Assembly: GCF_000745125.1 (NCBI RefSeq)
Contig: NZ_JQNF01000005.1
Span: 124,001-188,000, forward strand
Direction of reading: 5' to 3'
Source: Carnobacterium jeotgali MS3
Lineage (GTDB): Bacteria > Bacillota > Bacilli > Lactobacillales > Carnobacteriaceae
Length of the DNA: 64,000 bases
Positions 1-64,000 of the stretch are shown one piece after another. The notes below the pieces were generated by a model. It saw nothing but the letters and a program-made list of their open reading frames with translations, ran no database searches and was not told where the DNA came from. The first letter of the stretch is position 1. Every line of letters starts with the position of its first letter. The position numbers were made by a program, and so were the translations under genes.

Positions 1-84
1 GTTAATTTTAATGGCAAAGATGTTCCTTATGCTCCCGAAGCAGAGAATTCAGTCCGACAAGAAATTGAATTTAAATTTGAGTAA
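1..84 (+). CDS. C-terminal end of a RodZ/YmfM-like protein (partial)
   Basis: Only the last 27 codons are in the window, ending at TAA 82-84 (…VRQEIEFKFE). The short beta-rich tail resembles the C-terminal extracytoplasmic domain of RodZ-type (YmfM) cell-shape proteins. In many Firmicutes the ymfM gene sits directly upstream of pgsA, as here. The call rests mainly on this position, because too little sequence is present for a domain assignment. The start lies outside the window. Confidence 0.5.
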   Translation, partial: VNFNGKDVPYAPEAENSVRQEIEFKFE

Positions 85-179
85 ACTCGTAAAAGAGAGC
101 TTTATCTAGCAAGAACTTTTTGCGGGAAGAGTTTTTATAAATAGTTGATGTTTATTGATCAAGAGAGGAAGCAAAAAAA

Positions 180-761
180 TTGAACTTACCGAATAAACTT
201 ACAGTACTGAGAATTTTTATGATTCCACTATTTGTTATTATCGTATTAGCACCATTTGATTGGGGAGTTATTCATCTTTTAGGTTCTACGATTGAAGTCA
301 CCCAACTGATAGGTGCTGTTTTATTTGCTTTAGCAAGTTTCACAGACTGGCTAGATGGAAAAATTGCACGTAAGCAAGGACTAGTAACAAATTTTGGTAA
401 GTTTGCCGATCCTTTAGCTGATAAAATGCTAGTTATGACTGCTTTAATTATTTTAGTTGGACAAAATTTAGCTCCTTCTTGGGTCGTTTCTATTATTGTA
501 TGTAGAGAATTGGCAGTTACTGGATTAAGGTTACTATTAGTGGAACAAGGCGGAACAGTTTTAGCCGCTGCATGGCCAGGAAAAATTAAAACAGCCACTC
601 AAATGGTTGCAATCATTTTACTGCTAGTTGATAATCTACCATTTGAAGGTATCGGCTTGCCAATGGCTGCTATCATGTTGTATATCTGTCTATTCTTTAC
701 TATCTACTCAGGTGTAGATTATTTTGTGAAGAACAGTGCAGTATTTAAAGGTCCAAAATAA
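180..761 (+). CDS. pgsA: CDP-diacylglycerol--glycerol-3-phosphate 3-phosphatidyltransferase
   Basis: PgsA makes phosphatidylglycerophosphate from CDP-diacylglycerol and glycerol-3-phosphate, the committed step to phosphatidylglycerol, in the cytoplasmic membrane. The 193-residue protein carries the full CDP-alcohol phosphatidyltransferase signature: D56, D59-G60, A63-R64, G73, D77 and D81, with the family spacing. Several hydrophobic segments (about 7-25, 40-55, 88-105, 140-180) fit a multi-pass membrane protein of normal length. The start is TTG, preceded by an AGAGAGGAAG ribosome binding site; MNLPNKLT is the usual N-terminus. It follows the RodZ-like gene and is closed by a hairpin terminator. 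Confidence 0.95.
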   Translation: MNLPNKLTVLRIFMIPLFVIIVLAPFDWGVIHLLGSTIEVTQLIGAVLFALASFTDWLDGKIARKQGLVTNFGKFADPLADKMLVMTALIILVGQNLAPSWVVSIIVCRELAVTGLRLLLVEQGGTVLAAAWPGKIKTATQMVAIILLLVDNLPFEGIGLPMAAIMLYICLFFTIYSGVDYFVKNSAVFKGPK

Positions 762-786
762 GTTGAATTAAAAAAATGCTACAAAA

Positions 787-827
787 GAAGGTACTTTGAA
801 ATTTATTTCGAAGCACCTTCTTTTTTT
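787..827 (+). terminator. Rho-independent terminator after pgsA
   Basis: GAAGGT (787-792) pairs with ACCTTC (815-820). The inner TTTGAA/TTCGAA arms extend the stem, and seven T residues follow. It separates pgsA from cinA. Confidence 0.85.
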
Positions 828-852
828 GTCCATCAGAAAAGTATGGTAAAAT
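825..852 (+). promoter_or_regulatory. Putative cinA promoter (extended -10)
   Basis: TAAAAT at 847-852 is preceded by TATGG, giving a TGn extended -10. TTTGTC at 825-830 is a weak -35 with 16-bp spacing. It lies directly downstream of the pgsA terminator. Confidence 0.5.
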
Positions 853-946
853 AGACAAACAATGAAATGTAGTTCCTTTTTTACTAAAATAACAAATAAA
901 ATTTAAGAGAAATCATTCGCGTATTATAAAAATAGGAGTGTGTAAG

Positions 947-2218
947 ATGAATGCTGAAATTATAGCAATTGGAACAGAACTATTAATGGGGCAAGTAATA
1001 AATACAAATGCATCTTTTCTGTCTCGCGAACTCTCATTATTAGGAATAGATGTCTATCACCAGGTAGTCGTTGGAGATAACCCAAAGCGTCTGTTAGAAG
1101 TTATTCAAGTTGCGGAACAAAGAAGTGATCTAGTCATCTTATCGGGAGGTTTAGGGCCTACAAAAGATGATATAACGAAGCAAGTATTAGCTGACCATTT
1201 AACTAAAAATTTGATTTTAGATGAACAAACGATGGAAAAAATAATAGCTTTTCACGAAAATAGAAAACGAACGATGACAGAAAATAATCGATTGCAAGCT
1301 ATGGTAATTGAAGGGTCCACTATTTTAAAAAATGAAACTGGTCTTGCTGCTGGAATGTTTTTAAAACAAAATAATAAAAGCTATATCCTATTACCTGGTC
1401 CGCCTAGTGAACTAGAACCAATGTTTATAAATGAAGTTAGGCCATTATTAATGAGCGAACGAAAGGAAGAAACTCATCTTATATCAAGAGTCTTACGTTT
1501 TTTTAATATTGGTGAATCTCAATTGGCTGCTGAATTAGATGACTTAATTGAAAATCAACAAAATCCTACTATTGCTACCTATGCTGGAAAGCATGAAGTC
1601 ACACTGCGTTTGACAGCAAATGGAGGCACTGCAGCAACTTGTCTTGTCTTGTTGGATAACATGGAAGCAATCGTTCAAAAACGTCTAGGGAAGTATTTTT
1701 ATGGCTATGGAGAGGATACGCGATTAGTAAATGTAGTTGCAGACTTATTGAAAGAACACAAAATGACCTTGACAGCTGCCGAAAGCCTGACTGGCGGTGC
1801 TTTTCAAAGTTGCATAACAAGCGTTTCGGGTGCTAGTGACTATTTCAAAGGTGGCATTGTAACGTATAGCAATGACACGAAAACAAGTGTTTTAGGAGTT
1901 TCTAAAAAAACAATTGAACAGTTTGGCGTAGTCAGTGCTGAATGCGCTATGGATATGGCACAGAAGGCTCAAAAGATGTTTGATTCAGATATAGCTCTTT
2001 CTTTTACAGGAGTTGCAGGCCCAGATGCGTTAGAAAACAAAAAAGTCGGTACAGTCTGGATTGGAGTTGCTGTTAAAGGGAAAATTACTTTTAGCAAAGA
2101 GTACCATTTTGGTAAAGGGCGAGAAAGCAATCGAGAAAAATCAATCATGTCTGGATTAGACTTAATTCGTAGAGTGTTATTAGATCTCCCCATAGATCAG
2201 AAAGTTTTTCTGAAATAA
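947..2218 (+). CDS. cinA: CinA family protein (competence/damage-inducible; nicotinamide-nucleotide amidase domain)
   Basis: This is a two-domain CinA of 423 residues. The N-terminal MoaB/MogA-like molybdopterin-binding fold (about 1-170) contains the GGLGPTKDD motif. The C-terminal PncC/CinA domain (about 260-415) contains AAESLTGG and SFTGVAGP, typical of nicotinamide mononucleotide deamidase. A GTG lies nine bases upstream in frame, but it overlaps the TAGGAG ribosome binding site (933-938). ATG 947, 8 bp after that site, is therefore the better start. Placement just before recA is conserved in many Firmicutes. A separate SOS-type promoter for recA lies in between, so co-transcription is only partial. 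Confidence 0.93.
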   Translation: MNAEIIAIGTELLMGQVINTNASFLSRELSLLGIDVYHQVVVGDNPKRLLEVIQVAEQRSDLVILSGGLGPTKDDITKQVLADHLTKNLILDEQTMEKIIAFHENRKRTMTENNRLQAMVIEGSTILKNETGLAAGMFLKQNNKSYILLPGPPSELEPMFINEVRPLLMSERKEETHLISRVLRFFNIGESQLAAELDDLIENQQNPTIATYAGKHEVTLRLTANGGTAATCLVLLDNMEAIVQKRLGKYFYGYGEDTRLVNVVADLLKEHKMTLTAAESLTGGAFQSCITSVSGASDYFKGGIVTYSNDTKTSVLGVSKKTIEQFGVVSAECAMDMAQKAQKMFDSDIALSFTGVAGPDALENKKVGTVWIGVAVKGKITFSKEYHFGKGRESNREKSIMSGLDLIRRVLLDLPIDQKVFLK

Positions 2219-2247
2219 TACGCAATCAACGAACCAATCAAAAAGAC

Positions 2248-2261
2248 CGAATGTTTGTTCG
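2248..2261 (+). promoter_or_regulatory. SOS box (LexA/DinR operator) of recA
   Basis: CGAATGTTTGTTCG differs from the palindromic core CGAAC-N4-GTTCG at one base. It lies just upstream of the -35 element of the recA promoter, the usual place for a LexA site in Firmicutes. Confidence 0.8.
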
Positions 2262-2269
2262 CTTTTTTC

Positions 2270-2298
2270 TTGCTTTTTTTATAATAAAAAGGTATGAT
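2270..2298 (+). promoter_or_regulatory. recA promoter
   Basis: TTGCTT (2270-2275) and TATGAT (2293-2298) are separated by 17 bp. The predicted start point leaves a leader of about 65 nt before the recA ATG. The SOS box lies immediately upstream. Confidence 0.8.
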
Positions 2299-2369
2299 AT
2301 TGATTGTAGCAGATGAAATTATGAATGATTAATTAATGAATAAAAGAGAACTTGAGGAGGATTTAATTA

Positions 2370-3416
2370 ATGGCAGATGATCGTAAACAAGCGTTAGACG
2401 CAGCATTAAAAAAAATCGAAAAGAACTTTGGTAAAGGTTCGGTTATGAAACTTGGAGAAAAAGTAGATACACGTATTTCAACTATTCCTAGTGGATCTTT
2501 AGCATTAGATGTAGCATTAGGTGTAGGTGGTTTTCCAAGAGGAAGAATTATTGAAGTATACGGACCTGAAAGTTCAGGTAAAACAACAGTAGCTTTGCAT
2601 GCTGTCGCAGAGGTTCAAAAACAAGGCGGAATAGCTGCCTTTATTGATGCTGAGAACGCTTTGGATCCAAAATATGCCGCTGCACTTGGTGTAGATATTG
2701 ACGAATTGTTATTATCTCAACCGGACACAGGTGAACAAGGATTAGAAATTGCAGATGCGCTAGTTTCCAGTGGAGCAGTAGATATCGTCGTAATCGATTC
2801 AGTGGCTGCATTAGTACCACGTGCAGAAATTGAAGGAGAAATGGGAGACTCTCATGTAGGTTTACAAGCTCGTTTGATGTCTCAAGCTTTACGTAAATTA
2901 TCTGGCTCAATTAATAAAACAAAAACAATTGCTTTATTCATCAACCAAATTCGTGAAAAAGTTGGAGTTATGTTTGGTAACCCAGAAATCACACCGGGTG
3001 GTCGTGCATTAAAGTTTTATGCTACCATTCGTCTAGAAGTTAGAAGAGCTGAGCAAATCAAACAAGGTACCGAAATTATGGGTAACCGTACAAAAATTAA
3101 AGTTGTTAAAAACAAAGTTGCTCCTCCTTTTAGAGTAGCTGAAGTAGATATCATGTATGGAGAAGGTATATCTCAAGTTGGAGAACTGGTAGATATGGGT
3201 TCTGATAAAGACATTATTGATAAATCGGGTGCATGGTACTCTTATAATGGAGAACGGATTGGTCAAGGACGAGAAAACGTTAAAAAATTCTTTAAAGAAA
3301 ATCCTGAATTAAGAGCCGAAGTTGAGAAAAAAGTTCGTGCTGCATATGGTTTTGGAGAACCTGGCGCGGAAGATCAAGAAACTGAAAAACCTGAAACAGA
3401 TCTATTAGAAGATTAA
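2370..3416 (+). CDS. recA: Recombinase RecA
   Basis: RecA is the DNA-dependent ATPase that forms filaments on single-stranded DNA, drives strand exchange, and triggers LexA self-cleavage. The protein has 348 residues, the normal length. It carries Walker [10 protein letters not shown] (65-73), Walker [11 protein letters not shown], the conserved [12 protein letters not shown] loop and an acidic C-terminal tail. GAGGAGG (2354-2360) sits 9 bp before ATG. Regulation by LexA is supported by the SOS box at 2248-2261. A hairpin terminator follows, so the gene is probably monocistronic from its own promoter, with some read-through from cinA. Confidence 0.98.
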
Positions 3417-3438
3417 AGTAAAGAAATAATGCAAGATA

Positions 3439-3470
3439 AAACCAATGAGCTTTATGCTTGTTGGTTTTTT
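3439..3470 (+). terminator. Terminator after recA
   Basis: AACCAATGAGC (3440-3450) pairs with GCTTGTTGGTT (3456-3466), with two G-T wobbles and a five-base loop, and runs into six T residues. Confidence 0.85.
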
Positions 3471-3566
3471 AATACTATTTTTCTGAAATTGAATGAAAAA
3501 GGGTCGTGGACGATTCGTTCTGACCTAATGAAAGTTTATGAAAGGGCTACAAAACCATTATTTAAG

Positions 3567-3595
3567 TTGACATGTCTCGCTACTACAATTAAAAT
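3567..3595 (+). promoter_or_regulatory. rny promoter
   Basis: A perfect TTGACA (3567-3572), a 17-bp spacer and TAAAAT (3590-3595) form a near-consensus vegetative promoter. The leader is about 120 nt and contains a small GGTAG/CTACC hairpin (about 3628-3665). The 304-bp gap between recA and rny therefore holds a terminator, this promoter and the leader; no gene is supported. Confidence 0.8.
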
Positions 3596-3720
3596 TGAAT
3601 TATCTATTACTTTACAATTAGATAGCGGGTAGGTTTTATTGGTATAAAGCTATTCATAATCTACCAAATAATGGATAAATATTAAATGACAAATTAAATA
3701 GATGATACGGAGGTGGAAGA

Positions 3721-5280
3721 ATGGATTTTAAAAGTATTGCCTTCGCTATCGTTACTTTAGTTGTCGGTCTTATTGTTGGATATCTCGTCCGCAAGGCAAA
3801 CCACGAAAAAGAACTAGCTGGTGCTAGAAACACTGCAACTGGAATATTGGAGGAAGCAAAAAGAGAAGCAGAAACCATGAAAAAGGAAGCGATGTTAGAA
3901 GCGAAGGATGAAAGCCACAAATACCGAACTGAAATTGAAGCAGAGCTGAAAGAGAGAAGAAATGAAGTTCTAAGACAAGAAAATCGTTTGTTACAACGCG
4001 AAGATAACATTGATCGCAAAAACGAAAGCTTAGAAAAGCGTGAACAAACTCTTGAAGCTAATGAAGCAAAATTAAGTTCTAGACAGCTACATGTTGACGA
4101 TTTAGAGAAGAAAGCCATTCAATTGGTGGAACAACAAGAAAGTGAATTAGAACGAGTAGCAGCATTATCACGAGAAGAAGCCAAACAATTGATTTTACAA
4201 GAAACAGAAAATGAATTGTCTCATGAAGTTGCTGTGATGGTAAAAGATTCTGAACAACAAGCAAAAACTGAAGCAGATCGTAAAGCTAAAAACTTAATTG
4301 CTTTGGCCATTCAACGTTCTGCAGCTGATCAAGTTTCGGAAACAACCGTTTCTGTGGTCACATTGCCTAATGATGAAATGAAAGGGCGTATCATAGGTCG
4401 TGAAGGGCGTAATATTAGAGCTCTAGAAACCTTGACTGGTATGGATCTAATTATTGATGATACACCAGAAGCAGTTGTACTTAGTGGATTTGATCCAATT
4501 CGTCGTGAAATTGCTCGAATGACTCTTGAAAAATTAATCCAAGATGGACGGATTCATCCAGCTCGAATTGAAGAGATGGTCGAAAAATCACGTAAGGAAA
4601 TGGATGAAAGAATCAGAGAAATTGGGGAACAAGCTACTTTTGATGTTGGCGTACATTCGTTACATCCAGACTTGATTAAAATTTTAGGACGCCTAAAATT
4701 CAGAACAAGTTACGGTCAAAACGTTTTAAGCCATTCAATTGAAGTTGCGAAATTAGCGGGTGTAATGGCTGCTGAACTTGGCGAAGATGTCACATTAGCT
4801 AAACGAGCAGGTTTATTACATGATATCGGTAAAGCACTAGATCATGAAGTTGAAGGATCGCATGTTGAAATTGGTGCAGAAATTGCAATGAAGTATAAAG
4901 AGAATGAAACAGTTGTGAACTCAATTGCCTCACATCATGGAGACGTAGAAGCAACATCTGTCATTTCTGTTTTAGTCGCTTCAGCTGATGCCATATCTGC
5001 GGCACGTCCAGGAGCAAGAAGCGAATCGCTTGAAAACTATATTCATCGCCTTGAAAAATTAGAAAGTATTTCTAACGATTTCGAAGGGGTTGAACAAAGT
5101 TTTGCAATACAAGCAGGTCGCGAAATCCGGATTATGGTCAAACCTGAAAAACTTGATGATTTAGGTGCAAGCAAGTTAGCACGCGATGTTAGAAAACGCA
5201 TTGAAAGTGAATTGGATTATCCAGGACACTTTAAGATAACCGTTATACGTGAAATAAGATCAATCGAATATGCTAAATAA
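3721..5280 (+). CDS. rny: Ribonuclease Y
   Basis: RNase Y is the membrane-anchored endoribonuclease that starts bulk mRNA decay in Firmicutes. The 519-residue protein shows the full architecture. A transmembrane helix (about 5-23) is followed by a long charged coiled coil (about 30-190). Next come a KH RNA-binding domain with GRIIGREG near 222 and an HD phosphohydrolase domain with HDIGKALDH starting at H367. GGAGGTGGA precedes ATG. The gene has its own strong promoter and a terminator. It is followed by ymdB, whose product is reported in Bacillus to interact functionally with RNase Y. Confidence 0.98.
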
Positions 5281-5294
5281 CTAAGCTAAACTAG

Positions 5295-5336
5295 CCGATA
5301 TGAGTCGATGATGAATCTGACTCGTATCGGTTTTTC
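5295..5336 (+). terminator. Terminator after rny
   Basis: CCGATATGAGTC (5295-5306) pairs with GACTCGTATCGG (5319-5330), with one G-T wobble. Five T residues follow. Confidence 0.9.
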
Positions 5337-5386
5337 TATTGAATTTTAAAAAATGAAGAGGTCAGCTTTTATTTCGGTCCATTTAT

Positions 5387-5395
5387 TGTTAAAAT
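5387..5395 (+). promoter_or_regulatory. Putative ymdB promoter (extended -10)
   Basis: TGT-TAAAAT (5387-5395) is an extended -10 located between the rny terminator and ymdB. The -35 region (TTTTAT near 5367) is weak. Confidence 0.45.
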
Positions 5396-5428
5396 GTAGA
5401 GGATGAAAAAGAGAAGAGGCATAAATGA

Positions 5429-6235
5429 ATGAAATTATTATTTATTGGAGATGTTGTAGGTTCGATGGGCCGCGAAATGGTTCATGATTATTTACCTAAA
5501 CTGAAAAAAATGTATAAACCGCAAGTAACGATTTTAAATGGTGAAAATGCCGCTGCAGGTCGTGGGATTACAGAAAAAATTTATAAAGGTTTCTTACAAG
5601 ATGGCGTTGATATCGTAACAATGGGAAATCATACATGGGATAACCGAGATATTTTTGAATTTATAGATGATGCTAAAAAAATGATTCGTCCGGCTAATTA
5701 TCCCGAAGGTACACCCGGAAAAGGGATTTCCTATATTAAAGTTAATCAACTTGAATTGGCGGTAATAAACTTACATGGGCGTGTTTTCATGATGGATGTT
5801 GACGATCCGTTCAGAAAAGCGGATGAATTAGTAGAAGAAGCCTTGCAACGAACACCTTTAATTTTTGTAGATTTTCATGCAGAAACAACAAGTGAGAAAC
5901 AATCGATGGGCTGGTATTTAGATGGGAGAGTCTCTGCAGTAGTTGGGACACATACTCATGTACAAACAAATGATGCGCGTATTTTACCAAATGGTACGGC
6001 TTATTTAACAGATGCTGGAATGACTGGTCCTTATGATGGAGCGTTAGGTATGGACCGCGATGCAGTGTTAAGAAAATTTTTAACTCAAATGCCAACACGT
6101 TTTGAAGTGCCTAAAGAAGGTCGGAAAATTTTATCCGGTTGTTTTATTGATATTGATGACATCACAGGTGAAGCTAAAAAAATTGAGAATATTGTGATTA
6201 ATGATGATCGTCCATTTAATGGTGGGTTTGAGTAA
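5429..6235 (+). CDS. ymdB: YmdB-type metallophosphoesterase (TIGR00282 family)
   Basis: The protein has 268 residues, the family length. It carries the dinuclear-metal phosphoesterase motifs in order: GDVVGS near the start, NGENAAAGRG, MGNHTWDN, DFHAETTSEK and GTHTHVQTND. Bacillus YmdB is a 2',3'-cyclic nucleotide phosphodiesterase that affects RNase Y-dependent decay, biofilm and motility; substrate here is inferred from family. ATG 5429 follows AGAAGAGG. It lies between rny and mutS, a conserved order, and can be read through into mutS because no terminator separates them. Confidence 0.92.
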   Translation: MKLLFIGDVVGSMGREMVHDYLPKLKKMYKPQVTILNGENAAAGRGITEKIYKGFLQDGVDIVTMGNHTWDNRDIFEFIDDAKKMIRPANYPEGTPGKGISYIKVNQLELAVINLHGRVFMMDVDDPFRKADELVEEALQRTPLIFVDFHAETTSEKQSMGWYLDGRVSAVVGTHTHVQTNDARILPNGTAYLTDAGMTGPYDGALGMDRDAVLRKFLTQMPTRFEVPKEGRKILSGCFIDIDDITGEAKKIENIVINDDRPFNGGFE

Positions 6236-6289
6236 GTCAATCCAACTAAAAAGTACTGAACAACAAATAAGCAAAAAGGGGCGAAAAAC

Positions 6290-8914
6290 ATGCCGCAAAA
6301 AACGAAACAAACGCCTATGATGGAACAGTATCTAGGGATAAAAGCAAATTACCCAGATGCTTTTTTATTTTACCGCTTGGGAGATTTTTATGAGCTGTTT
6401 AATGAAGATGCTATTAAAGCCTCACAACTTTTAGAAGTTACTTTAACAAGTCGCAATCGTAATGCAGATGAACCAATTCCGATGTGTGGTGTGCCTTATC
6501 ATGCAGCCAAAGGGTATATTGATAGTTTAATTGAAAAAGGGTACAAAGTAGCTATTTGTGAGCAAGTTGAGGATCCAAAAACAGCAAAAGGTATGGTGAA
6601 AAGGGAAGTTGTTCAGCTAATTACGCCTGGAACAGCGATGGACACCAAGTCAATGGATGCCAAAACAAATAATTATTTAGCGGCTGTAATGAGCACAAAT
6701 ACAAATCACTATTATTTAGCATACGCTGACTTAAGTACAGGAGAATTGAAAACGACGAAGTTAAACTCGTTAGAATCAGTAATGAGTGAACTGATGAGTT
6801 TGAGAACGAAAGAAGTTGTTTTTAAAGAAGCCAATGATATAGAGCTACAGGAAGAATTGAAAACAAAATTAGGCATTATGGTGTCCACTCAAAAAGAACT
6901 TATTGAAAGTGCAGAGTTTTCGTATTTAACAAATGAGATAGAAAATACTGAATTAATCGATATTGTAAAATTACTGTTGTCTTATTTACATGTTACTCAA
7001 AAAAGAAATCTAGGTCATCTTCAAAAAGTAGGCGTCTACTCTCCAACCAATCATTTAAAAATGGACCATTATTCCAAACATAACTTAGAGTTGGTTTCTT
7101 CGATTCGGACTGGTCAAAAAAAAGGAACCTTATTGTGGTTGTTAGATGAAACTAAAACGGCAATGGGAGGCAGACTTCTAAAGCAATGGATTGACCGACC
7201 TCTTATTCAAGAAAAGCAAATCACGATGAGACAAAATAGTGTTGAGAGTCTTATCAATCATTTCTTTGAACGAACGGATTTAAATGAAGCCCTGACTAGA
7301 GTATACGATCTAGAAAGATTAGCTGGTAGAGTAGCATTCGGGAACGTTAATGGACGTGATTTAATTCAACTGCAAACCTCTTTGCGCCAGATTCCTCAAT
7401 TAATTGAAATTATACAATTAATGAATAAAGGTGAGTGGGATCAATTTATTGCTGAATTAGATCAAGTTCCGGAGGTAGTTGACTTAATTAATCAAGCGAT
7501 AGATGAAGATGCTCCACTTTCGATAAAAGATGGTGGAGTCATTAAAGATGGGTTTAACGAACAATTGGATGTCTACCGTGATGCAATGCGAAATGGTAAA
7601 AAGTGGATTGCTCAGTTAGAAGCAGAAGAAAAAGCTGCAACAGGTATTAAAAATCTAAAAATCGGATACAATCGTATTTTTGGTTATTATATAGAAATCA
7701 CTAAAGCAAATCTTGCTAATTTACCTGAAGGACGTTATGAACGCAAGCAAACATTAGCGAATGCTGAACGTTTTATTACGCCAGCTTTAAAAGAAAAAGA
7801 AATCTTAATACTGGAAGCTGAAGAAAAATCGATGCTTCTAGAGTATACCTTATTTACTGAAGTGCGAGAAACAATCAAACAGTACATTGAGCGATTACAA
7901 AATTTAGCAAAAACTGTAGCGGCTATTGATGTATTGCAGAGTTTTGCAACTATAAGCGAAAAATACCACTATACTCGTCCGGTAATGACAGCCAATAGTC
8001 AAGAAATCAGTTTGATTGAGGGACGTCACCCAGTTGTCGAAAAAGTTTTAGGGCAACAAACGTATGTGCCAAACAGTGTAGAAATGGGTAAAGAAAATGA
8101 AATTCTACTGATTACAGGACCGAATATGTCTGGTAAAAGTACCTACATGAGGCAATTAGCTTTAACCGTTATTATGGCTCAGATGGGTTGCTTTGTTCCT
8201 GCTGATCAAGCGAAAATGCCGATATTTGATCAAATATTTACACGTATTGGTGCGGCGGATGATTTGATTGCGGGCCAAAGTACGTTTATGGTTGAAATGA
8301 TGGAAGCTAACGAGGCTCTGCGGTATGCTTCTAAAAACAGCTTGATTCTATTTGATGAAATTGGCCGTGGTACAGCAACCTATGATGGTATGGCATTAGC
8401 CGAAGCAATTATTGAACACATTCATGAAAAAGTTCATGCAAAAACGTTGTTTTCAACACATTATCATGAATTAACGGTTTTGGATGAACGATTGCCTCGT
8501 TTAACGAATGTCCATGTTGGGGCGGTAGAAGAAGAAGGAGAGTTAGTCTTTTTACACAAAATGCTTCCTGGTCCTGCAGATAAAAGTTATGGGATACAAG
8601 TGGCAAAGCTAGCTGGACTTCCAGATGAATTGCTGTCACGTGCAACGGTTATATTAGAGCAATTGGAGCAAAAAGAAGAAGTTATCTTAAATCATTCACC
8701 TCAAATAGAATTGGCTGAAGAAGTTCAAATGCCAATTAAGGCTAATCAAAAGAAAAAAAATGACATGATTGATGAGGGGCAACTTTCTTTATTCGGATTG
8801 CTTGAAGATTCTGAAGCTGAAGTCGTTAAAGCGGTTCGGAAAATGAATTTATTGACGATGACGCCTTTAGAAGCGTTGAACTGCATTAGTGAATGGCAAC
8901 AAAAATTGAATTGA
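6290..8914 (+). CDS. mutS: DNA mismatch repair protein MutS
   Basis: MutS recognises mismatches and small loops and recruits MutL. The 874-residue protein shows the N-terminal mismatch-binding motif GDFYELF (F33-x-E35). Connector, lever and clamp regions follow. The ATPase domain has Walker [10 protein letters not shown] near 610, Walker [17 protein letters not shown] and STHYHEL. The C-terminal tail fits MutS1. The ribosome binding site AAAGGGG precedes ATG 6290. It is 28 bp upstream of mutL and certainly shares its transcript. Confidence 0.98.
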
Positions 8915-8942
8915 TTTTAGTTTGTGGAGAGGAATGGGATAG

Positions 8943-10922
8943 ATGGCAAAAATTCAAGAACTTTCAGATGTATTAGCCAATCAAATTGCAGCTGGAGAAG
9001 TAATTGAACGACCTGCTTCAGTAGTAAAAGAACTAATTGAAAATGCCATTGACGCAGAAAGTAGCCAGATTGACATTCTTATCGAAGAAGCGGGATTAAA
9101 AAAAATACAAATCATTGATAACGGAATAGGTATAGAACCAGAAGAAGTTCAAAATGCATTTAAGCGCCACGCAACTAGTAAAATCTATTCTCGGGATGAT
9201 CTTTTTCGAATCCGTACACTAGGCTTTCGTGGGGAAGCCTTGCCGAGTATTGCTTCGGTTTCAGAAGTTTCTTTAGAGACTTCAACTGGAGGAACACGCG
9301 GTACGTATCTGTCTTTAAAAGGCGGAAAAATAATTGAAGAAAAACCTAATGAAGCAAGAAAAGGCAGCAAAATTACCGTAGAAAATCTTTTTTTTAATAC
9401 ACCCGCCCGCTTAAAATATGTAAAAAGTTTGCAAACAGAATTATCGAATGTGACAGATATTGTAAATCGATTGGCTATCAGTCATCCTAGAATTGCTTTT
9501 CGTTTAATTAATGATGGCAATCAGCTGTTAAGAACAGCGGGAAACGGCGATTTAAAACAGACCTTAGCTGGTATCTATGGAGTAGCTGCAGCCAAAAAAA
9601 TGAGAGAAATAAATAAAGAAGATTTGGATTTTAGAGTATCTGGGTTCATATCTTTACCAGAGCTTACGAGAGCCAGTCGAAATTATATTTCTATTATTAT
9701 TAATGGGCGCTACATTAAAAATTATTTGCTAAATAAAGCTATTATTGCAGGGTATCGTTCTAAATTAATGGTTGGACGCTTCCCAATGGTTGCTATTGAA
9801 ATTGAGATGGATCCTTTGTTGGTGGATGTAAACGTTCATCCAACCAAACAAGAAGTTCGGATTAGTAAAGAAAAAGAACTGATGCAGCTGATTGAGTTGG
9901 CTATACAGGATTGTTTAAGTAAGGAACAATTAATTCCAGATGCATTAGAAAACTTGTCATTTAAAAAGAAAATAAACAGGCCTATAGAACAGAATGAACA
10001 AATAACTTTTGAATTTCAACAAGAAACAAACATAGAAAATAAAAGTGAAGAAAATGAAGAAACTGAAAGTACTCATTTAGCTAGAGAATCTTATTATTCG
10101 CATCGTCAAAGTACTCCTTTTGAAAAAGAAAGTAACTATGTGGATGAAGTAGAGCCCTTTTTCTTGAAAGAAAAAGAGCGAGAATCACTTATTAGTGGTG
10201 TACCGGAAGAAGAGGCTAGTGACGTTCCTATTGAAACGGTGAGCGAATTAGTGGATTACCATCAAGAATCACCTTTAAAAACAGCCGATAAATTAATGAA
10301 AAAACATGCGAAAGTTAAAGAATCCATAGGGCAGTTTCCAACATTAGAATATGTTGGGCAAATGCATGGGACCTATTTGTTTGCGCAAAATGAAACAGGT
10401 TTGTATATTTTAGATCAGCATGCTGCTCAGGAACGAATAAAATATGAATACTTCCGGAAAAAAATTGGTGAAGTGAGTACTGATTTGCAAGACTTATTAG
10501 TGCCAATCATGTTGGATTACCCGAACAGTGATGCTATTAAAATCAAAGAGAATAATGATGCGTTAGAAATGGTCGGTATTTTCTTAGAACCCTTTGGTCA
10601 GAATAGCTTTTTGCTAAGAAGCCATCCAGTCTGGTTCAACCAAGGTGAAGAAGAAACGATTGTAAGAGAAATGATTGATTTACTATTGGATCATGGAAGT
10701 GTAAGTGTCGCTAAATTTAGAGAAGCAACAGCAATCATGATGAGCTGCAAAGGTTCAATTAAAGCAAATCACTATCTGAATGATGCAGAAGCAAGAGCGT
10801 TGCTGAGGGACTTGAAGAAGACAGAAAATCCTTATAACTGCCCACATGGCAGACCTGTATTGATTCATTTTACCAATAAAGATATGGAGAAAATGTTCAA
10901 ACGAATTCAAGATCCTCATTGA
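8943..10922 (+). CDS. mutL: DNA mismatch repair protein MutL
   Basis: MutL couples mismatch recognition to strand removal. The N-terminal GHKL ATPase has [15 protein letters not shown] and [13 protein letters not shown]. After an acidic linker (about 345-445), the C-terminal domain contains [12 protein letters not shown] near 490, the metal-binding endonuclease motif of MutL from bacteria lacking Mut[11 protein letters not shown] and CPHGRP follow. QDLLVP resembles a beta-clamp binding site. The endonuclease is therefore probably active, with strand choice set by the clamp. GGAGAGG precedes the ATG. The stop is followed at once by the msrB promoter region. Confidence 0.97.
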
Positions 10923-10945
10923 AATCGTTAATCGAATTCAATAAA

Positions 10946-10974
10946 TTGAAGCAAAGCTCTAAAAAGTGTAAACT
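10946..10974 (+). promoter_or_regulatory. msrB promoter
   Basis: TTGAAG (10946-10951), 17 bp, TAAACT (10969-10974). It lies just after mutL and about 29 bp before the msrB start. Confidence 0.65.
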
Positions 10975-11002
10975 AAATATAGAAACAAAAAGGAGGATTT
11001 TC

Positions 11003-11440
11003 ATGAATAGCTATGATAAAAATGAATTGAAAGCTAAATTGACAGATATTCAATTTGAAGTAACGCAAAATGAAGCTACTGAACGTCCATTTACAGGAGA
11101 ATACGACGACTTTTATAAAGACGGTATTTTTGTAGATGTCGTAAGTGGAAAACCATTATTTTCTTCAAATGATAAATATGATGCTGGATGTGGTTGGCCA
11201 TCTTTCACAAAACCGATAGAAGAAAAAGAAGTTATTGAAAAAATGGATACCAAATTTGGGATGAGTCGTACTGAAGTAAGAAGTTCAGAGTCAAACTCTC
11301 ACTTAGGCCATGTTTTTACAGATGGTCCGCAAGACAAAGGTGGATTGCGTTACTGTATCAATTCTGCAGCTTTAAGATTCGTGCCTGTTGATAAGTTAGA
11401 TGAAGAAGGGTATAGCACTTACCGCAAATTATTTGCTTAA
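11003..11440 (+). CDS. msrB: Peptide-methionine (R)-S-oxide reductase MsrB
   Basis: MsrB reduces the R epimer of methionine sulfoxide in proteins. The 145-residue protein carries GCGWPSF, HLGHVF and the active-site RYCINSAAL. The two CxxC zinc pairs found in many MsrB proteins are absent (SGKPLFSS replaces the first), so this is the zinc-free type. An open frame continues upstream, but AAGGAGG directly precedes ATG 11003 and a promoter lies inside the extension, which fixes the start. No msrA is adjacent. Strong terminator downstream. Confidence 0.95.
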
Positions 11441-11460
11441 TCCATTCTGTGAAATTTAAT

Positions 11461-11508
11461 AAGCACCCTCTAGCTGGTTAAACAGTCTAGAGGGTGCTTA
11501 TGTTTTTT
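11461..11508 (+). terminator. Terminator after msrB
   Basis: AAGCACCCTCTAG (11461-11473) pairs perfectly with CTAGAGGGTGCTT (11487-11499), 13 bp, followed by ATGTTTTTT. Confidence 0.93.
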
Positions 11509-11550
11509 GTATAGGATTTTTTATAGCCTCTCCTTTTATTGGCACAAATG

Positions 11551-11559
11551 TGGTAGAAT
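11551..11559 (+). promoter_or_regulatory. Putative ruvAB promoter (extended -10)
   Basis: TGG-TAGAAT (11551-11559) is an extended -10 without a clear -35. It lies 7 bp upstream of an SOS box and about 70 bp before ruvA. Confidence 0.5.
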
Positions 11560-11565
11560 AAATAG

Positions 11566-11579
11566 CGAACAGGTGTGCC
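11566..11579 (+). promoter_or_regulatory. SOS box (LexA/DinR operator) of ruvAB
   Basis: CGAACAGGTGTGCC matches the Bacillus SOS consensus CGAACRNRYGTTYC at all but one position. It overlaps the expected transcription start of the ruvA promoter. ruvAB is SOS-regulated in several bacteria. Confidence 0.65.
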
Positions 11580-11626
11580 TTTTTATACCTAATAAAATGA
11601 TAGAACGTGTGAATGGAGAAAATAAG

Positions 11627-12241
11627 ATGTATGAATATATTAAAGGAATAGTGACGTTTGTTAGTCCTGCGTATATTGTTCTTGAAAATAGCGGAATTGG
11701 GTATCAACTATTTATTGCTAATCCATTTCGATTTTCAAGCAAATTAAACGCGGAAGCAACGATTTATGTCCATCAAGCGGTTCGAGAAGATGCGATTACA
11801 TTATATGGTTTCAAGGATTACACTGAAAAGCAATTGTACTTAAAGCTGCTTAGCGTTTCAGGAATAGGTCCAAAAAGTGGTTTAGCTATTTTAGCAAATG
11901 ATGATCATCAAGGTTTAGTGCAAGCAATTGAAAACGAAGATGCTGCGTATTTAACTAAGTTTCCAGGAGTAGGTAAAAAGACTGCTTCTCAAATTGTACT
12001 AGATTTAAAAGGGAAGTTAGCTGATTTATCGCTTACTCAAGCCGAAAGTACGACTGACTATCAACAAGAATTAGTTTTATCAACTAATTATAGCCATGTT
12101 ACCGAGGCGGTTGAAGCCTTAGAAGCATTAGGCTACAGTGCCAAAGAAATCAAAAAAATTGAACCACAGATTCGTAAATTAAACAAAGAATCTACAGATG
12201 CTTATTTAAGAGAAGCTTTACGATTACTCATGAAGAAATAA
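11627..12241 (+). CDS. ruvA: Holliday junction branch migration protein RuvA
   Basis: RuvA binds four-way junctions as a tetramer and loads RuvB. The 204-residue protein begins MYEYIKGIVT, the normal N-terminal OB fold. Helix-hairpin-helix motifs follow (SVSGIGPKSGLAIL, FPGVGKKTASQIVLDLKGK), then the flexible linker and C-terminal domain III. The frame is open for 120 bp further upstream, but GGAGAA at 11615-11620 sits 6 bp before ATG 11627, and the promoter and SOS box occupy the extension. It is 32 bp from ruvB, in one operon with ruvB and queA. Confidence 0.96.
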   Translation: MYEYIKGIVTFVSPAYIVLENSGIGYQLFIANPFRFSSKLNAEATIYVHQAVREDAITLYGFKDYTEKQLYLKLLSVSGIGPKSGLAILANDDHQGLVQAIENEDAAYLTKFPGVGKKTASQIVLDLKGKLADLSLTQAESTTDYQQELVLSTNYSHVTEAVEALEALGYSAKEIKKIEPQIRKLNKESTDAYLREALRLLMKK

Positions 12242-12273
12242 GTGGGAGTAAAAAAGAAAAGTGGTGAAAAACA

Positions 12274-13287
12274 ATGGATCCAGAAGAACGAATAATTTCC
12301 GGTGATAGCAGTACGACAGAAGAGATTTCGTTAGAAAAATCGTTACGTCCGCATTATATGGCAGAATATATCGGTCAAGAAAAAGTAAAAAGAGAATTGG
12401 CTATTTATATAGAAGCCGCGAAGAACCGGGAAGAAGCGTTAGATCATGTCTTGCTTTATGGCCCCCCTGGGTTAGGGAAAACAACGATGGCAATGGTTAT
12501 TTCAAATGAAATGAATGTAGCGATTCGTACTACCAGTGGTCCTGCAATCGAAAAAGCAGGGGATCTAGTTGCTCTTTTGAATGAACTAGAAGCAGGAGAC
12601 GTCCTTTTTATTGATGAGATTCACCGGATGCCAAGATTAGTGGAAGAGATGTTGTATTCGGCTATGGAAGATTATTTTGTAGATATTATTGTGGGGCAAG
12701 GACCAACAGCACACCCAGTTCATTTTCCTTTGCCGCCATTTACTCTTGTGGGCGCAACTACAAGAGCGGGACTTCTATCAGCACCCCTACGTGACCGGTT
12801 TGGTATCGTGTCACATATGGAGTATTATACTGTAGAAGAATTGAGTGATATTGTTTTGCGTTCTGCAGATATCTTTAATACTGAAATAATCGAATCAGGA
12901 GCAATTGAAATTGCCAGACGTTCTAGAGGAACTCCTCGTGTCGCCAATCGTTTATTAAAACGTGTAAGAGATTATGCACAAGTACAGTCTAATGGTGTGA
13001 TTAAAAAAGAAATAGCAGATGAGGCATTAGCTATGTTGCGAATTGACCAAGAAGGTTTAGACTTTGTTGATCAAAAATTATTAAAAACGATGATTGAAAA
13101 CTATAATGGTGGTCCGGTTGGATTGTCTACTATTGCTGCTAATATTGGTGAAGAAATTGAAACAATAGAAGATATGGTTGAACCTTTTTTACTGCAAGCT
13201 GGCTTCCTTCAACGGACACCGCGTGGAAGAATCGTAACTCATTTGGGCTACACTCATTTAGGTTACCCTATTACTTATACAGATTAG
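12274..13287 (+). CDS. ruvB: Holliday junction branch migration helicase RuvB
   Basis: RuvB is the AAA+ motor that drives branch migration with RuvA. It has 337 residues with Walker [10 protein letters not shown] (63-71), Walker B FIDEIHRM, sensor 1 GATTRAG, the arginine finger region LRDRFG and a C-terminal winged helix ending in [12 protein letters not shown]. The N-terminus [10 protein letters not shown] is usual. The gene ends at 13287, 10 bp before the queA start. No ruvC is adjacent, as is normal for Firmicutes, which use RecU. Confidence 0.97.
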
Positions 13288-13297
13288 GAGTATGGAT

Positions 13298-14329
13298 ATG
13301 TTAACAACAAAAGATTTTGATTTTGATTTGCCAGAAGAATTGATTGCTCAAACGCCTTTAGAAAATCGCTCAAGTTCAAAACTATTAATTTTGGATAAAG
13401 AAACCGGTAAAGTTGAAGATAAACACTTCACGGACATTCTTGATGAACTTCATGAAGGTGACGCACTAGTTATGAATGATACACGTGTATTGCCTGCAAG
13501 GTTGCATGGCATAAAAACAGAAACAGGCGCACACATTGAAATCTTGTTATTGAAAAATACTGAAAACGACCGATGGGAAACGCTAGTTAAACCTGCTAAA
13601 AAAGCAACGGTAGGAAACGTTATTTCTTTTGGTGATGGTAGACTGACAGCAACAGTAAAAGAAGAATTGACCCACGGTGGAAGAATTATTGATTTCTCTT
13701 ATGAAGGAATTTTCTTAGAAGTGTTAGAATCTTTAGGTGAAATGCCACTTCCTCCTTATATCAAAGAAAGATTGGAAGACAGCGAACGTTATCAAACAGT
13801 GTACGCGAAAGAAAATGGCTCTGCAGCTGCTCCTACAGCAGGGTTACACTTCACACAAGAGCTATTAGAACAAATCAAAGCAAAAGGCGTACAGCTCGTA
13901 TTTTTGACCTTGCATGTAGGTCTGGGTACGTTTAGACCCGTTAGCGTTGATTCAATTGAAGATCATGAAATGCATTCAGAATTTTATCGCCTGACAGAAG
14001 AATCTGCAGCAGCTTTAACGGCTGTTCAAAAGAACGGTGGGAAAATTGTTGCAGTGGGGACAACTTCCATTCGTACGCTAGAAACAATTGGTACAAAATT
14101 TAATGGTGAGTTGAAAGCCGATAGTGGCTGGACAGATATTTTCATTTCTCCGGGCTACAAATTTAAAGTTGTCGATGCTTTTTCAACTAACTTTCATTTA
14201 CCAAAATCAACATTAGTGATGTTAGTCAGTGCTTTTGCAGGAAGAGAACATGTTTTGGCCGCTTATCAGCATGCCGTTGATGAAAAGTATCGTTTCTTTA
14301 GCTTTGGAGATGCGATGTTTGTCAAATAA
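13298..14329 (+). CDS. queA: S-adenosylmethionine:tRNA ribosyltransferase-isomerase
   Basis: QueA transfers and isomerises the ribosyl group of S-adenosylmethionine onto preQ1 in tRNA, giving epoxyqueuosine. The protein is 343 residues and starts [18 protein letters not shown], the canonical N-terminus. An in-frame ATG at 13292 lies one base from the TAGGAG ribosome binding site (13285-13290), whereas 13298 has 7-bp spacing, so 13298 is preferred. Family signatures include [10 protein letters not shown] and [10 protein letters not shown]. It is last in the ruvAB-queA operon. Its pathway partner tgt lies 1.2 kb downstream, separated by an unusual insertion. Confidence 0.96.
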
Positions 14330-14341
14330 ATAAAATAAAAA

Positions 14342-14380
14342 AATAGAAGTTGGCTTTTAGGCCAACTTCTATTGGTTTTT
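14342..14380 (+). terminator. Bidirectional terminator after queA
   Basis: AATAGAAGTTGGC (14342-14354) pairs perfectly with GCCAACTTCTATT (14361-14373). On the plus strand GGTTTTT follows. On the minus strand the hairpin runs into TTTTTTTATTTTATTT, so it can also stop transcripts coming from the right. Confidence 0.9.
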
Positions 14381-14666
14381 AGAGAGGATAGGAGTGAATT
14401 AGCGAATTGTTAAATGAATCTTTTTTTGTTTGAACTTCTTTTAAAAACGACATACAGGTTCTTTACTACTTTTTTAAAACTGTCTTTAAATTATCTTTAA
14501 ACTCTTTAAATGGTACTCAGTTACTAATTTTAAAATAATCTTTCTATTAAACTAATGGGACAGTGAATCAGGTAACGCAAAACAGAATGTTGATTTTACA
14601 TGTTTTTTCTGAATCTAAACACCAAAGAAATTCGACTAATTCACTTCTATAAGCGTCTCTCTATCC
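14381..14666. repeat. Inverted-repeat-bounded gene-free element between queA and the TetR gene
   Basis: The arms AGTGAATTAGCGAATT (14393-14408) and AATTCGACTAATTCACT (14629-14645) are complementary with one bulged base. Outer blocks also match: GGATAG at 14386-14391 with CTATCC at 14661-14666, and AGAGAG with CTCTCT. The AT-rich interior has three TCTTTAAA copies at about 14484-14510. No credible reading frame was found. It could be a small mobile element (MITE-like) or the gene of a non-coding RNA closed by a long terminal stem. Together with the flanks it accounts for most of the 489-bp gap at 14330-14818. Confidence 0.5.
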
Positions 14667-14672
14667 ACTTAT

Positions 14673-14702
14673 AATATACCACATTAAGAAAGCGGTTACC
14701 AA
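14673..14702 (-). promoter_or_regulatory. Minus-strand promoter pointing into the inverted-repeat element
   Basis: Read on the minus strand: TTGGTA (14702-14697), 18 bp, then TGG-TATATT (-10 at 14678-14673). A transcript would start near 14666, cross the element and meet the minus-strand form of the queA terminator, about 325 nt in all. Confidence 0.45.
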
Positions 14703-14730
14703 TTATGTGTCTTGGAAATCTAAAAAGAGT

Positions 14731-14758
14731 TTGTTTTCTAAAAATAGTGTGATAAACT
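14731..14758 (+). promoter_or_regulatory. Putative promoter of the TetR-family gene
   Basis: TTGTTT (14731-14736), 16 bp, TAAACT (14753-14758). The leader contains an imperfect AGT…ACT palindrome (about 14769-14784) that could be an operator, but this is weak. Confidence 0.4.
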
Positions 14759-14818
14759 ATTATATTGAGTGAGCACGTACTTGTTTTAAGAGTAGGTTGA
14801 ATTTGGAGGTCAAAGTAA

Positions 14819-15415
14819 TTGGCAAACGTAAACACAGAAGCATTAACGAATACTCAACAACGTATTATTGATGCAGCATTAGATATCGTTTCACATGTAG
14901 GCTATAAAAGTACAACAACTAAAATGATTGCACAAAAGGCTGAAGTTAATGAAACAACTATTTTTAAAAATTTTCAATCCAAACAGGTTTTGATAGATAC
15001 GGCATTTAAGCAACATACAACACAAATTACTAAAGAAGTGGATGAATTTTTTTCTCAGACCTTTAATAATACAACTGATTTAATGAAAGAGTCAGGCCGT
15101 TTTATGGCAAATATTTTCGATAAACATCGACAAATTGTGATTGGTACAATTAAAGAGGTTGGAAACGAACAAACAAAAACGATTTTTACGTATAAACAAG
15201 AGTATATTCAGCAACAGCTTTGTACTAAATTAAAAGAATTTTCAAAGGATCACTCATTAACGGACCAACAGTATGAGACAATTATTTTTATTTTTAACAG
15301 TGCAATTATGAATCTTTTAGTTGATAAAGCGAGAAGAGAATATTCGGATGATGAACAATCTATGACGATTCATTTGGATGATGTAATTGAGTTGATATTA
15401 AAAACATTGAATTGA
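14819..15415 (+). CDS. TetR/AcrR family transcriptional regulator
   Basis: The 198-residue protein has a typical TetR N-terminal helix-turn-helix at about 10-60 (QQRIIDAALDIVSHVGYKST, then NETTIFKNFQSKQVLIDTAF). A helical, divergent ligand-binding domain follows. The start is TTG, preceded by TTTGGAGGTC. The ligand is not predictable. It has no neighbouring efflux or enzyme gene, since the genes on both sides are tRNA-modification genes, so it is either self-regulating or controls remote targets. It interrupts the queA-tgt-yajC order common in Firmicutes, which suggests insertion. Confidence 0.88.
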   Translation: MANVNTEALTNTQQRIIDAALDIVSHVGYKSTTTKMIAQKAEVNETTIFKNFQSKQVLIDTAFKQHTTQITKEVDEFFSQTFNNTTDLMKESGRFMANIFDKHRQIVIGTIKEVGNEQTKTIFTYKQEYIQQQLCTKLKEFSKDHSLTDQQYETIIFIFNSAIMNLLVDKARREYSDDEQSMTIHLDDVIELILKTLN

Positions 15416-15463
15416 TTTGTTGATCATGATTTAGAGATAAGTTAAATATATGGGTAACCTTAA

Positions 15464-16633
<1,170 letters not shown>

Positions 16634-16732
16634 AATTTTTATAAGAAACTTTATTTAAGAGATAGTAAAAAGGCGTCATGTTTGGTAAAGTAAGGAATGA
16701 AAAGTGATTTAAAAGAAGAATGGAGTGAAATG

Positions 16733-17074
16733 ATGGAATTAATTCTTAATTTTTTACCTTTTATTGCGATTATGGCTTTGATGTACTTTATGATGATTCG
16801 TCCGCAAAAAAAGGCAGCTACAAAAACACAAGATATGCTTAATGCTATGAAAAAAGGTGACGCTATCGTTACAATTGGTGGATTACATGGAGTAATTGAT
16901 GAAGTGAATACTACTAATAATACTATCGTAATTGATTGTGATGGAATCTTTTTAACATTTGAAAAGAAAGCTATTGCACGTGTAGTAACTAGTGGTGTTT
17001 CAACTCCTGTAGAAGATCTTGGTACAAATACACCGACTCATACATTAGATGAAACTACTGACGAAGAACTTTAA
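16733..17074 (+). CDS. yajC: Preprotein translocase subunit YajC
   Basis: This is a small single-pass membrane protein that associates with the Sec translocon. The 113-residue product has a transmembrane helix at about 3-22, followed by IRPQKKA and the GDAIVTIGGLHGVI core typical of YajC. Three in-frame ATGs are possible (16697, 16730, 16733). GGAG at 16722-16725 best serves 16733. A longer reading would put charged residues before the helix. It follows tgt, as usual. secDF, often nearby in Bacillus, is not in this window. A terminator follows. Confidence 0.9.
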   Translation: MELILNFLPFIAIMALMYFMMIRPQKKAATKTQDMLNAMKKGDAIVTIGGLHGVIDEVNTTNNTIVIDCDGIFLTFEKKAIARVVTSGVSTPVEDLGTNTPTHTLDETTDEEL

Positions 17075-17093
17075 TACTTACAATTAATAGCTT

Positions 17094-17133
17094 AAAAAGG
17101 ATGCTATCAGAAAAACTGGCAGCATCCTTTTTA
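17094..17133 (+). terminator. Terminator after yajC
   Basis: AAAAGGATGCT pairs with AGCATCCTTTT, with an inner CAG/CTG stem, and ends in a run of five T residues. Confidence 0.9.
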
Positions 17134-17243
17134 GTGCTTCATTTGTATTTTAAAATGAATTGTGTTACTTTGTTTTAAAGTTCCATTGTGCTGATGTATA
17201 AAAGAATGCAAATAGTTTAGTTTTAAATAAGGAGTGTATACTT

Positions 17244-17525
17244 TTGATTAATGAATCCTTTGCTTACTCCTCTAAATACGAGCCTTGGGTAAAGTTGAAA
17301 ATTAGGGAGTTTAATCAGTTAGGTTATCATCAAATAAATGAAGACGATTTGTGGAAATTTGTTGTGCAATTTTGTTGGAAAAGAGCTGTTCCAGAACACT
17401 ATTACCAACAAATTAATGACATTATGAAGATTACACCCAATCATTATTTAGATTATGCTGCTCTAGAAGCACAGATTTATAAAGTAACTTCACTTGATGA
17501 TATGAACTTAGAAGATTTATTTTAA
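17244..17525 (+). CDS. ComN-like post-transcriptional regulator (YrzD family)
   Basis: This is a small, soluble, largely helical 93-residue protein. Its composition and position match the family of Bacillus ComN (YrzD), reported there to affect comE mRNA. Position next to yajC supports this. Motif-level evidence is limited: LWKFVVQFCWKR and the acidic end DDMNLEDLF are the most family-like parts. The start is TTG after AAGGAGTG. In Bacillus the secDF genes lie close by; here the gene is followed by a terminator and adhE instead. Confidence 0.65.
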   Translation: MINESFAYSSKYEPWVKLKIREFNQLGYHQINEDDLWKFVVQFCWKRAVPEHYYQQINDIMKITPNHYLDYAALEAQIYKVTSLDDMNLEDLF

Positions 17526-17528
17526 AAA

Positions 17529-17570
17529 GGGATCAGATGATTTGTTCTGATTCTTTTTTATTTTTTTATG
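17529..17570 (+). terminator. Terminator after the comN-like gene
   Basis: GGATCAGA (about 17530-17537) pairs with TCTGATTC (about 17546-17553), with one wobble, followed by a T-rich run. Confidence 0.75.
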
Positions 17571-17624
17571 ATTGTTTGTGAATTAATTATTATAAAAAGT
17601 GATAAGTTTTTCGGTAGTGATAAT

Positions 17625-17639
17625 AAAAAAACGCTTTTT
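17625..17639 (+). promoter_or_regulatory. Possible cre (CcpA) site upstream of adhE
   Basis: AAAAAACGCTTTTT contains the cre core AAARCGYTT, but the flanks depart from TGAAARCGYTTWCA at four positions. A second AAACGTT core follows at about 17641. Catabolite control of adhE is plausible but unproven. Confidence 0.3.
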
Positions 17640-17695
17640 AAAACGTTGATTTTAAAGCTTTTTAAATCTTTTTTTAATAAAGTTACAATTTATTC

Positions 17696-17724
17696 TTTAC
17701 AATAAAAAGAAAATGAAGTATGAT
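17696..17724 (+). promoter_or_regulatory. adhE promoter
   Basis: TTTACA (17696-17701), 17 bp, TATGAT (17719-17724). The predicted start falls inside the Rex-type site downstream. Confidence 0.75.
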
Positions 17725-17726
17725 AA

Positions 17727-17744
17727 TTGTGAAATTGATAACAA
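17727..17744 (+). promoter_or_regulatory. Rex (NADH/NAD+ sensor) operator of adhE
   Basis: TTGTGAAATTGATAACAA matches the 18-bp Rex consensus TTGTGAAATATTTCACAA closely: the left arm is perfect and the right arm has TAACAA for TCACAA. It covers the transcription start, so bound Rex would block initiation until NADH rises. Confidence 0.7.
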
Positions 17745-17761
17745 TATTAGGAGGATTTAAC

Positions 17762-20392
17762 ATGATGGAAGTTAACGTTAAAGAAAAAAATAAAATTGAT
17801 AATAAAAGTCGCTTAAACAATCAAACTAGTGTAGCTGAAGATGTGGATTTGTTAGTTAACCAAGGGAAAAAAGCATTAAGTATTTTAGAAACATTTGATC
17901 AAGAAAAAATTGATTTTATTGTTCATCAAATGGCAATGGCAGGATTGAACAAGCATATGCCATTAGCAAAAATGGCAGTAGAAGAAACAGGCAGAGGTAT
18001 TTACGAAGATAAATGTATTAAAAATATGTTTGCAACAGAATCAATCTGGAACTCAATAAAAGATAATAAAACAGTAGGAATCATTAGCAGAGACAGCCAA
18101 ACTAATTTAGTTGAGGTAGCCACTCCTGTAGGGGTAGTATGTGGAGTAACACCGGTTACTAATCCAACATCTACAACAATGTTTAAAGCACTTATAGCGT
18201 TGAAAACTCGTAATCCAATTATTTTCTCTTTCCATCCAAGTGCTCAAAACTGCTCAGTGGCAGCAGCTAAAGTTTTGAAAGAAGCAGCTATCCAAGCTGG
18301 AGCACCTGAAGATTGTATTCAATGGATTGAAAAACCTTCTTTAGAAGCAACAAACAGTTTGATGCAACATCCAGGAATTGCAGTTGTCTTAGCAACTGGT
18401 GGATCAGCTATGGTAAAAGCAGCTTATTCAACAGGCAAACCAGCCTTAGGCGTTGGACCAGGAAATGTTCCTAGTTATATTGAAAAATCAGCAAAAATCA
18501 AACGTGCAGTTAATGATATTATCGCTTCAAAAACATTTGATAATGGTATGATCTGTGCTTCAGAACAAGCGGTTATCGTCGATAAAGAAATTTATGAAGA
18601 AGTGAAAGAAGAATTCAAAAAACATTCTATTTATTTTGCTAAGCCAAATGAAATAGAAAAATTCGAAAAAGCAGTAATGAATGAAGCTAAAGTTGCGGTT
18701 AACCCAGCTATCGTTGGACAATCACCACATAGCATTGCTACATTAGCTGGTATCGAAATTCCAAAAGAAACGAAAATGATTGTTGTAGAATTAAACGGAG
18801 TTGGTGCTGATTATCCTTTATCTCGCGAAAAATTATCTCCAGTTCTTGCTATGTTAAAAGCAGATTCTACTAAACATGCCTTTGAATTGTCTCAACAAAT
18901 GCTAGAACTAGGTGGATTAGGTCATTCAGCAGCAATTCATACTCAAAATGATGCTCTTGCAGAAAAATTTGGGGAAGAAATGAAAGCTTGTCGTATTTTA
19001 GTTAACTCACCAACAGCCCAAGGAGGAATAGGTGACTTATACAATAATATGATTCCTTCATTAACATTAGGTTGTGGTTCATACGGAAAGAACTCAATTT
19101 CTAAAAATGTTACAGCGGTTAACTTAATGAATATTAAAACAATTGCGAAACGGAGAAATAATATGCAGTGGTTTAAATTACCATCAAAAATTTATTTTGA
19201 AAAAAATTCTCTAGCTTATTTACAAGACATGGAAAATGTCGAGCGCGTGTTTCTTGTATGTGATCCAGGTATGGTAGAATTTGGCTATGCAGCTAAGGTT
19301 GTAGATGAGTTGATGAAACGGAAGAACAAAGTTCAAGTAGAAATATTCTCAGAAGTTGAACCAAATCCTTCTACTAACACAGTTAAAGCCGGAACAGAAG
19401 CAATGAACCATTTCCAACCAGATACTATTATTGCTATCGGTGGTGGTTCAGCAATGGATGCTGCAAAAGGAATGTGGTTGTTCTATGAAAAACCTGAAAC
19501 AGTTTTCTTTGGAGCTAAACAAAAGTTTTTAGACATTCGTAAAAGAACCTATAAAATTCCTAATTTAAATAAAACACAATTTGTCTGCATACCAACTACT
19601 TCTGGTACAGGTTCTGAAGTAACACCATTTGCGGTTATCACAGATAGTGAAACGCATGTTAAGTACCCATTAGCTGATTATGCATTGACTCCTGATGTTG
19701 CAATCATTGATTCTCAGTTTGTAATGAGCGTACCAAAATCAGTTACAGCTGATACAGGTATGGACGTATTGACACATGCAATTGAATCTTATGTATCTGT
19801 TATGGCAAGTGATTATACTAAAGGTTTGAGTCTTCAAGCAATCAAACTTGTATTTGAATATTTACGTCCATCTTATGAATATGCAACAGAGGAATCTCGC
19901 GAAAAAATGCACAATGCATCAACTATGGCTGGAATGGCCTTTGCAAATGCATTTCTAGGAATTAATCATTCTATTGCACATAAAATTGGGGCTGCATACA
20001 ATATTCCTCATGGTCGTACAAATGCTATATTGATGCCTCACGTTATTCGATACAATGCAAAAGATCCTGCAAAACATGCATTGTTTCCTAAGTATGAATA
20101 TTTCCATGCACATGAAGATTATGCAGAAATAGCTCGTTTCATGGGCTTTAAAGGAAATACAACAGAAGAATTAGTGGAATCATTAGTTCAAGAAATCAAT
20201 AAATTAGGTAAAGATGTTGGAATTAATATGTCTTTGAAAGATCAAGGAGTAACTTCTGAAAAATTGTATGATACAGTTGATCAGTTGGCAGAATTAGCTT
20301 TTGAAGATCAATGTACGACTGCTAATCCAAAACAACCATTAATTAGTGAATTAAAACAAATCATAATTGATGCATTTGAAGAACTAAAATAA
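17762..20392 (+). CDS. adhE: Bifunctional acetaldehyde-CoA/alcohol dehydrogenase
   Basis: AdhE reduces acetyl-CoA to acetaldehyde and then to ethanol, re-oxidising two NADH during fermentation, and assembles into spirosomes. The 876-residue protein is a fusion. The N-terminal aldehyde dehydrogenase (about 1-430) has the catalytic cysteine C265 in DNGMICASEQ. The C-terminal iron alcohol dehydrogenase (about 450-876) has GGGSAMDAAKGMW, the metal-ligand region DTGMDVLTHAIE and GINHSIAHKIG…NIPHGR. AGGAGG (17749-17754) places the start at ATG 17762. The Rex operator suggests induction under high NADH, with a possible cre site upstream. Monocistronic, with a strong terminator. Confidence 0.97.
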   Translation: MMEVNVKEKNKIDNKSRLNNQTSVAEDVDLLVNQGKKALSILETFDQEKIDFIVHQMAMAGLNKHMPLAKMAVEETGRGIYEDKCIKNMFATESIWNSIKDNKTVGIISRDSQTNLVEVATPVGVVCGVTPVTNPTSTTMFKALIALKTRNPIIFSFHPSAQNCSVAAAKVLKEAAIQAGAPEDCIQWIEKPSLEATNSLMQHPGIAVVLATGGSAMVKAAYSTGKPALGVGPGNVPSYIEKSAKIKRAVNDIIASKTFDNGMICASEQAVIVDKEIYEEVKEEFKKHSIYFAKPNEIEKFEKAVMNEAKVAVNPAIVGQSPHSIATLAGIEIPKETKMIVVELNGVGADYPLSREKLSPVLAMLKADSTKHAFELSQQMLELGGLGHSAAIHTQNDALAEKFGEEMKACRILVNSPTAQGGIGDLYNNMIPSLTLGCGSYGKNSISKNVTAVNLMNIKTIAKRRNNMQWFKLPSKIYFEKNSLAYLQDMENVERVFLVCDPGMVEFGYAAKVVDELMKRKNKVQVEIFSEVEPNPSTNTVKAGTEAMNHFQPDTIIAIGGGSAMDAAKGMWLFYEKPETVFFGAKQKFLDIRKRTYKIPNLNKTQFVCIPTTSGTGSEVTPFAVITDSETHVKYPLADYALTPDVAIIDSQFVMSVPKSVTADTGMDVLTHAIESYVSVMASDYTKGLSLQAIKLVFEYLRPSYEYATEESREKMHNASTMAGMAFANAFLGINHSIAHKIGAAYNIPHGRTNAILMPHVIRYNAKDPAKHALFPKYEYFHAHEDYAEIARFMGFKGNTTEELVESLVQEINKLGKDVGINMSLKDQGVTSEKLYDTVDQLAELAFEDQCTTANPKQPLISELKQIIIDAFEELK

Positions 20393-20446
20393 AAAAAAAG
20401 CAGGAACCAGAACAACTATTGTTTTGGTTCCTGCTTTTTTTTTTGC
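20391..20446 (+). terminator. Terminator after adhE
   Basis: AGCAGGAACCA pairs with TGGTTCCTGCT, with an inner AACA/TGTT stem, flanked by an A-run on the left and ten T residues on the right. Confidence 0.93.
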
Positions 20447-20476
20447 GCTAAACAGATAAAAAATGGGATTAAAGTC

Positions 20477-20504
20477 TTGTAATAATATTATTTCAAGGTA
20501 TACT
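20477..20504 (+). promoter_or_regulatory. Promoter of the DtxR-regulator/metal transporter operon
   Basis: TTGTAA (20477-20482), 16 bp, TATACT (20499-20504), just upstream of a DtxR-type palindrome. Confidence 0.6.
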
Positions 20505-20515
20505 TTTAATATAAG

Positions 20516-20529
20516 TTAGGTTCACCTTA
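20516..20529 (+). promoter_or_regulatory. DtxR/MntR-family operator
   Basis: TTAGGTTCACCTTA is a near-perfect palindrome with AGGT…ACCT half-sites, as expected for Mn- or Fe-dependent DtxR-family repressors. It lies between the promoter and the regulator gene, suggesting repression of the whole operon when metal is plentiful. Confidence 0.65.
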
Positions 20530-20549
20530 AAAATAGTTAGGAGAAAATT

Positions 20550-21197
20550 ATGACGCCAAATAAAGAAGATTATTTAAAAATGATTTATGAACTTGGTGGA
20601 ACAACCAAAAAAGTAACAAATAAACAACTGGTTACAGGGCTTAAAGTATCAGCGGCATCTGTAAGCGAAATGGTCACTAAGTTATTGAAAGAAGGATTTG
20701 TTGAACATATTCCATATCATGGTATCCACTTAACAGATGAGGGGCTTCTAAAAGCAAGTGCATTAGTGCGGAAACATCGATTGTGGGAAGTTTTTTTAGT
20801 GAATCATTTAGGTTATGCATGGAATGAAGTTCACCAAGAAGCTGAAGTGCTAGAGCATGTTACATCTATTGAATTAACCAGATGTCTAGATAAATACTTA
20901 GATTTTCCAACGGTTTGTCCTCACGGAGGAATGATTCCAGCTGAAAAAGAGATTCTTAATGAAAAAGCGCTCCCGACTTTAGTGGACAAACAAATTTATG
21001 ATGTGGTTAAAATCAAACGAGTTGCGGATGATAAAGAACTTCTTGATTATTTAGCTTCATTAGAAGTTAGCATAGGCGATGTATATAAAATAATGGATAT
21101 AGGTGCTTATGAAGGGCCTATACTACTCGAATCGGATGGCAAACAGCTAGCCATTAGTTATAAAGCAGCTACTAGTATTTTTATTGATTTGGTATAG
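20550..21197 (+). CDS. DtxR-family metal-dependent transcriptional regulator (MntR/TroR type)
   Basis: The 215-residue protein has an N-terminal winged helix (about 1-65; KEDYLKMIYELG, SAASVSEMVTKLLKEGFV). The metal-binding dimerisation domain follows (RKHRLWEVFL, HVTSIELTRCLDKYL, CPHGGMIPA). A C-terminal SH3-like/FeoA-type domain spans about 150-215. This is the long DtxR form, not the short Bacillus MntR. AGGAG precedes the ATG. It is 14 bp upstream of the transporter genes. With the palindromic operator in front, it most likely represses metal uptake when Mn(II), or possibly Fe(II), is bound. Confidence 0.88.
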   Translation: MTPNKEDYLKMIYELGGTTKKVTNKQLVTGLKVSAASVSEMVTKLLKEGFVEHIPYHGIHLTDEGLLKASALVRKHRLWEVFLVNHLGYAWNEVHQEAEVLEHVTSIELTRCLDKYLDFPTVCPHGGMIPAEKEILNEKALPTLVDKQIYDVVKIKRVADDKELLDYLASLEVSIGDVYKIMDIGAYEGPILLESDGKQLAISYKAATSIFIDLV

Positions 21198-21211
21198 AAA
21201 GTAGGAGAAAG

Positions 21212-22144
21212 ATGAAAACTATTAAACGCATTCTTTTTGGATTACTGTTTAGTGCATTTATTTTTTTAGCAGGTTGTTATAATTTTAGCTCGGAGCAAGA
21301 TTCAGATAAATTACAAGTTGTAGCGACCACCACTATGCTAACCGATTTGTTAAGAGAAATAGGTGGAGAACATGTTCAAGTTAACGGATTAATGCCTGCA
21401 GGTGTAGATCCTCATTTATATAAAGCAAGTGCAAGAGATGTTATTTATATGCAATCTGCAGATGTAGTAGCCTACAATGGTTTAGAACTTGAAGGTAAAA
21501 TGGGTGAAATATTTCAAGGACTTGAAGAACAAAATAAAACAGTTATCTCTTTAGAAAATGGTTTGAAAGAAGAAGATATTCTTGCGGCTGGAGAAAGTAC
21601 TACGTCTGTTGACCCACATATTTGGTTTGATGTTGAACTATGGCAAAAAGCAGCAATAGAAGTAGCTAAAGGCTTGAGCGCTGCGGATGTTGAAAATGCA
21701 ACAAGTTACCAAGCTAACTTAGAAAGTTATTTAATTGAATTAGAAGAGTTAGATCAATATGTCACCAATCGAGTAAATGAATTACCAAAGGATGATCGTA
21801 TTTTAGTGACAGCCCATGATGCTTTTAGTTACTTTGGCGAAGGATACGGCTTTAACGTTTTAGGACTTCAAGGTTTAAATACAAATGCTGAAGCTGGGAC
21901 AGGCGATATCAGCCAATTAGCAAATTATATTGTAGAGAATAATATAAAAGCTATCTTTATTGAGTCTTCTGTTCCAACAAGAACAATTGAGTCTTTACAA
22001 GCAGCTACTAAAGCAAAAGGTTTTGAAGTTGAAATTGGGGGAGAACTTTATTCCGATTCTCTAGGAGATCAAGAAAATAACACAGAAACCTATATAAAAA
22101 CAGTGCAATCTAATGTTGATACAATTGTCGATGCGCTAAAATAA
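21212..22144 (+). CDS. mntA: Metal ABC transporter substrate-binding lipoprotein (Mn/Zn, TroA type)
   Basis: This is an extracytoplasmic cluster A-I binding protein, 310 residues. A signal peptide ends in the lipobox LAGC (C22), so it is a lipoprotein. The probable metal ligands are H68 (DPHLY), H136 (DPHIWFD), H202 (TAHDAFSYFG) and D282. This H-H-H-D set is that of TroA, unlike the H-H-E-D set of PsaA/MntC. There is no His-rich loop of the dedicated Zn proteins. Manganese is favoured by the DtxR-family neighbour, but zinc remains possible. It has its own GTAGGAGA ribosome binding site and leads the transporter genes. Confidence 0.85.
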   Translation: MKTIKRILFGLLFSAFIFLAGCYNFSSEQDSDKLQVVATTTMLTDLLREIGGEHVQVNGLMPAGVDPHLYKASARDVIYMQSADVVAYNGLELEGKMGEIFQGLEEQNKTVISLENGLKEEDILAAGESTTSVDPHIWFDVELWQKAAIEVAKGLSAADVENATSYQANLESYLIELEELDQYVTNRVNELPKDDRILVTAHDAFSYFGEGYGFNVLGLQGLNTNAEAGTGDISQLANYIVENNIKAIFIESSVPTRTIESLQAATKAKGFEVEIGGELYSDSLGDQENNTETYIKTVQSNVDTIVDALK

Positions 22145-22169
22145 ATCAAAAGACTGGAGTGCATGGAGC

Positions 22170-22940
22170 ATGGAGAATGAACAAATAGAAAAAACGACAG
22201 CAATACGCTTAAACCAATTAACAGTAGCTTATGAAGCACAGCCCGTTTTGTGGAATGTTTCTGTCAATATCCCTAAAGGAAGATTGACAGCTATTGTTGG
22301 ACCAAATGGTGCTGGTAAATCCACCCTTATTAAATCATTAATCAATTTAATTAAACCAGTTGCTGGTGAAGTCGATTTTATTTTTGAGCAAACGAAAGAT
22401 GAAAATTATGGAAATAATAAAAATTTAGTCGCGTATGTTCCTCAAAATGGGAGTGTGGATTGGGACTTTCCAACAACAGTTTTAGATGTCGTTGTGATGG
22501 GAAGATATGGTCATATAGGTTGGTTTAAAAGACCGAAAAAGAAAGATAAAGCCTTAGCAAATGAAATGTTACTAAAAGTTGGGATGGCTGATTTCAAAGA
22601 TAAACAAATCAGTCAATTGTCTGGTGGACAAAGACAGCGGGTATTTTTAGCCCGTGCATTGGTTCAAGAAGCTGAAATTTACTTAATGGATGAACCTTTT
22701 CAAGGTGTAGATGCTCAAACTGAGAAAATCATTATTCAATTACTAAAAGAATTAAAAACAGAAGGAAAAACAATTGTGGTTGTTCATCATGATTTACAAA
22801 CTGTTCCTGAATATTTTGATGAAGTCATTTTAATCAATCGTGAATTAATTGGAAGTGGACCGGTTGAAACGACGTTTACCAAAGAATTGATTGCTAAAAC
22901 TTATCGTCAAAATCAAACAAAACCATGGGAGGAAGAATAA
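22170..22940 (+). CDS. mntB: Metal ABC transporter ATP-binding protein
   Basis: This is the ATPase subunit of the metal importer, 256 residues. It has Walker A GPNGAGKST, the Q-loop in AYVPQNGSVDWDFP (typical of the Mn/Zn ABC family), signature LSGGQRQRVFLARAL, Walker B IYLMDEPFQGVD and H-loop VVVHHDL. The distance from GGAG (22156-22159) to the ATG is 10 bp. It is directly followed, with no gap, by the first permease gene. Confidence 0.9.
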   Translation: MENEQIEKTTAIRLNQLTVAYEAQPVLWNVSVNIPKGRLTAIVGPNGAGKSTLIKSLINLIKPVAGEVDFIFEQTKDENYGNNKNLVAYVPQNGSVDWDFPTTVLDVVVMGRYGHIGWFKRPKKKDKALANEMLLKVGMADFKDKQISQLSGGQRQRVFLARALVQEAEIYLMDEPFQGVDAQTEKIIIQLLKELKTEGKTIVVVHHDLQTVPEYFDEVILINRELIGSGPVETTFTKELIAKTYRQNQTKPWEEE

Positions 22941-23852
22941 ATGGATGTACTAAGTACTCTGTTCTTTGATTATACCTTTCAAGTAGTCGTTTTTGGTTCG
23001 AGTATCTTAGGCTTATTGAGTGGTGTCATTGGAAGTTTTGCTGTTTTACGTAAGCAAAGTTTGCTTGGAGATGCAGTAAGTCACGCAGCTCTTCCTGGAA
23101 TTTGTCTGGCGTTTATACTTACTTCAAATAAACAAATGGAAATCCTTTTACTGGGAGCACTTGTTTCAGGATTACTTGCTACATGGTTGATCATGGTGAT
23201 TGTTAAACACTCTAAAGTCAAATTTGATAGTGCATTAGCACTGACAACAGCCGTTTTCTTTGGTCTTGGTTTAGTATTGCTGACTTTTATTCAAAAAAGT
23301 CCAAATTCAAATCAAGCGGGTTTAGAAAAATTCATTTTTGGTCAATCGTCTACTTTGTTAGAACGAGATGTGACAATAATGTTTCTAGTGGGAATCGTGA
23401 TACTAATTGTTGTCGGTATATTCTGGAAAGAATTCAAATTATTGGCTTTTGACCAGTCTTATGCTACTAGTATTGGTTTGCCAGTCTATTGGATGAACAG
23501 CCTTTTAGCGACTCTAACAGTAATTGTGATCGTGATGGGTTTACAATCAGTTGGAGTGATCTTAATGAGTTCTCTTTTGATTGGGCCGGCTGTAGCAGCC
23601 AGACAATGGACCAATCATCTATCTATCATGGTAGGATTAGCAGCATTTTTCGGATGTATTTCTGGATTAATTGGAACTGTGATCAGTTCGTTAGGTCGAC
23701 AAATTCCTACAGGACCGACTATTGTATTAGTTATCAGTTCGATTGTACTAATAAGTATGCTTTTTTCTCCAAATAGAGGGATTATTTGGAAAATGATTAA
23801 AAATAATCAACGGAAAAAAGAATTTGCAAGTCAATTAAAGAAAGGCGGATAA
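22941..23852 (+). CDS. mntC: Metal ABC transporter permease (first subunit)
   Basis: This ABC-3 family membrane protein has 303 residues and about eight to nine hydrophobic helices. The family signature region is GLLSGVIGSFAVLRKQSLLGDAVSHA. The ATG follows immediately after the mntB stop, with GGGAGGAAG inside the end of mntB. The pair with the next gene probably forms a heterodimeric channel as in Bacillus MntCD. Confidence 0.88.
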   Translation: MDVLSTLFFDYTFQVVVFGSSILGLLSGVIGSFAVLRKQSLLGDAVSHAALPGICLAFILTSNKQMEILLLGALVSGLLATWLIMVIVKHSKVKFDSALALTTAVFFGLGLVLLTFIQKSPNSNQAGLEKFIFGQSSTLLERDVTIMFLVGIVILIVVGIFWKEFKLLAFDQSYATSIGLPVYWMNSLLATLTVIVIVMGLQSVGVILMSSLLIGPAVAARQWTNHLSIMVGLAAFFGCISGLIGTVISSLGRQIPTGPTIVLVISSIVLISMLFSPNRGIIWKMIKNNQRKKEFASQLKKGG

Positions 23853-23854
23853 GT

Positions 23855-24766
23855 ATGAACCCTGTTTTTGAAATACAACTCATAGCCGTTTTAGTTTCTG
23901 TTGCTTGCGCATTACCGGGTGTTTTTCTGGTGATACGTGGGATGGCAATGATGACAGATGCCATTACTCATACAATTTTATTGGGGATTGTAGTAGCTTT
24001 CTTTATTACCCAAGATTTAAATTCGCCGTTACTGATTGTAGGTGCTGCATTTGTAGGGATTCTAACAGTTTGGTTGACTGAATTGATTCATCAAACTAAA
24101 TTGTTAGATAAAGATGCATCAATTGGAATTATTTTTCCATTATTATTTAGTATCGCTATTATTCTGATTACTCGCTATGCTGGAGACGTACATTTAGACA
24201 CAGATTCAGTGTTATTAGGGGAGTTAGCTTTTGCTCCTTTTGACCGTTTCATTGTATTTGGAATGGATATCGGCACCCAAGCGATGTATTCGATGTCAAT
24301 TATTCTTGTTCTACTCCTTTTATTTATAGGTTTCTTCTATAAAGAACTTAAACTGACTTCATTTGACCCTTTGCTAGCAGCATCGTTAGGCTTTTCTCCT
24401 ATCTTGCTACATTATGCGTTAATGTCATTAGTATCCGTTACTGCAGTAGGAGCTTTTGAAGCAGTTGGATCAATATTAGTAGTCGCGTTTATGGTAGGGC
24501 CGCCAGTTTCAGCGTATCTTTTGACCAATCGTTTAAGTTATATGCTAGGAATTAGCGCAGGATTAGGTGCATTTAATAGTTTAGTCGGCTTCCAATTGTC
24601 TATGTATTTTGATGTATCCATTGCCGGTATGATTGCGGTTATTACTGGACTAACTTTTATGCTGATTTTCATCTTTTCTCCTAAAAAAGGATTTATCTAT
24701 GAAGTGCATCGTAAAAAGCAGCAACAAAAAAGCTTGAAAAAAGCATTGGAAAACCGTTCAAACTAA
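23855..24766 (+). CDS. mntD: Metal ABC transporter permease (second subunit)
   Basis: This is a second ABC-3 family permease, 303 residues. It is homologous in layout to its neighbour but clearly divergent (CALPGVFLVIRGMAMMTDAITHTILLGI at the N-terminal signature). It starts 3 bp after the previous stop, so translation is coupled. Two distinct permeases, rather than a homodimer, match the Bacillus mntABCD arrangement. The C-terminus is lysine/glutamine-rich and cytosolic. A terminator closes the five-gene operon. Confidence 0.87.
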   Translation: MNPVFEIQLIAVLVSVACALPGVFLVIRGMAMMTDAITHTILLGIVVAFFITQDLNSPLLIVGAAFVGILTVWLTELIHQTKLLDKDASIGIIFPLLFSIAIILITRYAGDVHLDTDSVLLGELAFAPFDRFIVFGMDIGTQAMYSMSIILVLLLLFIGFFYKELKLTSFDPLLAASLGFSPILLHYALMSLVSVTAVGAFEAVGSILVVAFMVGPPVSAYLLTNRLSYMLGISAGLGAFNSLVGFQLSMYFDVSIAGMIAVITGLTFMLIFIFSPKKGFIYEVHRKKQQQKSLKKALENRSN

Positions 24767-24773
24767 TTAGTTT

Positions 24774-24807
24774 AAGGAGTTGGGAAATTATCCAACTCCT
24801 TTTTTTA
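24774..24807 (+). terminator. Terminator after the metal transporter operon
   Basis: AAGGAGTTGG (24774-24783) pairs with CCAACTCCTT (24792-24801), followed by a run of T residues. Confidence 0.92.
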
Positions 24808-24872
24808 ATTCAACTAGTAATCAAACATCAGATGTATAGCACTATTTAAGCAGATAGATTTAACTACAAATC

Positions 24873-24901
24873 TTGCTTCAGAATGTGTGTTCCCTTATAA
24901 T
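24873..24901 (+). promoter_or_regulatory. dinB promoter
   Basis: TTGCTT (24873-24878), 17 bp, TATAAT (24896-24901). The spacer contains the SOS box. The hexamers and spacing match those of the recA promoter in this window. Confidence 0.75.
24880..24893 (+). promoter_or_regulatory. SOS box (LexA/DinR operator) of dinB
   Basis: AGAATGTGTGTTCC fits the Bacillus-type SOS box CGAAC-N4-GTTYC with two mismatches and keeps the GAAY…GTTC core. It lies inside the promoter spacer, a position where bound LexA would block RNA polymerase. Confidence 0.65.
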
Positions 24902-24923
24902 AAAATAAAGGAGGTGGAAAAGG

Positions 24924-26057
24924 ATGGACATTGGTGTATTAAGATTTGATGAGCCAAAAAGAGACACAACGAGGAAAATCATACACATTGACATGGACGC
25001 CTTTTTTGCCTCAGTAGAAGAACGGGAAAATCCAGATTTAAAAGGAAAACCTGTCATTATTGCACGACACCCAAAGGAAACAGGTGGAAAAGGTGTCGTC
25101 GCTACAGCAAATTATGAGGCTCGTAAATTTGGTGTTCATTCTGCAATGAGCGCTCAAAAAGCCTTTGAATTATGTCCTCATGGGAATTTTATTTCTGGTC
25201 ACTATGAGTTATATCGAGAAATATCAAAACAAGTCCGTGCGATATTTGAGAGGTATACAGATATTATTGAACCTCTTTCACTAGATGAAGCCTATTTAGA
25301 CGTTACTGAAAATAAAAAGAATTTAACCAGTGCCATTTATATCGCTAAACTTATTCAAAGAGATATCTGGCAAGAAGTCCGCTTAACCAGTTCTGCGGGA
25401 GTTTCTTATAACAAGTTTATTGCTAAACTCGCTTCTGATTACCATAAACCTGCCGGAATAACGGTCATTCCTCCTGATAAAGCCTTGGAATTTTTACGCG
25501 AATTACCTATTGAGAAGTTTTATGGAGTGGGAAAAAAGACGGTTGAAAAGATGCATGAATTAGGTATTTATACAGGAGAAGACTTGTATCAAAAAGATGA
25601 AATGGAACTGATTCAACGTTTTGGGAGAATGGGGTACTCTCTTTACCGCAAAGTTAGAGGAATTGATAACGCACCTGTTCAAGTCAGTCGTGAAAGGAAA
25701 TCAGTTGGCAGAGAATTAACTTATGGAAAAAATCTAACAACAGAACAAGAAGTTTTAAGCGAACTGAGGTTTATTGCAAATAAGGTACAATTATCTCTTC
25801 AAAAAAATCAAAAGCATGGAAAAACAGTAGTATTAAAAGTGCGCTATTCTAATTTTGAAACAGCGACCAAACGAATAACATTGCCCAATTATTTAAAAGA
25901 TGGTGAAGAAATATTTTTCCATGCTCAAAATATTTGGGATGAGATTGGAGTAATAAGCAGAGGCATACGATTATTAGGTATTACAGTAACAAACTTGGAT
26001 CCAATGGCATATGAAAATATTGTCTTGCCTTTATGGGATAAAGAAATTAGGTATTAA
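24924..26057 (+). CDS. dinB: DNA polymerase IV
   Basis: This is a Y-family translesion polymerase, 377 residues. Catalytic motifs are HIDMDAFFASVE (DxD) and SLDEAYLDVT, with the helix-hairpin-helix region FYGVGKKTVEKMHELGI and a little-finger domain after about 250. The AAGGAGG site stands 9 bp before ATG. The short N-terminal extension (MDIGVLRFDEPKRD) is common in lactic acid bacteria. SOS control is indicated by the promoter-embedded LexA-type box. The C-terminus lacks an obvious QLxLF clamp motif; NIVLPLW near the end may serve instead. Confidence 0.96.
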   Translation: MDIGVLRFDEPKRDTTRKIIHIDMDAFFASVEERENPDLKGKPVIIARHPKETGGKGVVATANYEARKFGVHSAMSAQKAFELCPHGNFISGHYELYREISKQVRAIFERYTDIIEPLSLDEAYLDVTENKKNLTSAIYIAKLIQRDIWQEVRLTSSAGVSYNKFIAKLASDYHKPAGITVIPPDKALEFLRELPIEKFYGVGKKTVEKMHELGIYTGEDLYQKDEMELIQRFGRMGYSLYRKVRGIDNAPVQVSRERKSVGRELTYGKNLTTEQEVLSELRFIANKVQLSLQKNQKHGKTVVLKVRYSNFETATKRITLPNYLKDGEEIFFHAQNIWDEIGVISRGIRLLGITVTNLDPMAYENIVLPLWDKEIRY

Positions 26058-26079
26058 TCTTGTTGTATAACAAGACTAA

Positions 26080-26108
26080 TTGCAATCTATTTTTCTCAAC
26101 TGTATAAT
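26080..26108 (+). promoter_or_regulatory. Promoter of the ytkL-ytoI-nrnA operon
   Basis: TTGCAA (26080-26085), 17 bp, perfect TATAAT (26103-26108). Confidence 0.75.
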
Positions 26109-26158
26109 AAAAGCATCTACCGTTACCTTATATTTAACGCTGGAAGGGGAACAACGAT

Positions 26159-26848
26159 ATGAAAATATCTTGGCATGGACAGTCTTGTGTACGAATACAG
26201 ACAGATACAGGAGTTGCTATTTTAATTGATCCTTTTATTACTGGAAATTCTAAAAGTGATTTAGATCCAGATACCGTTGAAGCAGATGTGATTTTTTTAA
26301 CACATGCACATAACGATCATATTGGAGATACAGAATCCATCGCAAAACGAACGGATGCCTTGATTGTTGCTAATGCAGAAATTGCGACTTTTTTTAAAAA
26401 GAAAGGCTTGAAAACGCATGGTATGCAAATGGGTGGGAAACATCAGTTTGATTTTGGTGAAGTTAAAATGACCCCTGCTATTCATGGTTCTTCTTATGAA
26501 GTAGATGGAGAGTCTTTAACCTTAGGGCTTGCGGCTGGAATAATTTTTAGCGCAGATGGACAAACGATTTACCATGCAGGAGATACTGCTTTATTTACAG
26601 ATATGAAGCTAATTGGTGCTTATAAGACAATCGATGTAGCGTTATTGCCTATTGGGGATAATTATACTATGGGACCAGAAGATGCAACTATTGCTGCAAG
26701 TTATATTCAAGCAAAAAAGGTTATTCCTATTCATTACAATACGTTTCCGTTGATTGAACAGAATGCTGAAGAGTTTTGCATGGGTTTACCTGAAGAGCAA
26801 GGTTTAGCACTGAAAGTAGGAGAGATAATTGATGTATCTTATGTGTAG
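26159..26848 (+). CDS. YtkL/UPF0173-family metal-dependent hydrolase
   Basis: This is a metallo-beta-lactamase-fold protein of 229 residues with HAHNDHIGD, HGSSYEV, YHAGDTALF and PIHYNTFP, the metal-ligand motifs of the UPF0173 family. The substrate is not established. AAGGGGA precedes ATG. It is followed after 15 bp by the YtoI/SpxR-type regulator and then nrnA; the same ytkL-ytoI-nrnA order is known in Bacillus, supporting orthology. Confidence 0.88.
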   Translation: MKISWHGQSCVRIQTDTGVAILIDPFITGNSKSDLDPDTVEADVIFLTHAHNDHIGDTESIAKRTDALIVANAEIATFFKKKGLKTHGMQMGGKHQFDFGEVKMTPAIHGSSYEVDGESLTLGLAAGIIFSADGQTIYHAGDTALFTDMKLIGAYKTIDVALLPIGDNYTMGPEDATIAASYIQAKKVIPIHYNTFPLIEQNAEEFCMGLPEEQGLALKVGEIIDVSYV

Positions 26849-26863
26849 TATGGAGGCAAGTAA

Positions 26864-28195
26864 ATGACTACAAAACATGATCAAATCATAACGTATATCG
26901 AAACTTTACCGGTAGGAGAAAAAATTTCAGTTCGGTCAATCGCCAAAAATTTAAGTGTGAGTGAAGGAACAGCATATCGAGCTATTAAAGAAGCACAAAA
27001 TAACGGATTGGTCTCAACGATTCAAAGAGTTGGAACGATTCGCATTGAACGCAAAATGAAAGAAACTTTTGAAACGTTAACTTATGGAGAAGTCGTTAAA
27101 ATTATTGAGGGCGACATCTTGGGTGGCGAAGAAGGATTGGATAAAGATTTAAGCAAATTTATTATCGGTGCCATGACTGAAGATGCCATGATTCGGTACA
27201 TCACACCAGGATCTTTAATGATTGTAGGGAATCGCGAGAATGTACAAAAATTAGCTCTTGAACAGGGAGCAGCAGTCTTGATTACTGGTGGATTTAATAC
27301 AAATGAAGAGATTACTTTGTTAGCCAATAAATTAAAAATGCCCGTGTTAAGCACAACCTACGATTCTTTTACTGTAGCGACACTGATTAATCGAGCCATT
27401 ACAGATCAATTAATAAAAAAAGAAATTATGCTAGTGGATGATATTTATACGAAAGCTGATCAAACGCTTTATTTAACAGCAGATCAATTAGTATTAGATT
27501 ACCGAAAGTTAAATGAAAATAGCCAACATACACGTTTTCCAGTAGTCAATAAAAAAGGCCGTTTAATTGGGATGGTTACAGCTAAAGATATTATTGGCAA
27601 GCAAGACCATGTCAATATTGAACGAGTGATGACCAAAAATCCTACATTTGCAAAAACGCATATGAGTGTGGCTAGTGTTGGACATTTGATGATTTGGGAT
27701 GGTTTAGAAGTAATGCCTATTGTTGAGGATAATTTGACTCTTATGGGTATTGTTTCAAGACAAGATGTCATGAAAGCTATGCAGTCTTCTCAACGACAGC
27801 CGCAAATGGGCGATACGCTATCTGACCAAATTAATGAAAATATAGAAATCTCAACATCTTCTTCAGAAATGGATATGTCTGAAATTCCATATTATAAATT
27901 TAAAGTTACACCGCAAATGACAGATAATGTAGGAACTCTTTCATTTGGATTGTTGAGTGAAGTTATTGCTACTGTAACAAAAAATACATTAGTTGTTTTT
28001 CAAAAAAAGAATGCCATGGTTGAACAAATGAATCTATATTATTTGAAATTGGTTCAACTCGGAAGTGAAATAGAAATCAGACCACGTGTCTTTGAAATGG
28101 GCAGAAGGACTGCTAAACTGGATATTGAGGTTTATACAGATACTGTTTTAGTAGCAAAAGCGACAGTAGTCTGTCAATTAATGCAAAAAAACTAA
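26864..28195 (+). CDS. CBS-HotDog transcriptional regulator (YtoI/SpxR type)
   Basis: The 443-residue protein has four parts. An N-terminal winged-helix (about 1-65; SVRSIAKNLSVSEGTAYRAI) is followed by a DRTGG domain (about 70-185). Then comes a CBS pair (about 190-310; TRFPVVNKKGRLIGMVTAKDIIG and a second repeat ending GIVSRQDVM). A C-terminal hot-dog/thioesterase-like domain spans about 325-440. This is the layout of Streptococcus SpxR, a regulator linked to pyruvate oxidase expression. CBS domains suggest adenine-nucleotide sensing and the hot-dog domain an acyl-CoA ligand; both are inference. It is in one operon with the flanking genes. Confidence 0.85.
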   Translation: MTTKHDQIITYIETLPVGEKISVRSIAKNLSVSEGTAYRAIKEAQNNGLVSTIQRVGTIRIERKMKETFETLTYGEVVKIIEGDILGGEEGLDKDLSKFIIGAMTEDAMIRYITPGSLMIVGNRENVQKLALEQGAAVLITGGFNTNEEITLLANKLKMPVLSTTYDSFTVATLINRAITDQLIKKEIMLVDDIYTKADQTLYLTADQLVLDYRKLNENSQHTRFPVVNKKGRLIGMVTAKDIIGKQDHVNIERVMTKNPTFAKTHMSVASVGHLMIWDGLEVMPIVEDNLTLMGIVSRQDVMKAMQSSQRQPQMGDTLSDQINENIEISTSSSEMDMSEIPYYKFKVTPQMTDNVGTLSFGLLSEVIATVTKNTLVVFQKKNAMVEQMNLYYLKLVQLGSEIEIRPRVFEMGRRTAKLDIEVYTDTVLVAKATVVCQLMQKN

Positions 28196-28207
28196 AGGAG
28201 ACAAAGA

Positions 28208-29158
28208 ATGACTATAGAAAAATACGATCAAATACTTGTGGCAATTAAAGAGTCAAAAACAATTATTATTCATAGACATAAGAATCCAGACCCAGATGCA
28301 CTTGGTTCCCAAGGTGGATTGGCTGAGATAATAAAAGCTAGTTTTCCAGCTAAAAAAGTTTTAAAAACAGGCGGTTCAGTAGGCGATTTGGCATACTTAA
28401 CTACAATGGATGAGATTTCTGATGAAGATTATCAAGAAGCTTTAGTTATTGTAACGGACACAGCTAATACACCACGCATTAGTGATGAACGTTACAAGAA
28501 TGGAAAAAAATTAGTGAAAATAGATCATCATCCTAATGATGATGCTTATGGAGATATCGTTTTAGTGAATACAAATGCTAGCAGTACAAGTGAGATCATT
28601 GCAGATTTTTGTTTTTACAATAAAGACGAATTGAAAATGACAGATGAGGCTGCTAAATTATTGTATGCAGGGATTGTTGGAGATACTGGTCGGTTTTTAT
28701 ATCCAGCTACTACGCCTAAAACAATGCGAATTGTTGCAGATTTAATGGAGTTTTCTTTTAAACCTGATGAAATCAATCGTAAGATGACTGCGATGTCACA
28801 AAAAGTAGCACATTTATCTGGATATGTGTTACAGAATATTGCTATTCATCCTTCTGGTGTAGGAAAAGTTATTTTAACTAAAGCGATTATGGAGCAATTT
28901 GGTGTAACGGATGCTGAGACATCTGCAATCGTTTCGTTGCCTAGTTCAATTGAAGATATTGTTCTATGGGGAATATTTGTTGAACAGTCTGATGGACACT
29001 TCCGGTGCCGTTTAAGATCAAAAGGACCGATCATTAATGAGGTAGCTAAAAAACATGATGGTGGCGGACATCCACTAGCTAGTGGAGCCAATGCGAAAGA
29101 TTTAGTGGAAGTAAATGAAATTATTGAACAATTGATTCAGGTAGCTGAACAACGCTAA
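28208..29158 (+). CDS. nrnA: Bifunctional oligoribonuclease / pAp phosphatase NrnA
   Basis: This DHH/DHHA1 protein has 316 residues. It degrades nanoRNAs and dephosphorylates 3'-phosphoadenosine-5'-phosphate in Firmicutes that lack Orn. Motifs include RHKNPDPDALGS near the start, VTDTANTPR, the DHH signature KIDHHPND and the DHHA1 glycine motif GGGHPLASGA. AAAGGAGACAAAGA precedes ATG. It is last in the operon, closed by a terminator shared with the convergent minus-strand gene. Confidence 0.93.
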   Translation: MTIEKYDQILVAIKESKTIIIHRHKNPDPDALGSQGGLAEIIKASFPAKKVLKTGGSVGDLAYLTTMDEISDEDYQEALVIVTDTANTPRISDERYKNGKKLVKIDHHPNDDAYGDIVLVNTNASSTSEIIADFCFYNKDELKMTDEAAKLLYAGIVGDTGRFLYPATTPKTMRIVADLMEFSFKPDEINRKMTAMSQKVAHLSGYVLQNIAIHPSGVGKVILTKAIMEQFGVTDAETSAIVSLPSSIEDIVLWGIFVEQSDGHFRCRLRSKGPIINEVAKKHDGGGHPLASGANAKDLVEVNEIIEQLIQVAEQR

Positions 29159-29187
29159 GAAATTGTTTTGAGCCATTAAAAATAGAT

Positions 29188-29228
29188 AAAAAAGAGCATA
29201 GAGTATACTGAACTCTGTGCTCTTTTTT
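29188..29228 (+). terminator. Bidirectional terminator between nrnA and the CorC/HlyC gene
   Basis: AAAAAAGAGCATAGAGT (29188-29204) pairs with ACTCTGTGCTCTTTTTT (29212-29228), with one wobble. A-run and T-run ends make it usable from either side. Confidence 0.92.
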
Positions 29229-29241
29229 GTTTAAAAGTAAT

Positions 29242-30579
29242 TTATTCTAGGTCATTCATAGCAACTTGAGGTGTTTTCTTTAAAATATCAATCACTTCAA
29301 GCGTTCCATTACCAGCTTTAATGACTTTAAAGCTATGATTATTAAAAGTTAATTCTTCTCCGATAGAAATATCGTATTTTTGATTCATCATCCAGCCACC
29401 AATGGTATCGACATCTTCTTCCTCAATAGAAAGACCAAAAATATCATTTACGTCATCAATCAACATTCTAGCACTTACGCGGTAATGATGGTCACCAATT
29501 TTTTTGATTTCTGGTTCACCAACCATTTCGTAATCATCGCTAATATCGCCAACGATTTCTTCTACAATATCTTCCATTGAGATAATACCGCTAGTTCCGC
29601 CATATTCATCGACAAGAACAGCTATTTGATTGCGTTCTTTTTGCATTTTTACTAAAAGTTCTTTGATAGGAATCGTTTCAATAACCGAGATAATCGGTCT
29701 AATGTATTCCGCAAAACTAAAGGTTTCAGATAATTTTGCTTCTACAGCGTCAACATAAACAGCAAAAATCTCTTTTGTATTGATAATACCTAAGACAATA
29801 TCTTTATCGCCATCTTTGATTACGGGGTATCTTGTGAAACGTTCTTTGCTGACCAATTGAGCGATTTCTCTTAGGGTCATCGAAGTTGATACAGTCACCA
29901 TTTCCGTACGAGGTACCATAATTTCACGACTCATTCGATCATCAAATGCAAAGACATTCTCTACAAACTGATATTCATCACGATTGATTTCACCACTTTT
30001 TAGGCTCTCTCCCATAATGATACGTAGTTCCTCTTCAGAAACACCTTCTTCTGGCTCACTGATATTTTTCATACCGATTCGACGTGAAATACCATTTGCA
30101 ATTCGGTTCAATACATAGACTAACGGATACATGATTCTGAACCATATCTGTAAAGGCTTAGCAATGAAGAGTCCAATTTGTTCAGTTTTATTGATTGCAA
30201 TATTTTTAGGTACTAATTCTCCAATAATAACTTGAAGAGAAGTTAAAATGGCAAAAGATAAAACAACTGAAGCAATTGTTGAGACAGAAGGCGGAACGTC
30301 AAAAGATGAAAATATGAGGTCGAATAAACGGCCAAAAGTAGGATTTCCTAACCACCCAATTGCTAGAGAAGTTATCGTCACACCTAGTTGGGTAGCGGAG
30401 AGATAAGTATCTAATTTTTGTGTCATTTCTTTTAAAAGTATCGCACGATTATCACCATTTTCAATTAAGTAATCCAATCTTGATGGGCGAATACGGACGA
30501 GTACAAATTCTGACATCACAAATAAGGATGCAAGAAATAGGATAATAAAGAATACAATGATTCCGGTTGTAATTGACAA
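29242..30579 (-). CDS. CNNM/CorC-HlyC family membrane protein (hemolysin-family, putative Mg2+ transport)
   Basis: The 445-residue protein has an N-terminal DUF21/CNNM membrane domain (about 1-195; FVMSEFVLVRIRPSRLD). A tandem CBS pair follows (about 205-335; MVPRTEMV, VLVDEYGGTSGIISMEDIVEEIVG). A C-terminal CorC_HlyC domain spans about 350-435. Family members such as Bacillus MpfA take part in Mg2+ efflux. The first usable codon is TTG at 30579. The only good ribosome binding site, AAGGAGGTGA, is 34 bp further upstream and is separated by a 9-bp hairpin. No ATG, GTG or TTG lies in frame between them. The leader is long and structured (see separate entries). Confidence 0.9.
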   Translation of the reverse strand: MSITTGIIVFFIILFLASLFVMSEFVLVRIRPSRLDYLIENGDNRAILLKEMTQKLDTYLSATQLGVTITSLAIGWLGNPTFGRLFDLIFSSFDVPPSVSTIASVVLSFAILTSLQVIIGELVPKNIAINKTEQIGLFIAKPLQIWFRIMYPLVYVLNRIANGISRRIGMKNISEPEEGVSEEELRIIMGESLKSGEINRDEYQFVENVFAFDDRMSREIMVPRTEMVTVSTSMTLREIAQLVSKERFTRYPVIKDGDKDIVLGIINTKEIFAVYVDAVEAKLSETFSFAEYIRPIISVIETIPIKELLVKMQKERNQIAVLVDEYGGTSGIISMEDIVEEIVGDISDDYEMVGEPEIKKIGDHHYRVSARMLIDDVNDIFGLSIEEEDVDTIGGWMMNQKYDISIGEELTFNNHSFKVIKAGNGTLEVIDILKKTPQVAMNDLE

Positions 30580-30822
30580 ATTGTTGTCTACGTTGCATAG
30601 CTTAACGTAGACTTCACCTCCTTGTAGTATAGTTTCTAATGATGCTTATCATGAATGGTTTAGTATACAAAGAGCAATTTCAGTGGTCAGATAGTAAATT
30701 CCTCAGGAAGAGGGGAGATACAATGGTGAAAAAGACCCAAAGAAATAGCTATATAAAGTAAACTACTCTTTTGATGGATCAATACCCTTATTAATTTTTC
30801 TGTCCCAAGGTCTCACCTCATC
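30580..30822 (-). ncRNA. Long structured 5' leader of the CorC/HlyC gene (candidate regulatory RNA)
   Basis: From the promoter at 30828-30856 the mRNA leader is about 240 nt. Its first 100 nt can fold. GGTG/CACC and AGACC/GGTCT (30725-30737 with 30809-30817) close an outer stem, with inner AGAAA/TTTCT and AAAGTA/TACTCTTT helices. The element starts right at the predicted 5' end, as riboswitches do. It does not match the M-box or yybP-ykoY consensus that I know. Inference only. Confidence 0.4.
30586..30623 (-). promoter_or_regulatory. Shine-Dalgarno separated from a TTG start by a 9-bp hairpin
   Basis: On the minus strand AAGGAGGTGA (30623-30614) is followed by GTCTACGTT (30612-30604), a 9-nt loop, then AACGTAGAC (30594-30586), six bases and TTG (30579). 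Linear GGAGG-to-start spacing is 37 nt. With the hairpin folded it becomes about 10 nt, which is optimal. The hairpin is a perfect inverted repeat. Confidence 0.6.
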
Positions 30823-30827
30823 CTTAA

Positions 30828-30856
30828 AATATAAAAAACTTGTATCAAACAATAAA
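30828..30856 (-). promoter_or_regulatory. Promoter of the CorC/HlyC gene
   Basis: On the minus strand TTTATT (30856-30851), 17 bp, TATATT (30833-30828), placing the start near 30821. Confidence 0.5.
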
Positions 30857-30904
30857 TCAACTTTTTCATTTTAACAAAGTCTTTAACTTTACTCTACATC
30901 AATA

Positions 30905-30913
30905 TGGTAAAAT
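30905..30913 (+). promoter_or_regulatory. Putative promoter of the class A PBP gene (extended -10)
   Basis: TGG-TAAAAT (30905-30913) with no clear -35. The leader to the PBP start is about 150 nt and contains the hairpin at 30974-31015. Confidence 0.45.
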
Positions 30914-30973
30914 GATAAAGAAAAAAGTAAGAAAACCAATCAAATTATCTAATTTCAAACGAATTGTTCTGTT

Positions 30974-31015
30974 GGCATATCCTCCTTAAGTAGGATGTGT
31001 CTTCATTATTTTTTT
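30974..31015 (+). terminator. Hairpin and T-tract in the PBP leader (possible attenuator)
   Basis: GGCATATCCT (30974-30983) pairs with AGGATGTGTC (30992-31001), with two wobbles, followed by TTCATTATTTTTTTG. It lies after the promoter and before the gene, so it may attenuate transcription. The 488-bp gap at 30580-31067 is otherwise filled by two divergent promoters and leaders. Confidence 0.45.
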
Positions 31016-31067
31016 GATACACTAAATAAAAATAAGTTCAATTTAAAAAACTATTATTAAGGAATGA

Positions 31068-33218
31068 ATGCGAATGAATGAATCTTCTTTTTTAACCAAG
31101 ATAAAAAAAGCTCTGCTCCTATTATGGGAATGGGCTAAACCTTATCTAATAAAGTTCCATAAAAAAAGACAACGCTTTTGGAAAAAATACCACATTAATA
31201 AAATTATTATTTTAGTTATGTTGACAGTAGCTTTAGTGTCTAGTGTTTATTTACTGTATTTAGCAAAAACAGCAAATGTCTCTACACTAAAAGCTGGACT
31301 AGAACAAACCACGACGATTTACGATGTCGATAACGAAGAAGCTGGTACACTTTACTCACAAAAAGGGACATTCGTTTCAGTTGACGATATCTCTGAATCA
31401 ATCGAACAAGCCGTTATCTCAACTGAAGACAAAAGGTTCTACAAACATGCAGGATTCGATCCAATTGGAATTGCAAGGGCAGCAGTGGGTTATGTCGTTA
31501 ATGGTGGAAATATTGTTGGTGGCGGAAGCACAATTACTCAACAATTAGCTAAAAATGCTTATTTAACACTTGACCAAACCTTTATTCGAAAATTAAAGGA
31601 ACTCTTTTTAGCTATTGAAATTGAAAAAGTATATACCAAAGATGAAATACTAGAAATGTACCTCAATAACTCTTATTTTGGAAATGGAGTGTGGGGTGTT
31701 GAGGATGCTTCACAAAAATATTTTGGGAAATCTGCAGCAGATGTTAACTTATCAGAAGCAGCAACGATAGCTGGGATGTTAAAAGCACCCACAAATTATA
31801 ATCCTATTGATGATTACGATAATGCTATTTCTCGGAGAAACACCGTGCTAGATTTAATGGCAACAAATGAAATTGTAACTCAAGAAGAAGTGGACACAAT
31901 AAAAGTTGAAGGATTATCATTAGTAGATGCCTATTCGGAAAAGGAAGGTTATCAATATCCTTCTTATTTTGATGCAGTCGTAAATGAAGCAATCTACACA
32001 TATGGTTTAAGTGAAGAAGAAGTTTTAAATAAAGGGTATAAAATTTATACTTCATTAAATCAAGATTATCAACGTGCGATGGATATAACGTATGAAAATA
32101 ATTACTTGTTTCAAAATGCAGCGGATGGAACACTCCTAGAAAGCGGCTCTGTGGCACTAGATCCAAAGACAGGCGGCGTTTTTGCTATTTATGGAGGACG
32201 AAAAGAACACTCTTTTAGAGGATTTAATTATGCGACTCAAACGGTTAGACAACCGGGTTCTATTATGAAGCCCTTAGCTGTTTATACAGAAGCGTTAGAA
32301 CAAGGATACAGCATTGATTCAATGCTTGTCGATGAACCTCTCTCTTATGGTAAAGATGATTATACTCCTGAAAATGTTGACCATCAATATGAAGGAGAAG
32401 TTCCAATGTACCAAGCATTGGCAGAGAGTAAAAACACATCAGCAGTGTGGCTTTTAAATGAGATTGGATTAGATAAAGGATTCAAAAAAATTGAAGATTT
32501 TGGTATTCCTCTTGTTGAAGGTCCTGAAGGAGATGGCTATTTAGGTCTTGCATTAGGTGGTTTGAGTAAAGGTGTATCGCCACTTCAAATGGCAAGTGCG
32601 TACACAACTTTTGCTAATGAAGGTGTTATGAGTAAAGGTCATTTTATTACGAAAATTGTAGATGCAACAGGTGCAATTATTGTCGACAATACGGAACCTA
32701 AAAAGAAAAAGGTCACTACACCAGAAGTAGCAAAACAAATGACTAGTATGTTAATGGGCGTATTTTCGTATGGAACGGCACGAAACAATGATCCTGCAGG
32801 TTATACGGTTGCTGGTAAAACTGGAAGTACAGAGGTAACCTTTAATGATGAAGGTGGTACAACAGATCAATGGACAGTCGGGTATACGCCAGACATCGTG
32901 ATAGCAACATGGATGGGATTTGATCCAACGGATGAAGAACATTATATGACAACAGGAAGTTCTACTGGGGTAGGTCCATTATTTAAGCTACAAATGGAGA
33001 ATATTCTTCCTTATACTGAACAGACTGCTTTTAATACAGAAAGTGCTAAAGAAATCGTGACTGCAAAAGCAGAAAATGACGTGGATTCTAGCGACTGGAA
33101 ACAAGGCCTAAAAGATACAGTTGATTCAATAGGTGGGAAAGTAAAAGAAGGATCAGAAATTTTGAAGGATAAATTTGGTGGGTTATTGGATAAATTTACA
33201 AACAGAGTGACTCAATAG
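31068..33218 (+). CDS. pbp1A: Class A penicillin-binding protein (PBP1A-type transglycosylase/transpeptidase)
   Basis: This bifunctional peptidoglycan synthase has 716 residues. A basic cytoplasmic tail and one transmembrane helix (46-65) lead into a GT51 glycosyltransferase domain (TEDKRFYKHAGFDP near 115, GGSTITQQLAKN, LNNSYFGNGVWG). The transpeptidase domain carries the active-site RQPGSIMK (S near 396), SKN in AESKNTSAVW and AGKTGSTEV (near 584). ATG 31068 has 4-bp and ATG 31074 10-bp spacing from AAGGA, so either start is possible. The C-terminus is Gly/Lys-rich and short. No recU is next to it, unlike in Bacillus ponA loci. Confidence 0.94.
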   Translation: MRMNESSFLTKIKKALLLLWEWAKPYLIKFHKKRQRFWKKYHINKIIILVMLTVALVSSVYLLYLAKTANVSTLKAGLEQTTTIYDVDNEEAGTLYSQKGTFVSVDDISESIEQAVISTEDKRFYKHAGFDPIGIARAAVGYVVNGGNIVGGGSTITQQLAKNAYLTLDQTFIRKLKELFLAIEIEKVYTKDEILEMYLNNSYFGNGVWGVEDASQKYFGKSAADVNLSEAATIAGMLKAPTNYNPIDDYDNAISRRNTVLDLMATNEIVTQEEVDTIKVEGLSLVDAYSEKEGYQYPSYFDAVVNEAIYTYGLSEEEVLNKGYKIYTSLNQDYQRAMDITYENNYLFQNAADGTLLESGSVALDPKTGGVFAIYGGRKEHSFRGFNYATQTVRQPGSIMKPLAVYTEALEQGYSIDSMLVDEPLSYGKDDYTPENVDHQYEGEVPMYQALAESKNTSAVWLLNEIGLDKGFKKIEDFGIPLVEGPEGDGYLGLALGGLSKGVSPLQMASAYTTFANEGVMSKGHFITKIVDATGAIIVDNTEPKKKKVTTPEVAKQMTSMLMGVFSYGTARNNDPAGYTVAGKTGSTEVTFNDEGGTTDQWTVGYTPDIVIATWMGFDPTDEEHYMTTGSSTGVGPLFKLQMENILPYTEQTAFNTESAKEIVTAKAENDVDSSDWKQGLKDTVDSIGGKVKEGSEILKDKFGGLLDKFTNRVTQ

Positions 33219-33321
33219 ATTTTTTTTAGTAATTTAGATGAGAATAATGGAAAAAAGATGGCTGAAATGATATAGTTACTAAGATGAGAACAAAAATTCG
33301 AATTGGAGTGTGAAATTTATA

Positions 33322-33666
33322 ATGAGTACGAACATTTATGATACAGCTAATAGTCTAGAAAAAGAATTAAGAGATAGTCAAGAGTACATTACTTTAGTAG
33401 CAGCTTTTAATGAAGTGAAAAAAGATGAAGCAGCTAGCAAAATGTACCACGATTTCCAAGAGGTTCAAATGAAATTACAACAAAAACAAATGTCAGGTGA
33501 ACAAATCACTGAAGATGAAATTGCTGAAGCTCAAAACTTAGCTCAAACTTCTGGTGAAAATGATGTTATTAAAGAATTAATGGAAGCTGAACAACGTTTA
33601 AGCATATTAATCGAAGACTTAAATCGTATCATCATGAAGCCCGTTCAAGATGTTTATCAAGGATAA
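33322..33666 (+). CDS. UPF0342 (YheA/YmcA-like) family protein
   Basis: This is a 114-residue, almost entirely alpha-helical acidic protein beginning MSTNIYDTANSLEKELRDSQEY, the hallmark N-terminus of UPF0342 (Bacillus YheA). The family is related to the YlbF/YmcA proteins that modulate RNase Y, but the role of YheA itself is not established. The frame is open to a GTG at 33310, which overlaps the GGAGTG ribosome binding site, so ATG 33322 is chosen. Neighbours yhaO-yhaN-yhaM match the Bacillus yhe/yha region. Confidence 0.85.
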   Translation: MSTNIYDTANSLEKELRDSQEYITLVAAFNEVKKDEAASKMYHDFQEVQMKLQQKQMSGEQITEDEIAEAQNLAQTSGENDVIKELMEAEQRLSILIEDLNRIIMKPVQDVYQG

Positions 33667-33681
33667 GAATAGATGACTAAG

Positions 33682-33722
33682 AAGAACTCACTATTATAAA
33701 AGAGTAGTGAGTTCTTTTTTTC
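33682..33722 (+). terminator. Terminator after the UPF0342 gene
   Basis: AAGAACTCACTA (33682-33693) pairs with TAGTGAGTTCTT (33705-33716), followed by T residues. Confidence 0.92.
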
Positions 33723-33780
33723 TGATAATAAAGGAACGTATGTGCCCTTGTGAAAAAGGGTCTTGTATGGAAGGAGATGA

Positions 33781-35034
33781 ATGATTCTAATGGTAAAATT
33801 TATTCATGCAGCTGATTTGCACTTGGATAGTCCTTTTATTGGCTTGAAGAACTTGCCTGATTATATATGGAGCGCTATTTATTTATCGACATTTTCAGCC
33901 TTAACTAAAATAGTGGACCGTGCAATTCAAAATAATGTAGACTTTGTCTGTCTAGTTGGAGATATTTACGATAACGATGAAAGAAGCGTCAAAGCTCAAG
34001 CCTATTTACGAAATGAAATGGAGCGATTAAATAAATTCAACATACCTGTTTATCTATTACATGGCAATCACGATTACATAGAAAACACTGGGTTGCATTT
34101 AGATATGCCTGAGAATGTTATTTTATTTGATGAAACGGTCGAAACGAAATGGCTAAAGACCAAAGAAAACGAACAAATTGCTCTTACCGGTTTTAGTTAT
34201 GACAAAAGATGGGTTCTTGAAAGGAAAATTACAAATTATCCAGAAAGAAACCCTCGCGCAACGTATCATATAGGCATGTTGCATGGCTTCTCAGAAGGGT
34301 TAGAGTCAGAACATGGACATTATGCGCCGTTTACGATGGCTGAGTTAAGAAGCAAAAAATACGATTATTGGGCGTTAGGTCATATTCACAAAAGACAGCA
34401 CTTAGCTGAAAATCCACCAATTGTCTATCCTGGAAATACTCAAGGAAGAAGTAGCAAAGAGAGTGGAGATAAAGGGTTTGAATTAGTAACTATCACTGAA
34501 TCAGGTGTAACAACTGAGTTTTGTTCCACTGCAGTTATTCAATGGAAAACAATTGAACTCTCTGTTAAAGAAATGAAGAATTTAGATACTGTATATAAAG
34601 CTTTGAAAACGGCTATAGAAGAACAACAAAATGAGTCGTACAGTCTCTTTCTTTCAATCCGTTTGACAGATAATGAGCATTTACTTGACGGAGTTATAAA
34701 AAAAATTAAGCAAGGCGAATTAGTGGAAGCTTTACAGCAAATTCCGAAAACAGACACGTTTGTCTGGGTTCACAAGATAGAGTTGCAGACGGTAGCTGAG
34801 AATCATATACCGGCTATCCAAAAGCTTTTTCCAAATGAATGGACTAAAATATTACACGAAATTGAGATGGAAAATTTATTTAATGAAACTACAAATACAC
34901 TTTTTGATTTTCCTGGAATAGACGATGTTGTAGAAACACGTGAAGAACAGTACCGGAAAAAAATTGTACTAGATGCCAAAGAGATGGTCCGTAATCAACT
35001 AGGATTTGAAAGAAGTGATGACCTTGAAGATTGA
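33781..35034 (+). CDS. yhaO: YhaO-type metallophosphoesterase (SbcD-like DNA repair exonuclease)
   Basis: This is a calcineurin-like nuclease subunit of 417 residues. Metal-binding motifs appear in order: HAADLHLDSPF, GDIYDNDE, LHGNHDY, GMLHGF and GHIHKRQ. The C-terminal half is a capping and partner-binding region. AAGGAG is 4 bp before ATG 33781. A second in-frame ATG at 33790 gives the more conserved N-terminus MVKFIHAADLH and cannot be excluded. The next gene encodes its probable ATPase partner and overlaps it, so the two are translationally coupled. Confidence 0.9.
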   Translation: MILMVKFIHAADLHLDSPFIGLKNLPDYIWSAIYLSTFSALTKIVDRAIQNNVDFVCLVGDIYDNDERSVKAQAYLRNEMERLNKFNIPVYLLHGNHDYIENTGLHLDMPENVILFDETVETKWLKTKENEQIALTGFSYDKRWVLERKITNYPERNPRATYHIGMLHGFSEGLESEHGHYAPFTMAELRSKKYDYWALGHIHKRQHLAENPPIVYPGNTQGRSSKESGDKGFELVTITESGVTTEFCSTAVIQWKTIELSVKEMKNLDTVYKALKTAIEEQQNESYSLFLSIRLTDNEHLLDGVIKKIKQGELVEALQQIPKTDTFVWVHKIELQTVAENHIPAIQKLFPNEWTKILHEIEMENLFNETTNTLFDFPGIDDVVETREEQYRKKIVLDAKEMVRNQLGFERSDDLED

Positions 35035-37861
35035 ATCAATTGAAATATATGGCTATGGAAAATGGGTAGACCATAAAATCGATCATATAACTAATTTGCA
35101 ACTATTCTATGGAGAAAATGAAGCCGGAAAAACAACAATCATGTCCTTTATTCATAGTATCCTTTTTGGTTTTCCCTCTAAGTTAAGTTCCGAATTAAGA
35201 TATGAACCTAAGAGCAGTAGTCAATATGGGGGCAGACTCTTTTTAACGGGTACACAGTATGGCGATGTTCAAATTGAACGTGTAAGAGGAAAAGCAAACG
35301 GAAATGTGACGGTAACTTTTGCCAATGGCGATACAGGTGGAGAAGAATGGCTTGAAAAAATTCTATCTGGACTTGACAAGACGACCTATCAAGCTTTATT
35401 TTCTTTTAATTTAGCTGGACTACAAAAAGTACAGCAATTAAATCGCGAAAAATTGAACCGTTATTTTTTGAGTGTAGGAACAATTGGGAATGAGCAATTA
35501 TTAAAGGTTGCGGATAAATTACAAATAGAAGCAAGCAAATTATTTAAGCCTAATGGAAGAGTAACGGTCATCAATAAAAAAATGGCAGAGGTTGAAACTA
35601 AAAGAAAACAATTGAAAGTAGCTAAAGAAAAAAATAACCAGTATATGGATTGGCTGCTTGGAAAAGGTAACTTAGAAAAAGAGTTAGTTAGCTTAAGGGA
35701 ACAACGAACTCATTACGAAGATAAAGTGATTAAGTTAAACCAATTGGAAGCTAACTGGGTACTGTTTAGCGAAATGCAAGATATCCAGCATCAAATAGAG
35801 AAAGAACAACTTGTCGAACTGCCTAAAGATGGATTGTATCAACTGAACCATTATAACCAAGAAATAAATCAACTAAAATTAACGATTAGTCAACAGCAAG
35901 AAAAAATGAATTACCTTAATGATAAAACTGAAGAGACACGATTACTGAAAGTTTTTAACGAACACAGAGCTGAGATTACTCAACTGATTGATCAGTTAGA
36001 TGATATTCAAGCAATCTTACAAGAGACAGCATTTGTTAAAGAAACGCTCTTATCAACGCAAGTTCAATTATCACGTGAAAAGCAACATTTAGGACTCTTG
36101 GAGCAAGAAAATATACCAGCTGTAATGACTGTAGATTGTCGAAATAAAATAACTAAATTACAAGATAAAAAGAATCAAATAGATTTAGAATTAGCTCAAT
36201 TAACTGAACGTATAGCATTTTTAAATTTTCAGCAGGAATCATTAGGAGATCAACTTGATAAGTTAGAAAAACGATTATGGGATAATCAAACGTATCAAGA
36301 AGTAGAAAATCAGCTAGAAAAAAGTAATCTTAACCAACGTGCGGATACTAAGGTAGCAAAGAAAATAAAAAAAGCACCAAGTAAAGGGACCATTATCAGT
36401 TTGATGGGAGGATTATTGATAAGTGTTTTAGGTCAATACCTTTCGAATGAAATTGGATGGGTTCTCATGATTGCTGGTTTTGGATTAATTGTCTACAGTT
36501 TGTGGTCAATCGTTAAGAACAATAAGGCTACGAATAAAAGAGAAGAAATCAAGGAATCTACGTACTCGTTTGAAGAATATATTCAACAAACGGAAATCCG
36601 AAAACAATGGAGAGAAAAACTTGCAGAAATTGATCAAGTGATTCTTGAATTAAATGAGAAAAGTGATCAAATTGAAGAAGCTAAGAGCCAAAATGTTGAA
36701 TGGGAAAAAGAATTTCGGTTATTTAAACAGGAATATGGTTACCCTTCTCATTATTTAATAAACGAATTAATCCAAGAAACGGATATGTTTGAAGGGATAA
36801 GGGAAAAAACAGTTCATACTAATGAAATACAAGAGCACTTAATCAATTTGGAAAGAAAAATCGTATCATGGAAAGAAAAAATCAATTATTTGGAGCCAAT
36901 TATTTTTGTTGATTGGACTAATAATGAACAATTAGTTGAGGCGATAAAACATTTTTTCAAGGAAGCGACAGCTGATGAAGAAAAAATCAAAGATTTTACA
37001 AAGCAGCAACAAGAAATAGACCAACGGATTGAACAGCTCATTAGGCAACAAAAAGAGTACGAGCAAAAGCGTTTACGTCTGCTCCATTCTGTTAAAGTAA
37101 AAACGGAAGATGAGTTTCGTAAGAAATATGTACTGGATGAAGAATTAGCAAGAAAAAGAGCTCGACTGAATTTATTAGAACAGCAAGTTGGTGAGTACAG
37201 TGCACTGCTTGAAACGTACCGAGATAAAGCAGCATTATTAGAAAGTATTCAGGAAATAAAAATAAAACTGCAAAACTTGAAACAAGTAATTGAAGGTAAA
37301 CTAAACAAAAAAATTGCAATAGAAGTTTCACTTAAAAACTTAGAAGTCGGTGGAGAATATTCTGAGTTGCTACAAGAATATGCAAATTTAAAAAGTGAAA
37401 CACAAATTTTGGTTGATGAATGGGCCACATATAAGATTGCGGCTGAACTTATTGAACGAACATTAACAGAAGCTAGAAAAGACCGTTTTCCAGCAACTAT
37501 TCGAGATACGACCTATTTCTTTACTATTTTGACACAAGGGAATTATCAAAAAGTCTTTTTAAAGGACCAGACGATTACTGTTCAACGTAAAGACGGTACT
37601 TTATTTGAAGCTTTTGAACTCTCTCAAGCGACAGCTGAACAACTTTATGTTGCTTTACGCTTTTCATTTGTGAAAAATGCGAGCGATCTAATCCAACTGC
37701 CTTTATTAGTTGATGATGGATTTGTGAATTTTGACAACCAACGAAAAAATGAGATGTATCAGCTATTACAGAAAATTAGTGAAGATATGCAAGTGTTTTA
37801 TTTTACATTTGATGAATCTGTAACAGATGTTTTTCGAAAAGAGCAGATAGAAATGTTATAA
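35018..37861 (+). CDS. yhaN: YhaN-type AAA ATPase (SbcC-like)
   Basis: This is a large coiled-coil ATPase of 947 residues. The N-terminal ABC half has Walker A FYGENEAGKTT near 30. Long coiled coils (about 165-450 and 515-830) flank a hydrophobic hairpin (about 460-500, SLMGGLLISVLG and WVLMIAGFGLIVYSLW) that could cross the membrane twice. The C-terminal half has Walker B LPLLVDDGFVNFD. It resembles SbcC/Rad50 with the zinc-hook replaced by membrane segments, as in Bacillus YhaN. ATG 35018 fits the family N-terminus (MTLKIESIEIYGYGKW). An in-frame TTG at 35006 is an alternative. It overlaps yhaO by 17 bp. Confidence 0.88.
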   Translation: MTLKIESIEIYGYGKWVDHKIDHITNLQLFYGENEAGKTTIMSFIHSILFGFPSKLSSELRYEPKSSSQYGGRLFLTGTQYGDVQIERVRGKANGNVTVTFANGDTGGEEWLEKILSGLDKTTYQALFSFNLAGLQKVQQLNREKLNRYFLSVGTIGNEQLLKVADKLQIEASKLFKPNGRVTVINKKMAEVETKRKQLKVAKEKNNQYMDWLLGKGNLEKELVSLREQRTHYEDKVIKLNQLEANWVLFSEMQDIQHQIEKEQLVELPKDGLYQLNHYNQEINQLKLTISQQQEKMNYLNDKTEETRLLKVFNEHRAEITQLIDQLDDIQAILQETAFVKETLLSTQVQLSREKQHLGLLEQENIPAVMTVDCRNKITKLQDKKNQIDLELAQLTERIAFLNFQQESLGDQLDKLEKRLWDNQTYQEVENQLEKSNLNQRADTKVAKKIKKAPSKGTIISLMGGLLISVLGQYLSNEIGWVLMIAGFGLIVYSLWSIVKNNKATNKREEIKESTYSFEEYIQQTEIRKQWREKLAEIDQVILELNEKSDQIEEAKSQNVEWEKEFRLFKQEYGYPSHYLINELIQETDMFEGIREKTVHTNEIQEHLINLERKIVSWKEKINYLEPIIFVDWTNNEQLVEAIKHFFKEATADEEKIKDFTKQQQEIDQRIEQLIRQQKEYEQKRLRLLHSVKVKTEDEFRKKYVLDEELARKRARLNLLEQQVGEYSALLETYRDKAALLESIQEIKIKLQNLKQVIEGKLNKKIAIEVSLKNLEVGGEYSELLQEYANLKSETQILVDEWATYKIAAELIERTLTEARKDRFPATIRDTTYFFTILTQGNYQKVFLKDQTITVQRKDGTLFEAFELSQATAEQLYVALRFSFVKNASDLIQLPLLVDDGFVNFDNQRKNEMYQLLQKISEDMQVFYFTFDESVTDVFRKEQIEML

Positions 37862-37895
37862 TAAAGAAAAGTTAGTTATAGAAAGAGGGAGTCAA

Positions 37896-38864
37896 ATGGA
37901 AAAGAAATTATTTGAGTACACTAATGATGAAACCTTCGATATTTATTTATTAATTAAATCAGCCGATATCCGAGTTGCGAAGAATGGTAAAAAATTCATT
38001 GCTTTTACATTTCAAGACACAAGTGGTCAAATGGATGGCAAATACTGGGATGCATCAGAAGAAGATATTGCGGCTTTCACTGCTGGAAAAGTTGTAAAGG
38101 TTTCAGGGAAAAGAGAACTTTACCAAGGAAATCCTCAAATCAAACTATTTAAAATTGCTGTAACAAAATCAGGCGATCCAGATAATGCAGATTTATATGT
38201 CGAAAGAGCACCATTAAAAAAAGAAGATATGATGGAAGAAATAAATGATACTATATTTGAAATTACAAATGCTAATATGAATCGTATTGTGCGTTATTTA
38301 TTAAATCATTATCAAAAACCATTCTTTCAACATCCAGCAGCCAAACGTTTTCACCATGCTTTTACTGGTGGTTTAGCTTTTCATACCATCTCAATGTTAA
38401 GAATTGCAAAGACATTAGCAGCTCAATACAAAGATATTAATAAACCTTTACTTTATGCAGGAATTATTTTGCATGATATGGGTAAAATCATTGAACTTTC
38501 TGGTCCTATTTCTACTGAATATACTTTGGAAGGGAATCTTTTAGGTCATATTGTGATAGTAGATGAAGAAATTACTAAAGCTTGTATTGCACTAAAAATT
38601 GATGAGAAAAGTGAAGATGTGCTCCTTTTAAAACATATGGTTCTGGCTCATCATGGTCAACTTGATTATGGTTCGCCAGTTCGACCAAAATTAAGAGAAG
38701 CTGAAATTTTATTTATGATCGATAATTTAGATGCAACGATTAATATGTTGAACACGGCGTTAGATAGAACCGAACCAGGTTCGTTTACAGAGAGAATTTT
38801 TGGATTAGATAATCGAACGTTCTATAATCCTAATGAACCAGAAAAAACGAGTGAAAATAAATAA
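37896..38864 (+). CDS. yhaM: 3'-5' exoribonuclease YhaM
   Basis: The 322-residue protein has an N-terminal OB-fold nucleic-acid-binding domain (about 10-100). An HD phosphohydrolase domain follows (about 150-290) with FHHAFTGGLAFHTISM and ILHDMGKIIELSG. YhaM is a Mn-dependent 3'-5' exonuclease that trims mRNA 3' ends. AAAGAGGGAG precedes ATG. It is third in the yhaO-yhaN-yhaM operon, which ends in a 20-bp perfect hairpin. prsA lies downstream on the opposite strand, as in Bacillus synteny. Confidence 0.94.
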   Translation: MEKKLFEYTNDETFDIYLLIKSADIRVAKNGKKFIAFTFQDTSGQMDGKYWDASEEDIAAFTAGKVVKVSGKRELYQGNPQIKLFKIAVTKSGDPDNADLYVERAPLKKEDMMEEINDTIFEITNANMNRIVRYLLNHYQKPFFQHPAAKRFHHAFTGGLAFHTISMLRIAKTLAAQYKDINKPLLYAGIILHDMGKIIELSGPISTEYTLEGNLLGHIVIVDEEITKACIALKIDEKSEDVLLLKHMVLAHHGQLDYGSPVRPKLREAEILFMIDNLDATINMLNTALDRTEPGSFTERIFGLDNRTFYNPNEPEKTSENK

Positions 38865-38912
38865 AGTAAAAGAGCGCTAGGGCAATTGTCCTAGCGCTCT
38901 TTTACTTTATTG
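38862..38912 (+). terminator. Bidirectional terminator between yhaM and prsA
   Basis: A perfect 20-bp stem (38862-38881 with 38890-38909) has an 8-base loop, with A/T-rich ends suitable for both strands. Confidence 0.95.
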
Positions 38913-38935
38913 AGATTTTTTATTCGTGTACTGGA

Positions 38936-39922
38936 TTATTCAGCAGAAGAGTCTGTAGCAGCAGATTCTTCAGTAGCAGAATCAGTAGCAGCGGGTTTTT
39001 CAGTAGTAGATTCTTTCACGGCTGATTCTTCAGTAGCAGAATCTTTAGCGGATGAATCTTTTTCAGTTCCCAAGTAAGCATCCATTGCATTAGATAAGTC
39101 TTTATCCTCAATGATGATGTTAGCATCTTTCATAATTCCGGACATAACTTTTTGAATATAAGCACTATCAGCTAACTTAGTTTGTAATAATTGGTCTTTG
39201 ATTGTATCTGTTTCTTCTTTTAATGTTCCTTTTTCAGGTTTATCAATCATTTTAATGATGTGGAAACCATATTCTGTAGCAACTGGTTCAGTTGTCATTT
39301 CGCCTTCTTTTAGAGCATATGCTGCTTCTTCAAATTCAGGGACCATTTCACCAGATGAGAATGTAACTTCTCCGCCATTAGCTGCAGTAGCAGTATCTGC
39401 AGAATTTTCTTTAGCAAGTTTTGCAAAATCAGCACCATCATTTAATTGAGCGATAAGGTCTTTTGCTTTTGCTTCATCTTCTACAAGAATGTGAGCTGCT
39501 TTAACAGAAGGCACATATGCGTCATAAGCAGTTTGAATTTCTTCTTTAGTAAATTTAGTTTTATCTTTTACTGCTGCTTCAATTAAAAGATTTAAACGAA
39601 TGGTGTCTTTATATTTTTCAGGGGTATAACCTTGTTGCAACATAAGGTATTCAAAAGCTTCAGCTCCACCCATAGAAGTTTCTTCAGTAGTGTATTGTTT
39701 ATCTACTACTTTATCGGTAACTTTATCTCCGTATAAATCAGTTAAAACATCTTCAATGATTAATTGTTGCAACATGCTTGATCCAACAGTATCTTTCATT
39801 TCAGCATAAAACTCTTCTTCTGTAATTTTTCCTGCAGTTGAAGAGGCAACAGTGCTATCAGAACAACCTGCAATTGTAAATCCTGCTAAGATAGTAGCTG
39901 TAGCTAGTAATAATTTTTTCAT
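38936..39922 (-). CDS. prsA: Foldase lipoprotein PrsA (parvulin peptidyl-prolyl isomerase)
   Basis: PrsA assists folding of secreted proteins outside the membrane. The 328-residue protein has a lipoprotein signal with lipobox IAGC (C20), an N-terminal chaperone region and a parvulin domain (about 134-225; KAAHILVEDEAKAK, ANGGEVTFSSGEMVPEFEEAAYALKEGEM, EYGFHIIKM). A helical region follows, then a low-complexity Ser/Thr/Glu/Ala/Asp tail (about 285-328). The ATG has only a weak ribosome binding site (TTAAGAA). An extended -10 (TGG-TATATT, minus strand) at 39992-39984 is the likely promoter. It is monocistronic. Confidence 0.94.
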   Translation of the reverse strand: MKKLLLATATILAGFTIAGCSDSTVASSTAGKITEEEFYAEMKDTVGSSMLQQLIIEDVLTDLYGDKVTDKVVDKQYTTEETSMGGAEAFEYLMLQQGYTPEKYKDTIRLNLLIEAAVKDKTKFTKEEIQTAYDAYVPSVKAAHILVEDEAKAKDLIAQLNDGADFAKLAKENSADTATAANGGEVTFSSGEMVPEFEEAAYALKEGEMTTEPVATEYGFHIIKMIDKPEKGTLKEETDTIKDQLLQTKLADSAYIQKVMSGIMKDANIIIEDKDLSNAMDAYLGTEKDSSAKDSATEESAVKESTTEKPAATDSATEESAATDSSAE

Positions 39923-39983
39923 TTCTTAACACATCCATTTCTTTTATTTTGCTGTAAATAAATATTTCGTAATCACAGATATA

Positions 39984-39992
39984 AATATACCA
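39984..39992 (-). promoter_or_regulatory. Putative prsA promoter (extended -10)
   Basis: Minus strand TGG-TATATT, about 60 bp before the prsA ATG, with no clear -35. Confidence 0.5.
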
Positions 39993-40131
39993 TACTCATT
40001 TGTATAAAAAAAACTAAAATCCCATTATTTGGCTTAAAGTCAATTAAAAATCACAAAAAAAACACAAACTGATGGAATTGCGAATGATGTTCAGTTTTTA
40101 CTGGTAAAGCAGATTCCCTTTTTGTTGAAGA

Positions 40132-40170
40132 TAAAAAAAGAGAGGTTGGGACAATTGCCCAATCTCTCTT
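40132..40170 (-). terminator. Terminator of the hit-yhaH operon
   Basis: On the minus strand AAGAGAGATTGGG pairs with CCCAACCTCTCTT, with one wobble, and runs into TTTTTTTAT. Confidence 0.88.
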
Positions 40171-40192
40171 AAAATAATAGAATAAAACGACA

Positions 40193-40540
40193 TTATTTCA
40201 TGCTTTGAGTCAAATCTTCCATATCAGCTGTTAATTTTTCAGTATGTTCTTGAATACGGCGTAAACGAGGCTCGGCCTCAAATGAAAATTCATCAACCGA
40301 TTCTTTCACATCTTGTGTAAATTCTTCAGCTAAGTTTTTTCCTTCATTTGTTAATTGAGCAATTGCCCCTTTTAAATCATTGACACTTTTTGAAACATCA
40401 TTAACCAGTAAAGTAGTATCATCAACATAAGATTTTAGTGCAACTCTATTTTCTTTACCTGTACGTGGAGACTTAAGTAGTCCATATATTCCTCCCGCAG
40501 CAGCACCTAAAAATAAGCCGTTCATAAAGTGATTAGACAT
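40193..40540 (-). CDS. YtxH-domain protein (YhaH-like)
   Basis: This is a small 115-residue protein with an N-terminal glycine-rich hydrophobic segment (MSNHFMNGLFLGAAAGGIYGLL) followed by SPRTGKENR, the YtxH/YhaH signature. The rest is an acidic amphipathic helix. It is probably a membrane-anchored general stress type protein of unknown function. Its ATG overlaps the hit stop codon (TAATG), so it is translationally coupled. The hit-yhaH pairing next to ecsAB and prsA is the Bacillus arrangement. Confidence 0.85.
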   Translation of the reverse strand: MSNHFMNGLFLGAAAGGIYGLLKSPRTGKENRVALKSYVDDTTLLVNDVSKSVNDLKGAIAQLTNEGKNLAEEFTQDVKESVDEFSFEAEPRLRRIQEHTEKLTADMEDLTQSMK

Positions 40541-40971
40541 TAATATCCCTCCAATTTGCTTTTTATTGTTAACGCGATACTATCTAATTCTTCAGGTGTA
40601 TAGTTCTCGGAATGGTCTCCGAAATGAATTGAAAAATCATCTTGCTCATCGTATCGTGGCAAGATATGTATATGTGAATGGAAAACAGATTGATAAGCTA
40701 GTGTACCATTATTATTTATAATATTCATACCTTTAATTGCAGGATTGGATTGCTTGATTGCTTTTGCAATTGTTGGTATTTTACTGGCAACTGTAGCTGC
40801 TAAAATCTCATCTAATTCAAAAATATCGGCTACATGCTTTTTCGGGATTACTAATGTGTGACCAGGTGTAACTTGTGTAAGGTCTAAAAATGCTAATATA
40901 TCGTCATCCTCATAAACTTTTCTACTGGGTATTTCATTATTTATAATTTTACAAAAAATACAATCTGCCAT
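40540..40971 (-). CDS. hit: HIT family protein
   Basis: This histidine-triad nucleotide hydrolase has 143 residues. The triad is HSHIHILPR (HxHxHxx). An N-terminal CIFCKIINNEIPS with paired cysteines may bind zinc. PGHTLVIPKKHV is also typical. It probably hydrolyses adenosine phosphoramidates or dinucleotides; the cellular role is unclear. AAGAAGGA precedes ATG. It is divergent from ecsA, with a 190-bp shared upstream region, and is first in a two-gene operon with the YtxH gene. Confidence 0.92.
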   Translation of the reverse strand: MADCIFCKIINNEIPSRKVYEDDDILAFLDLTQVTPGHTLVIPKKHVADIFELDEILAATVASKIPTIAKAIKQSNPAIKGMNIINNNGTLAYQSVFHSHIHILPRYDEQDDFSIHFGDHSENYTPEELDSIALTIKSKLEGY

Positions 40972-41119
40972 TTAGTATCCTTCTTTCTACTATAAAATCT
41001 TTGTATATAAGGTAATGATAATAGAGAAATAGGTTCTCTTATCTAATAAATGTATCATAAAAGCTAAAGAAAGTGAAACGGTAACACATGAAAAGAGAAA
41101 AGATTCTCATTCGTTCTTA

Positions 41120-41128
41120 TGGTACAAT
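41120..41128 (+). promoter_or_regulatory. Putative ecsAB promoter (extended -10)
   Basis: TATGG-TACAAT, with the -10 hexamer at 41123-41128. It lies inside an upstream in-frame extension of ecsA, supporting the downstream start at 41166. Confidence 0.5.
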
Positions 41129-41165
41129 AACTACATTAACTTGTGCAGAAGGGACTAAAAAAACT

Positions 41166-41903
41166 ATGAGTTTAACAGTATCACATGTTACAGGAGGCTA
41201 TAGCCAAATACCTGTATTAAAAGATGTATCTTTTGAAGTAGGAGATGGAAAATTAATTGGATTGATTGGTTTAAATGGGGCAGGAAAAAGTACGACTATA
41301 AAACATATTATTGGTCTTTTACAATCTCAAAAAGGGGAAATCAGTATTGATGGTTTGACCTTAAAGGAAGATAAAGAAACCTATCGGAAAAAATTTGGTT
41401 TCATTCCTGAAACTCCGGTTTTATATGAAGAATTAACCTTAAAAGAACATATTGAAATTACAGCAATGGCCTATGATATCCCAATTGAGATTGCTTTAGA
41501 GCGCGCTAATAAACTATTAAAAACATTTAGGTTAGAAAATAAATTAGAATGGTTTCCGGCTAATTTTTCTAAAGGAATGAAGCAAAAAGTTATGATTCTT
41601 TGCGCTTTTTTAGTAGAACCAAGTTTGTACATTATAGATGAACCTTTCTTAGGTTTAGACCCACTAGGCATTAATGCACTTTTGGAATTAATGGAAGAGA
41701 TGAAAAAACAAGGTGCTTCAATTTTAATGTCCACGCATATATTAGCAACAGCTGAAAGACAATGTGATGGGTTTGTCTTATTACATGATGGCAAAGTAAA
41801 AGCTGAAGGAACATTAGAAGATTTACGAAGAACTTTTAACATGCCTAATGCAACATTGGACGAATTGTATATCCAATTAACAAAAGAAGAGGATAGTAAA
41901 TGA
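41166..41903 (+). CDS. ecsA: ABC transporter ATP-binding protein EcsA
   Basis: This is the ATPase of the Ecs exporter, which affects secretion, regulated proteolysis and, in some Firmicutes, pheromone export. The 245-residue protein has Walker A GLNGAGKSTT, a variant signature FSKGMKQKV in place of LSGGQ (typical for EcsA), Walker B YIIDEPFLGLDP and H-loop MSTHIL. An open frame extends 78 bp upstream, but it contains the promoter. The N-terminus MSLTVSHVTGGYSQ and the length match the family, so ATG 41166 is chosen. It overlaps ecsB (ATGA). Confidence 0.92.
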   Translation: MSLTVSHVTGGYSQIPVLKDVSFEVGDGKLIGLIGLNGAGKSTTIKHIIGLLQSQKGEISIDGLTLKEDKETYRKKFGFIPETPVLYEELTLKEHIEITAMAYDIPIEIALERANKLLKTFRLENKLEWFPANFSKGMKQKVMILCAFLVEPSLYIIDEPFLGLDPLGINALLELMEEMKKQGASILMSTHILATAERQCDGFVLLHDGKVKAEGTLEDLRRTFNMPNATLDELYIQLTKEEDSK

Positions 41904-43126
41904 TGATAGAAATATGGAAGCAACGAGTTAAGCTGCATCAAAAGAAAATGATGAAGTACTCAAAGTATATATTCAATGATCATTTTGTAATTGTTTGTTT
42001 ATTTTTAGTCGGTGCTATGGGGTATGCCTACTCAAATTATTTGAAAACAATCACTTCTTATGACGTGAAAGGCCAATTGATAGGAGTTGTTGTTTTTACA
42101 GCTACATTAGGTATTGGAAAGTTAGGAACACTTGTTCAGCCAGCTGATGCAGTGTTCCTCTTGCCTAAAGAAAAAGCTATGGCAGAATATTTTAAACAAG
42201 CAAAATGGAGAAGTCTATGGTTACCTATTTTTGCTATTGTGTTAATTATTGGTGCAATAATGCCTTTATTAGTTGCTATGTCTGGATTTGCTTTTTCAGA
42301 TATGATCTATTTTATGGTGATATTAATCATTTTGAAAGAAGTAGATCTCAACGTACAAATGCTAAATTTGAAAATAAAAGAATCTAAAGAATGGGTTAAA
42401 ATACAAATTATCTTATTTAGTATTTTCTTCATTGTTAATATTCTTGCTCTATTTATCAGTCCAATTGTTGGACTAGTAGCTGCTATCATTTTAACGATAA
42501 GTTACCGCTTATTACTTAATCGTAAAAATGATTATCAAACTTATCAATGGGAAAAGATGATAAAAGATGAATCGAATAGAATGAAGCGGATTTATCAGTT
42601 TATAAATTTGTTTACCGATATTCCTGCACTAAAAGGTTCTGTTAAAAGAAGAGGCTATTTAGATGCTTTTTTGAAACCGATACAAAAAAACAACAGCAAT
42701 GCTTTTTACTATCTATACGCTAGAGCATTTCTAAGAGGTACTGAGTACAGCGGTTTATATGTTCGATTGTTGGTTATCGCTATGTTGCTTAGTGGCTTAG
42801 GCAATTCCTTTATGTTAAGTGCCTTTTTAACAATTGTATTTCTCTATTTAACAGGTTTTCAACTTTTACCGCTTTATTTTCATTTTGATAACTTATCGTT
42901 GAATGTTCTATACCCTATAAAGCAAGATGATAAACTTCAGTCTCTTAAAAAAGTATTATTGGCATTACTGTTTGTTGAAGGTTTATTGATTACTGTTGTA
43001 TCTGCTGTTCACTTGTCCATTATAGAAGTACTGGTTCTATTGACAATCAGTGTAACCTTCAACTTAGGCTTTTGCCAGTTCTATTTACCTCATCGACTAG
43101 ATAGAATGATTAAATTACAGAGATAA
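41900..43126 (+). CDS. ecsB: ABC transporter permease EcsB
   Basis: This is the membrane subunit of the Ecs transporter, 408 residues, with about eight to ten hydrophobic segments in two clusters (about 28-200 and 280-400) around a charged central loop. It begins with the amphipathic segment WKQRVKLHQKKMMKYSKYIFNDHF that is typical of EcsB. Its ATG overlaps the ecsA stop by 4 bp, so translation is coupled. The third Bacillus gene, ecsC, is absent; dat follows instead. Confidence 0.9.
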   Translation: MMIEIWKQRVKLHQKKMMKYSKYIFNDHFVIVCLFLVGAMGYAYSNYLKTITSYDVKGQLIGVVVFTATLGIGKLGTLVQPADAVFLLPKEKAMAEYFKQAKWRSLWLPIFAIVLIIGAIMPLLVAMSGFAFSDMIYFMVILIILKEVDLNVQMLNLKIKESKEWVKIQIILFSIFFIVNILALFISPIVGLVAAIILTISYRLLLNRKNDYQTYQWEKMIKDESNRMKRIYQFINLFTDIPALKGSVKRRGYLDAFLKPIQKNNSNAFYYLYARAFLRGTEYSGLYVRLLVIAMLLSGLGNSFMLSAFLTIVFLYLTGFQLLPLYFHFDNLSLNVLYPIKQDDKLQSLKKVLLALLFVEGLLITVVSAVHLSIIEVLVLLTISVTFNLGFCQFYLPHRLDRMIKLQR

Positions 43127-43178
43127 TTGAGAAAGTAAACTTATTTTTTAAATTAAAAATGCACAGTTCATTTTTTTT

Positions 43179-43187
43179 TGGTATGAT
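43179..43187 (+). promoter_or_regulatory. Putative dat promoter (extended -10)
   Basis: TGG-TATGAT (-10 at 43182-43187), preceded by a long T-tract, about 38 bp before the dat start. Confidence 0.5.
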
Positions 43188-43224
43188 AGAAAAAATTATT
43201 CTATTTTTAGAAAGAGGTTAAGAA

Positions 43225-44085
43225 ATGAAAGTTATTTGGAATAATGAAATTGTTGAACGTAGTGAAGTTAAAATTGATATGGAAGATAGGGGTTACCAAT
43301 TTGCAGATGGGATCTATGATGTTGTAAGAGCTTATAATGGCAAGTTTTTTACTTTAGATGAACATGTAGATCGTCTATTTTCTAGTGCTGAAAAAATTGA
43401 ATTGATTTTACCTTTTACAAAAGAGGAATTGAAACAACTGTTAAGTAAATTGATTCAGGTAAATGAAATCGATACGGGTAATGTTTATATGCAATTAACT
43501 AGAGGTATTGGGATTCCAAGAAATCATTCCTATCCTGATCCTGAATTAGTTCCGCCAGTTTTTACAGCTACAACAACACTTGTTCCGCGTGATCAAATAA
43601 AAATGGATCAAGGCATGTCTGCTATTATCGTACCTGACTTACGATGGTTAAGATGTGACATTAAGTCGACCAGTTTGCTTGGTAATATTATGGCTAAACA
43701 CGAAGCACATAAAAAAGGCGGAGACGAAGCAATTCTTCATCGTGATGGTGTGGTTACGGAATGTTCTTCTTCAAATGTATGGATGATCAAAAATGATGTA
43801 ATTTATACTCATCCAGATGGAAATCTTGTTTTACCGGGTATTACTAAGCTAATGTTGTTAAAAGTTGCTCGAAAAGCAGGAATACCTGTTAAAGAAGAAG
43901 CGTTTACTCTTGAAAATCTAAAAGAAGCAGATGAAGTGTTTGCATCTAGTACGACTATGGAAGCTATGCCGATAACCTTTATAGACGGCAATCCCGTAGG
44001 ACAAGGGAAACGAGGCTCAGGAGTCGAAAGGTTGCAACAATTGTATGTAGATGCTGTAGAAGAAGTATGTGGAAAGATAAGATAA
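43225..44085 (+). CDS. dat: D-amino-acid transaminase (D-alanine aminotransferase)
   Basis: This fold-type IV PLP aminotransferase of 286 residues makes D-glutamate or D-alanine for the cell wall. It has EDRGYQFADGIYDV near the N-terminus, the PLP-binding lysine in CDIKSTSLLGN (about K145) and the phosphate-binding ECSSSNVWMI and LPGITK motifs. Branched-chain aminotransferases share the fold, but the length and the DIKS context favour Dat. AAAGAGGTTAAGAA precedes ATG. It is monocistronic, with a hairpin terminator. Confidence 0.93.
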   Translation: MKVIWNNEIVERSEVKIDMEDRGYQFADGIYDVVRAYNGKFFTLDEHVDRLFSSAEKIELILPFTKEELKQLLSKLIQVNEIDTGNVYMQLTRGIGIPRNHSYPDPELVPPVFTATTTLVPRDQIKMDQGMSAIIVPDLRWLRCDIKSTSLLGNIMAKHEAHKKGGDEAILHRDGVVTECSSSNVWMIKNDVIYTHPDGNLVLPGITKLMLLKVARKAGIPVKEEAFTLENLKEADEVFASSTTMEAMPITFIDGNPVGQGKRGSGVERLQQLYVDAVEEVCGKIR

Positions 44086-44105
44086 CCAATCAAAATTAAG
44101 AAGGT

Positions 44106-44137
44106 CAGCCAAATAATTTGTTTGGCTGCTTTTTTTT
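44106..44137 (+). terminator. Terminator after dat
   Basis: CAGCCAAA (44106-44113) pairs with TTTGGCTG (44121-44128), followed by eight T residues. Confidence 0.9.
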
Positions 44138-44265
44138 GAGAAAAATTATCGTAGAAAAAATCTGAAAATAAAAAGAAAACGTAATAAATTGCATGAATGA
44201 ACTCGTATAGCAACTTTTTATAAATCCAAAGTAAGTGTATTTGTAGAAAAAGAACGTATATACGC

Positions 44266-44294
44266 TTGACGTAGAAAGAAAATCTATTTAAAAT
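44266..44294 (+). promoter_or_regulatory. Strong promoter upstream of the ytmP-like gene
   Basis: TTGACG (44266-44271), 17 bp, TAAAAT (44289-44294). It starts a leader of about 195 nt. The 410-bp gap at 44086-44495 holds the dat terminator, this promoter and the leader; no gene is supported in it. Confidence 0.7.
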
Positions 44295-44304
44295 AGAAAG
44301 AGAA

Positions 44305-44346
44305 CAGAAAGATAGATGTCTTTTGTGATATCTGTCCTTTTTTTGT
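44305..44346 (+). terminator. Weak hairpin and T7 just after the promoter (possible attenuator or short-RNA end)
   Basis: ACAGA (about 44306-44310) can pair with TCTGT (about 44331-44335), followed at once by CC and seven T residues. Only five pairs are secure, so termination here is a guess. Confidence 0.3.
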
Positions 44347-44495
44347 CTAAAGTTGCAGGTAAACTAAATAAGATTTAGTACTATTGGTTTTACGGGTTGG
44401 AATTTTTTGCTATTCGAATAAGATTATTCTCACCCGTTTTGCTTTTCATGTCTGTATAGAAATGTTTCAGAATATAAAGCAAGGAATGATTTGGT

Positions 44496-45290
44496 ATGGA
44501 TTTTGAAATAGATTCTGGATGGAAGTTACATCCCGTTGGTGGTGACACTGGTCAAGCGTATATGGGTACAAGGGCGGAAGAAAAGCTTTTTTTAAAGCGA
44601 AATTCTTCACCTTTTTTAGCTGCATTATCTGTTGAAGGAATTACTCCAAGGTTAATGTGGACAAAACGTATTGGTAATGGTGATGTCCTGACGGCACAAG
44701 AATGGTTAAATGGAAGAGCTCTTACAAAAAAAGAAATGTCTTCACCAGAGGTAGCAAAACTGATTAGTCGAATACATAATTTTGCAACATTAAGAAGAAT
44801 GCTTGCTCGTGTAGGCGGCGAAGTTGTTACACCTGAACAGTTAATTCAAAAATATGAAGAAAAATTATCATTAGATTTAAAAAATCATCCTTTATTATCA
44901 CTTATTATTAAAAAATTAAAAGCTGAAGTAGCATTAATGAGCACAGTTGAAGCCAAAGTTTGTCATGGAGATATTTATCGCAAAAACTGGCTTTTATCAG
45001 ATGAAAATCGACTTTATCTAGTTGATTGGGATTCTGCTATGTTATGTGATCCGGCTATGGATGTCAGTATGTTACTCTGTCAGTATGTCCCTGAAGATCA
45101 TTGGGTAGATTGGCTAGAACATTACGACACAGAAATAACTGAAGAGTTAAAAAACCGTATTATGTGGTACGCTCTAATGAACTATTTAATTCAAACAAAA
45201 CAACACCATAAGGAAACACGATTCCATGAAATGAATAAAGATATCATTATGTTACAAAGTCTTTATCAAGGGAAAAATTATTTTTTTTAA
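44496..45290 (+). CDS. Phosphotransferase-family protein (YtmP-like, choline/aminoglycoside kinase fold)
   Basis: The 264-residue kinase-fold protein carries the catalytic loop CHGDIYRKNWLL (HGDxxxxN) and the metal-binding VDWDSAMLCDPAMDV. An N-terminal lysine-containing strand (EEKLFLKRNSSPF) likely binds ATP. The substrate is unknown. Its position directly before trmB matches Bacillus ytmP-ytmQ. Resistance to aminoglycosides should not be inferred from the fold. CAAGGAATG precedes the ATG. The long leader upstream may regulate it. Confidence 0.85.
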   Translation: MDFEIDSGWKLHPVGGDTGQAYMGTRAEEKLFLKRNSSPFLAALSVEGITPRLMWTKRIGNGDVLTAQEWLNGRALTKKEMSSPEVAKLISRIHNFATLRRMLARVGGEVVTPEQLIQKYEEKLSLDLKNHPLLSLIIKKLKAEVALMSTVEAKVCHGDIYRKNWLLSDENRLYLVDWDSAMLCDPAMDVSMLLCQYVPEDHWVDWLEHYDTEITEELKNRIMWYALMNYLIQTKQHHKETRFHEMNKDIIMLQSLYQGKNYFF

Positions 45291-45326
45291 CAAAAAATGA
45301 AGAATAATAAGTGTCAGTATTTATTC

Positions 45327-45360
45327 AAATCCTCTTCCTGTTTTTGAAGAGGATTTTTCT
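45327..45360 (+). terminator. Terminator after the ytmP-like gene
   Basis: AAATCCTCTTC (45327-45337) pairs with GAAGAGGATTT (45346-45356), then TTCT. The T-run is short, so read-through into trmB is possible. Confidence 0.75.
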
Positions 45361-45412
45361 ATGTCAAACGGAAAAAAATTAGGTAATAATAAATAGAATG
45401 GAGAATATAAAT

Positions 45413-46066
45413 ATGCGTTTAAGAAATAAACCAAATGCACCGCAAAAAATTGCTGAGTTTCCTCAGTATATACCTGAACAACCAGATAATTGGGTAGGAA
45501 AATGGCAAGAAAGATTTGGCAATGACCATCCTATTCATATTGAAGTAGGTACGGGTAAAGGGCGTTTTGTTACTGAAATGGCCAAACTACATCCAGAAAT
45601 TAATTATATTGGTATTGAACTTCAAATGAGTGTAATTGTTGTGGCTTTAGACAGATTGATTGAAGAAAAATTGCCAAATCTACAGTTGTTACACGTCAAC
45701 GGAGGCTCAGTAACACAATATTTTGCAGAAGGAGAAGTTGCTCAAGTTTACTTGAATTTTTCTGATCCGTGGCCGAAAACACGTCATGAAAAAAGACGGT
45801 TAACATACAAGAGCTTTTTAGAAAGTTATGAAAAAATTCTAGTATCTGAAGGTGAAATTCATTTCAAAACAGATAACCAGGGATTATTCGAATATTCTTT
45901 AGCTAGTTTCTCAAAATATGGGATGATACTTGACCAAGTTTGGCTAAATTTACATGAAAGTGATTTTGAAGGAAATGTTATGACTGAGTATGAAGAGAAA
46001 TTTTCTTCTCGAGGTAGCCGCATTTATCGTGTAGTTGCAAAATTTCCTAAGAAAGAAGTTAAATAG
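45413..46066 (+). CDS. trmB: tRNA (guanine-N7-)-methyltransferase
   Basis: TrmB methylates G46 of tRNA using S-adenosylmethionine. The 217-residue protein begins [13 protein letters not shown], the canonical N-terminus. It has the SAM-binding [18 protein letters not shown] and [16 protein letters not shown], the catalytic and tRNA-binding signature. An in-frame ATG lies at 45398, but GGAGA (45400-45404) sits 9 bp before ATG 45413, which therefore is the start. A 16-bp hairpin terminator separates it from the convergent PepSY gene. Confidence 0.95.
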
Positions 46067-46070
46067 AAAT

Positions 46071-46112
46071 AAAAGCGTTAAACCAATTAACTTTACTTGG
46101 TTTAACGCTTTT
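46071..46112 (+). terminator. Bidirectional terminator between trmB and the PepSY gene
   Basis: AAAAGCGTTAAACCAA (46071-46086) pairs perfectly with TTGGTTTAACGCTTTT (46097-46112). Confidence 0.92.
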
Positions 46113-46115
46113 ATA

Positions 46116-46454
46116 TTAGACACGGTATAAGTCTAAGATGCTTCCAGTGTAAGCATCCGCAATGAATTCGTATTGGATTAATTGGTCTTCTTCAAGTCTT
46201 GAAATACCTCCGTAATAAACATCCGTTTTAAGAGCAAATTTTTGTAAAGGGACTTTTTGTAATTCAATCCAAGAGCCTTCTATAGGACCTTCTTTTAAAA
46301 ATAATGTTTTAACGTGTTTTAAAATAGTATCTCCATGGATAGCTTTTTTTGTAGTTAGTATTTTGTGAAGGAAATAACCACAAGTTAATCCTGCTCCAAA
46401 AAGTAATCCGCTAGCTAATAGATATGGTGTTTTTTCTTTAGTATAATAAGTCAT
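46116..46454 (-). CDS. PepSY-domain membrane protein (YtzB-like)
   Basis: This is a 112-residue protein with one N-terminal transmembrane helix (about 10-30; LASGLLFGAGLTCGYFLH) and a PepSY domain ending in QYEFIADAYTGSILDLYRV. It is probably an extracytoplasmic protease-inhibitor or sensor-like domain of unknown role. GGGAGGG precedes the ATG. Bacillus YtzB lies in the same neighbourhood (near ytoP), supporting the assignment. It is monocistronic and convergent with trmB. Confidence 0.78.
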   Translation of the reverse strand: MTYYTKEKTPYLLASGLLFGAGLTCGYFLHKILTTKKAIHGDTILKHVKTLFLKEGPIEGSWIELQKVPLQKFALKTDVYYGGISRLEEDQLIQYEFIADAYTGSILDLYRV

Positions 46455-46534
46455 TTAATAAACGCCCTCCCATTTCATTTGTTTTTTTTATAGTATACCA
46501 CGTTTAAAAATAAATGAAATTAAAGCATTACCAC

Positions 46535-46562
46535 TTAAACTTAGACTGAATTAAGGTATAAT
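46535..46562 (+). promoter_or_regulatory. Promoter of the M42 peptidase operon
   Basis: TTAAAC (46535-46540), 16 bp, TATAAT (46557-46562). The leader is about 65 nt and contains a hairpin with CACGTAG (46594-46600) and CTATGTG (46616-46622). Confidence 0.6.
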
Positions 46563-46633
46563 AGAATAAAGAAAACTTATAAGGGGGATAGATCACGTAG
46601 GTAGCAACACAAAAACTATGTGGGTATACAATA

Positions 46634-47713
46634 ATGGAAGCTAAAACATTTGATTTGATAAAGAAGTTAACTGAAGCACAAGGAACAAGTGGATTTGAAC
46701 ATCGCATACGCGATATTATGCGTCAAGAAATGACTCCTTTAGTAGATGAAGTTGTGCAAGATGGACTTGGCGGAATTTTTGGAGTACGTAAAAGTAAAAT
46801 TGAGAATGCACCGAAGATTATGGTAGCGGCTCATATGGATGAAGTTGGTTTTATGGTAGCAAGTATTTCTAAGCATGGTTTGTTTAGAGTAGTCCCACTA
46901 GGTGGATGGAATCCATATGTAGTATCTGCACAACGTTTCACGCTTCAAACAGCTAAAGGAGACTATCCGTGTGTTTCTTCATCTGTTCCACCTCACTTAT
47001 TAAGAGGTAAAGATGGTACTGGGAGTAAATTAGATATCGCTGATATTCTATTCGATGCTGGATTCGATTCTAAAGAAGAAGCTGAAGCATATGGCGTGCG
47101 CCCAGGAGATGCTATTGTTCCATTAGTTGAAACAATTAAAATGGCGAATGGCAAGAAAATTTTAAGTAAAGCATGGGATAATCGTTATGGAACGACTGTT
47201 GTTCTTGAAGCTTTAAAAGAATTACAAGGCGAAGAATTGCCAAATACTTTGATTGCTGGAGCTAACGTTCAAGAAGAAGTTGGGTTACGTGGAGCAAAAG
47301 GTGCTGTACATCAATTCAAACCGGATTTATTCTTTGCTGTTGATTGTTCTCCAGCTGATGATTTGACTGGCGATAAAGATAAGTTTGGCCATTTAGGAGA
47401 AGGCTTCTTATTAAGAATCCAAGATCCAGGCATGATAACGTTAAAAGGAATGCGCGAGTTTTTGTTGGATACAGCTGAGACACATAATATACCTTATCAA
47501 TATTTTGTTTCTAAAGGTGGGACAGATGCAGGGGCAGCTCATCAAATGAATAATGGCGTGCCAAGTGCAGTCATTGGAGTATGTGCACGATATATTCACA
47601 CACATCAAACAGTCTTTCATATTGATGATTATGCTGCTGCAAAAGAAATGGTTATTCAAGTTGCACGTACCTTAGATCGCAGTACATTTGAAACAATCAT
47701 GAAGAATAATTAA
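46634..47713 (+). CDS. M42-family glutamyl aminopeptidase (YtoP-like)
   Basis: This is a cytosolic dinuclear metallo-aminopeptidase of 359 residues. Motifs include AHMDEVGFMV (first metal ligands), KAWDNRYG, the catalytic VQEEVGLRGAKGA, AVDCSPADD and KGGTDAGAAHQ. A C-terminal TRYIHT-like sequence is seen as CARYIHTHQTVFH. The ATG has no close strong ribosome binding site: AAGGGGG (46581-46587) is about 46 nt away, with a hairpin between. It probably starts an operon with ytpP, uspA and ytpR. Confidence 0.92.
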   Translation: MEAKTFDLIKKLTEAQGTSGFEHRIRDIMRQEMTPLVDEVVQDGLGGIFGVRKSKIENAPKIMVAAHMDEVGFMVASISKHGLFRVVPLGGWNPYVVSAQRFTLQTAKGDYPCVSSSVPPHLLRGKDGTGSKLDIADILFDAGFDSKEEAEAYGVRPGDAIVPLVETIKMANGKKILSKAWDNRYGTTVVLEALKELQGEELPNTLIAGANVQEEVGLRGAKGAVHQFKPDLFFAVDCSPADDLTGDKDKFGHLGEGFLLRIQDPGMITLKGMREFLLDTAETHNIPYQYFVSKGGTDAGAAHQMNNGVPSAVIGVCARYIHTHQTVFHIDDYAAAKEMVIQVARTLDRSTFETIMKNN

Positions 47714-47736
47714 ACGAAAAGAAAGAAGGCTACAAC

Positions 47737-48054
47737 GTGGAGTTATTAAATACAGTTGAAGAATTTTATATAATGGTTAAAGAAAACAAACAAAAAACAA
47801 TTTTCTTCTTTACAGCAGATTGGTGTGGTGATTGCCAATTTATTAAACCTGTCATGCCTGAAATTATTGAGAATCATCCTGAAATCGATTTTGTAGAAGT
47901 TGATCGTGATAAATTTATTGATTTATGTGGCGACTTGTCAATTTTTGGAATACCTAGTTTTGTGGCATTCGAAAATGGAGAAGAGACTGGGCGATTTGTA
48001 AATAAAGATCGTAAAACACAAGAAGAAATAGAGAAATTTATATCAACTCTTTAA
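47737..48054 (+). CDS. ytpP: Thioredoxin-like protein YtpP
   Basis: This is a 105-residue thioredoxin fold with active site FFTADWCGDC, i.e. WCGDC instead of the WCGPC of classical thioredoxin, and a cis-proline in IFGIPSF. A disulfide-exchange role is likely but the partner is unknown. The start is GTG at 47737 after AAGAAGG. It lies 23 bp after the M42 peptidase gene, in the Bacillus ytoP-ytpP order. Confidence 0.88.
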   Translation: MELLNTVEEFYIMVKENKQKTIFFFTADWCGDCQFIKPVMPEIIENHPEIDFVEVDRDKFIDLCGDLSIFGIPSFVAFENGEETGRFVNKDRKTQEEIEKFISTL

Positions 48055-48088
48055 TAGATAATAAAATTGACTAATAGGAGATGTTATT

Positions 48089-48583
48089 ATGTTAGATACA
48101 CAACAATTTCAACGCATACTGATTGCCATAGACGGAAGTGAATCTTCAGAAAATGCACTTATTAATGCTATTAAAATAGCAGAAAGAAATAGTAGTGAAT
48201 TGATTATTGCTCATGTGTTTGATATAAACTCTTATGCTTTAGGAATGGTAGATACTGCAGGTATAAACACGTTAGATGCAGCAGGAATAGACCTTGATAA
48301 GAATCGAATGGAAAAGCTTTTAGAAGAGTACAGTCTAAAAGCTAAAGAACATAATATAGAAAAAGTTCAAACAATTATGGTACAAGGATCACCAAAATTA
48401 CTTTTAGCAAAAGATATACCTAATAAATACCATGTAGATTTAATTGTGGTTGGACAAACAGGTATGAATGTTGTTGAAAGATGGATGATGGGTAGTGTGA
48501 GTGAGCATATTATTCGCCATGCACCATGTGATGTTTTAATTGTACGAAATAAAAAACAGGATGAGGAAGTTAATAATGATTAG
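48089..48583 (+). CDS. Universal stress protein (UspA family)
   Basis: The 164-residue protein starts ILIAIDGSESSENAL and ends with the ATP-binding signature GQTGMNVVERWMMGSVSEHIIRHAPCDVLIV (G-x2-G-x9-G-S). It therefore belongs to the ATP-binding UspA class. TAGGAGATG precedes ATG. In Bacillus this place between ytpP and ytpR is held by ytpQ; here a Usp gene occupies it. Its end overlaps the start of ytpR by 8 bp, so the two are co-translated. Confidence 0.92.
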   Translation: MLDTQQFQRILIAIDGSESSENALINAIKIAERNSSELIIAHVFDINSYALGMVDTAGINTLDAAGIDLDKNRMEKLLEEYSLKAKEHNIEKVQTIMVQGSPKLLLAKDIPNKYHVDLIVVGQTGMNVVERWMMGSVSEHIIRHAPCDVLIVRNKKQDEEVNND

Positions 48584-49187
48584 TATTTATAATAATGAAG
48601 GCATTGGAGATACACTTATTGTCATGCTTGACAACAGTGAATCGAAGGAACAAAATTTTGAAAAACAAAATGATGTGGTTCGAATTTTTAAAGAAGAAAC
48701 AAATCAAACAGTTGGATATAACTTTTTTAATAGTTCAACTCTTATTGATCTTAAAGGAACTGGGCAAGTTATTTTAACGAATGAACAAATAAAAATTTTA
48801 AATGAATCAATTGCATCTGCAGGATTTTCTGATACTTTACTAACAGATGAGTCACCAAAATTTGTTATTGGTGAAGTGAAAGAATGTAACCCACATCCAG
48901 ATTCAGATCATCTATCTATCACGCAAACTGAGATAGATAATGGAGAAATTATTCAAATCGTTTGTGGAGCTTCTAATATCGCTAAAGGCCAAAAGGTTGT
49001 AGTTGCTAAAGTAGGCGCTATGATGCCTAACGGAATGTCAATATGGGATGGTGAGTTGAGAGGCGAACCTAGTCATGGTATGATTTGTTCTGCTAAAGAA
49101 TTGAATTTGAAAAACGCTTCAGAAGAAAAGGGCATTTTAGTCCTACCAGATTCTGCAACTACAGGCGAAATTTTCCAAGTAAATTAA
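48576..49187 (+). CDS. ytpR: YtpR-type tRNA-binding domain protein
   Basis: The 203-residue protein has an N-terminal DUF4479-like region (about 1-90) and a C-terminal EMAP/tRNA-binding OB fold (about 95-200; VIGEVKECNPHPDSDHLSIT, VCGASNI, KVGAMMPNGMSI, SHGMICSAKEL), similar to the anticodon-binding part of PheT. It may bind tRNA or help aminoacylation; no catalytic domain is present. GAGGAAG sits 7 bp before ATG 48576, so the longer reading from 48540 is rejected. It is last in the operon. Confidence 0.9.
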   Translation: MISIYNNEGIGDTLIVMLDNSESKEQNFEKQNDVVRIFKEETNQTVGYNFFNSSTLIDLKGTGQVILTNEQIKILNESIASAGFSDTLLTDESPKFVIGEVKECNPHPDSDHLSITQTEIDNGEIIQIVCGASNIAKGQKVVVAKVGAMMPNGMSIWDGELRGEPSHGMICSAKELNLKNASEEKGILVLPDSATTGEIFQVN

Positions 49188-49202
49188 CTTAAATTATTCT
49201 CT

Positions 49203-49282
49203 AAAAAGACTTCAAAAGCTGTCTTTCAAAAAAACGAAAATATGTTTTTTGAAAGATAGCTTTTTGTAAAGTCTTTTTTTAT
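49203..49282 (+). terminator. Very long hairpin terminator after ytpR
   Basis: Two nested near-perfect stems (AAAAAGACTT with AAGTCTTTTT outside; AAAAGCTGTCTTTC with GAAAGATAGCTTTT and the A/T arms inside) give about 30 base pairs and end in seven T residues. Confidence 0.88.
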
Positions 49283-49345
49283 TTGTAAATTGTAAGGATA
49301 TCGCGTGTTTCTTAAAGAATGCACCTATAATCACTTTATTTTTTA

Positions 49346-49354
49346 TGGTAAACT
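49346..49354 (+). promoter_or_regulatory. Putative sftA promoter (extended -10)
   Basis: TGG-TAAACT (-10 at 49349-49354), 34 bp before the sftA ATG. Confidence 0.5.
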
Positions 49355-49388
49355 AAGATTCGGAGTAAGGTAGGAAAGGAGGGTCATC

Positions 49389-52300
49389 ATGCCCAAATAT
49401 GATGGACCTAGTTATCAAAAAAATCAAGACAGTCAAAAAAAGTTTAAGTTTCCTTTCTATCGTGATGCTGAAAAAGCAACGAATAAGGAAGCGTCTATTA
49501 AAATTTCCCATCCAAAAAATAACGATAGTCAAACAACTAACCAACTAATAAAAACTAATGAAAAAAATTCAGAGGTTGATTTTACGACTCTTCAAAAAGA
49601 TAATAATTCTGTTAGAAATTATCTTTCTACTATTAGTAAAGAGGAACAAAAGAAACAAAATGAACTTAAGAAGCAAAAAAAGAAAGTTGAAAAAAGAATT
49701 AAACAAACGGCGTATTCAAAAGAATCTTTAAGACATGCTGCGACACCTTTTCAAGAAGGAAGAAGTTCGACACCTTTTAAAGTTCAAAAGATTCCTTCGC
49801 CTTATTATGGGTTTCAAGAGAGGTCACCAAAAAAGAATGAAGACACTAATTATTTGGAAATTCTCTTAAAATTAGAAAAAAAACCAGAAGATTTCTTGTT
49901 GTTTGAAGAAAATTTATTAAATGAAATCGATTATTTTTTTGAATTAGAATCAGAAGAAGCACTGAAAACAGAAGAAGTGTTAGAGCCAGAAGAAGTATTA
50001 GAACCAGAAGAAGTATTAGAACCAGAAGAAGTATTAGAACCAGAAGAAGTATTAGAACCAGAAGAAGTATTAGAACCAGAAGAAGTATTAGAACCAGAAG
50101 AAGTATTAGAACCAGAAGAAGTATTAGAACCAGAAGAAGTATTAGAACCAGAAGAAGTATTAGAACCAGAAGAAGTATTAGAACCAGAAGAAGTATTAGA
50201 ACCAGAAGAAGTATTAGAACCAGAAGAAGTATTAGAACTAGAAGAAGTGTTAGAACCAGAAGAAGTATTAGAACTAGAAGAAGTGTTAGAACTAGAAGAA
50301 GTGTTAGAACTAGAAGAAGTGTTAGAACTAGAAGAAGTATTAGAACCAGAAGAAGTGTTAGAGCCAGAAGTGGTAGTAGAACCAGAAGAAGTATTAGAAC
50401 CGGAACTAACCAATAGTAGTATAGAAGATGAAGAAATGGCGGTTACTAATTCCGAGAAAGCAGCTGTAGAGTCTTTGGCACACTCTGTTAAGAAAAAACG
50501 AGGATTATCTCGATCATTAGCAGGTATGATTGAGGATGAGCAAAATATCCGCCTTAATCGAGGAAAAAATGTTGCAAGATATTTTGGTGAAGCAACAGTA
50601 TTACCAAAACAAGTCAGACAACCTATTAGTCCAACTCGAGTTTCTGATAAACCATCTACTCCAACAAGTACAGAAGAAATTGAAAATATGGAATTAATGG
50701 CTGCATTAAGTCGGATGAATTATTTAGACAAACAAACTTTCCCAGTTAATGACATTAACCAGCCTGAAGAACCAGAGCAATCAGAAAAGTTAGAACAACC
50801 AAAAAAGCTAGAAGAATCAGAAGTACTAATCGATACAAAGAATACAGAACAGCCGGATACGATTCTTATTGAATCAATTGAAGAAGACTCTTCTATCATT
50901 GATATGAAAGAAGTAAGTCAAGCAGAAATAGAAACGGATGTAGTAGTAGAAAGCACTATTGAAGCGACTAGTGAAACCGATAAGTTAATGGAAATGACTG
51001 AAGAAATTTATGATGAAAATTATATGTTTCCATCAGTAGATCTTTTACTTCGTCCTGTAAAACTTGAACCAAATGCAATTGATGATTGGGTTTTAGAACA
51101 AGCGGAAATATTGAATGAGACTTTAGATGCCTTTAATATCAATGCTCAAGTAATTGGTTGGACAATTGGACCAGCAGTTACCCAATTTGAACTTCAGTTA
51201 GGTCGCGGTGTAAAAGTTAATAAAATTACAAATCTATCCGATGATTTAAAATTATCATTAGCTGCTAAGGATATCCGTATCGAAGCTCCAATTCCTGGGA
51301 AAAGTTCAGTAGGTATTGAAATTCCTAATAAAAAATCAAGACCCGTTATGTTATCAGAAGTCATGGAAAGCAAAGAATTTAAAGAGAGTCATTCTCCTTT
51401 AACGGTGGCTATTGGAGTTAACATAGCAGGAGAAGCGGTTGTTTCCACTATTGATAAAATGCCTCATGGGTTAATTGCTGGAGCAACAGGTTCAGGAAAA
51501 AGCGTCTTTATTAATTCGCTTTTAGTGAGTTTATTGTATAAGGCTACACCAAGTGAAGTGAGATTAATTTTAATTGATCCAAAAGCGGTTGAGTTAGCTC
51601 CTTATAATGAAATTCCTCACTTGCTGTCCCCAGTTATTTCTGAACCTAAAGCAGCGAGTGAAGCTTTAAAATGGGCAGTAAATGAAATGGAAGAACGTTA
51701 TCAAAAACTAGCTGCTGCAGGAGTTCGAAATATTCAACGATTTAATGAAAAAGCAGAAGAGCATAAAGAGTTTGGCTTGAAGATGCCCTATATTGTCATC
51801 GTCATTGATGAATTGGCAGATTTAATGATGGTTGCCAGTAGCGATGTGCAAGACTCTATTGCACGAATTACACAAAAGGCTAGAGCGGCAGGTATTCATT
51901 TAATTGTTGCGACACAACGCCCAAGTGTAGATGTTATTACAGGAACAATAAAAAATAACATTCCAACTAGAGTAGCCTTTATGGTATCCAGTCAAGTAGA
52001 CTCACGCACTATTTTAGATACAGGTGGGGCGGAGAAACTTCTTGGTCGAGGAGATATGTTATTTCAAGAAAATGGGTCAGGACGACCAATTCGTGTACAA
52101 GGAACGTATGTTGAAAAAGAAATAGAACGAATCGTCAGACATGTAAAAGACCAACGCCCTGCAAGATATCTTTTTGAGCCAGAATCGTTAATGGCTAAAT
52201 TAGAATCAGTTGAAGGAAAAGATGAGCTGTTTGAAGATGTTCTGCCATTTATTGTTTCAGAGGGACAGATATCAGCATCAGCATTACAAAGAAAATTTAA

Positions 52301-52430
52301 AATTGGGTTTAATCGAGCTGCTAATTTGATTGAATCTTTAGAGAACGAAAACTTTATATCCGGAAATAAAGGATCAAAACCACGCGAAGTATTTTTAACT
52401 AAAGCGGATTATGAAGAAAAATTCTTATAA
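49389..52430 (+). CDS. sftA: Soluble FtsK/SpoIIIE-type DNA translocase (SftA-like) with an acidic hexapeptide repeat array
   Basis: This 1013-residue protein moves DNA at the division septum. It has no transmembrane segments, which separates SftA from SpoIIIE. The N-terminal 190 residues are basic and disordered. Residues 195-338 are 24 hexapeptides EEVLEP. A linker (about 340-550) precedes the FtsK alpha/beta motor, with Walker A GATGSGKS near 698, Walker B VIVIDELADLM and VATQRPS. A C-terminal gamma winged helix (about 950-1010; KFKIGFNRAANLIESLE) reads DNA polarity. AAAGGAGGG precedes ATG. It stands between ytpR and murC as in Bacillus (ytpS). The repeat is far outside the usual sequence of the family. 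Confidence 0.93.
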   Translation: MPKYDGPSYQKNQDSQKKFKFPFYRDAEKATNKEASIKISHPKNNDSQTTNQLIKTNEKNSEVDFTTLQKDNNSVRNYLSTISKEEQKKQNELKKQKKKVEKRIKQTAYSKESLRHAATPFQEGRSSTPFKVQKIPSPYYGFQERSPKKNEDTNYLEILLKLEKKPEDFLLFEENLLNEIDYFFELESEEALKTEEVLEPEEVLEPEEVLEPEEVLEPEEVLEPEEVLEPEEVLEPEEVLEPEEVLEPEEVLEPEEVLEPEEVLEPEEVLEPEEVLEPEEVLELEEVLEPEEVLELEEVLELEEVLELEEVLELEEVLEPEEVLEPEVVVEPEEVLEPELTNSSIEDEEMAVTNSEKAAVESLAHSVKKKRGLSRSLAGMIEDEQNIRLNRGKNVARYFGEATVLPKQVRQPISPTRVSDKPSTPTSTEEIENMELMAALSRMNYLDKQTFPVNDINQPEEPEQSEKLEQPKKLEESEVLIDTKNTEQPDTILIESIEEDSSIIDMKEVSQAEIETDVVVESTIEATSETDKLMEMTEEIYDENYMFPSVDLLLRPVKLEPNAIDDWVLEQAEILNETLDAFNINAQVIGWTIGPAVTQFELQLGRGVKVNKITNLSDDLKLSLAAKDIRIEAPIPGKSSVGIEIPNKKSRPVMLSEVMESKEFKESHSPLTVAIGVNIAGEAVVSTIDKMPHGLIAGATGSGKSVFINSLLVSLLYKATPSEVRLILIDPKAVELAPYNEIPHLLSPVISEPKAASEALKWAVNEMEERYQKLAAAGVRNIQRFNEKAEEHKEFGLKMPYIVIVIDELADLMMVASSDVQDSIARITQKARAAGIHLIVATQRPSVDVITGTIKNNIPTRVAFMVSSQVDSRTILDTGGAEKLLGRGDMLFQENGSGRPIRVQGTYVEKEIERIVRHVKDQRPARYLFEPESLMAKLESVEGKDELFEDVLPFIVSEGQISASALQRKFKIGFNRAANLIESLENENFISGNKGSKPREVFLTKADYEEKFL
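49971..50402 (+). repeat. 24 tandem 18-bp units coding EEVLEP inside sftA
   Basis: 432 bp equal exactly 24 units of 18 bp. Units 2-14 are identical at the nucleotide level (GAAGAAGTATTAGAACCA). Unit 15 and units 17-20 encode EEVLEL, and unit 23 is EVVVEP. The identity of 13 copies implies recent expansion, and unit length keeps the frame on gain or loss. Confidence 0.97.
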
Positions 52431-52440
52431 ATAAGTTCAA

Positions 52441-52476
52441 AAAGAGAGAGATAACTTTTGCTCTCTCTTTTTTTAT
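52441..52476 (+). terminator. Terminator after sftA
   Basis: AAAGAGAGAG (52441-52450) pairs with CTCTCTCTTT (52461-52470), followed by T residues. Confidence 0.92.
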
Positions 52477-52621
52477 TGTTCTAATGTAGTTAGAGTGAAT
52501 TTCCCTACAAAAATTATATTAAAAACAGATGATAATTATTTAATTGAATCCGTTCACATTATTTCATTCTGATAAGAGTAAGGAGAATTAGAGATTTAAA
52601 GTGTGCTATTAAATTATTTCA

Positions 52622-52630
52622 TGGTATACT
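52622..52630 (+). promoter_or_regulatory. Putative murC promoter (extended -10)
   Basis: TGG-TATACT (-10 at 52625-52630). The leader to murC is about 200 nt. It contains a hairpin, TCATCC (52673-52678) with GGATGA (52700-52705) plus ATTT/AAAT, and a 10-bp direct repeat TGAAACAGGA (52693-52702 and 52750-52759). The 405-bp gap between sftA and murC holds no supported gene. Confidence 0.5.
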
Positions 52631-52835
52631 AAATTCGTTGTATTTTGTCTTTTTTGACTAACAACAATCGATTCATCCCATTTAATAATAAATGAAACAG
52701 GATGATGGTCTATTTATTACATCGTTTTATGAGCTTTTGAAAAACGAGTTGAAACAGGACAAACTAAAAAGGCTTTCTCAAACACTAACAGTCATAAACA
52801 CAAGGTGAATTTATGAATATGGAGGAAATAAAGTA

Positions 52836-54164
52836 ATGAATAAAGAAATAATTTATCATTTCGTTGGTATTAAAGGTTCGGGTATGAGTGCTCTTGCTTT
52901 AATTTTGCACGACAAGGGATTCAAAGTTCAAGGTTCCGATATAGAAAAATACTTCTTTACTCAAAAAAATATTGAAGAAGCTCATATTCCAATTTTAAAT
53001 TTTAGTAAAGAAAATATCCATCCAGGTTTAACGGTGATTGCTGGGAATGCTTTTTCTGATGACCATGAAGAAATTGTTGCAGCAAATGAACTAGGTTTAA
53101 CCGTTATACGTTACCATGATTTTATTGGTGAATTCATCGGTCAATTCAACAGTGTAGCTGTTACTGGTTCTCATGGGAAAACAAGTACAACTGGCTTATT
53201 AGCACATGTGTTAAGTTCGCTTAAAGATACAAGTTATTTAATTGGAGACGGAACAGGTCATGGCGTACCTGATGCAGATTTCTTTATATTAGAAGCCTGT
53301 GAATACCGCCGTCATTTTTTAGCGTATCGACCTGATTATGCTATTATGACAAATATTGACTTTGATCACCCGGACTATTACAGCAGTATTGATGATGTCT
53401 TTAATGCATTCCAATCCATGGCAGTTCAAGTGAAAAAAGCTATAGTTGCTTGTGGAGATGATGAACAACTCCAAAAAATCCAAGCTAATGTACCGATTTT
53501 ATATTATGGATTTGGAGATCATAATGATTTTCAAGCTAAAAATATGACTCGTTCAACAACGGGTTCTACTTTTGATGTCTATGTAAGAGACGAGTTTTAT
53601 GGACATTTTGATATTCCTACATTCGGAAAACATAACATACTAAATGCGCTTAGTGTTATTGCAATTTGTCAATATGAAAACATTGATAAAGAAGGCGTTA
53701 TGGAAAACTTAAAAACGTTTAAAGGCGTTAAACGCAGATTTACTGAAAAACAAATATTAGATATGGTCATTATAGATGATTATGCACATCATCCATCTGA
53801 AATTCGTGCAACTATTGATGCAGCTCGTCAAAAATATCCAGATAAAGAAATTATCGCTATTTTCCAACCACACACATTTACTCGTACAGTAGCATTATTG
53901 AGTGACTTTGCGGAATCGTTAAATTTAGCTGACTCTATTTATTTATGTGATATTTTTGGATCAGTACGCGAAAATCAAGGAGACATCACCATTCAAGATA
54001 TGGCTGATAAAATTGATAATGGAGCGGTTGTGTTAAGTGAAGAGAATATGTCGCCGTTGTTGAACCATCATGATGCAGTCGCAATCTTTATGGGTGCTGG
54101 AGATGTTCAAAAATTTGAATTGGCTTATGAAACGTTGTTAAGTCAATCATCGCCAACGAAATAA
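52836..54164 (+). CDS. murC: UDP-N-acetylmuramate--L-alanine ligase
   Basis: MurC adds the first L-alanine of the peptidoglycan stem peptide. The 442-residue ATP-dependent ligase begins with the nucleotide-binding [14 protein letters not shown]. It has the ATP loop [14 protein letters not shown], the substrate motif [19 protein letters not shown] and [19 protein letters not shown] precedes ATG. It is downstream of sftA, a conserved Firmicutes pairing, but has its own promoter and a long leader. Confidence 0.97.
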
Positions 54165-54170
54165 CAAAAA

Positions 54171-54219
54171 AATAGACAGGAGACGGTTGTTTAACAATCG
54201 TTTCCTGTCTATTTTTTTC
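54171..54219 (+). terminator. Terminator after murC
   Basis: AATAGACAGGA (54171-54181) pairs with TCCTGTCTATT (54203-54213), with inner ACG/CGT and TTGT/ACAA pairs, ending in T residues. Confidence 0.93.
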
Positions 54220-54232
54220 TCATCATATTTTT

Positions 54233-54310
54233 GGTTTAAAAGTGCAAGCTGAAAAAGTTTCATTAGATGAAGAGCAAATTCGCTATCTACCTCTTTTTTT
54301 GTTAGAATAA
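54233..54310 (+). pseudogene. Possible C-terminal coding remnant between murC and polA
   Basis: Frame 54233-54310 reads GLKVQAEKVSLDEEQIRYLPL and ends FLLE-stop, with a protein-like composition. No start codon with a ribosome binding site precedes it; only a GTG at 54242 is available. It may be a decayed gene end or chance. No family is recognised. Confidence 0.2.
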
Positions 54311-54400
54311 TAACGATAAGTACGGTCAGAAAAATGAATTTTAAAAATGAAAAGATGATTTGAAATAGAAATAAATGCAGTAACTAAAAGGAGATTTCTT

Positions 54401-57061
54401 ATGAATGAGCGAAAAAAATTAGTATTGATTGACGGAAACAGTGTGGCTTACAGAGCTTTTTTTGCATTGCATTCACAATTAGAAAGAATGAAAAATAAAA
54501 ACGGATTACACACGAACGCATTATATGGATTTCATAATATGATTGATAGTGTCTTAACAAAAGAAAATCCGAGCCATGTGTTGGTTGCTTTTGATGCTGG
54601 GAATACGACATTCCGGCATAGCTTTTTTGACGACTATAAAGCTGGACGTTCAAAAACACCCGGTGAATTTTCAGAACAAATGCCTTACTTGAGGGAACTA
54701 CTGGATGGATTTGGTATTAAGCACTATGAACTAGAAAATTTTGAAGCAGATGATATTATTGGAACTCTTGCAACCCAAGTTGATCCAACTATTTATGATG
54801 TGGTCGTTATTTCTGGAGATCGAGATCTGACACAATTGGCAAAAGAGAATGTACGTGTGGATATTACCGTAAAAGGTGTCAGTGAGTTAAAAGAGTACAC
54901 GCCTGAATCGATTCATGAGGAGATGGGCATTAGCCCATTGCAAATCATTGATATGAAAGGTTTAGCTGGAGATGCATCAGATAACATACCTGGAGTAACC
55001 AAGATTGGTGAAAAGACAGCCCTTAAATTATTAAAAGAATACGGCTCAGTCGAAGGAATCTATGAAAATATCGATTCATTGAAGAAGAGCAAGATGAAAG
55101 AAAATCTTATCAATGAAAAAGAAACGGCATTTTTAAGTAAAAAATTAGCAACGATTGATACCGATTCGCCTATAAAGGTTGGAATTGACGATCTAAATTT
55201 CTCAGGACCAAACATGGAAAAACTGATTGCTTTTTATAAAGAGATGGATTTCAATTCTCATTTGAGTAAATTGGATACTGCAGAATATGATGCTGAACAA
55301 AATAATCAAAAAGAAGAAATCTCGTATAATATAGTGACTGATATCACAGCAGATATGTTTAGGGATGATATGGCTCTTTACGTAGAATTGATGGGTGATA
55401 ATTATCATACTTCTCCAATTATTTGTATTGGATGGGGCGATGATCAACAAATATACATTGCAGAACCTGAAGTAGTTTTTGCATCAGATGATTTTAAAAA
55501 TTGGGCAAAAGAAAAAGAGACTAAAAAACAGGTATTTGATGCTAAAAGAACTTATGTTGCATTAAGAAGACAAAAAGTCGATATCACATCTATCAGTTTT
55601 GATATCTTATTGGCCTCTTATTTATTGAATACAAAGGACAATAGTAAGGATTTATCTGAAGTTGCTATGGAACATGACTATTACGATGTTTCTTCTGATG
55701 AAAGTGTGTATGGTAAAGGTGCAAAAATTGCTATTCCAGAAGATAAGAAAGTAACGTATGACCATGTTGCCAGAAAAATAAAAGCCATTCGTATTTTAAG
55801 CAAACAATTGAGTGATAACTTAGAGAAGAATGTACAAACTAAGTTGTTTGATGAAATGGAGTTGCCATTATCCATAGTTTTAGCTGAAATGGAACTCACT
55901 GGTGTAAAAGTAAATGACAAACGTTTGATGGAAATGAAAGAAGAGTTTGCTATTCGACTAAACGATATTGAACAACGGGTCTATGAATTAGCAGGTGAAA
56001 AATTTAATCTAAATTCACCAAAGCAATTAGGGGTTATTCTATTTGAAAAAATGGGGTATCCGGTTGTTAAAAAGACTAAAACCGGTTATTCAACAGCTGT
56101 AGATGTTTTAGAGCAATTAAAAGAGCAAGCGCCCATTGTAGAACATATTTTAGAGTATCGTCAAATCGCAAAAATTCAATCAACTTATATCGAAGGTTTG
56201 CTAAAAGTGATTGATAAAGAAACAGGCAAAATTCATACGCGGTATATGCAAACAATCGCTCAAACTGGTCGCTTAAGTTCTGTAGACCCCAATTTACAAA
56301 ATATTCCTATTCGACTAGAAGAAGGTCGGAAAATTAGACAGGCTTTTGTTCCAAGCCATGAAGGCTGGAAAATTTTCGCATCAGATTATTCGCAAATTGA
56401 GTTGCGCGTATTGGGACATGTTTCAAATGATAAATTGCTCAAAGAAGCGTTTATTGAAGGTCAAGACATCCATTCAAGCACAGCTATGCGAGTCTTTGGT
56501 ATTTCTTCACCAGAGGAAGTTTCTTCTGAGATGCGACGTAGAGCTAAAGCCGTTAACTTTGGAATTGTTTATGGCATAAGTGATTATGGTCTATCTCAAA
56601 ATTTAGGAATTAGTCGTAAAGAAGCGCAACGGTTTATTGACACGTATTTTGAAAAATATCCAGGTGTAAAAACGTATATGGAAGATATCGTGAGAGAGGC
56701 AAAAGATAAAGGGTTTGTTGAAACACTTTTCCACCGCCGCCGCTATTTACCAGAAATTAATTCTCGAAATTTCAATTTGCGTTCATTTGCTGAAAGAACA
56801 GCAATCAATACTCCTATCCAAGGTAGTGCTGCGGATATTATAAAAATTGCGATGATTAAAATGGATGAAAGATTAAAAGAATCAAAATTGAAAGCGACCA
56901 TGTTATTACAGGTCCATGATGAATTGATTTTTGAAGCTCCAGAAGAAGAAATAGAAGAATTGAAAGCCTTAGTAGTTGAGGTTATGGAAGGAGCAGTAGA
57001 ATTGTCTGTTCCGTTAAAAGTCGATAGTAACAGTGGTAAAAGCTGGTACGAAGCAAAATAA
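54401..57061 (+). CDS. polA: DNA polymerase I
   Basis: PolA fills gaps and removes RNA primers in Okazaki processing and repair. The 886-residue protein has an N-terminal 5'-3' exonuclease (about 1-290; DGNSVAYRAFFAL, ADDIIGTLA, ISGDRDLTQL, GLAGDASDNIPGV). The middle proofreading domain lacks the catalytic DTET motif (YVELMGDN instead), so it is probably inactive, as in Bacillus. The polymerase domain (about 470-886) has FASDYSQIELRVLGH, RRRAKAVNFGIVYG and LQVHDELIFE. AAAGGAGA precedes ATG. It forms an operon with mutM and coaE. Confidence 0.97.
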   Translation: MNERKKLVLIDGNSVAYRAFFALHSQLERMKNKNGLHTNALYGFHNMIDSVLTKENPSHVLVAFDAGNTTFRHSFFDDYKAGRSKTPGEFSEQMPYLRELLDGFGIKHYELENFEADDIIGTLATQVDPTIYDVVVISGDRDLTQLAKENVRVDITVKGVSELKEYTPESIHEEMGISPLQIIDMKGLAGDASDNIPGVTKIGEKTALKLLKEYGSVEGIYENIDSLKKSKMKENLINEKETAFLSKKLATIDTDSPIKVGIDDLNFSGPNMEKLIAFYKEMDFNSHLSKLDTAEYDAEQNNQKEEISYNIVTDITADMFRDDMALYVELMGDNYHTSPIICIGWGDDQQIYIAEPEVVFASDDFKNWAKEKETKKQVFDAKRTYVALRRQKVDITSISFDILLASYLLNTKDNSKDLSEVAMEHDYYDVSSDESVYGKGAKIAIPEDKKVTYDHVARKIKAIRILSKQLSDNLEKNVQTKLFDEMELPLSIVLAEMELTGVKVNDKRLMEMKEEFAIRLNDIEQRVYELAGEKFNLNSPKQLGVILFEKMGYPVVKKTKTGYSTAVDVLEQLKEQAPIVEHILEYRQIAKIQSTYIEGLLKVIDKETGKIHTRYMQTIAQTGRLSSVDPNLQNIPIRLEEGRKIRQAFVPSHEGWKIFASDYSQIELRVLGHVSNDKLLKEAFIEGQDIHSSTAMRVFGISSPEEVSSEMRRRAKAVNFGIVYGISDYGLSQNLGISRKEAQRFIDTYFEKYPGVKTYMEDIVREAKDKGFVETLFHRRRYLPEINSRNFNLRSFAERTAINTPIQGSAADIIKIAMIKMDERLKESKLKATMLLQVHDELIFEAPEEEIEELKALVVEVMEGAVELSVPLKVDSNSGKSWYEAK

Positions 57062-57131
57062 TAAGGAAGTGTGTCTGCTGTGTTCATTAATAGCAGAGAC
57101 GCTTTCTTTCATATAGAAAGGAAGTAGAACT

Positions 57132-57971
57132 TTGCCGGAATTGCCTGAAGTTGAAACTGTTAGAAAAGGATTGGAAAAACTTGTATTAGGAGCAACGATA
57201 AAATCTGTTGATGTATATTGGGATCGTATTATAGCCGGTTCCATCGAAAGCACTGAATTTAAGCAGCTTTTAATTGGAGAAAAAATTACAGGGTTTGATC
57301 GACGTGGCAAATACATTGTCTTTCATTTTAAGAACTGGGCGCTAGTTTCGCACTTGCGTATGGAAGGTAAATATGAAGTCGAAGAATCAACAGTTCCTCT
57401 CAAAAAACACACGCATGTTGTTTTCCATCTAGCGGATGGGAGAGATCTGCGTTATTTAGATGTACGAAAATTTGGTAGAATGACACTGGTGCCTTTAGGG
57501 GAAGAGTACAGTATGACTGGAATAAGACTGCTTGGTCCTGAGCCGACTAAAGAGGCATTTGATGAAACAACTTTTTTTAATACATTGCTTACAAAAAAAA
57601 GAGCAATTAAACCACTTTTACTAGATCAAAAGATTGTAGCTGGTTTGGGGAATATCTATGTAGATGAGGCCCTTTTTGCGGCTAAAATCCATCCATTACG
57701 AATGGCCAACAGCTTGAAAAAACAGGAAGTTTCGCAGTTACATGAGGCAATCATTAAGGTGCTTGGTGATGCAGTTGAAGCGGGAGGAACGACTATTCGT
57801 ACTTATCAAAATGCGTTGGGAGAAGCAGGGAAATTTCAAGTGAAGTTATCTGTCTATGGTAAAAAAGGGATTCCCTGTATTCGCTGTGGCACACCAATAG
57901 AAAAAATAAAGGTTGCACAAAGAGGAACCCATTTCTGTCCTCATTGTCAATTGTTAACGTCTGTTCAGTAA
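57132..57971 (+). CDS. mutM: Formamidopyrimidine-DNA glycosylase
   Basis: Fpg/MutM excises 8-oxoguanine and formamidopyrimidines and nicks the strand. The 279-residue protein starts PELPEVETVRKGL after the initiator. The N-terminal proline, freed by methionine removal, is the catalytic nucleophile. GLGNIYVDEALF and the C-terminal zinc finger CIRCG…FCPHCQ complete the domain set. The start is TTG, after AGAAAGGAAG. It lies 70 bp after polA and 13 bp before coaE. The polA-mutM-coaE order is conserved. Confidence 0.97.
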   Translation: MPELPEVETVRKGLEKLVLGATIKSVDVYWDRIIAGSIESTEFKQLLIGEKITGFDRRGKYIVFHFKNWALVSHLRMEGKYEVEESTVPLKKHTHVVFHLADGRDLRYLDVRKFGRMTLVPLGEEYSMTGIRLLGPEPTKEAFDETTFFNTLLTKKRAIKPLLLDQKIVAGLGNIYVDEALFAAKIHPLRMANSLKKQEVSQLHEAIIKVLGDAVEAGGTTIRTYQNALGEAGKFQVKLSVYGKKGIPCIRCGTPIEKIKVAQRGTHFCPHCQLLTSVQ

Positions 57972-57984
57972 AAGGAGGAAGGAA

Positions 57985-58584
57985 ATGACCATAGTTTTAG
58001 GATTAACAGGGAGTATTTCAACCGGTAAGTCAACGGTAAGTAAGCTATTTAAAGAACTGGGTTATCCGGTAGTAGATGCCGACATTGGTGCAAGAGAAGT
58101 AGTACAGCCAGGAACGGATGGATTAAATCAAATAAAAGAAACGTTTGGAAAGCAAGTTATTCTAGATGATGGCACATTGAATCGTGCTGCGCTGGGAGAA
58201 ATTGTATTTAATAATGAGAAAAAAAGAGAGCTACTGAACGGTATTTTGTCTGAACACATACATCAATGGGTAGTATCTAAAAAGAACGACTATTTAAAGC
58301 AAAATCCTGCGATCCTTGTATTGGATATTCCGCTATTATTTGAATCGGGTTATGAAAAAGAGGTTGATCAAATTATGGTGGTAGCTACATCAGAGGAAGT
58401 TCAGCTAGAGCGATTAATGGAGAGAGATGGGATAAAAAGAGAAGAAGCTTTGAAAAAAATCAATGCCCAATGGTCTATTTCAAAAAAAATCCCTCTTGGA
58501 AATAGTATTATTGATAATAATGGAACGCTCACGAATACAAAAAAACAAGTCCTTGAATGGATAAACAAACTAAACGTTAATTAG
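57985..58584 (+). CDS. coaE: Dephospho-CoA kinase
   Basis: CoaE phosphorylates dephospho-CoA, the last step of coenzyme A synthesis. The 199-residue P-loop kinase has GLTGSISTGKSTVS at the N-terminus, the VVDADIGAREVV motif and VLDIPLLFESGYE. AAAGGAGGAAGG precedes ATG. It is the last gene of the polA operon, with a hairpin downstream that may act as terminator. Confidence 0.95.
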   Translation: MTIVLGLTGSISTGKSTVSKLFKELGYPVVDADIGAREVVQPGTDGLNQIKETFGKQVILDDGTLNRAALGEIVFNNEKKRELLNGILSEHIHQWVVSKKNDYLKQNPAILVLDIPLLFESGYEKEVDQIMVVATSEEVQLERLMERDGIKREEALKKINAQWSISKKIPLGNSIIDNNGTLTNTKKQVLEWINKLNVN

Positions 58585-58600
58585 AGTCTAGTAGTAGGAC

Positions 58601-58636
58601 AAAGCGAACAATCCTTTAAGGTTTGTTCGCTTTTGT
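58601..58636 (+). terminator. Terminator after coaE
   Basis: AAAGCGAACA (58601-58610) pairs with TGTTCGCTTT (58624-58633), with an inner CCTT/AAGG stem. The T-run is short (CTTTTG). Confidence 0.75.
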
Positions 58637-58687
58637 ACTTAAGTGAGAAACACCTTATTTTAAGCGGTTTTATCTCTGGTTGTTGTA

Positions 58688-58696
58688 TGGTATAAT
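58688..58696 (+). promoter_or_regulatory. nrdR-dnaB-dnaI promoter (extended -10)
   Basis: TGG-TATAAT (-10 at 58691-58696, perfect hexamer). The -35 is poor (TTTTAT at 58668). Confidence 0.6.
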
Positions 58697-58761
58697 AGAG
58701 TAAATAATTGCGTAAAAAAATAGTTTAGATACTTATGACACTTAAGATAGGAATGATAAAC

Positions 58762-59229
58762 ATGCAATGTCCACGCTGTCAAAATAATGGTTCTAAAGTT
58801 GTTGATAGTCGTCCAGCAGATGATGGACGTGCTATTCGTAGAAGAAGAGAATGTGAAGCTTGTAGTTTTCGCTTTACTACATTTGAGCGAGTAGAAAAAA
58901 CGCCACTATTAGTCATTAAAAAAAATGGTACCAGAGAAGAATTCAATCGCGAGAAAATTTTAAGAGGGCTAATACGGTCTTGTGAAAAAAGGCCTGTAGC
59001 AATGGAACAAGTTGAGAAAATTGTCGGAGACGTAGAAAATCAAATCAGAGGATTGGGCGAAAATGAAATAGCCTCAGCGATCATTGGGGAATACATTATG
59101 GAGAAATTAGCTGATATCGATGAAGTTGCTTATATCCGTTTTGCTAGTGTCTATCGCCAATTTAAAGATATGAGTGTCTTTTTGACAGAACTACAAGAAT
59201 TTGAAAGAAAAAAAGCTGAAAAAAATTAG
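58762..59229 (+). CDS. nrdR: Transcriptional repressor NrdR
   Basis: NrdR senses ATP/dATP and represses ribonucleotide reductase genes. The 155-residue protein has an N-terminal zinc ribbon (CPRCQ…CEACSFRF) and an ATP-cone (about 47-140; [20 protein letters not shown]). [22 protein letters not shown] is the standard start. A longer reading from 58735 is rejected on family length and on the AGGA site before ATG 58762. No nrd genes or NrdR box are nearby. It is in one operon with dnaB and dnaI, as in Bacillus. Confidence 0.96.
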
Positions 59230-59254
59230 TTGAAACAGAAAGGTGTGAGTCATT

Positions 59255-60703
59255 TTGGGGTATCCTTGGAAAAATTTAAGTCCTAAAGATGGTTTTATTG
59301 TAAAACAACAAGCTTTACTTTCTGATATCGATCAAAAAATTCTCACTTTTTTGTATCAACCCCTAATTGGGACTGCAGCTTACAGCTTATATATGACATT
59401 GTGGACTGAGATTGAAGAAGAGGCCTATTGGAGTGAAGGGATCTTACATTCGGAACTGCTGGCCTTGCTGAATATCGGTATTCCTGAGTTGTATCAAGCC
59501 AGAATTAAGTTAGAAGCAATTGGATTGCTTAAAACTTATATCCAAACAGGTTCGACCAAATTAACAATCTATGAATTGCAAGCTCCCCAAGCAAGTGATG
59601 TCTTTTTTAAAGATGATTTATTGAGCTTATTATTATTAGAAAAAGTTGGAGAACGAAAATTCAGAAAATTGAGAAATCGATTTGTGATAGAAAGCATCGA
59701 TAAGAAAAAATTTCAAGAAGTCACAAAGTCGTTTTTAGATGTTTTTCAATTTGATGCTGAATTATTGAAAAGAGAAAAAGATCTCTTGAAAGAACCGGTT
59801 TCATATATTGGCAAAACGAGTTCTTCAAAACCAAAAATCGATTCCAAAACATTTGATTTGAAGTTTTTTTATACAGGTTTGAACCAACAGTACATTAATC
59901 GTTCTTCAATTACTAAAGAGGTTGAAGAAGCTATCCTTGTATTGCATACGTTATATGGACTAGATGAATTAGCCATGCAACAATTTGTGTTGAATGCTTC
60001 TGATATTGAAACAGGACAAATTGATGAAAAAAAATTAAAAAAGTTAGCTTATGATGATTATCATAATAAAAACCAACAGAATATTTCATTAAAAGATGTT
60101 GTTGAAAAAGATATCCAAGTTGATGCCAATCAACAAAAAATGCGTGATAATGAACTAACTCAAAGAGGTTTAACAATAGAGGATATTGCGGTCATTGAAG
60201 TGAGTGAGCAAATAAGTCCGATTGATTTTATGAATTCTATTAAAGATCAAAAAGGTGGTTTTGTCACAAAACCAGAAGAGTGGACTTTAGAAGAAATTGT
60301 AAAAAAAGCCAATTTACCAACTGCAGTTATTAATATTTTGATTCATTATATTTTAGTGGTGAAAAACAATCCCACACTGGATCAAAAATTAGCTTATAAA
60401 ATCGCTAACGATTGGGCACAAGAAAAAGTAGTGGCTCCTGAAGAAGCCATCCAAAAAGTCAAAAAAATGTATTTAGAAAATGCTGAAAAAAGACAACAAC
60501 AAGAAAATCGCACTAAAACCTATGCACAAAACAGGAACAACGGCAATTATAGTAAGCAAGTGACCACCAGAAAAGAAACACTTCCTGAGTGGGCTAAAGC
60601 AGAAAATAAGCAAGCTGAAGAAAAACCGATGAGCGAAAATGAGAAACAAGCGTTTATGGAGCGATTGAAACGAATTCAAAATTTTGGTAAAGAAGGTGAA
60701 TAA
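59255..60703 (+). CDS. dnaB: Primosomal replication initiation protein DnaB (Firmicutes type)
   Basis: This is the Firmicutes DnaB/DnaD-like loader, unrelated to the E. coli helicase of that name. It helps DnaI load the replicative helicase at oriC and stalled forks. The 482-residue protein has an N-terminal winged-helix domain (about 1-120; LYQPLIGTAAYSLYMTLW) and DnaD-like DDBH2 domains (about 310-410), with a charged tail. The start is TTG, 9 bp after AAGGTG. It is 3 bp upstream of dnaI. Confidence 0.93.
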   Translation: MGYPWKNLSPKDGFIVKQQALLSDIDQKILTFLYQPLIGTAAYSLYMTLWTEIEEEAYWSEGILHSELLALLNIGIPELYQARIKLEAIGLLKTYIQTGSTKLTIYELQAPQASDVFFKDDLLSLLLLEKVGERKFRKLRNRFVIESIDKKKFQEVTKSFLDVFQFDAELLKREKDLLKEPVSYIGKTSSSKPKIDSKTFDLKFFYTGLNQQYINRSSITKEVEEAILVLHTLYGLDELAMQQFVLNASDIETGQIDEKKLKKLAYDDYHNKNQQNISLKDVVEKDIQVDANQQKMRDNELTQRGLTIEDIAVIEVSEQISPIDFMNSIKDQKGGFVTKPEEWTLEEIVKKANLPTAVINILIHYILVVKNNPTLDQKLAYKIANDWAQEKVVAPEEAIQKVKKMYLENAEKRQQQENRTKTYAQNRNNGNYSKQVTTRKETLPEWAKAENKQAEEKPMSENEKQAFMERLKRIQNFGKEGE

Positions 60704-60705
60704 TA

Positions 60706-61635
60706 ATGGAGGACATTGGTGAAAGTCTGACCCGTATGATTAAAGAGCGAAACCTGAGTCATAAATACGAGGAATTAATACAGGAAGTATTAGATGATCC
60801 AGATGTAACGCAATTTATTGCAGATAATCGCCAGAAATTGGATGATGAAGCAATTGTTAGAAGTTATGCTAAATTGTACGAATACGTTCAAGAAAAAAAG
60901 AAATTTCATTTAAATCAAGGAATGATGGCTCCAGGTTACCATCCTAAATTGGTTTTAAACTACCATTATATTGATGTAACTTATGTACCATCAGCTGAAC
61001 TAATAGCTAAACAAAAAGAATTAGAAATAAAAAATCGGATTTATTCGATGGACATGCCAAAAGACGTTAGAAATGCTAAATTAGCCAATTTTGAATTGAC
61101 TGATGAACGAAGATTAGCTATTTCAGAAGTATACGACTTCATTGATGCATATCTATCTAATCCTAAAGCTTTCCATAAAGGGTTATATTTGCAAGGATCA
61201 TTTGGTGTCGGTAAAACTTATTTGTTAGGAGCTTTAGCTCATGAACTAGCAAAAAATGGCTTTCCTTCTACATTAATGCATCTTCCGTCATTTTCAGTTG
61301 AAATGAAACAGTCTATCGGTAAAAATACTACCGGTGAAAAATTGGATTTTGTAAAAAAAGCGCCCATATTAATGTTAGATGACATTGGTGCTGATTCAAT
61401 GTCCAGTTGGATACGTGATGACGTTCTTGGAGTTATTTTGCAGTACCGTATGCAAGAACAGTTGCCTACATTCTTCTCTTCCAATTTTGATATGAAGCAA
61501 CTTGAAGAAGAACACTTAAGAGTAACTCAAAGAGGCGAAGATGAACCATTAAAAGCAAAAAGAATCATGGAAAGAGTTCGTTATTTAGCTAAAGAAATAA
61601 ATATGACAGGTACGAATAGGCGTCATCTCCAATAA
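60706..61635 (+). CDS. dnaI: Primosomal protein DnaI (helicase loader)
   Basis: This AAA+ helicase loader has 309 residues. The N-terminal helicase-binding region (about 1-130) includes the DnaI N-domain. The ATPase domain has Walker A LQGSFGVGKTYLLGAL near 167, Walker B ILMLDDIGAD and an arginine finger region in RIMERVRYLA. It starts 3 bp after dnaB, so translation is coupled. thrS follows after a T-box leader, the same order as in Bacillus. Confidence 0.95.
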   Translation: MEDIGESLTRMIKERNLSHKYEELIQEVLDDPDVTQFIADNRQKLDDEAIVRSYAKLYEYVQEKKKFHLNQGMMAPGYHPKLVLNYHYIDVTYVPSAELIAKQKELEIKNRIYSMDMPKDVRNAKLANFELTDERRLAISEVYDFIDAYLSNPKAFHKGLYLQGSFGVGKTYLLGALAHELAKNGFPSTLMHLPSFSVEMKQSIGKNTTGEKLDFVKKAPILMLDDIGADSMSSWIRDDVLGVILQYRMQEQLPTFFSSNFDMKQLEEEHLRVTQRGEDEPLKAKRIMERVRYLAKEINMTGTNRRHLQ

Positions 61636-61663
61636 AAGTTAATGAGAGAACCTTATTTTTTCC

Positions 61664-61692
61664 TTGAAATCAGAATCAAAAAGTGCTTTAAT
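61664..61692 (+). promoter_or_regulatory. thrS promoter
   Basis: TTGAAA (61664-61669), 17 bp, TTTAAT (61687-61692), upstream of the T-box. Confidence 0.6.
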
Positions 61693-61699
61693 AATAGAT

Positions 61700-61975
61700 A
61701 TAAAAGAAATCATTGAGAAAGACACCAAGACTTGGTTGCGATTTTTTTAGAGAAGAAGACAGTTGCTGAAAGTTTTCTAATTTCGTTCTTGTTTTGACCC
61801 CTTTCGAGTGCCACTGTGAACCGTTTATCGAATTAGCAGTTGGTCGTTTAGCTAGCGTTAACAGCTTAGAGTGAATTTAGTGTGTTTGCTAAGTTCTAAA
61901 TCTGGGTGGAACCACGTAATGAACGTCCCATTTATGGTATTTGATATACTATAAATGGGGCTTTTTTTTTTTTTA
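61700..61975 (+). promoter_or_regulatory. T-box riboswitch of thrS (tRNA-Thr)
   Basis: The T-box sequence TGGGTGGAACCACG is at 61903-61916. Stem I can be closed by CGAT (61739-61742) with ATCG (61827-61830) and ACAGT with ACTGT (61813-61817). The specifier loop GAACC then offers ACC, a threonine codon, at 61820-61822. Uncharged tRNA-Thr would stabilise the antiterminator. The leader fills the 387-bp dnaI-thrS gap. Confidence 0.93.
61925..61974 (+). terminator. Regulated terminator of the thrS T-box
   Basis: GTCCCATTTAT (61925-61935) pairs with ATAAATGGGGC (61951-61961), with one wobble, and an inner GTAT/ATAC stem, followed by 13 T residues. Its left arm follows directly after the T-box sequence. 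Confidence 0.9.
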
Positions 61976-62022
61976 GCTGAACAAAGATGGTATTTTAAAA
62001 TTAGAATATGGAGGAATAGACT

Positions 62023-63960
62023 ATGTCAGAAATTAAGATTACTTTTCCAGATGGAGCGGTAAAAGATTTTCCTGCTGGTTCATCTACAAAAGAGATTGCT
62101 GAAAGTATTAGCAAAGGTTTAGCCAAAAAAGCATTGGCTGGTAAATTTAATGGCGAATTAGTGGATTTGATCCGTCCACTTGAATCAGATGGCTCAATTG
62201 AGATTATTACACCTGATCATGAAGACGCATTACAAATTTTGCGTCATTCAACTGCTCACTTAATGGCAAATGCCTTACGTCGTTTGTATCCCGATATAAA
62301 ATTTGGAGTAGGTCCTGCCATTTCAACTGGCTTTTACTACGATACAGATTCTGAAGCACCAATAACAGATGAGGATATCCCAAAAATTGAAGCTGAGATG
62401 ATGGCGATTGTAAAAGAAAACAACCCAATTATTCGCAAAGAAGTCACTCGTGAAGAAGCTTTAGAAATCTTCAAAGATGATCCTTACAAGGTTGAATTGA
62501 TTACAAATCTTCCAGAATCAGAAGCAATTACCGTTTATGACCAAGGCGATTTTGTGGATTTATGTCGTGGAGTTCATGTTCCTTCAACTGGTCGTATTCA
62601 AGTATTTAAATTATTGTCTCTTGCAGGTGCGTATTGGAGAGGCAATTCAGATAATAAAATGATGCAACGTGTTTATGGAACAGCCTTTTTCGATAAAAAA
62701 GATTTAAAAGAGTTTATTCAAATGCGTGAAGAAGCTAAACTACGCGATCATCGTAAACTAGGAAAAGAATTAGATTTATTTATGATTTCTCCTGAAGTTG
62801 GTTCTGGATTGCCTTTCTGGTTGCCAAAAGGTGCTACAATTCGTCGTACAATTGAACGTTATATTGTTGACCGTGAAATCAGTTTAGGTTACCAACATGT
62901 CTACACACCTATTATGGCTGATGTAAACTTATATAAAACTTCTGGTCACTGGGACCACTATCATGAAGATATGTTTCCACCTATGGACATGGGAGACGGC
63001 GAAATGCTTGTCTTGCGTCCTATGAACTGCCCACATCACATGATGGTCTATAAAAATGATGTACACAGCTACCGCGAATTGCCTATTCGGATTGCTGAAT
63101 TAGGCCAAATGCACCGCTATGAAAAGAGTGGAGCTTTATCAGGATTGCAACGTGTGCGTGAAATGACTTTAAATGATGGGCATACATTCGTACGTCCAGA
63201 TCAAATTGAAGAAGAATTTAAGCGTACATTGGAATTAATGCTAGCTGTATATGGTGACTTTAATATTACGGATTATCGTTTCCGTCTAAGCTATCGTGAC
63301 CCTAATAACACAGAAAAATATTATGATGATGATGCAATGTGGGAAAAAGCTCAAACAATGCTTAAAGCGGCGATGGATGATATGGGACTGGATTACTTCG
63401 AAGCAGAAGGAGAAGCAGCATTCTATGGTCCTAAATTAGATGTCTTAGTTAAAACAGCTATTGGAATCGAAGAAACTCTTTCAACGATTCAATTAGACTT
63501 CTTACTGCCAGAACGTTTCGATTTAACGTATGTAGGAGAAGATGGAGAAAATAACCATCGTCCGGTTGTAATTCACCGAGGTATTGTGTCAACAATGGAA
63601 CGGTTTGTTGCTTACTTAATTGAAGAGTATAAAGGAGCTTTCCCTACGTGGCTAGCACCCGTACAAGCTACAATTATCCCAGTTAATTTAGATATGCATA
63701 CAGATTATGCCTATGAAATAAAAAAACAAATGGAACGTATCGGAATGCGTGTAGAAGTAGATGAACGTAATGAAAAAATGGGTTATAAGATACGTGCTTC
63801 TCAAACACAAAAGATACCTTATCAATTAGTTGTTGGAGATAGTGAAGTTCAAGATAACACGGTTGCAGTTCGTAAATATGGTGAAAAAGCTACTGTAACA
63901 ATTAACTTAAGCGAGTATCTAGAGACTGTTTCAAAAGAAATTGAAAATTTCAGTAAATAA
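62023..63960 (+). CDS. thrS: Threonine--tRNA ligase
   Basis: This class II synthetase has 645 residues. It has a TGS domain (about 1-62) and an editing SAD domain (about 65-225; [28 protein letters not shown]). The catalytic domain carries [13 protein letters not shown] (zinc-ligand cysteine), motif 2 [15 protein letters not shown] and motif 3 [16 protein letters not shown]-terminal anticodon-binding domain spans about 540-640. ATGGAGGAATAGACT precedes ATG. Expression is controlled by the T-box upstream. Confidence 0.98.
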
Positions 63961-63964
63961 TTTA

Positions 63965-63993
63965 TTGACATATTCTGTCTAGTAGAGTATGAT
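63965..63993 (+). promoter_or_regulatory. Strong promoter at the window end
   Basis: Perfect TTGACA (63965-63970), 17 bp, TATGAT (63988-63993). In related genomes infC-rpmI-rplT often follows thrS, so this may drive that operon, but the gene lies outside the window. Confidence 0.7.
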
Positions 63994-64000
63994 TAGTTAG

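Follow-up and report, generated by a model that had tools for sequence, protein, structure and literature searches.

Two enterococcal small RNAs are the closest described relatives of the RNA gene considered here. According to the accessible text of PMC12870237, Ern0160 (sRNA_0160) of Enterococcus faecium Aus0004 is a minus-strand RNA flanked by queA and a calcium P-type ATPase gene, with no ORF and a length of 362-370 nt. The same text names Ref19C (EF0869_EF0871) of Enterococcus faecalis V583, beside queA and mgtA, as residing in the same context; this RNA is 474 nt long and is given 24% identity with Ern0160. Published Northern blots detect both RNAs. As far as the accessible parts of the reports go, expression of Ref19C is specific to cells starved for 24 h, with an exponential/stationary array ratio of 0.06, and Ern0160 accumulates late and drops 11-fold with daptomycin. 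Furthermore, Ern0160 is reported to bind two LysM mRNAs directly in gel shifts, and its overexpression lowers carbohydrate genes, whereas deleting it altered just 13 genes in the experiment reported.

The window analyzed here is a 64,000-nucleotide stretch of the Carnobacterium jeotgali MS3 genome. It carries a candidate RNA gene that resembles Ern0160 in its minus-strand position by queA, its lack of an ORF and its size class, and that differs in being shorter (~330 nt) and in having other neighbors (TetR and tgt genes). We consider it probable that positions 14336-14668 (minus strand) encode a trans-acting sRNA of the Ern0160/Ref19C family, one that is repressed by CcpA and switched on at sugar exhaustion, with closed ends and inner segments that contact targets.

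The queA-linked locus and its fold

A gene-free stretch separates queA from a TetR-family gene (Table 1), and the minus-strand RNA predicted within it has a purine-rich start and a complementary 3' end. The inner arms constitute a 15-nt inverted repeat that is 93% complementary, with its ends 233 nt apart. An earlier, sequence-only reading of this DNA had noted the complementary ends, and these lie where it placed them and form the closing helix of the minus-strand RNA. It had also proposed the extended -10 promoter, a queA terminator usable by minus-strand transcripts and an unannotated ncRNA of ~325 nt with a long closing stem. Both elements are present, and the RNA itself gains support from conservation, covariation, synteny and the published expression of its enterococcal counterparts. 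Two further pairs on its list, GGATAG/CTATCC and AGAGAG/CTCTCT, do exist, but they are mutually exclusive registers rather than two stacked helices.

Table 1. Features of the queA-linked RNA locus in window coordinates
Feature	Position	Strand	Basis or remark
ncRNA gene (Ern0160/Ref19C-like)	14336..14668	-	~330 nt; start and end predicted, 5' end from the -10 box
Promoter TTGGTA-18-TATATT, extended -10 (TGG)	14673..14702	-	promoter scan; kept in alignments
Putative cre (CcpA) site GGTAACCGCTTTCT	14687..14700	-	1 mismatch in 11 specified positions; covers the -35 box and the spacer
Closing helix, 5' side (AGAGAG 14657-14662, inner arm 14636-14650)	14636..14662	-	repeat, fold, covariation
Closing helix, 3' side (CTCTCT 14381-14386, inner arm 14388-14402)	14381..14402	-	repeat, fold, covariation
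Helix 2, 5' strand GAATTTCTT	14625..14633	-	covariation; same motif in Enterococcus at a matching distance from the start
Helix 2, 3' strand AAGAAGTTC	14432..14440	-	covariation; motif count
Conserved motif TACCTGATTCAC, candidate functional loop	14563..14574	-	13/18 Carnobacteriaceae and 19/20 Enterococcus/Vagococcus RNAs
Two-way intrinsic terminator, common to queA and the RNA	14342..14373	both	T-runs on each side; 98.6% of cells paired in 11 sequences
queA, convergent neighbor marking the conserved place	13292..14329	+	gene calls, neighbor comparison
TetR-family gene, opposite side of the RNA	14819..15415	+	present in only part of the family

The promoter by itself proves nothing because it is one of only two promoter-like sites, whereas 3.2 are expected in shuffled sequences. 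Terminator-like sites number two versus 0.3 expected, and the stem of the shared hairpin, flanked by T-runs on both sides, can therefore end transcripts of both strands. The -10 box predicts a minus-strand transcription start at ~14666. The minus-strand fold of 14336-14671 reaches -71.5 kcal/mol (z -4.1), with 0 of 100 shuffled sequences as good; the plus-strand fold of 14380-14671 has a z of -3.3, with 1 of 200 as good. Rfam gave no gathering-level match in the window, with only sub-threshold rows at E<=10 in 14250-14850, and no match in 17 homologous loci.

A conserved region with a promoter and a terminator could also be expected of a leader or small-ORF transcript. This explanation is extremely unlikely, given that no ORF of at least 60 amino acids lies inside the RNA region, where the single minus-strand ORF listed starts upstream of the promoter, and that the RNA ends at its own terminator ahead of queA. 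In addition, an ATG close to the 5' end is not conserved (the window has ACG), and Ern0160 is likewise reported without an ORF in the accessible text of PMC12870237.

Covariation was scored for two groups of RNAs. For 11 Carnobacteriaceae RNAs, the closing helix, helix 2 and the terminator are paired in 96.8% of cells, and the covariation score is 0.215 versus 0.155 in shuffled alignments (0 of 500 shuffles), where the structure was drawn from the same alignment, which favors it, and relatedness stays in the shuffles. Sliding the partner strand cuts the pairing to 40-48%. Further pair types in these 11 RNAs number 18 versus 18.9 in shuffles and thus are not above chance. For 19 Enterococcus/Vagococcus RNAs, scored in the same manner and with the same bias, the two closing helices are paired in 97.8% of cells, the score is 0.562 versus 0.199 (0 of 500), and each of the 10 base pairs in the second helix has changed on both sides somewhere in the set. 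Locus L080 was left out of the structure alignment because it has no recognized terminator, and the RNA end of L034 was placed by hand. The sequence-only reading had suggested looking for the arms in relatives, and the closing helix is both kept and covarying in the 11 Carnobacteriaceae RNAs. On these alignments, the assignment of the window RNA as a predicted structured ncRNA holds.

Distribution and relatives

The C. jeotgali genome (2.52 Mb) carries a single copy of the region, and the sole other row at E<=0.001 is a self-match of the terminator hairpin. A DNA search of 59 genomes, including this one, recovered the region in all five other genomes of the genus and in further genomes of its family (f1, by inference Carnobacteriaceae). 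The RNA lies beside queA in 18 of 18 f1 genomes, own included, adjoining the gene in 17 and located ~2.3 kb away in G010. These results bear on the possibility, raised by the sequence-only reading, that the stretch is a MITE or another small mobile element with terminal inverted repeats, for which complementary ends at this spacing would be suitable. A search for other genomic copies returned none, the position by queA is orthologous throughout the family genomes and the ends covary, leaving this reading with virtually no probability. No target-site duplication was seen by eye in the window sequence, and no empty site was found for comparison.

The earlier claim that the element interrupts the usual queA-tgt order is correct for the related genus g3, where the RNA alone separates the two genes, but in the window the TetR gene also intervenes. 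In g1, g2, Pisciglobus and Desemzia, this gene occupies the space separating the RNA from tgt; g3 lacks it. Its patchy presence among genera indicates that it has been gained or lost independently of the RNA. In Pisciglobus (L026), the 979-base gap between queA and tetR holds repeated blocks (GGATGTGGAGAAAGCCTGGGAGAGTCACAGC and following) upstream of the RNA promoter.

Only remnants of queA are left in G005 (L012, 1834-1960), yet the RNA and its cre site are intact, and ruvB, tetR and tgt are still present. This near-complete deletion weighs on whether the RNA acts in trans or instead in cis, as an antisense RNA directed at queA or the 3' end of that gene. Such a cis role would be in keeping with an RNA that converges on queA and has a terminator in common with it. 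However, the RNA stops at that terminator with no overlap of the queA frame, the cre site lies ~460-1560 bases from the queA end in several Enterococcus loci, and one metagenome-assembled genome (L080) has the RNA on the queA strand. We therefore regard action in cis as very unlikely.

The strand, the place by queA, two motifs and the terminator recur among Carnobacteriaceae, Enterococcus and some Vagococcus. When an Enterococcus HMM was run on 80 named queA loci, 22 matched at E<=1e-3, of which 13 had trained the model; the RNA is on the minus strand in all of them except L080. Above this E value, no clear member was found among the queA loci of Streptococcus, Lactococcus, Tetragenococcus and lactobacilli. 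The Enterococcus caccae/moraviensis group also gave no clear member, and another gene (spx-like) adjoins queA there. The Vagococcus RNA matches the Enterococcus RNA directly (E 5.7e-17). With the promoter excluded, the Enterococcus HMM produced no match at E<=1 to 18 f1 loci, and the corresponding Carnobacteriaceae HMM produced one match (E 0.97) to 24 Enterococcus loci, a difference that also separates the window RNA from Ern0160. Because these RNA-only models fail across families, homology between the two groups is argued from place, cre, architecture and short motifs.

Three motifs were counted in RNAs of both groups. Some 75-100 nt into the RNA, the pattern TAC[CA]nG[AT]TTCA is present in 13/18 Carnobacteriaceae and 19/20 Enterococcus/Vagococcus RNAs (shuffled mean 0.003, with a maximum of 1). 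Some 31-37 nt in, A[AG]TTTCT is found in 12/18 and 10/20 (shuffled means 0.16 and 0.03). Both Carnobacteriaceae counts include L148 with a misplaced start. The partner AAGA[AG][AG]TT[CT] is present in 14/18 (here with the right start for L148) and 16/20, with shuffled means of 0.3 and 0.6. A stricter partner pattern with a preceding T-rich run performs poorly in Enterococcus (2/20).

The link to Ern0160 is provided by Enterococcus lactis locus L029, in which queA (233-1276) is followed by the RNA (1582-1975, minus strand) and a P-type ATPase gene (from 2142). This layout matches Ern0160 as reported, and the L029 RNA is therefore taken as its counterpart, although its predicted length is 394 nt versus the 362-370 nt reported. 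It has the cre site, the closing helix and the motifs in common with the window RNA. Judging from motifs, place, strand, promoter and closing helix, we take the Carnobacteriaceae and Enterococcus/Vagococcus RNAs to be one putative family.

A sequence-only model that includes the promoter (R1) was also run over 395 genomes, of which 128 had a match at E<=1e-3. At E<=1.6e-8, a hand count gave 74 genomes (14 of f1, 56 of f2 and 4 of f8). Among the 54 weaker genomes, 28 were inspected at the locus. Nine of these carry queA/tgt-linked RNAs (L147, L148, L149, L157, L162, L229, L231, L232 and L233, the last matching L232). A further six are mRNA promoters with a cre site (L150, L151, L152, L153, L218 and L226), and L230 probably is as well; the genes behind them include a malE-like lipoprotein gene (L150, L151) and universal stress genes (L152, L153). 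The match in L224 looks like chance, and the other 11 include ORF-free transcripts (L154, L156, L219-L223, L225, L227, L228 and L234). Because the weak matches are mixed in kind, they were not counted as family members.

The cre site and related transcripts

The site over the promoter was scored against TGWAANCGNTWNCW, which we take to be the cre consensus, with 11 specified positions. Such a site, with 0-2 mismatches, is carried by every one of the 34 homologues scored, either on the -35 box or roughly one turn upstream of it. This rate is not unbiased because 14 of these loci were first picked up by the cre pattern and because the search models span the promoter. Locus L092 (Atopococcus) had been left out of this count beforehand because its 5' arm was unrecognized. 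The site is also present in all ten relatives from the same genus and g3 that a plain DNA similarity search had recovered, and it is beside the promoter in 22 of 22 loci matched by the Enterococcus HMM at E<=1e-3. The C. jeotgali genome also has a ccpA gene (540 bits versus a curated cut-off of 442). The sequence-only reading missed the cre site, overlooked that conservation does not depend on the TetR gene and did not identify the described relatives Ern0160 and Ref19C.

For 6S RNA, the accessible text of PMC8414754 reasons that a promoter-overlapping cre would most likely repress. By this analogy, the site in the window most likely mediates repression by CcpA. The literature searched, with subscription journals and supplements outside its scope, holds no statement on CcpA control of Ern0160 or Ref19C, and the term "ccpa" is absent from the accessible text of PMC12870237, PMC5593968, PMC8631354, PMC7724050 and PMC3166299.

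The comparison with 6S RNA extends further. In lactic acid bacteria, this RNA (ssrS) has a cre over its promoter in about one-third of species, together with a long helical build, as described in the accessible part of PMC8414754. Identity with 6S RNA is ruled out, as the window RNA gives no RF00013 match, and a true 6S RNA gene occupies another place in the genome (G000:C5:312828-313015). A 6S-like role, in which the RNA serves as a protein-binding decoy or a regulator of RNA polymerase instead of a base-pairing sRNA, would account for both the long closing helix and the cre control. We judge it unlikely, since the genome already has its true 6S RNA and the gel shifts reported for Ern0160 point to direct mRNA binding. 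A transfer of the LysM targets from Ern0160 was considered separately. The C. jeotgali RNA has a 19-nt AT-rich match to a LysM gene (E 0.435), in a part of the RNA that is missing in G005. When the E. lactis RNA was scanned in windows for pairing with two 5'-truncated LysM genes, the top sites fell outside the frames. Because of these site positions and the truncation of the target genes at contig ends, the transfer was dropped.

Transcripts of similar build but other sequence were encountered at four f9 loci, L219 (G107), L220 (G341), L221 (G369) and L222 (G156). Each has a cre promoter, a 5' arm, an ORF-free body of ~240-660 nt, a complementary 3' arm and a terminator. Examples of the complementary ends, located just ahead of the terminator, are TGTAAAGAG/CTCTTTACA, GAGGAAA/TTTCCTC and GGAAGGAA/TTCCTTCC. 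Rfam matched nothing in these loci other than a tRNA that lies separately downstream in L221. Among 101 f9 genomes, seven contain the L220 RNA, over much of its length in G341 (which has two copies of this type), G156 and G325 and by its terminator end only in the other four. Likewise, L154 (G038, f9), a weak R1 match, has a cre promoter followed by ~550 nt without an ORF and then a terminator. Loci L156, L228 and L234 (f8) and L225 (f4) have a common start like TGTAAGGAACGATAAATTCCCATGATTAGTTTTTAATAC after a cre promoter, with no early ORF and no Rfam 6S match, and L156 adjoins a universal stress gene. We treat the f9 transcripts as a lead. They raise the tentative and rather doubtful possibility of a class spanning the order Lactobacillales, consisting of CcpA-gated, end-closed, ORF-free RNAs of ~240-660 nt that form an RNA arm of catabolite control, with the queA-linked family as one member and the unrelated-looking RNAs of L219-L222 as others.

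Proposed function and significance

For the queA-linked RNA, we infer transcription in C. jeotgali, repression by CcpA and a base-pairing mode of action. While a preferred sugar is present, CcpA bound to the cre site over the -35 box would keep the gene off. Upon sugar exhaustion, CcpA would leave, RNA polymerase would start at the predicted site and the transcript would end at the terminator common with queA. The two ends of the RNA would then pair as the closing helix, probably protecting it, and the TACnnGATTCAC motif and the AAGAARTTC block would likely be the parts that bind target mRNAs or a protein. The starvation and stationary-phase expression of Ref19C, as expected of a CcpA-repressed RNA, the late accumulation of Ern0160 and the carbohydrate genes lowered by its overexpression all fit a release from CcpA.

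RsaI of Staphylococcus aureus, a CcpA-repressed sRNA that is made when glucose is gone, works in a like manner. It is much shorter than the window RNA and differs in sequence and place, and no homology is claimed.

If this proposal is true, an RNA known from two gut opportunists, as a regulator linked to colonization, virulence and daptomycin, would prove to be an old, structured and sugar-controlled RNA retained by three families of lactic acid bacteria. The proposal predicts that Ern0160 is at a low level in glucose-rich medium. This could explain why its deletion changed so few genes compared to the effect of overexpression. The alignments could also seed the first Rfam family for this queA-linked RNA.

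Follow-up and report, generated by a model that had tools for sequence, protein, structure and literature searches.

In bacteriophage T4 genes 38 and 25, the Shine–Dalgarno (SD) sequence and the AUG are brought to a functional distance by an intervening hairpin, and destabilization of the hairpin lowers initiation (PMC3014915). In the Escherichia coli polyamine modulon (OppA, CpxR, Cya, PrfB and others), polyamines stabilize a stem between a distant SD sequence and the start codon, and weak start codons and a frameshift also occur among its members (PMC4191411). Relatives of CNNM are involved in the handling of Mg2+ or polyamines (PMC12421838, PMC6711546), and the MpfA/CNNM proteins of Staphylococcus aureus and Bacillus subtilis are Mg2+ exporters (PMC6711546, PMC8844918). 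In open-access papers, we found no description of a spacer hairpin or a merR leader of CNNM/MpfA genes, nor of a merR frameshift. Here we analyse the leader of a CNNM/CorC gene in a 64,000-nucleotide (nt) stretch of Carnobacterium jeotgali MS3 DNA (hereafter referred to as the window), together with its counterparts in other Bacilli.

The gene occupies positions 29242–30579 on the minus strand, starts with TTG (UUG in the mRNA) and encodes a 445-residue transporter with the Pfam domains CNNM, CBS and CorC_HlyC. This domain architecture is shared with the MpfA/CNNM exporters (PMC6711546, PMC8844918), to which the gene is putatively orthologous. Among the curated NCBI families, the nearest to the product is the polyamine exporter PaeA, which it matches with 185 bits, far under the NCBIfam equivalog cut-off of 500 bits. 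The exported cation is probably Mg2+. The leader upstream of the gene spans about 245 nt, and thus the preliminary description was right to place a CNNM/CorC gene behind a long leader. It fared less well with the minus-strand promoter TTTATT-17-TATATT (30828–30856): the two weak, promoter-like hexamers are present (TTTATT at 30856–30851 and TATATT at 30833–30828), but with 8 of 12 matches they were not scored as a promoter by a pattern scan, and in several congeners no good −10 element is present at the homologous place, so that the transcription start is only putative. The leader occurs in one copy in the 2.5-Mb genome, and the dispersed repeat that had been offered as an alternative is rejected. 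A transcription attenuator was likewise rejected, as the window scan detected no terminator on the leader strand and the picture is mixed in other genomes. On the plus strand, at 30974–31001, a hairpin resembling a terminator (GGCATATCCTCCTTAAGTAGGATGTGTC, then TTCATTATTT) immediately precedes a divergent penicillin-binding-protein-like gene at 31068, and a similar hairpin occurs in locus L007 near 1746–1771; the window hairpin is a possible attenuator in the leader of that gene.

The aligned leaders of orthologous genes contain two conserved blocks, with a weaker hairpin between them. The upstream block consists of an SD sequence and a mini-ORF, and the downstream block of the CNNM SD sequence, a hairpin and the CNNM start codon. 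In the downstream block, the SD sequence AAGGAGGTG (30615–30623, minus strand) has a core, AGGAGGTG, that is invariant in 17 aligned orthologs. It lies about 36 nt from the UUG start codon, a distance too long for normal initiation. The hairpin (30586–30612, minus strand) is located in this interval and comprises nine perfect base pairs, with the arms GTCTACGTT (30612–30604) and AACGTAGAC (30594–30586) flanking a 9-nt loop; the spacer folds with −11.9 kcal/mol. In 14 orthologs from Carnobacteriaceae, 100% of the cells over the nine pairs are paired, and five of the nine pairs carry changes on both sides. None of 500 shuffles reached this covariation score, and controls slid along the alignment were 24–47% paired. 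The second CNNM paralog of Carnobacteriaceae (L035-L038) has a shorter hairpin of about 4–5 bp at the same place, between the SD sequence and an ATG.

Counterparts of this hairpin, with unrelated stems, are found at CNNM genes of at least 19 families of Bacilli, as counted by hand. The stems include GCCTTAGCAGAAA/TTTCTGTCAAGGC and TCCTTGCTGAC/GTCAGTAAGGA and may be as short as CCC-UUCG-GGG, with folding energies of roughly −7 to −17 kcal/mol. At 93 of 146 CNNM starts versus 9 of 341 other ORFs (10 of 342 with the window's own CNNM gene, which the control count leaves out), the SD sequence was separated from the start by a hairpin rather than by the usual spacing; one script served both sets, although their treatment was not identical, as the search covered the region around the homologous start for the CNNM genes and the first codons for the control ORFs. 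Hairpins of at least 6 bp were found at 112 CNNM starts, and reading by eye added about 19 with stems that are shorter or were missed by the script. In these 112 genes, the SD–start gap is 36.2 ± 7.4 nt (range 23–56 nt), whereas the gap minus the hairpin is 10.1 ± 2.6 nt and peaks at 11 nt, within the functional range. Raw gap lengths fall evenly into the three phases, indicating that the spacer is not coding, and the start codon is TTG in 103 of the 112 genes. A spacer hairpin is absent from about a tenth of the CNNM genes examined in Bacilli, some Paenibacillus-like paralogs also lack one, and none was found among the CNNM genes examined outside Bacilli. Six CNNM matches (L044, L049, L057, L091, L097 and G518:C1:2626896-2628176) each contain one in-frame stop, maybe near the end of the match.

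The hairpin is thus conserved and covarying, and the gap that remains without it is constant. A long SD–start distance, a covarying hairpin within the gap and a functional distance without it were all found at the CNNM genes, as in the split sites of T4. Since this anatomy is the same as that of T4 genes 38 and 25, the CNNM leader is taken to work in the same way: a stable hairpin would loop out the excess spacer between the SD sequence and a weak UUG about 36 nt away, leaving about 11 nt, and initiation would depend on the hairpin. For this step alone, the analogy with T4 makes us highly confident.

The free choice of stem bears on two other readings of the hairpin. Inverted repeats near start codons are often operators, and the hairpin of E. 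coli thrS is bound by a repressor. That hairpin also interrupts a split ribosome-binding site (PMC3936740). The CNNM hairpin could likewise be a DNA or RNA site for one particular protein, for instance the MerR regulator considered below. However, its sequence, length and loop differ among lineages while its complementarity and the flanking gap are kept, UUCG-type loops occur, and it is retained in the window genome, where merR is absent; we regard an operator as extremely unlikely. Alternatively, the hairpin may regulate nothing and be a structural spacer that is always folded and was fixed by history, or it may act on mRNA stability instead of initiation. The stems are stable, their sequence is free to change and they are tied to no ligand, all of which this reading accommodates; yet a plain short spacer would serve equally well, and the hairpin and the UUG have nevertheless persisted in at least 19 families. 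We consider it unlikely, if worth keeping in view, and return to a split site in which the hairpin sets the working distance.

The upstream part of the leader had been described as an uncharacterized structured RNA on a cation-export gene, a claim that holds in so far as the leader is conserved, structured and absent from Rfam, but not for its first 100 nt, which do not resemble an aptamer. The folding energy of the leader did not exceed that of shuffled sequences (z-scores −0.46 and −0.62). The proposed outer stem (GGTG/CACC plus AGACC/GGTCT) is 75.9% paired in six congeners, a value equalled by 159 of 500 shuffles, and shows no covariation, and it was rejected on that account. As the preliminary description had anticipated, the leader fits neither the M-box nor yybP-ykoY: a covariance-model search against 4227 Rfam families gave no match even at E ≤ 10, and a known riboswitch, including these metal riboswitches, is thus rejected. 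Two further elements occur in this region. A middle hairpin (GATCCATCAAAAGA... / ...TTTCTTTGGGTC; 30734–30780, minus strand) is conserved in Carnobacteriaceae, Trichococcus and Jeotgalibaca and appears in the consensus fold; 90.1% of its cells are paired, and its covariation is weak, with double changes in two pairs. A long-range helix (30825–30703, minus strand) joins AGGATGAGG at the 5′ end of the leader, including the mini-ORF SD sequence, with CCTC[AT]TCCT about 110 nt downstream; it is 96% paired in six species of the genus, but has no double changes and is limited to the genus, and was therefore rejected as a conserved structure.

The conserved core of this region is instead a ribosome-binding site with a five-codon ORF. 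The SD sequence GAGGTG (30814–30819, minus strand) is conserved in congeners and other genera and precedes the mini-ORF TTG GGA CAG AAA AAT TAA (MGQKN*; 30791–30808, minus strand), the two together forming the block GAGGTGAG..CC-TTG-GGA-CAG-AAA about 230 nt upstream of the CNNM gene. In its exact form this block is confined to Carnobacteriaceae, once per genome, in a search of 395 genomes of the order. The mini-ORF itself is common to Carnobacteriaceae, Trichococcus, Jeotgalibaca and, presumably, Listeriaceae; MGQ[KR]N*-like ORFs lie at the homologous place in Trichococcus, Jeotgalibaca and genomes inferred to be Listeria and Brochothrix. Its start codon varies among ATG, GTG and TTG, and its second codon changes synonymously between GGA and GGG. 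About 30 leaders without merR retain the mini-ORF start, its SD sequence and MGQ.

These observations weigh on the proposal of a new cation-sensing riboswitch in the first 100 nt, in which an outer-stem aptamer would bind Mg2+ or Mn2+ and control the gene. The length of the leader, the cation exporter behind it, the middle hairpin kept in two families and the long-range helix able to cover the mini-ORF SD sequence would suit such a device. The lack of an Rfam match, of structure in excess of shuffles and of a conserved outer stem speaks against it, as do the synonymous changes in a 5′ block made up of an SD sequence and an ORF and the restriction of the long-range helix, without double changes, to one genus. 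A riboswitch here is very unlikely. The RNA structure that does covary, the hairpin between the CNNM SD sequence and start codon, indicates translation initiation rather than a ligand-binding riboswitch.

A search for the mini-ORF pattern over Bacilli returned a total near that of the reversed-pattern control, and three of its matches led to merR–CNNM operons (L061-L063, inferred to be Lysinibacillus-like). In these loci, TTGGGACAGAAAAAYTAA, the same sequence as the mini-ORF, opens merR directly upstream of CNNM; MerR lies in the −1 frame, and the MerR frame has no start codon at SD distance. We therefore searched 200 Bacilli genomes for MerR and read 66 merR starts, which are not all independent, as they include several congeners and one Lysinibacillus-like locus twice (L061 and L128). 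They belong to a MerR subfamily of Bacilli that is usually encoded near CNNM (L061-L063, L099-L128 and L257-L289; first ~60 nt of the gene). MerR is in the −1 frame of an SD–NTG start in 59 of the 66 loci, and in 57 the NTG is followed by GGR (54 by script, and L100, L265 and L272 by eye); the other two −1-frame loci lack GGR. In-frame merR genes make up seven loci, six of them without GGR. The −1-frame merR ORF overlaps the start without a start codon of its own, an NTG occurring further downstream in some loci. The base ahead of the NTG is not conserved (besides ATT, the triplets GAT, CAT, AAT, GTT, CGT and TTT were found), whereas the NTG at SD distance and the GGR are kept. Together, the frame and the second codon imply a −1 shift at codon 2, and from these sequences MerR is probably made by a slip at NTG-GGR.

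In such a slip, GGR would follow the G of the start codon, and the glycyl-tRNA would re-pair with GGG one base back; one example of the predicted product is M-G-T-E-K-L-K-I-G-E-L-A. The slippery motif G_GGR is present at the merR starts, but the motif is weak in E. coli, where isolated G_GGN sites slip poorly (PMC4066793), so that the step would need a stimulator, which is hypothetical. In an IS element, one SD sequence acts both as initiator and as frameshift stimulator (PMC5009743). A competing account is that slippage of RNA polymerase on the G run, or an unusual start codon such as ATT, gives access to the −1 frame, the window mini-ORF being only a by-product. The poor slippage of G_GGN tetramers in E. 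coli would fit it, as would the runs of 3–4 G at the site and the ATT ahead of GGG in the MerR frame at several loci; what it leaves unexplained is that the base before the NTG varies while the NTG at SD distance and the GGR are conserved, and that GGR is mostly lost in in-frame merR genes. We judge it rather unlikely and prefer a ribosomal slip at codon 2.

The window has no merR–CNNM operon, as no merR lies between the leader start and CNNM, and the window genome yielded no MerR match at E 1e-12. Given the absence of a match, the mini-ORF, which is homologous in sequence to the merR start, is best read as a relic of that start that survived the loss of merR, a gene found ahead of CNNM to this day in many Bacilli; perhaps it now serves as a leader peptide or in translation coupling. 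Entered from the mini-ORF, whose NTG-GGR is a putative −1 slip site, the −1 frame of the window is open for 39 codons plus a stop (GTEKLIRVLIHQK...EEFTI*; 30687–30806, minus strand). In nearly all merR-less leaders this frame is open for 27–52 codons (combined p 1.6e-6, a value that ignores the relatedness of the genomes), yet it has no synonymous excess and no sign of selection at the amino-acid level, and a small protein was rejected for this ORF.

On this account, the leader would be a translation-level region rather than a ligand riboswitch, combining a split-site CNNM start with an upstream merR-start relic (MGQKN*), that is, with a second ribosome-binding site and a five-codon ORF on the same transcript. 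Taken as a whole, this explanation has our moderate confidence. Its likeliest purpose would be to tie the production of an exporter of cations, probably Mg2+, to the condition of the RNA or the ribosome; one route, a guess, would be a hairpin whose stability depends on the cation or on polyamines. By analogy, Mg2+ or polyamines might plausibly exert such control. Because most of the stems are perfect and stable, however, the hairpin may stay folded at all times and sense nothing; constitutive folding and sensing are equally possible. The account could be extended much further: across Bacilli, the exporter would be translated only when Mg2+ or polyamines stabilize a hairpin of free sequence, an aptamer-less sensor; the only source of MerR would be a −1 frameshift at codon 2, set by the SD sequence used for initiation; and Carnobacteriaceae and Listeriaceae would have kept the frameshift leader without the regulator. 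In this full form it is decidedly improbable.

Hairpin-bridged starts were known before mainly from single phage genes, as in T4; here the arrangement is conserved in one gene family across at least 19 bacterial families. The UUG starts and freely changing stems provide a natural set of variants with which to test how ribosomes bridge a hairpin, and offer a lead on the tuning of Mg2+ export where no metal riboswitch was found. Moreover, an unnoticed frameshift at codon 2 of merR is suggested, which, if true, would make the annotated starts of many merR genes wrong.

Compared with described systems, the window leader shares with the M-box and yybP-ykoY its position 5′ of a cation-transport gene, and differs from them in matching no Rfam family. 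In E. coli thrS, as proposed here, the ribosome-binding region is split by a hairpin that is accommodated in its folded state (PMC3936740), but the thrS hairpin spans −48 to −14 with its own domain layout and a repressor, whereas the CNNM hairpin is free in sequence and lies strictly between the SD sequence and the start codon. The likeness to the polyamine modulon comprises a distant SD sequence with a stem, an inefficient start codon (UUG), a frameshift within the set and, for the CNNM proteins, a place in Mg2+ or polyamine homeostasis; by contrast, the modulon stems are bulged and A-U rich (PMC4191411), whereas the CNNM stems are mostly perfect and stable, with nine perfect pairs in the window. 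Closest are T4 genes 25 and 38 (PMC3014915), in which a hairpin likewise restores the distance from a remote SD sequence, from 22 to 5 nt and from 27 to 11 nt, compared with about 36 to 11 nt for CNNM. The T4 sites use AUG and are limited to close T-even phages, whereas the CNNM sites belong to a cellular gene family, mostly use UUG, and follow a merR gene or its putative relic.
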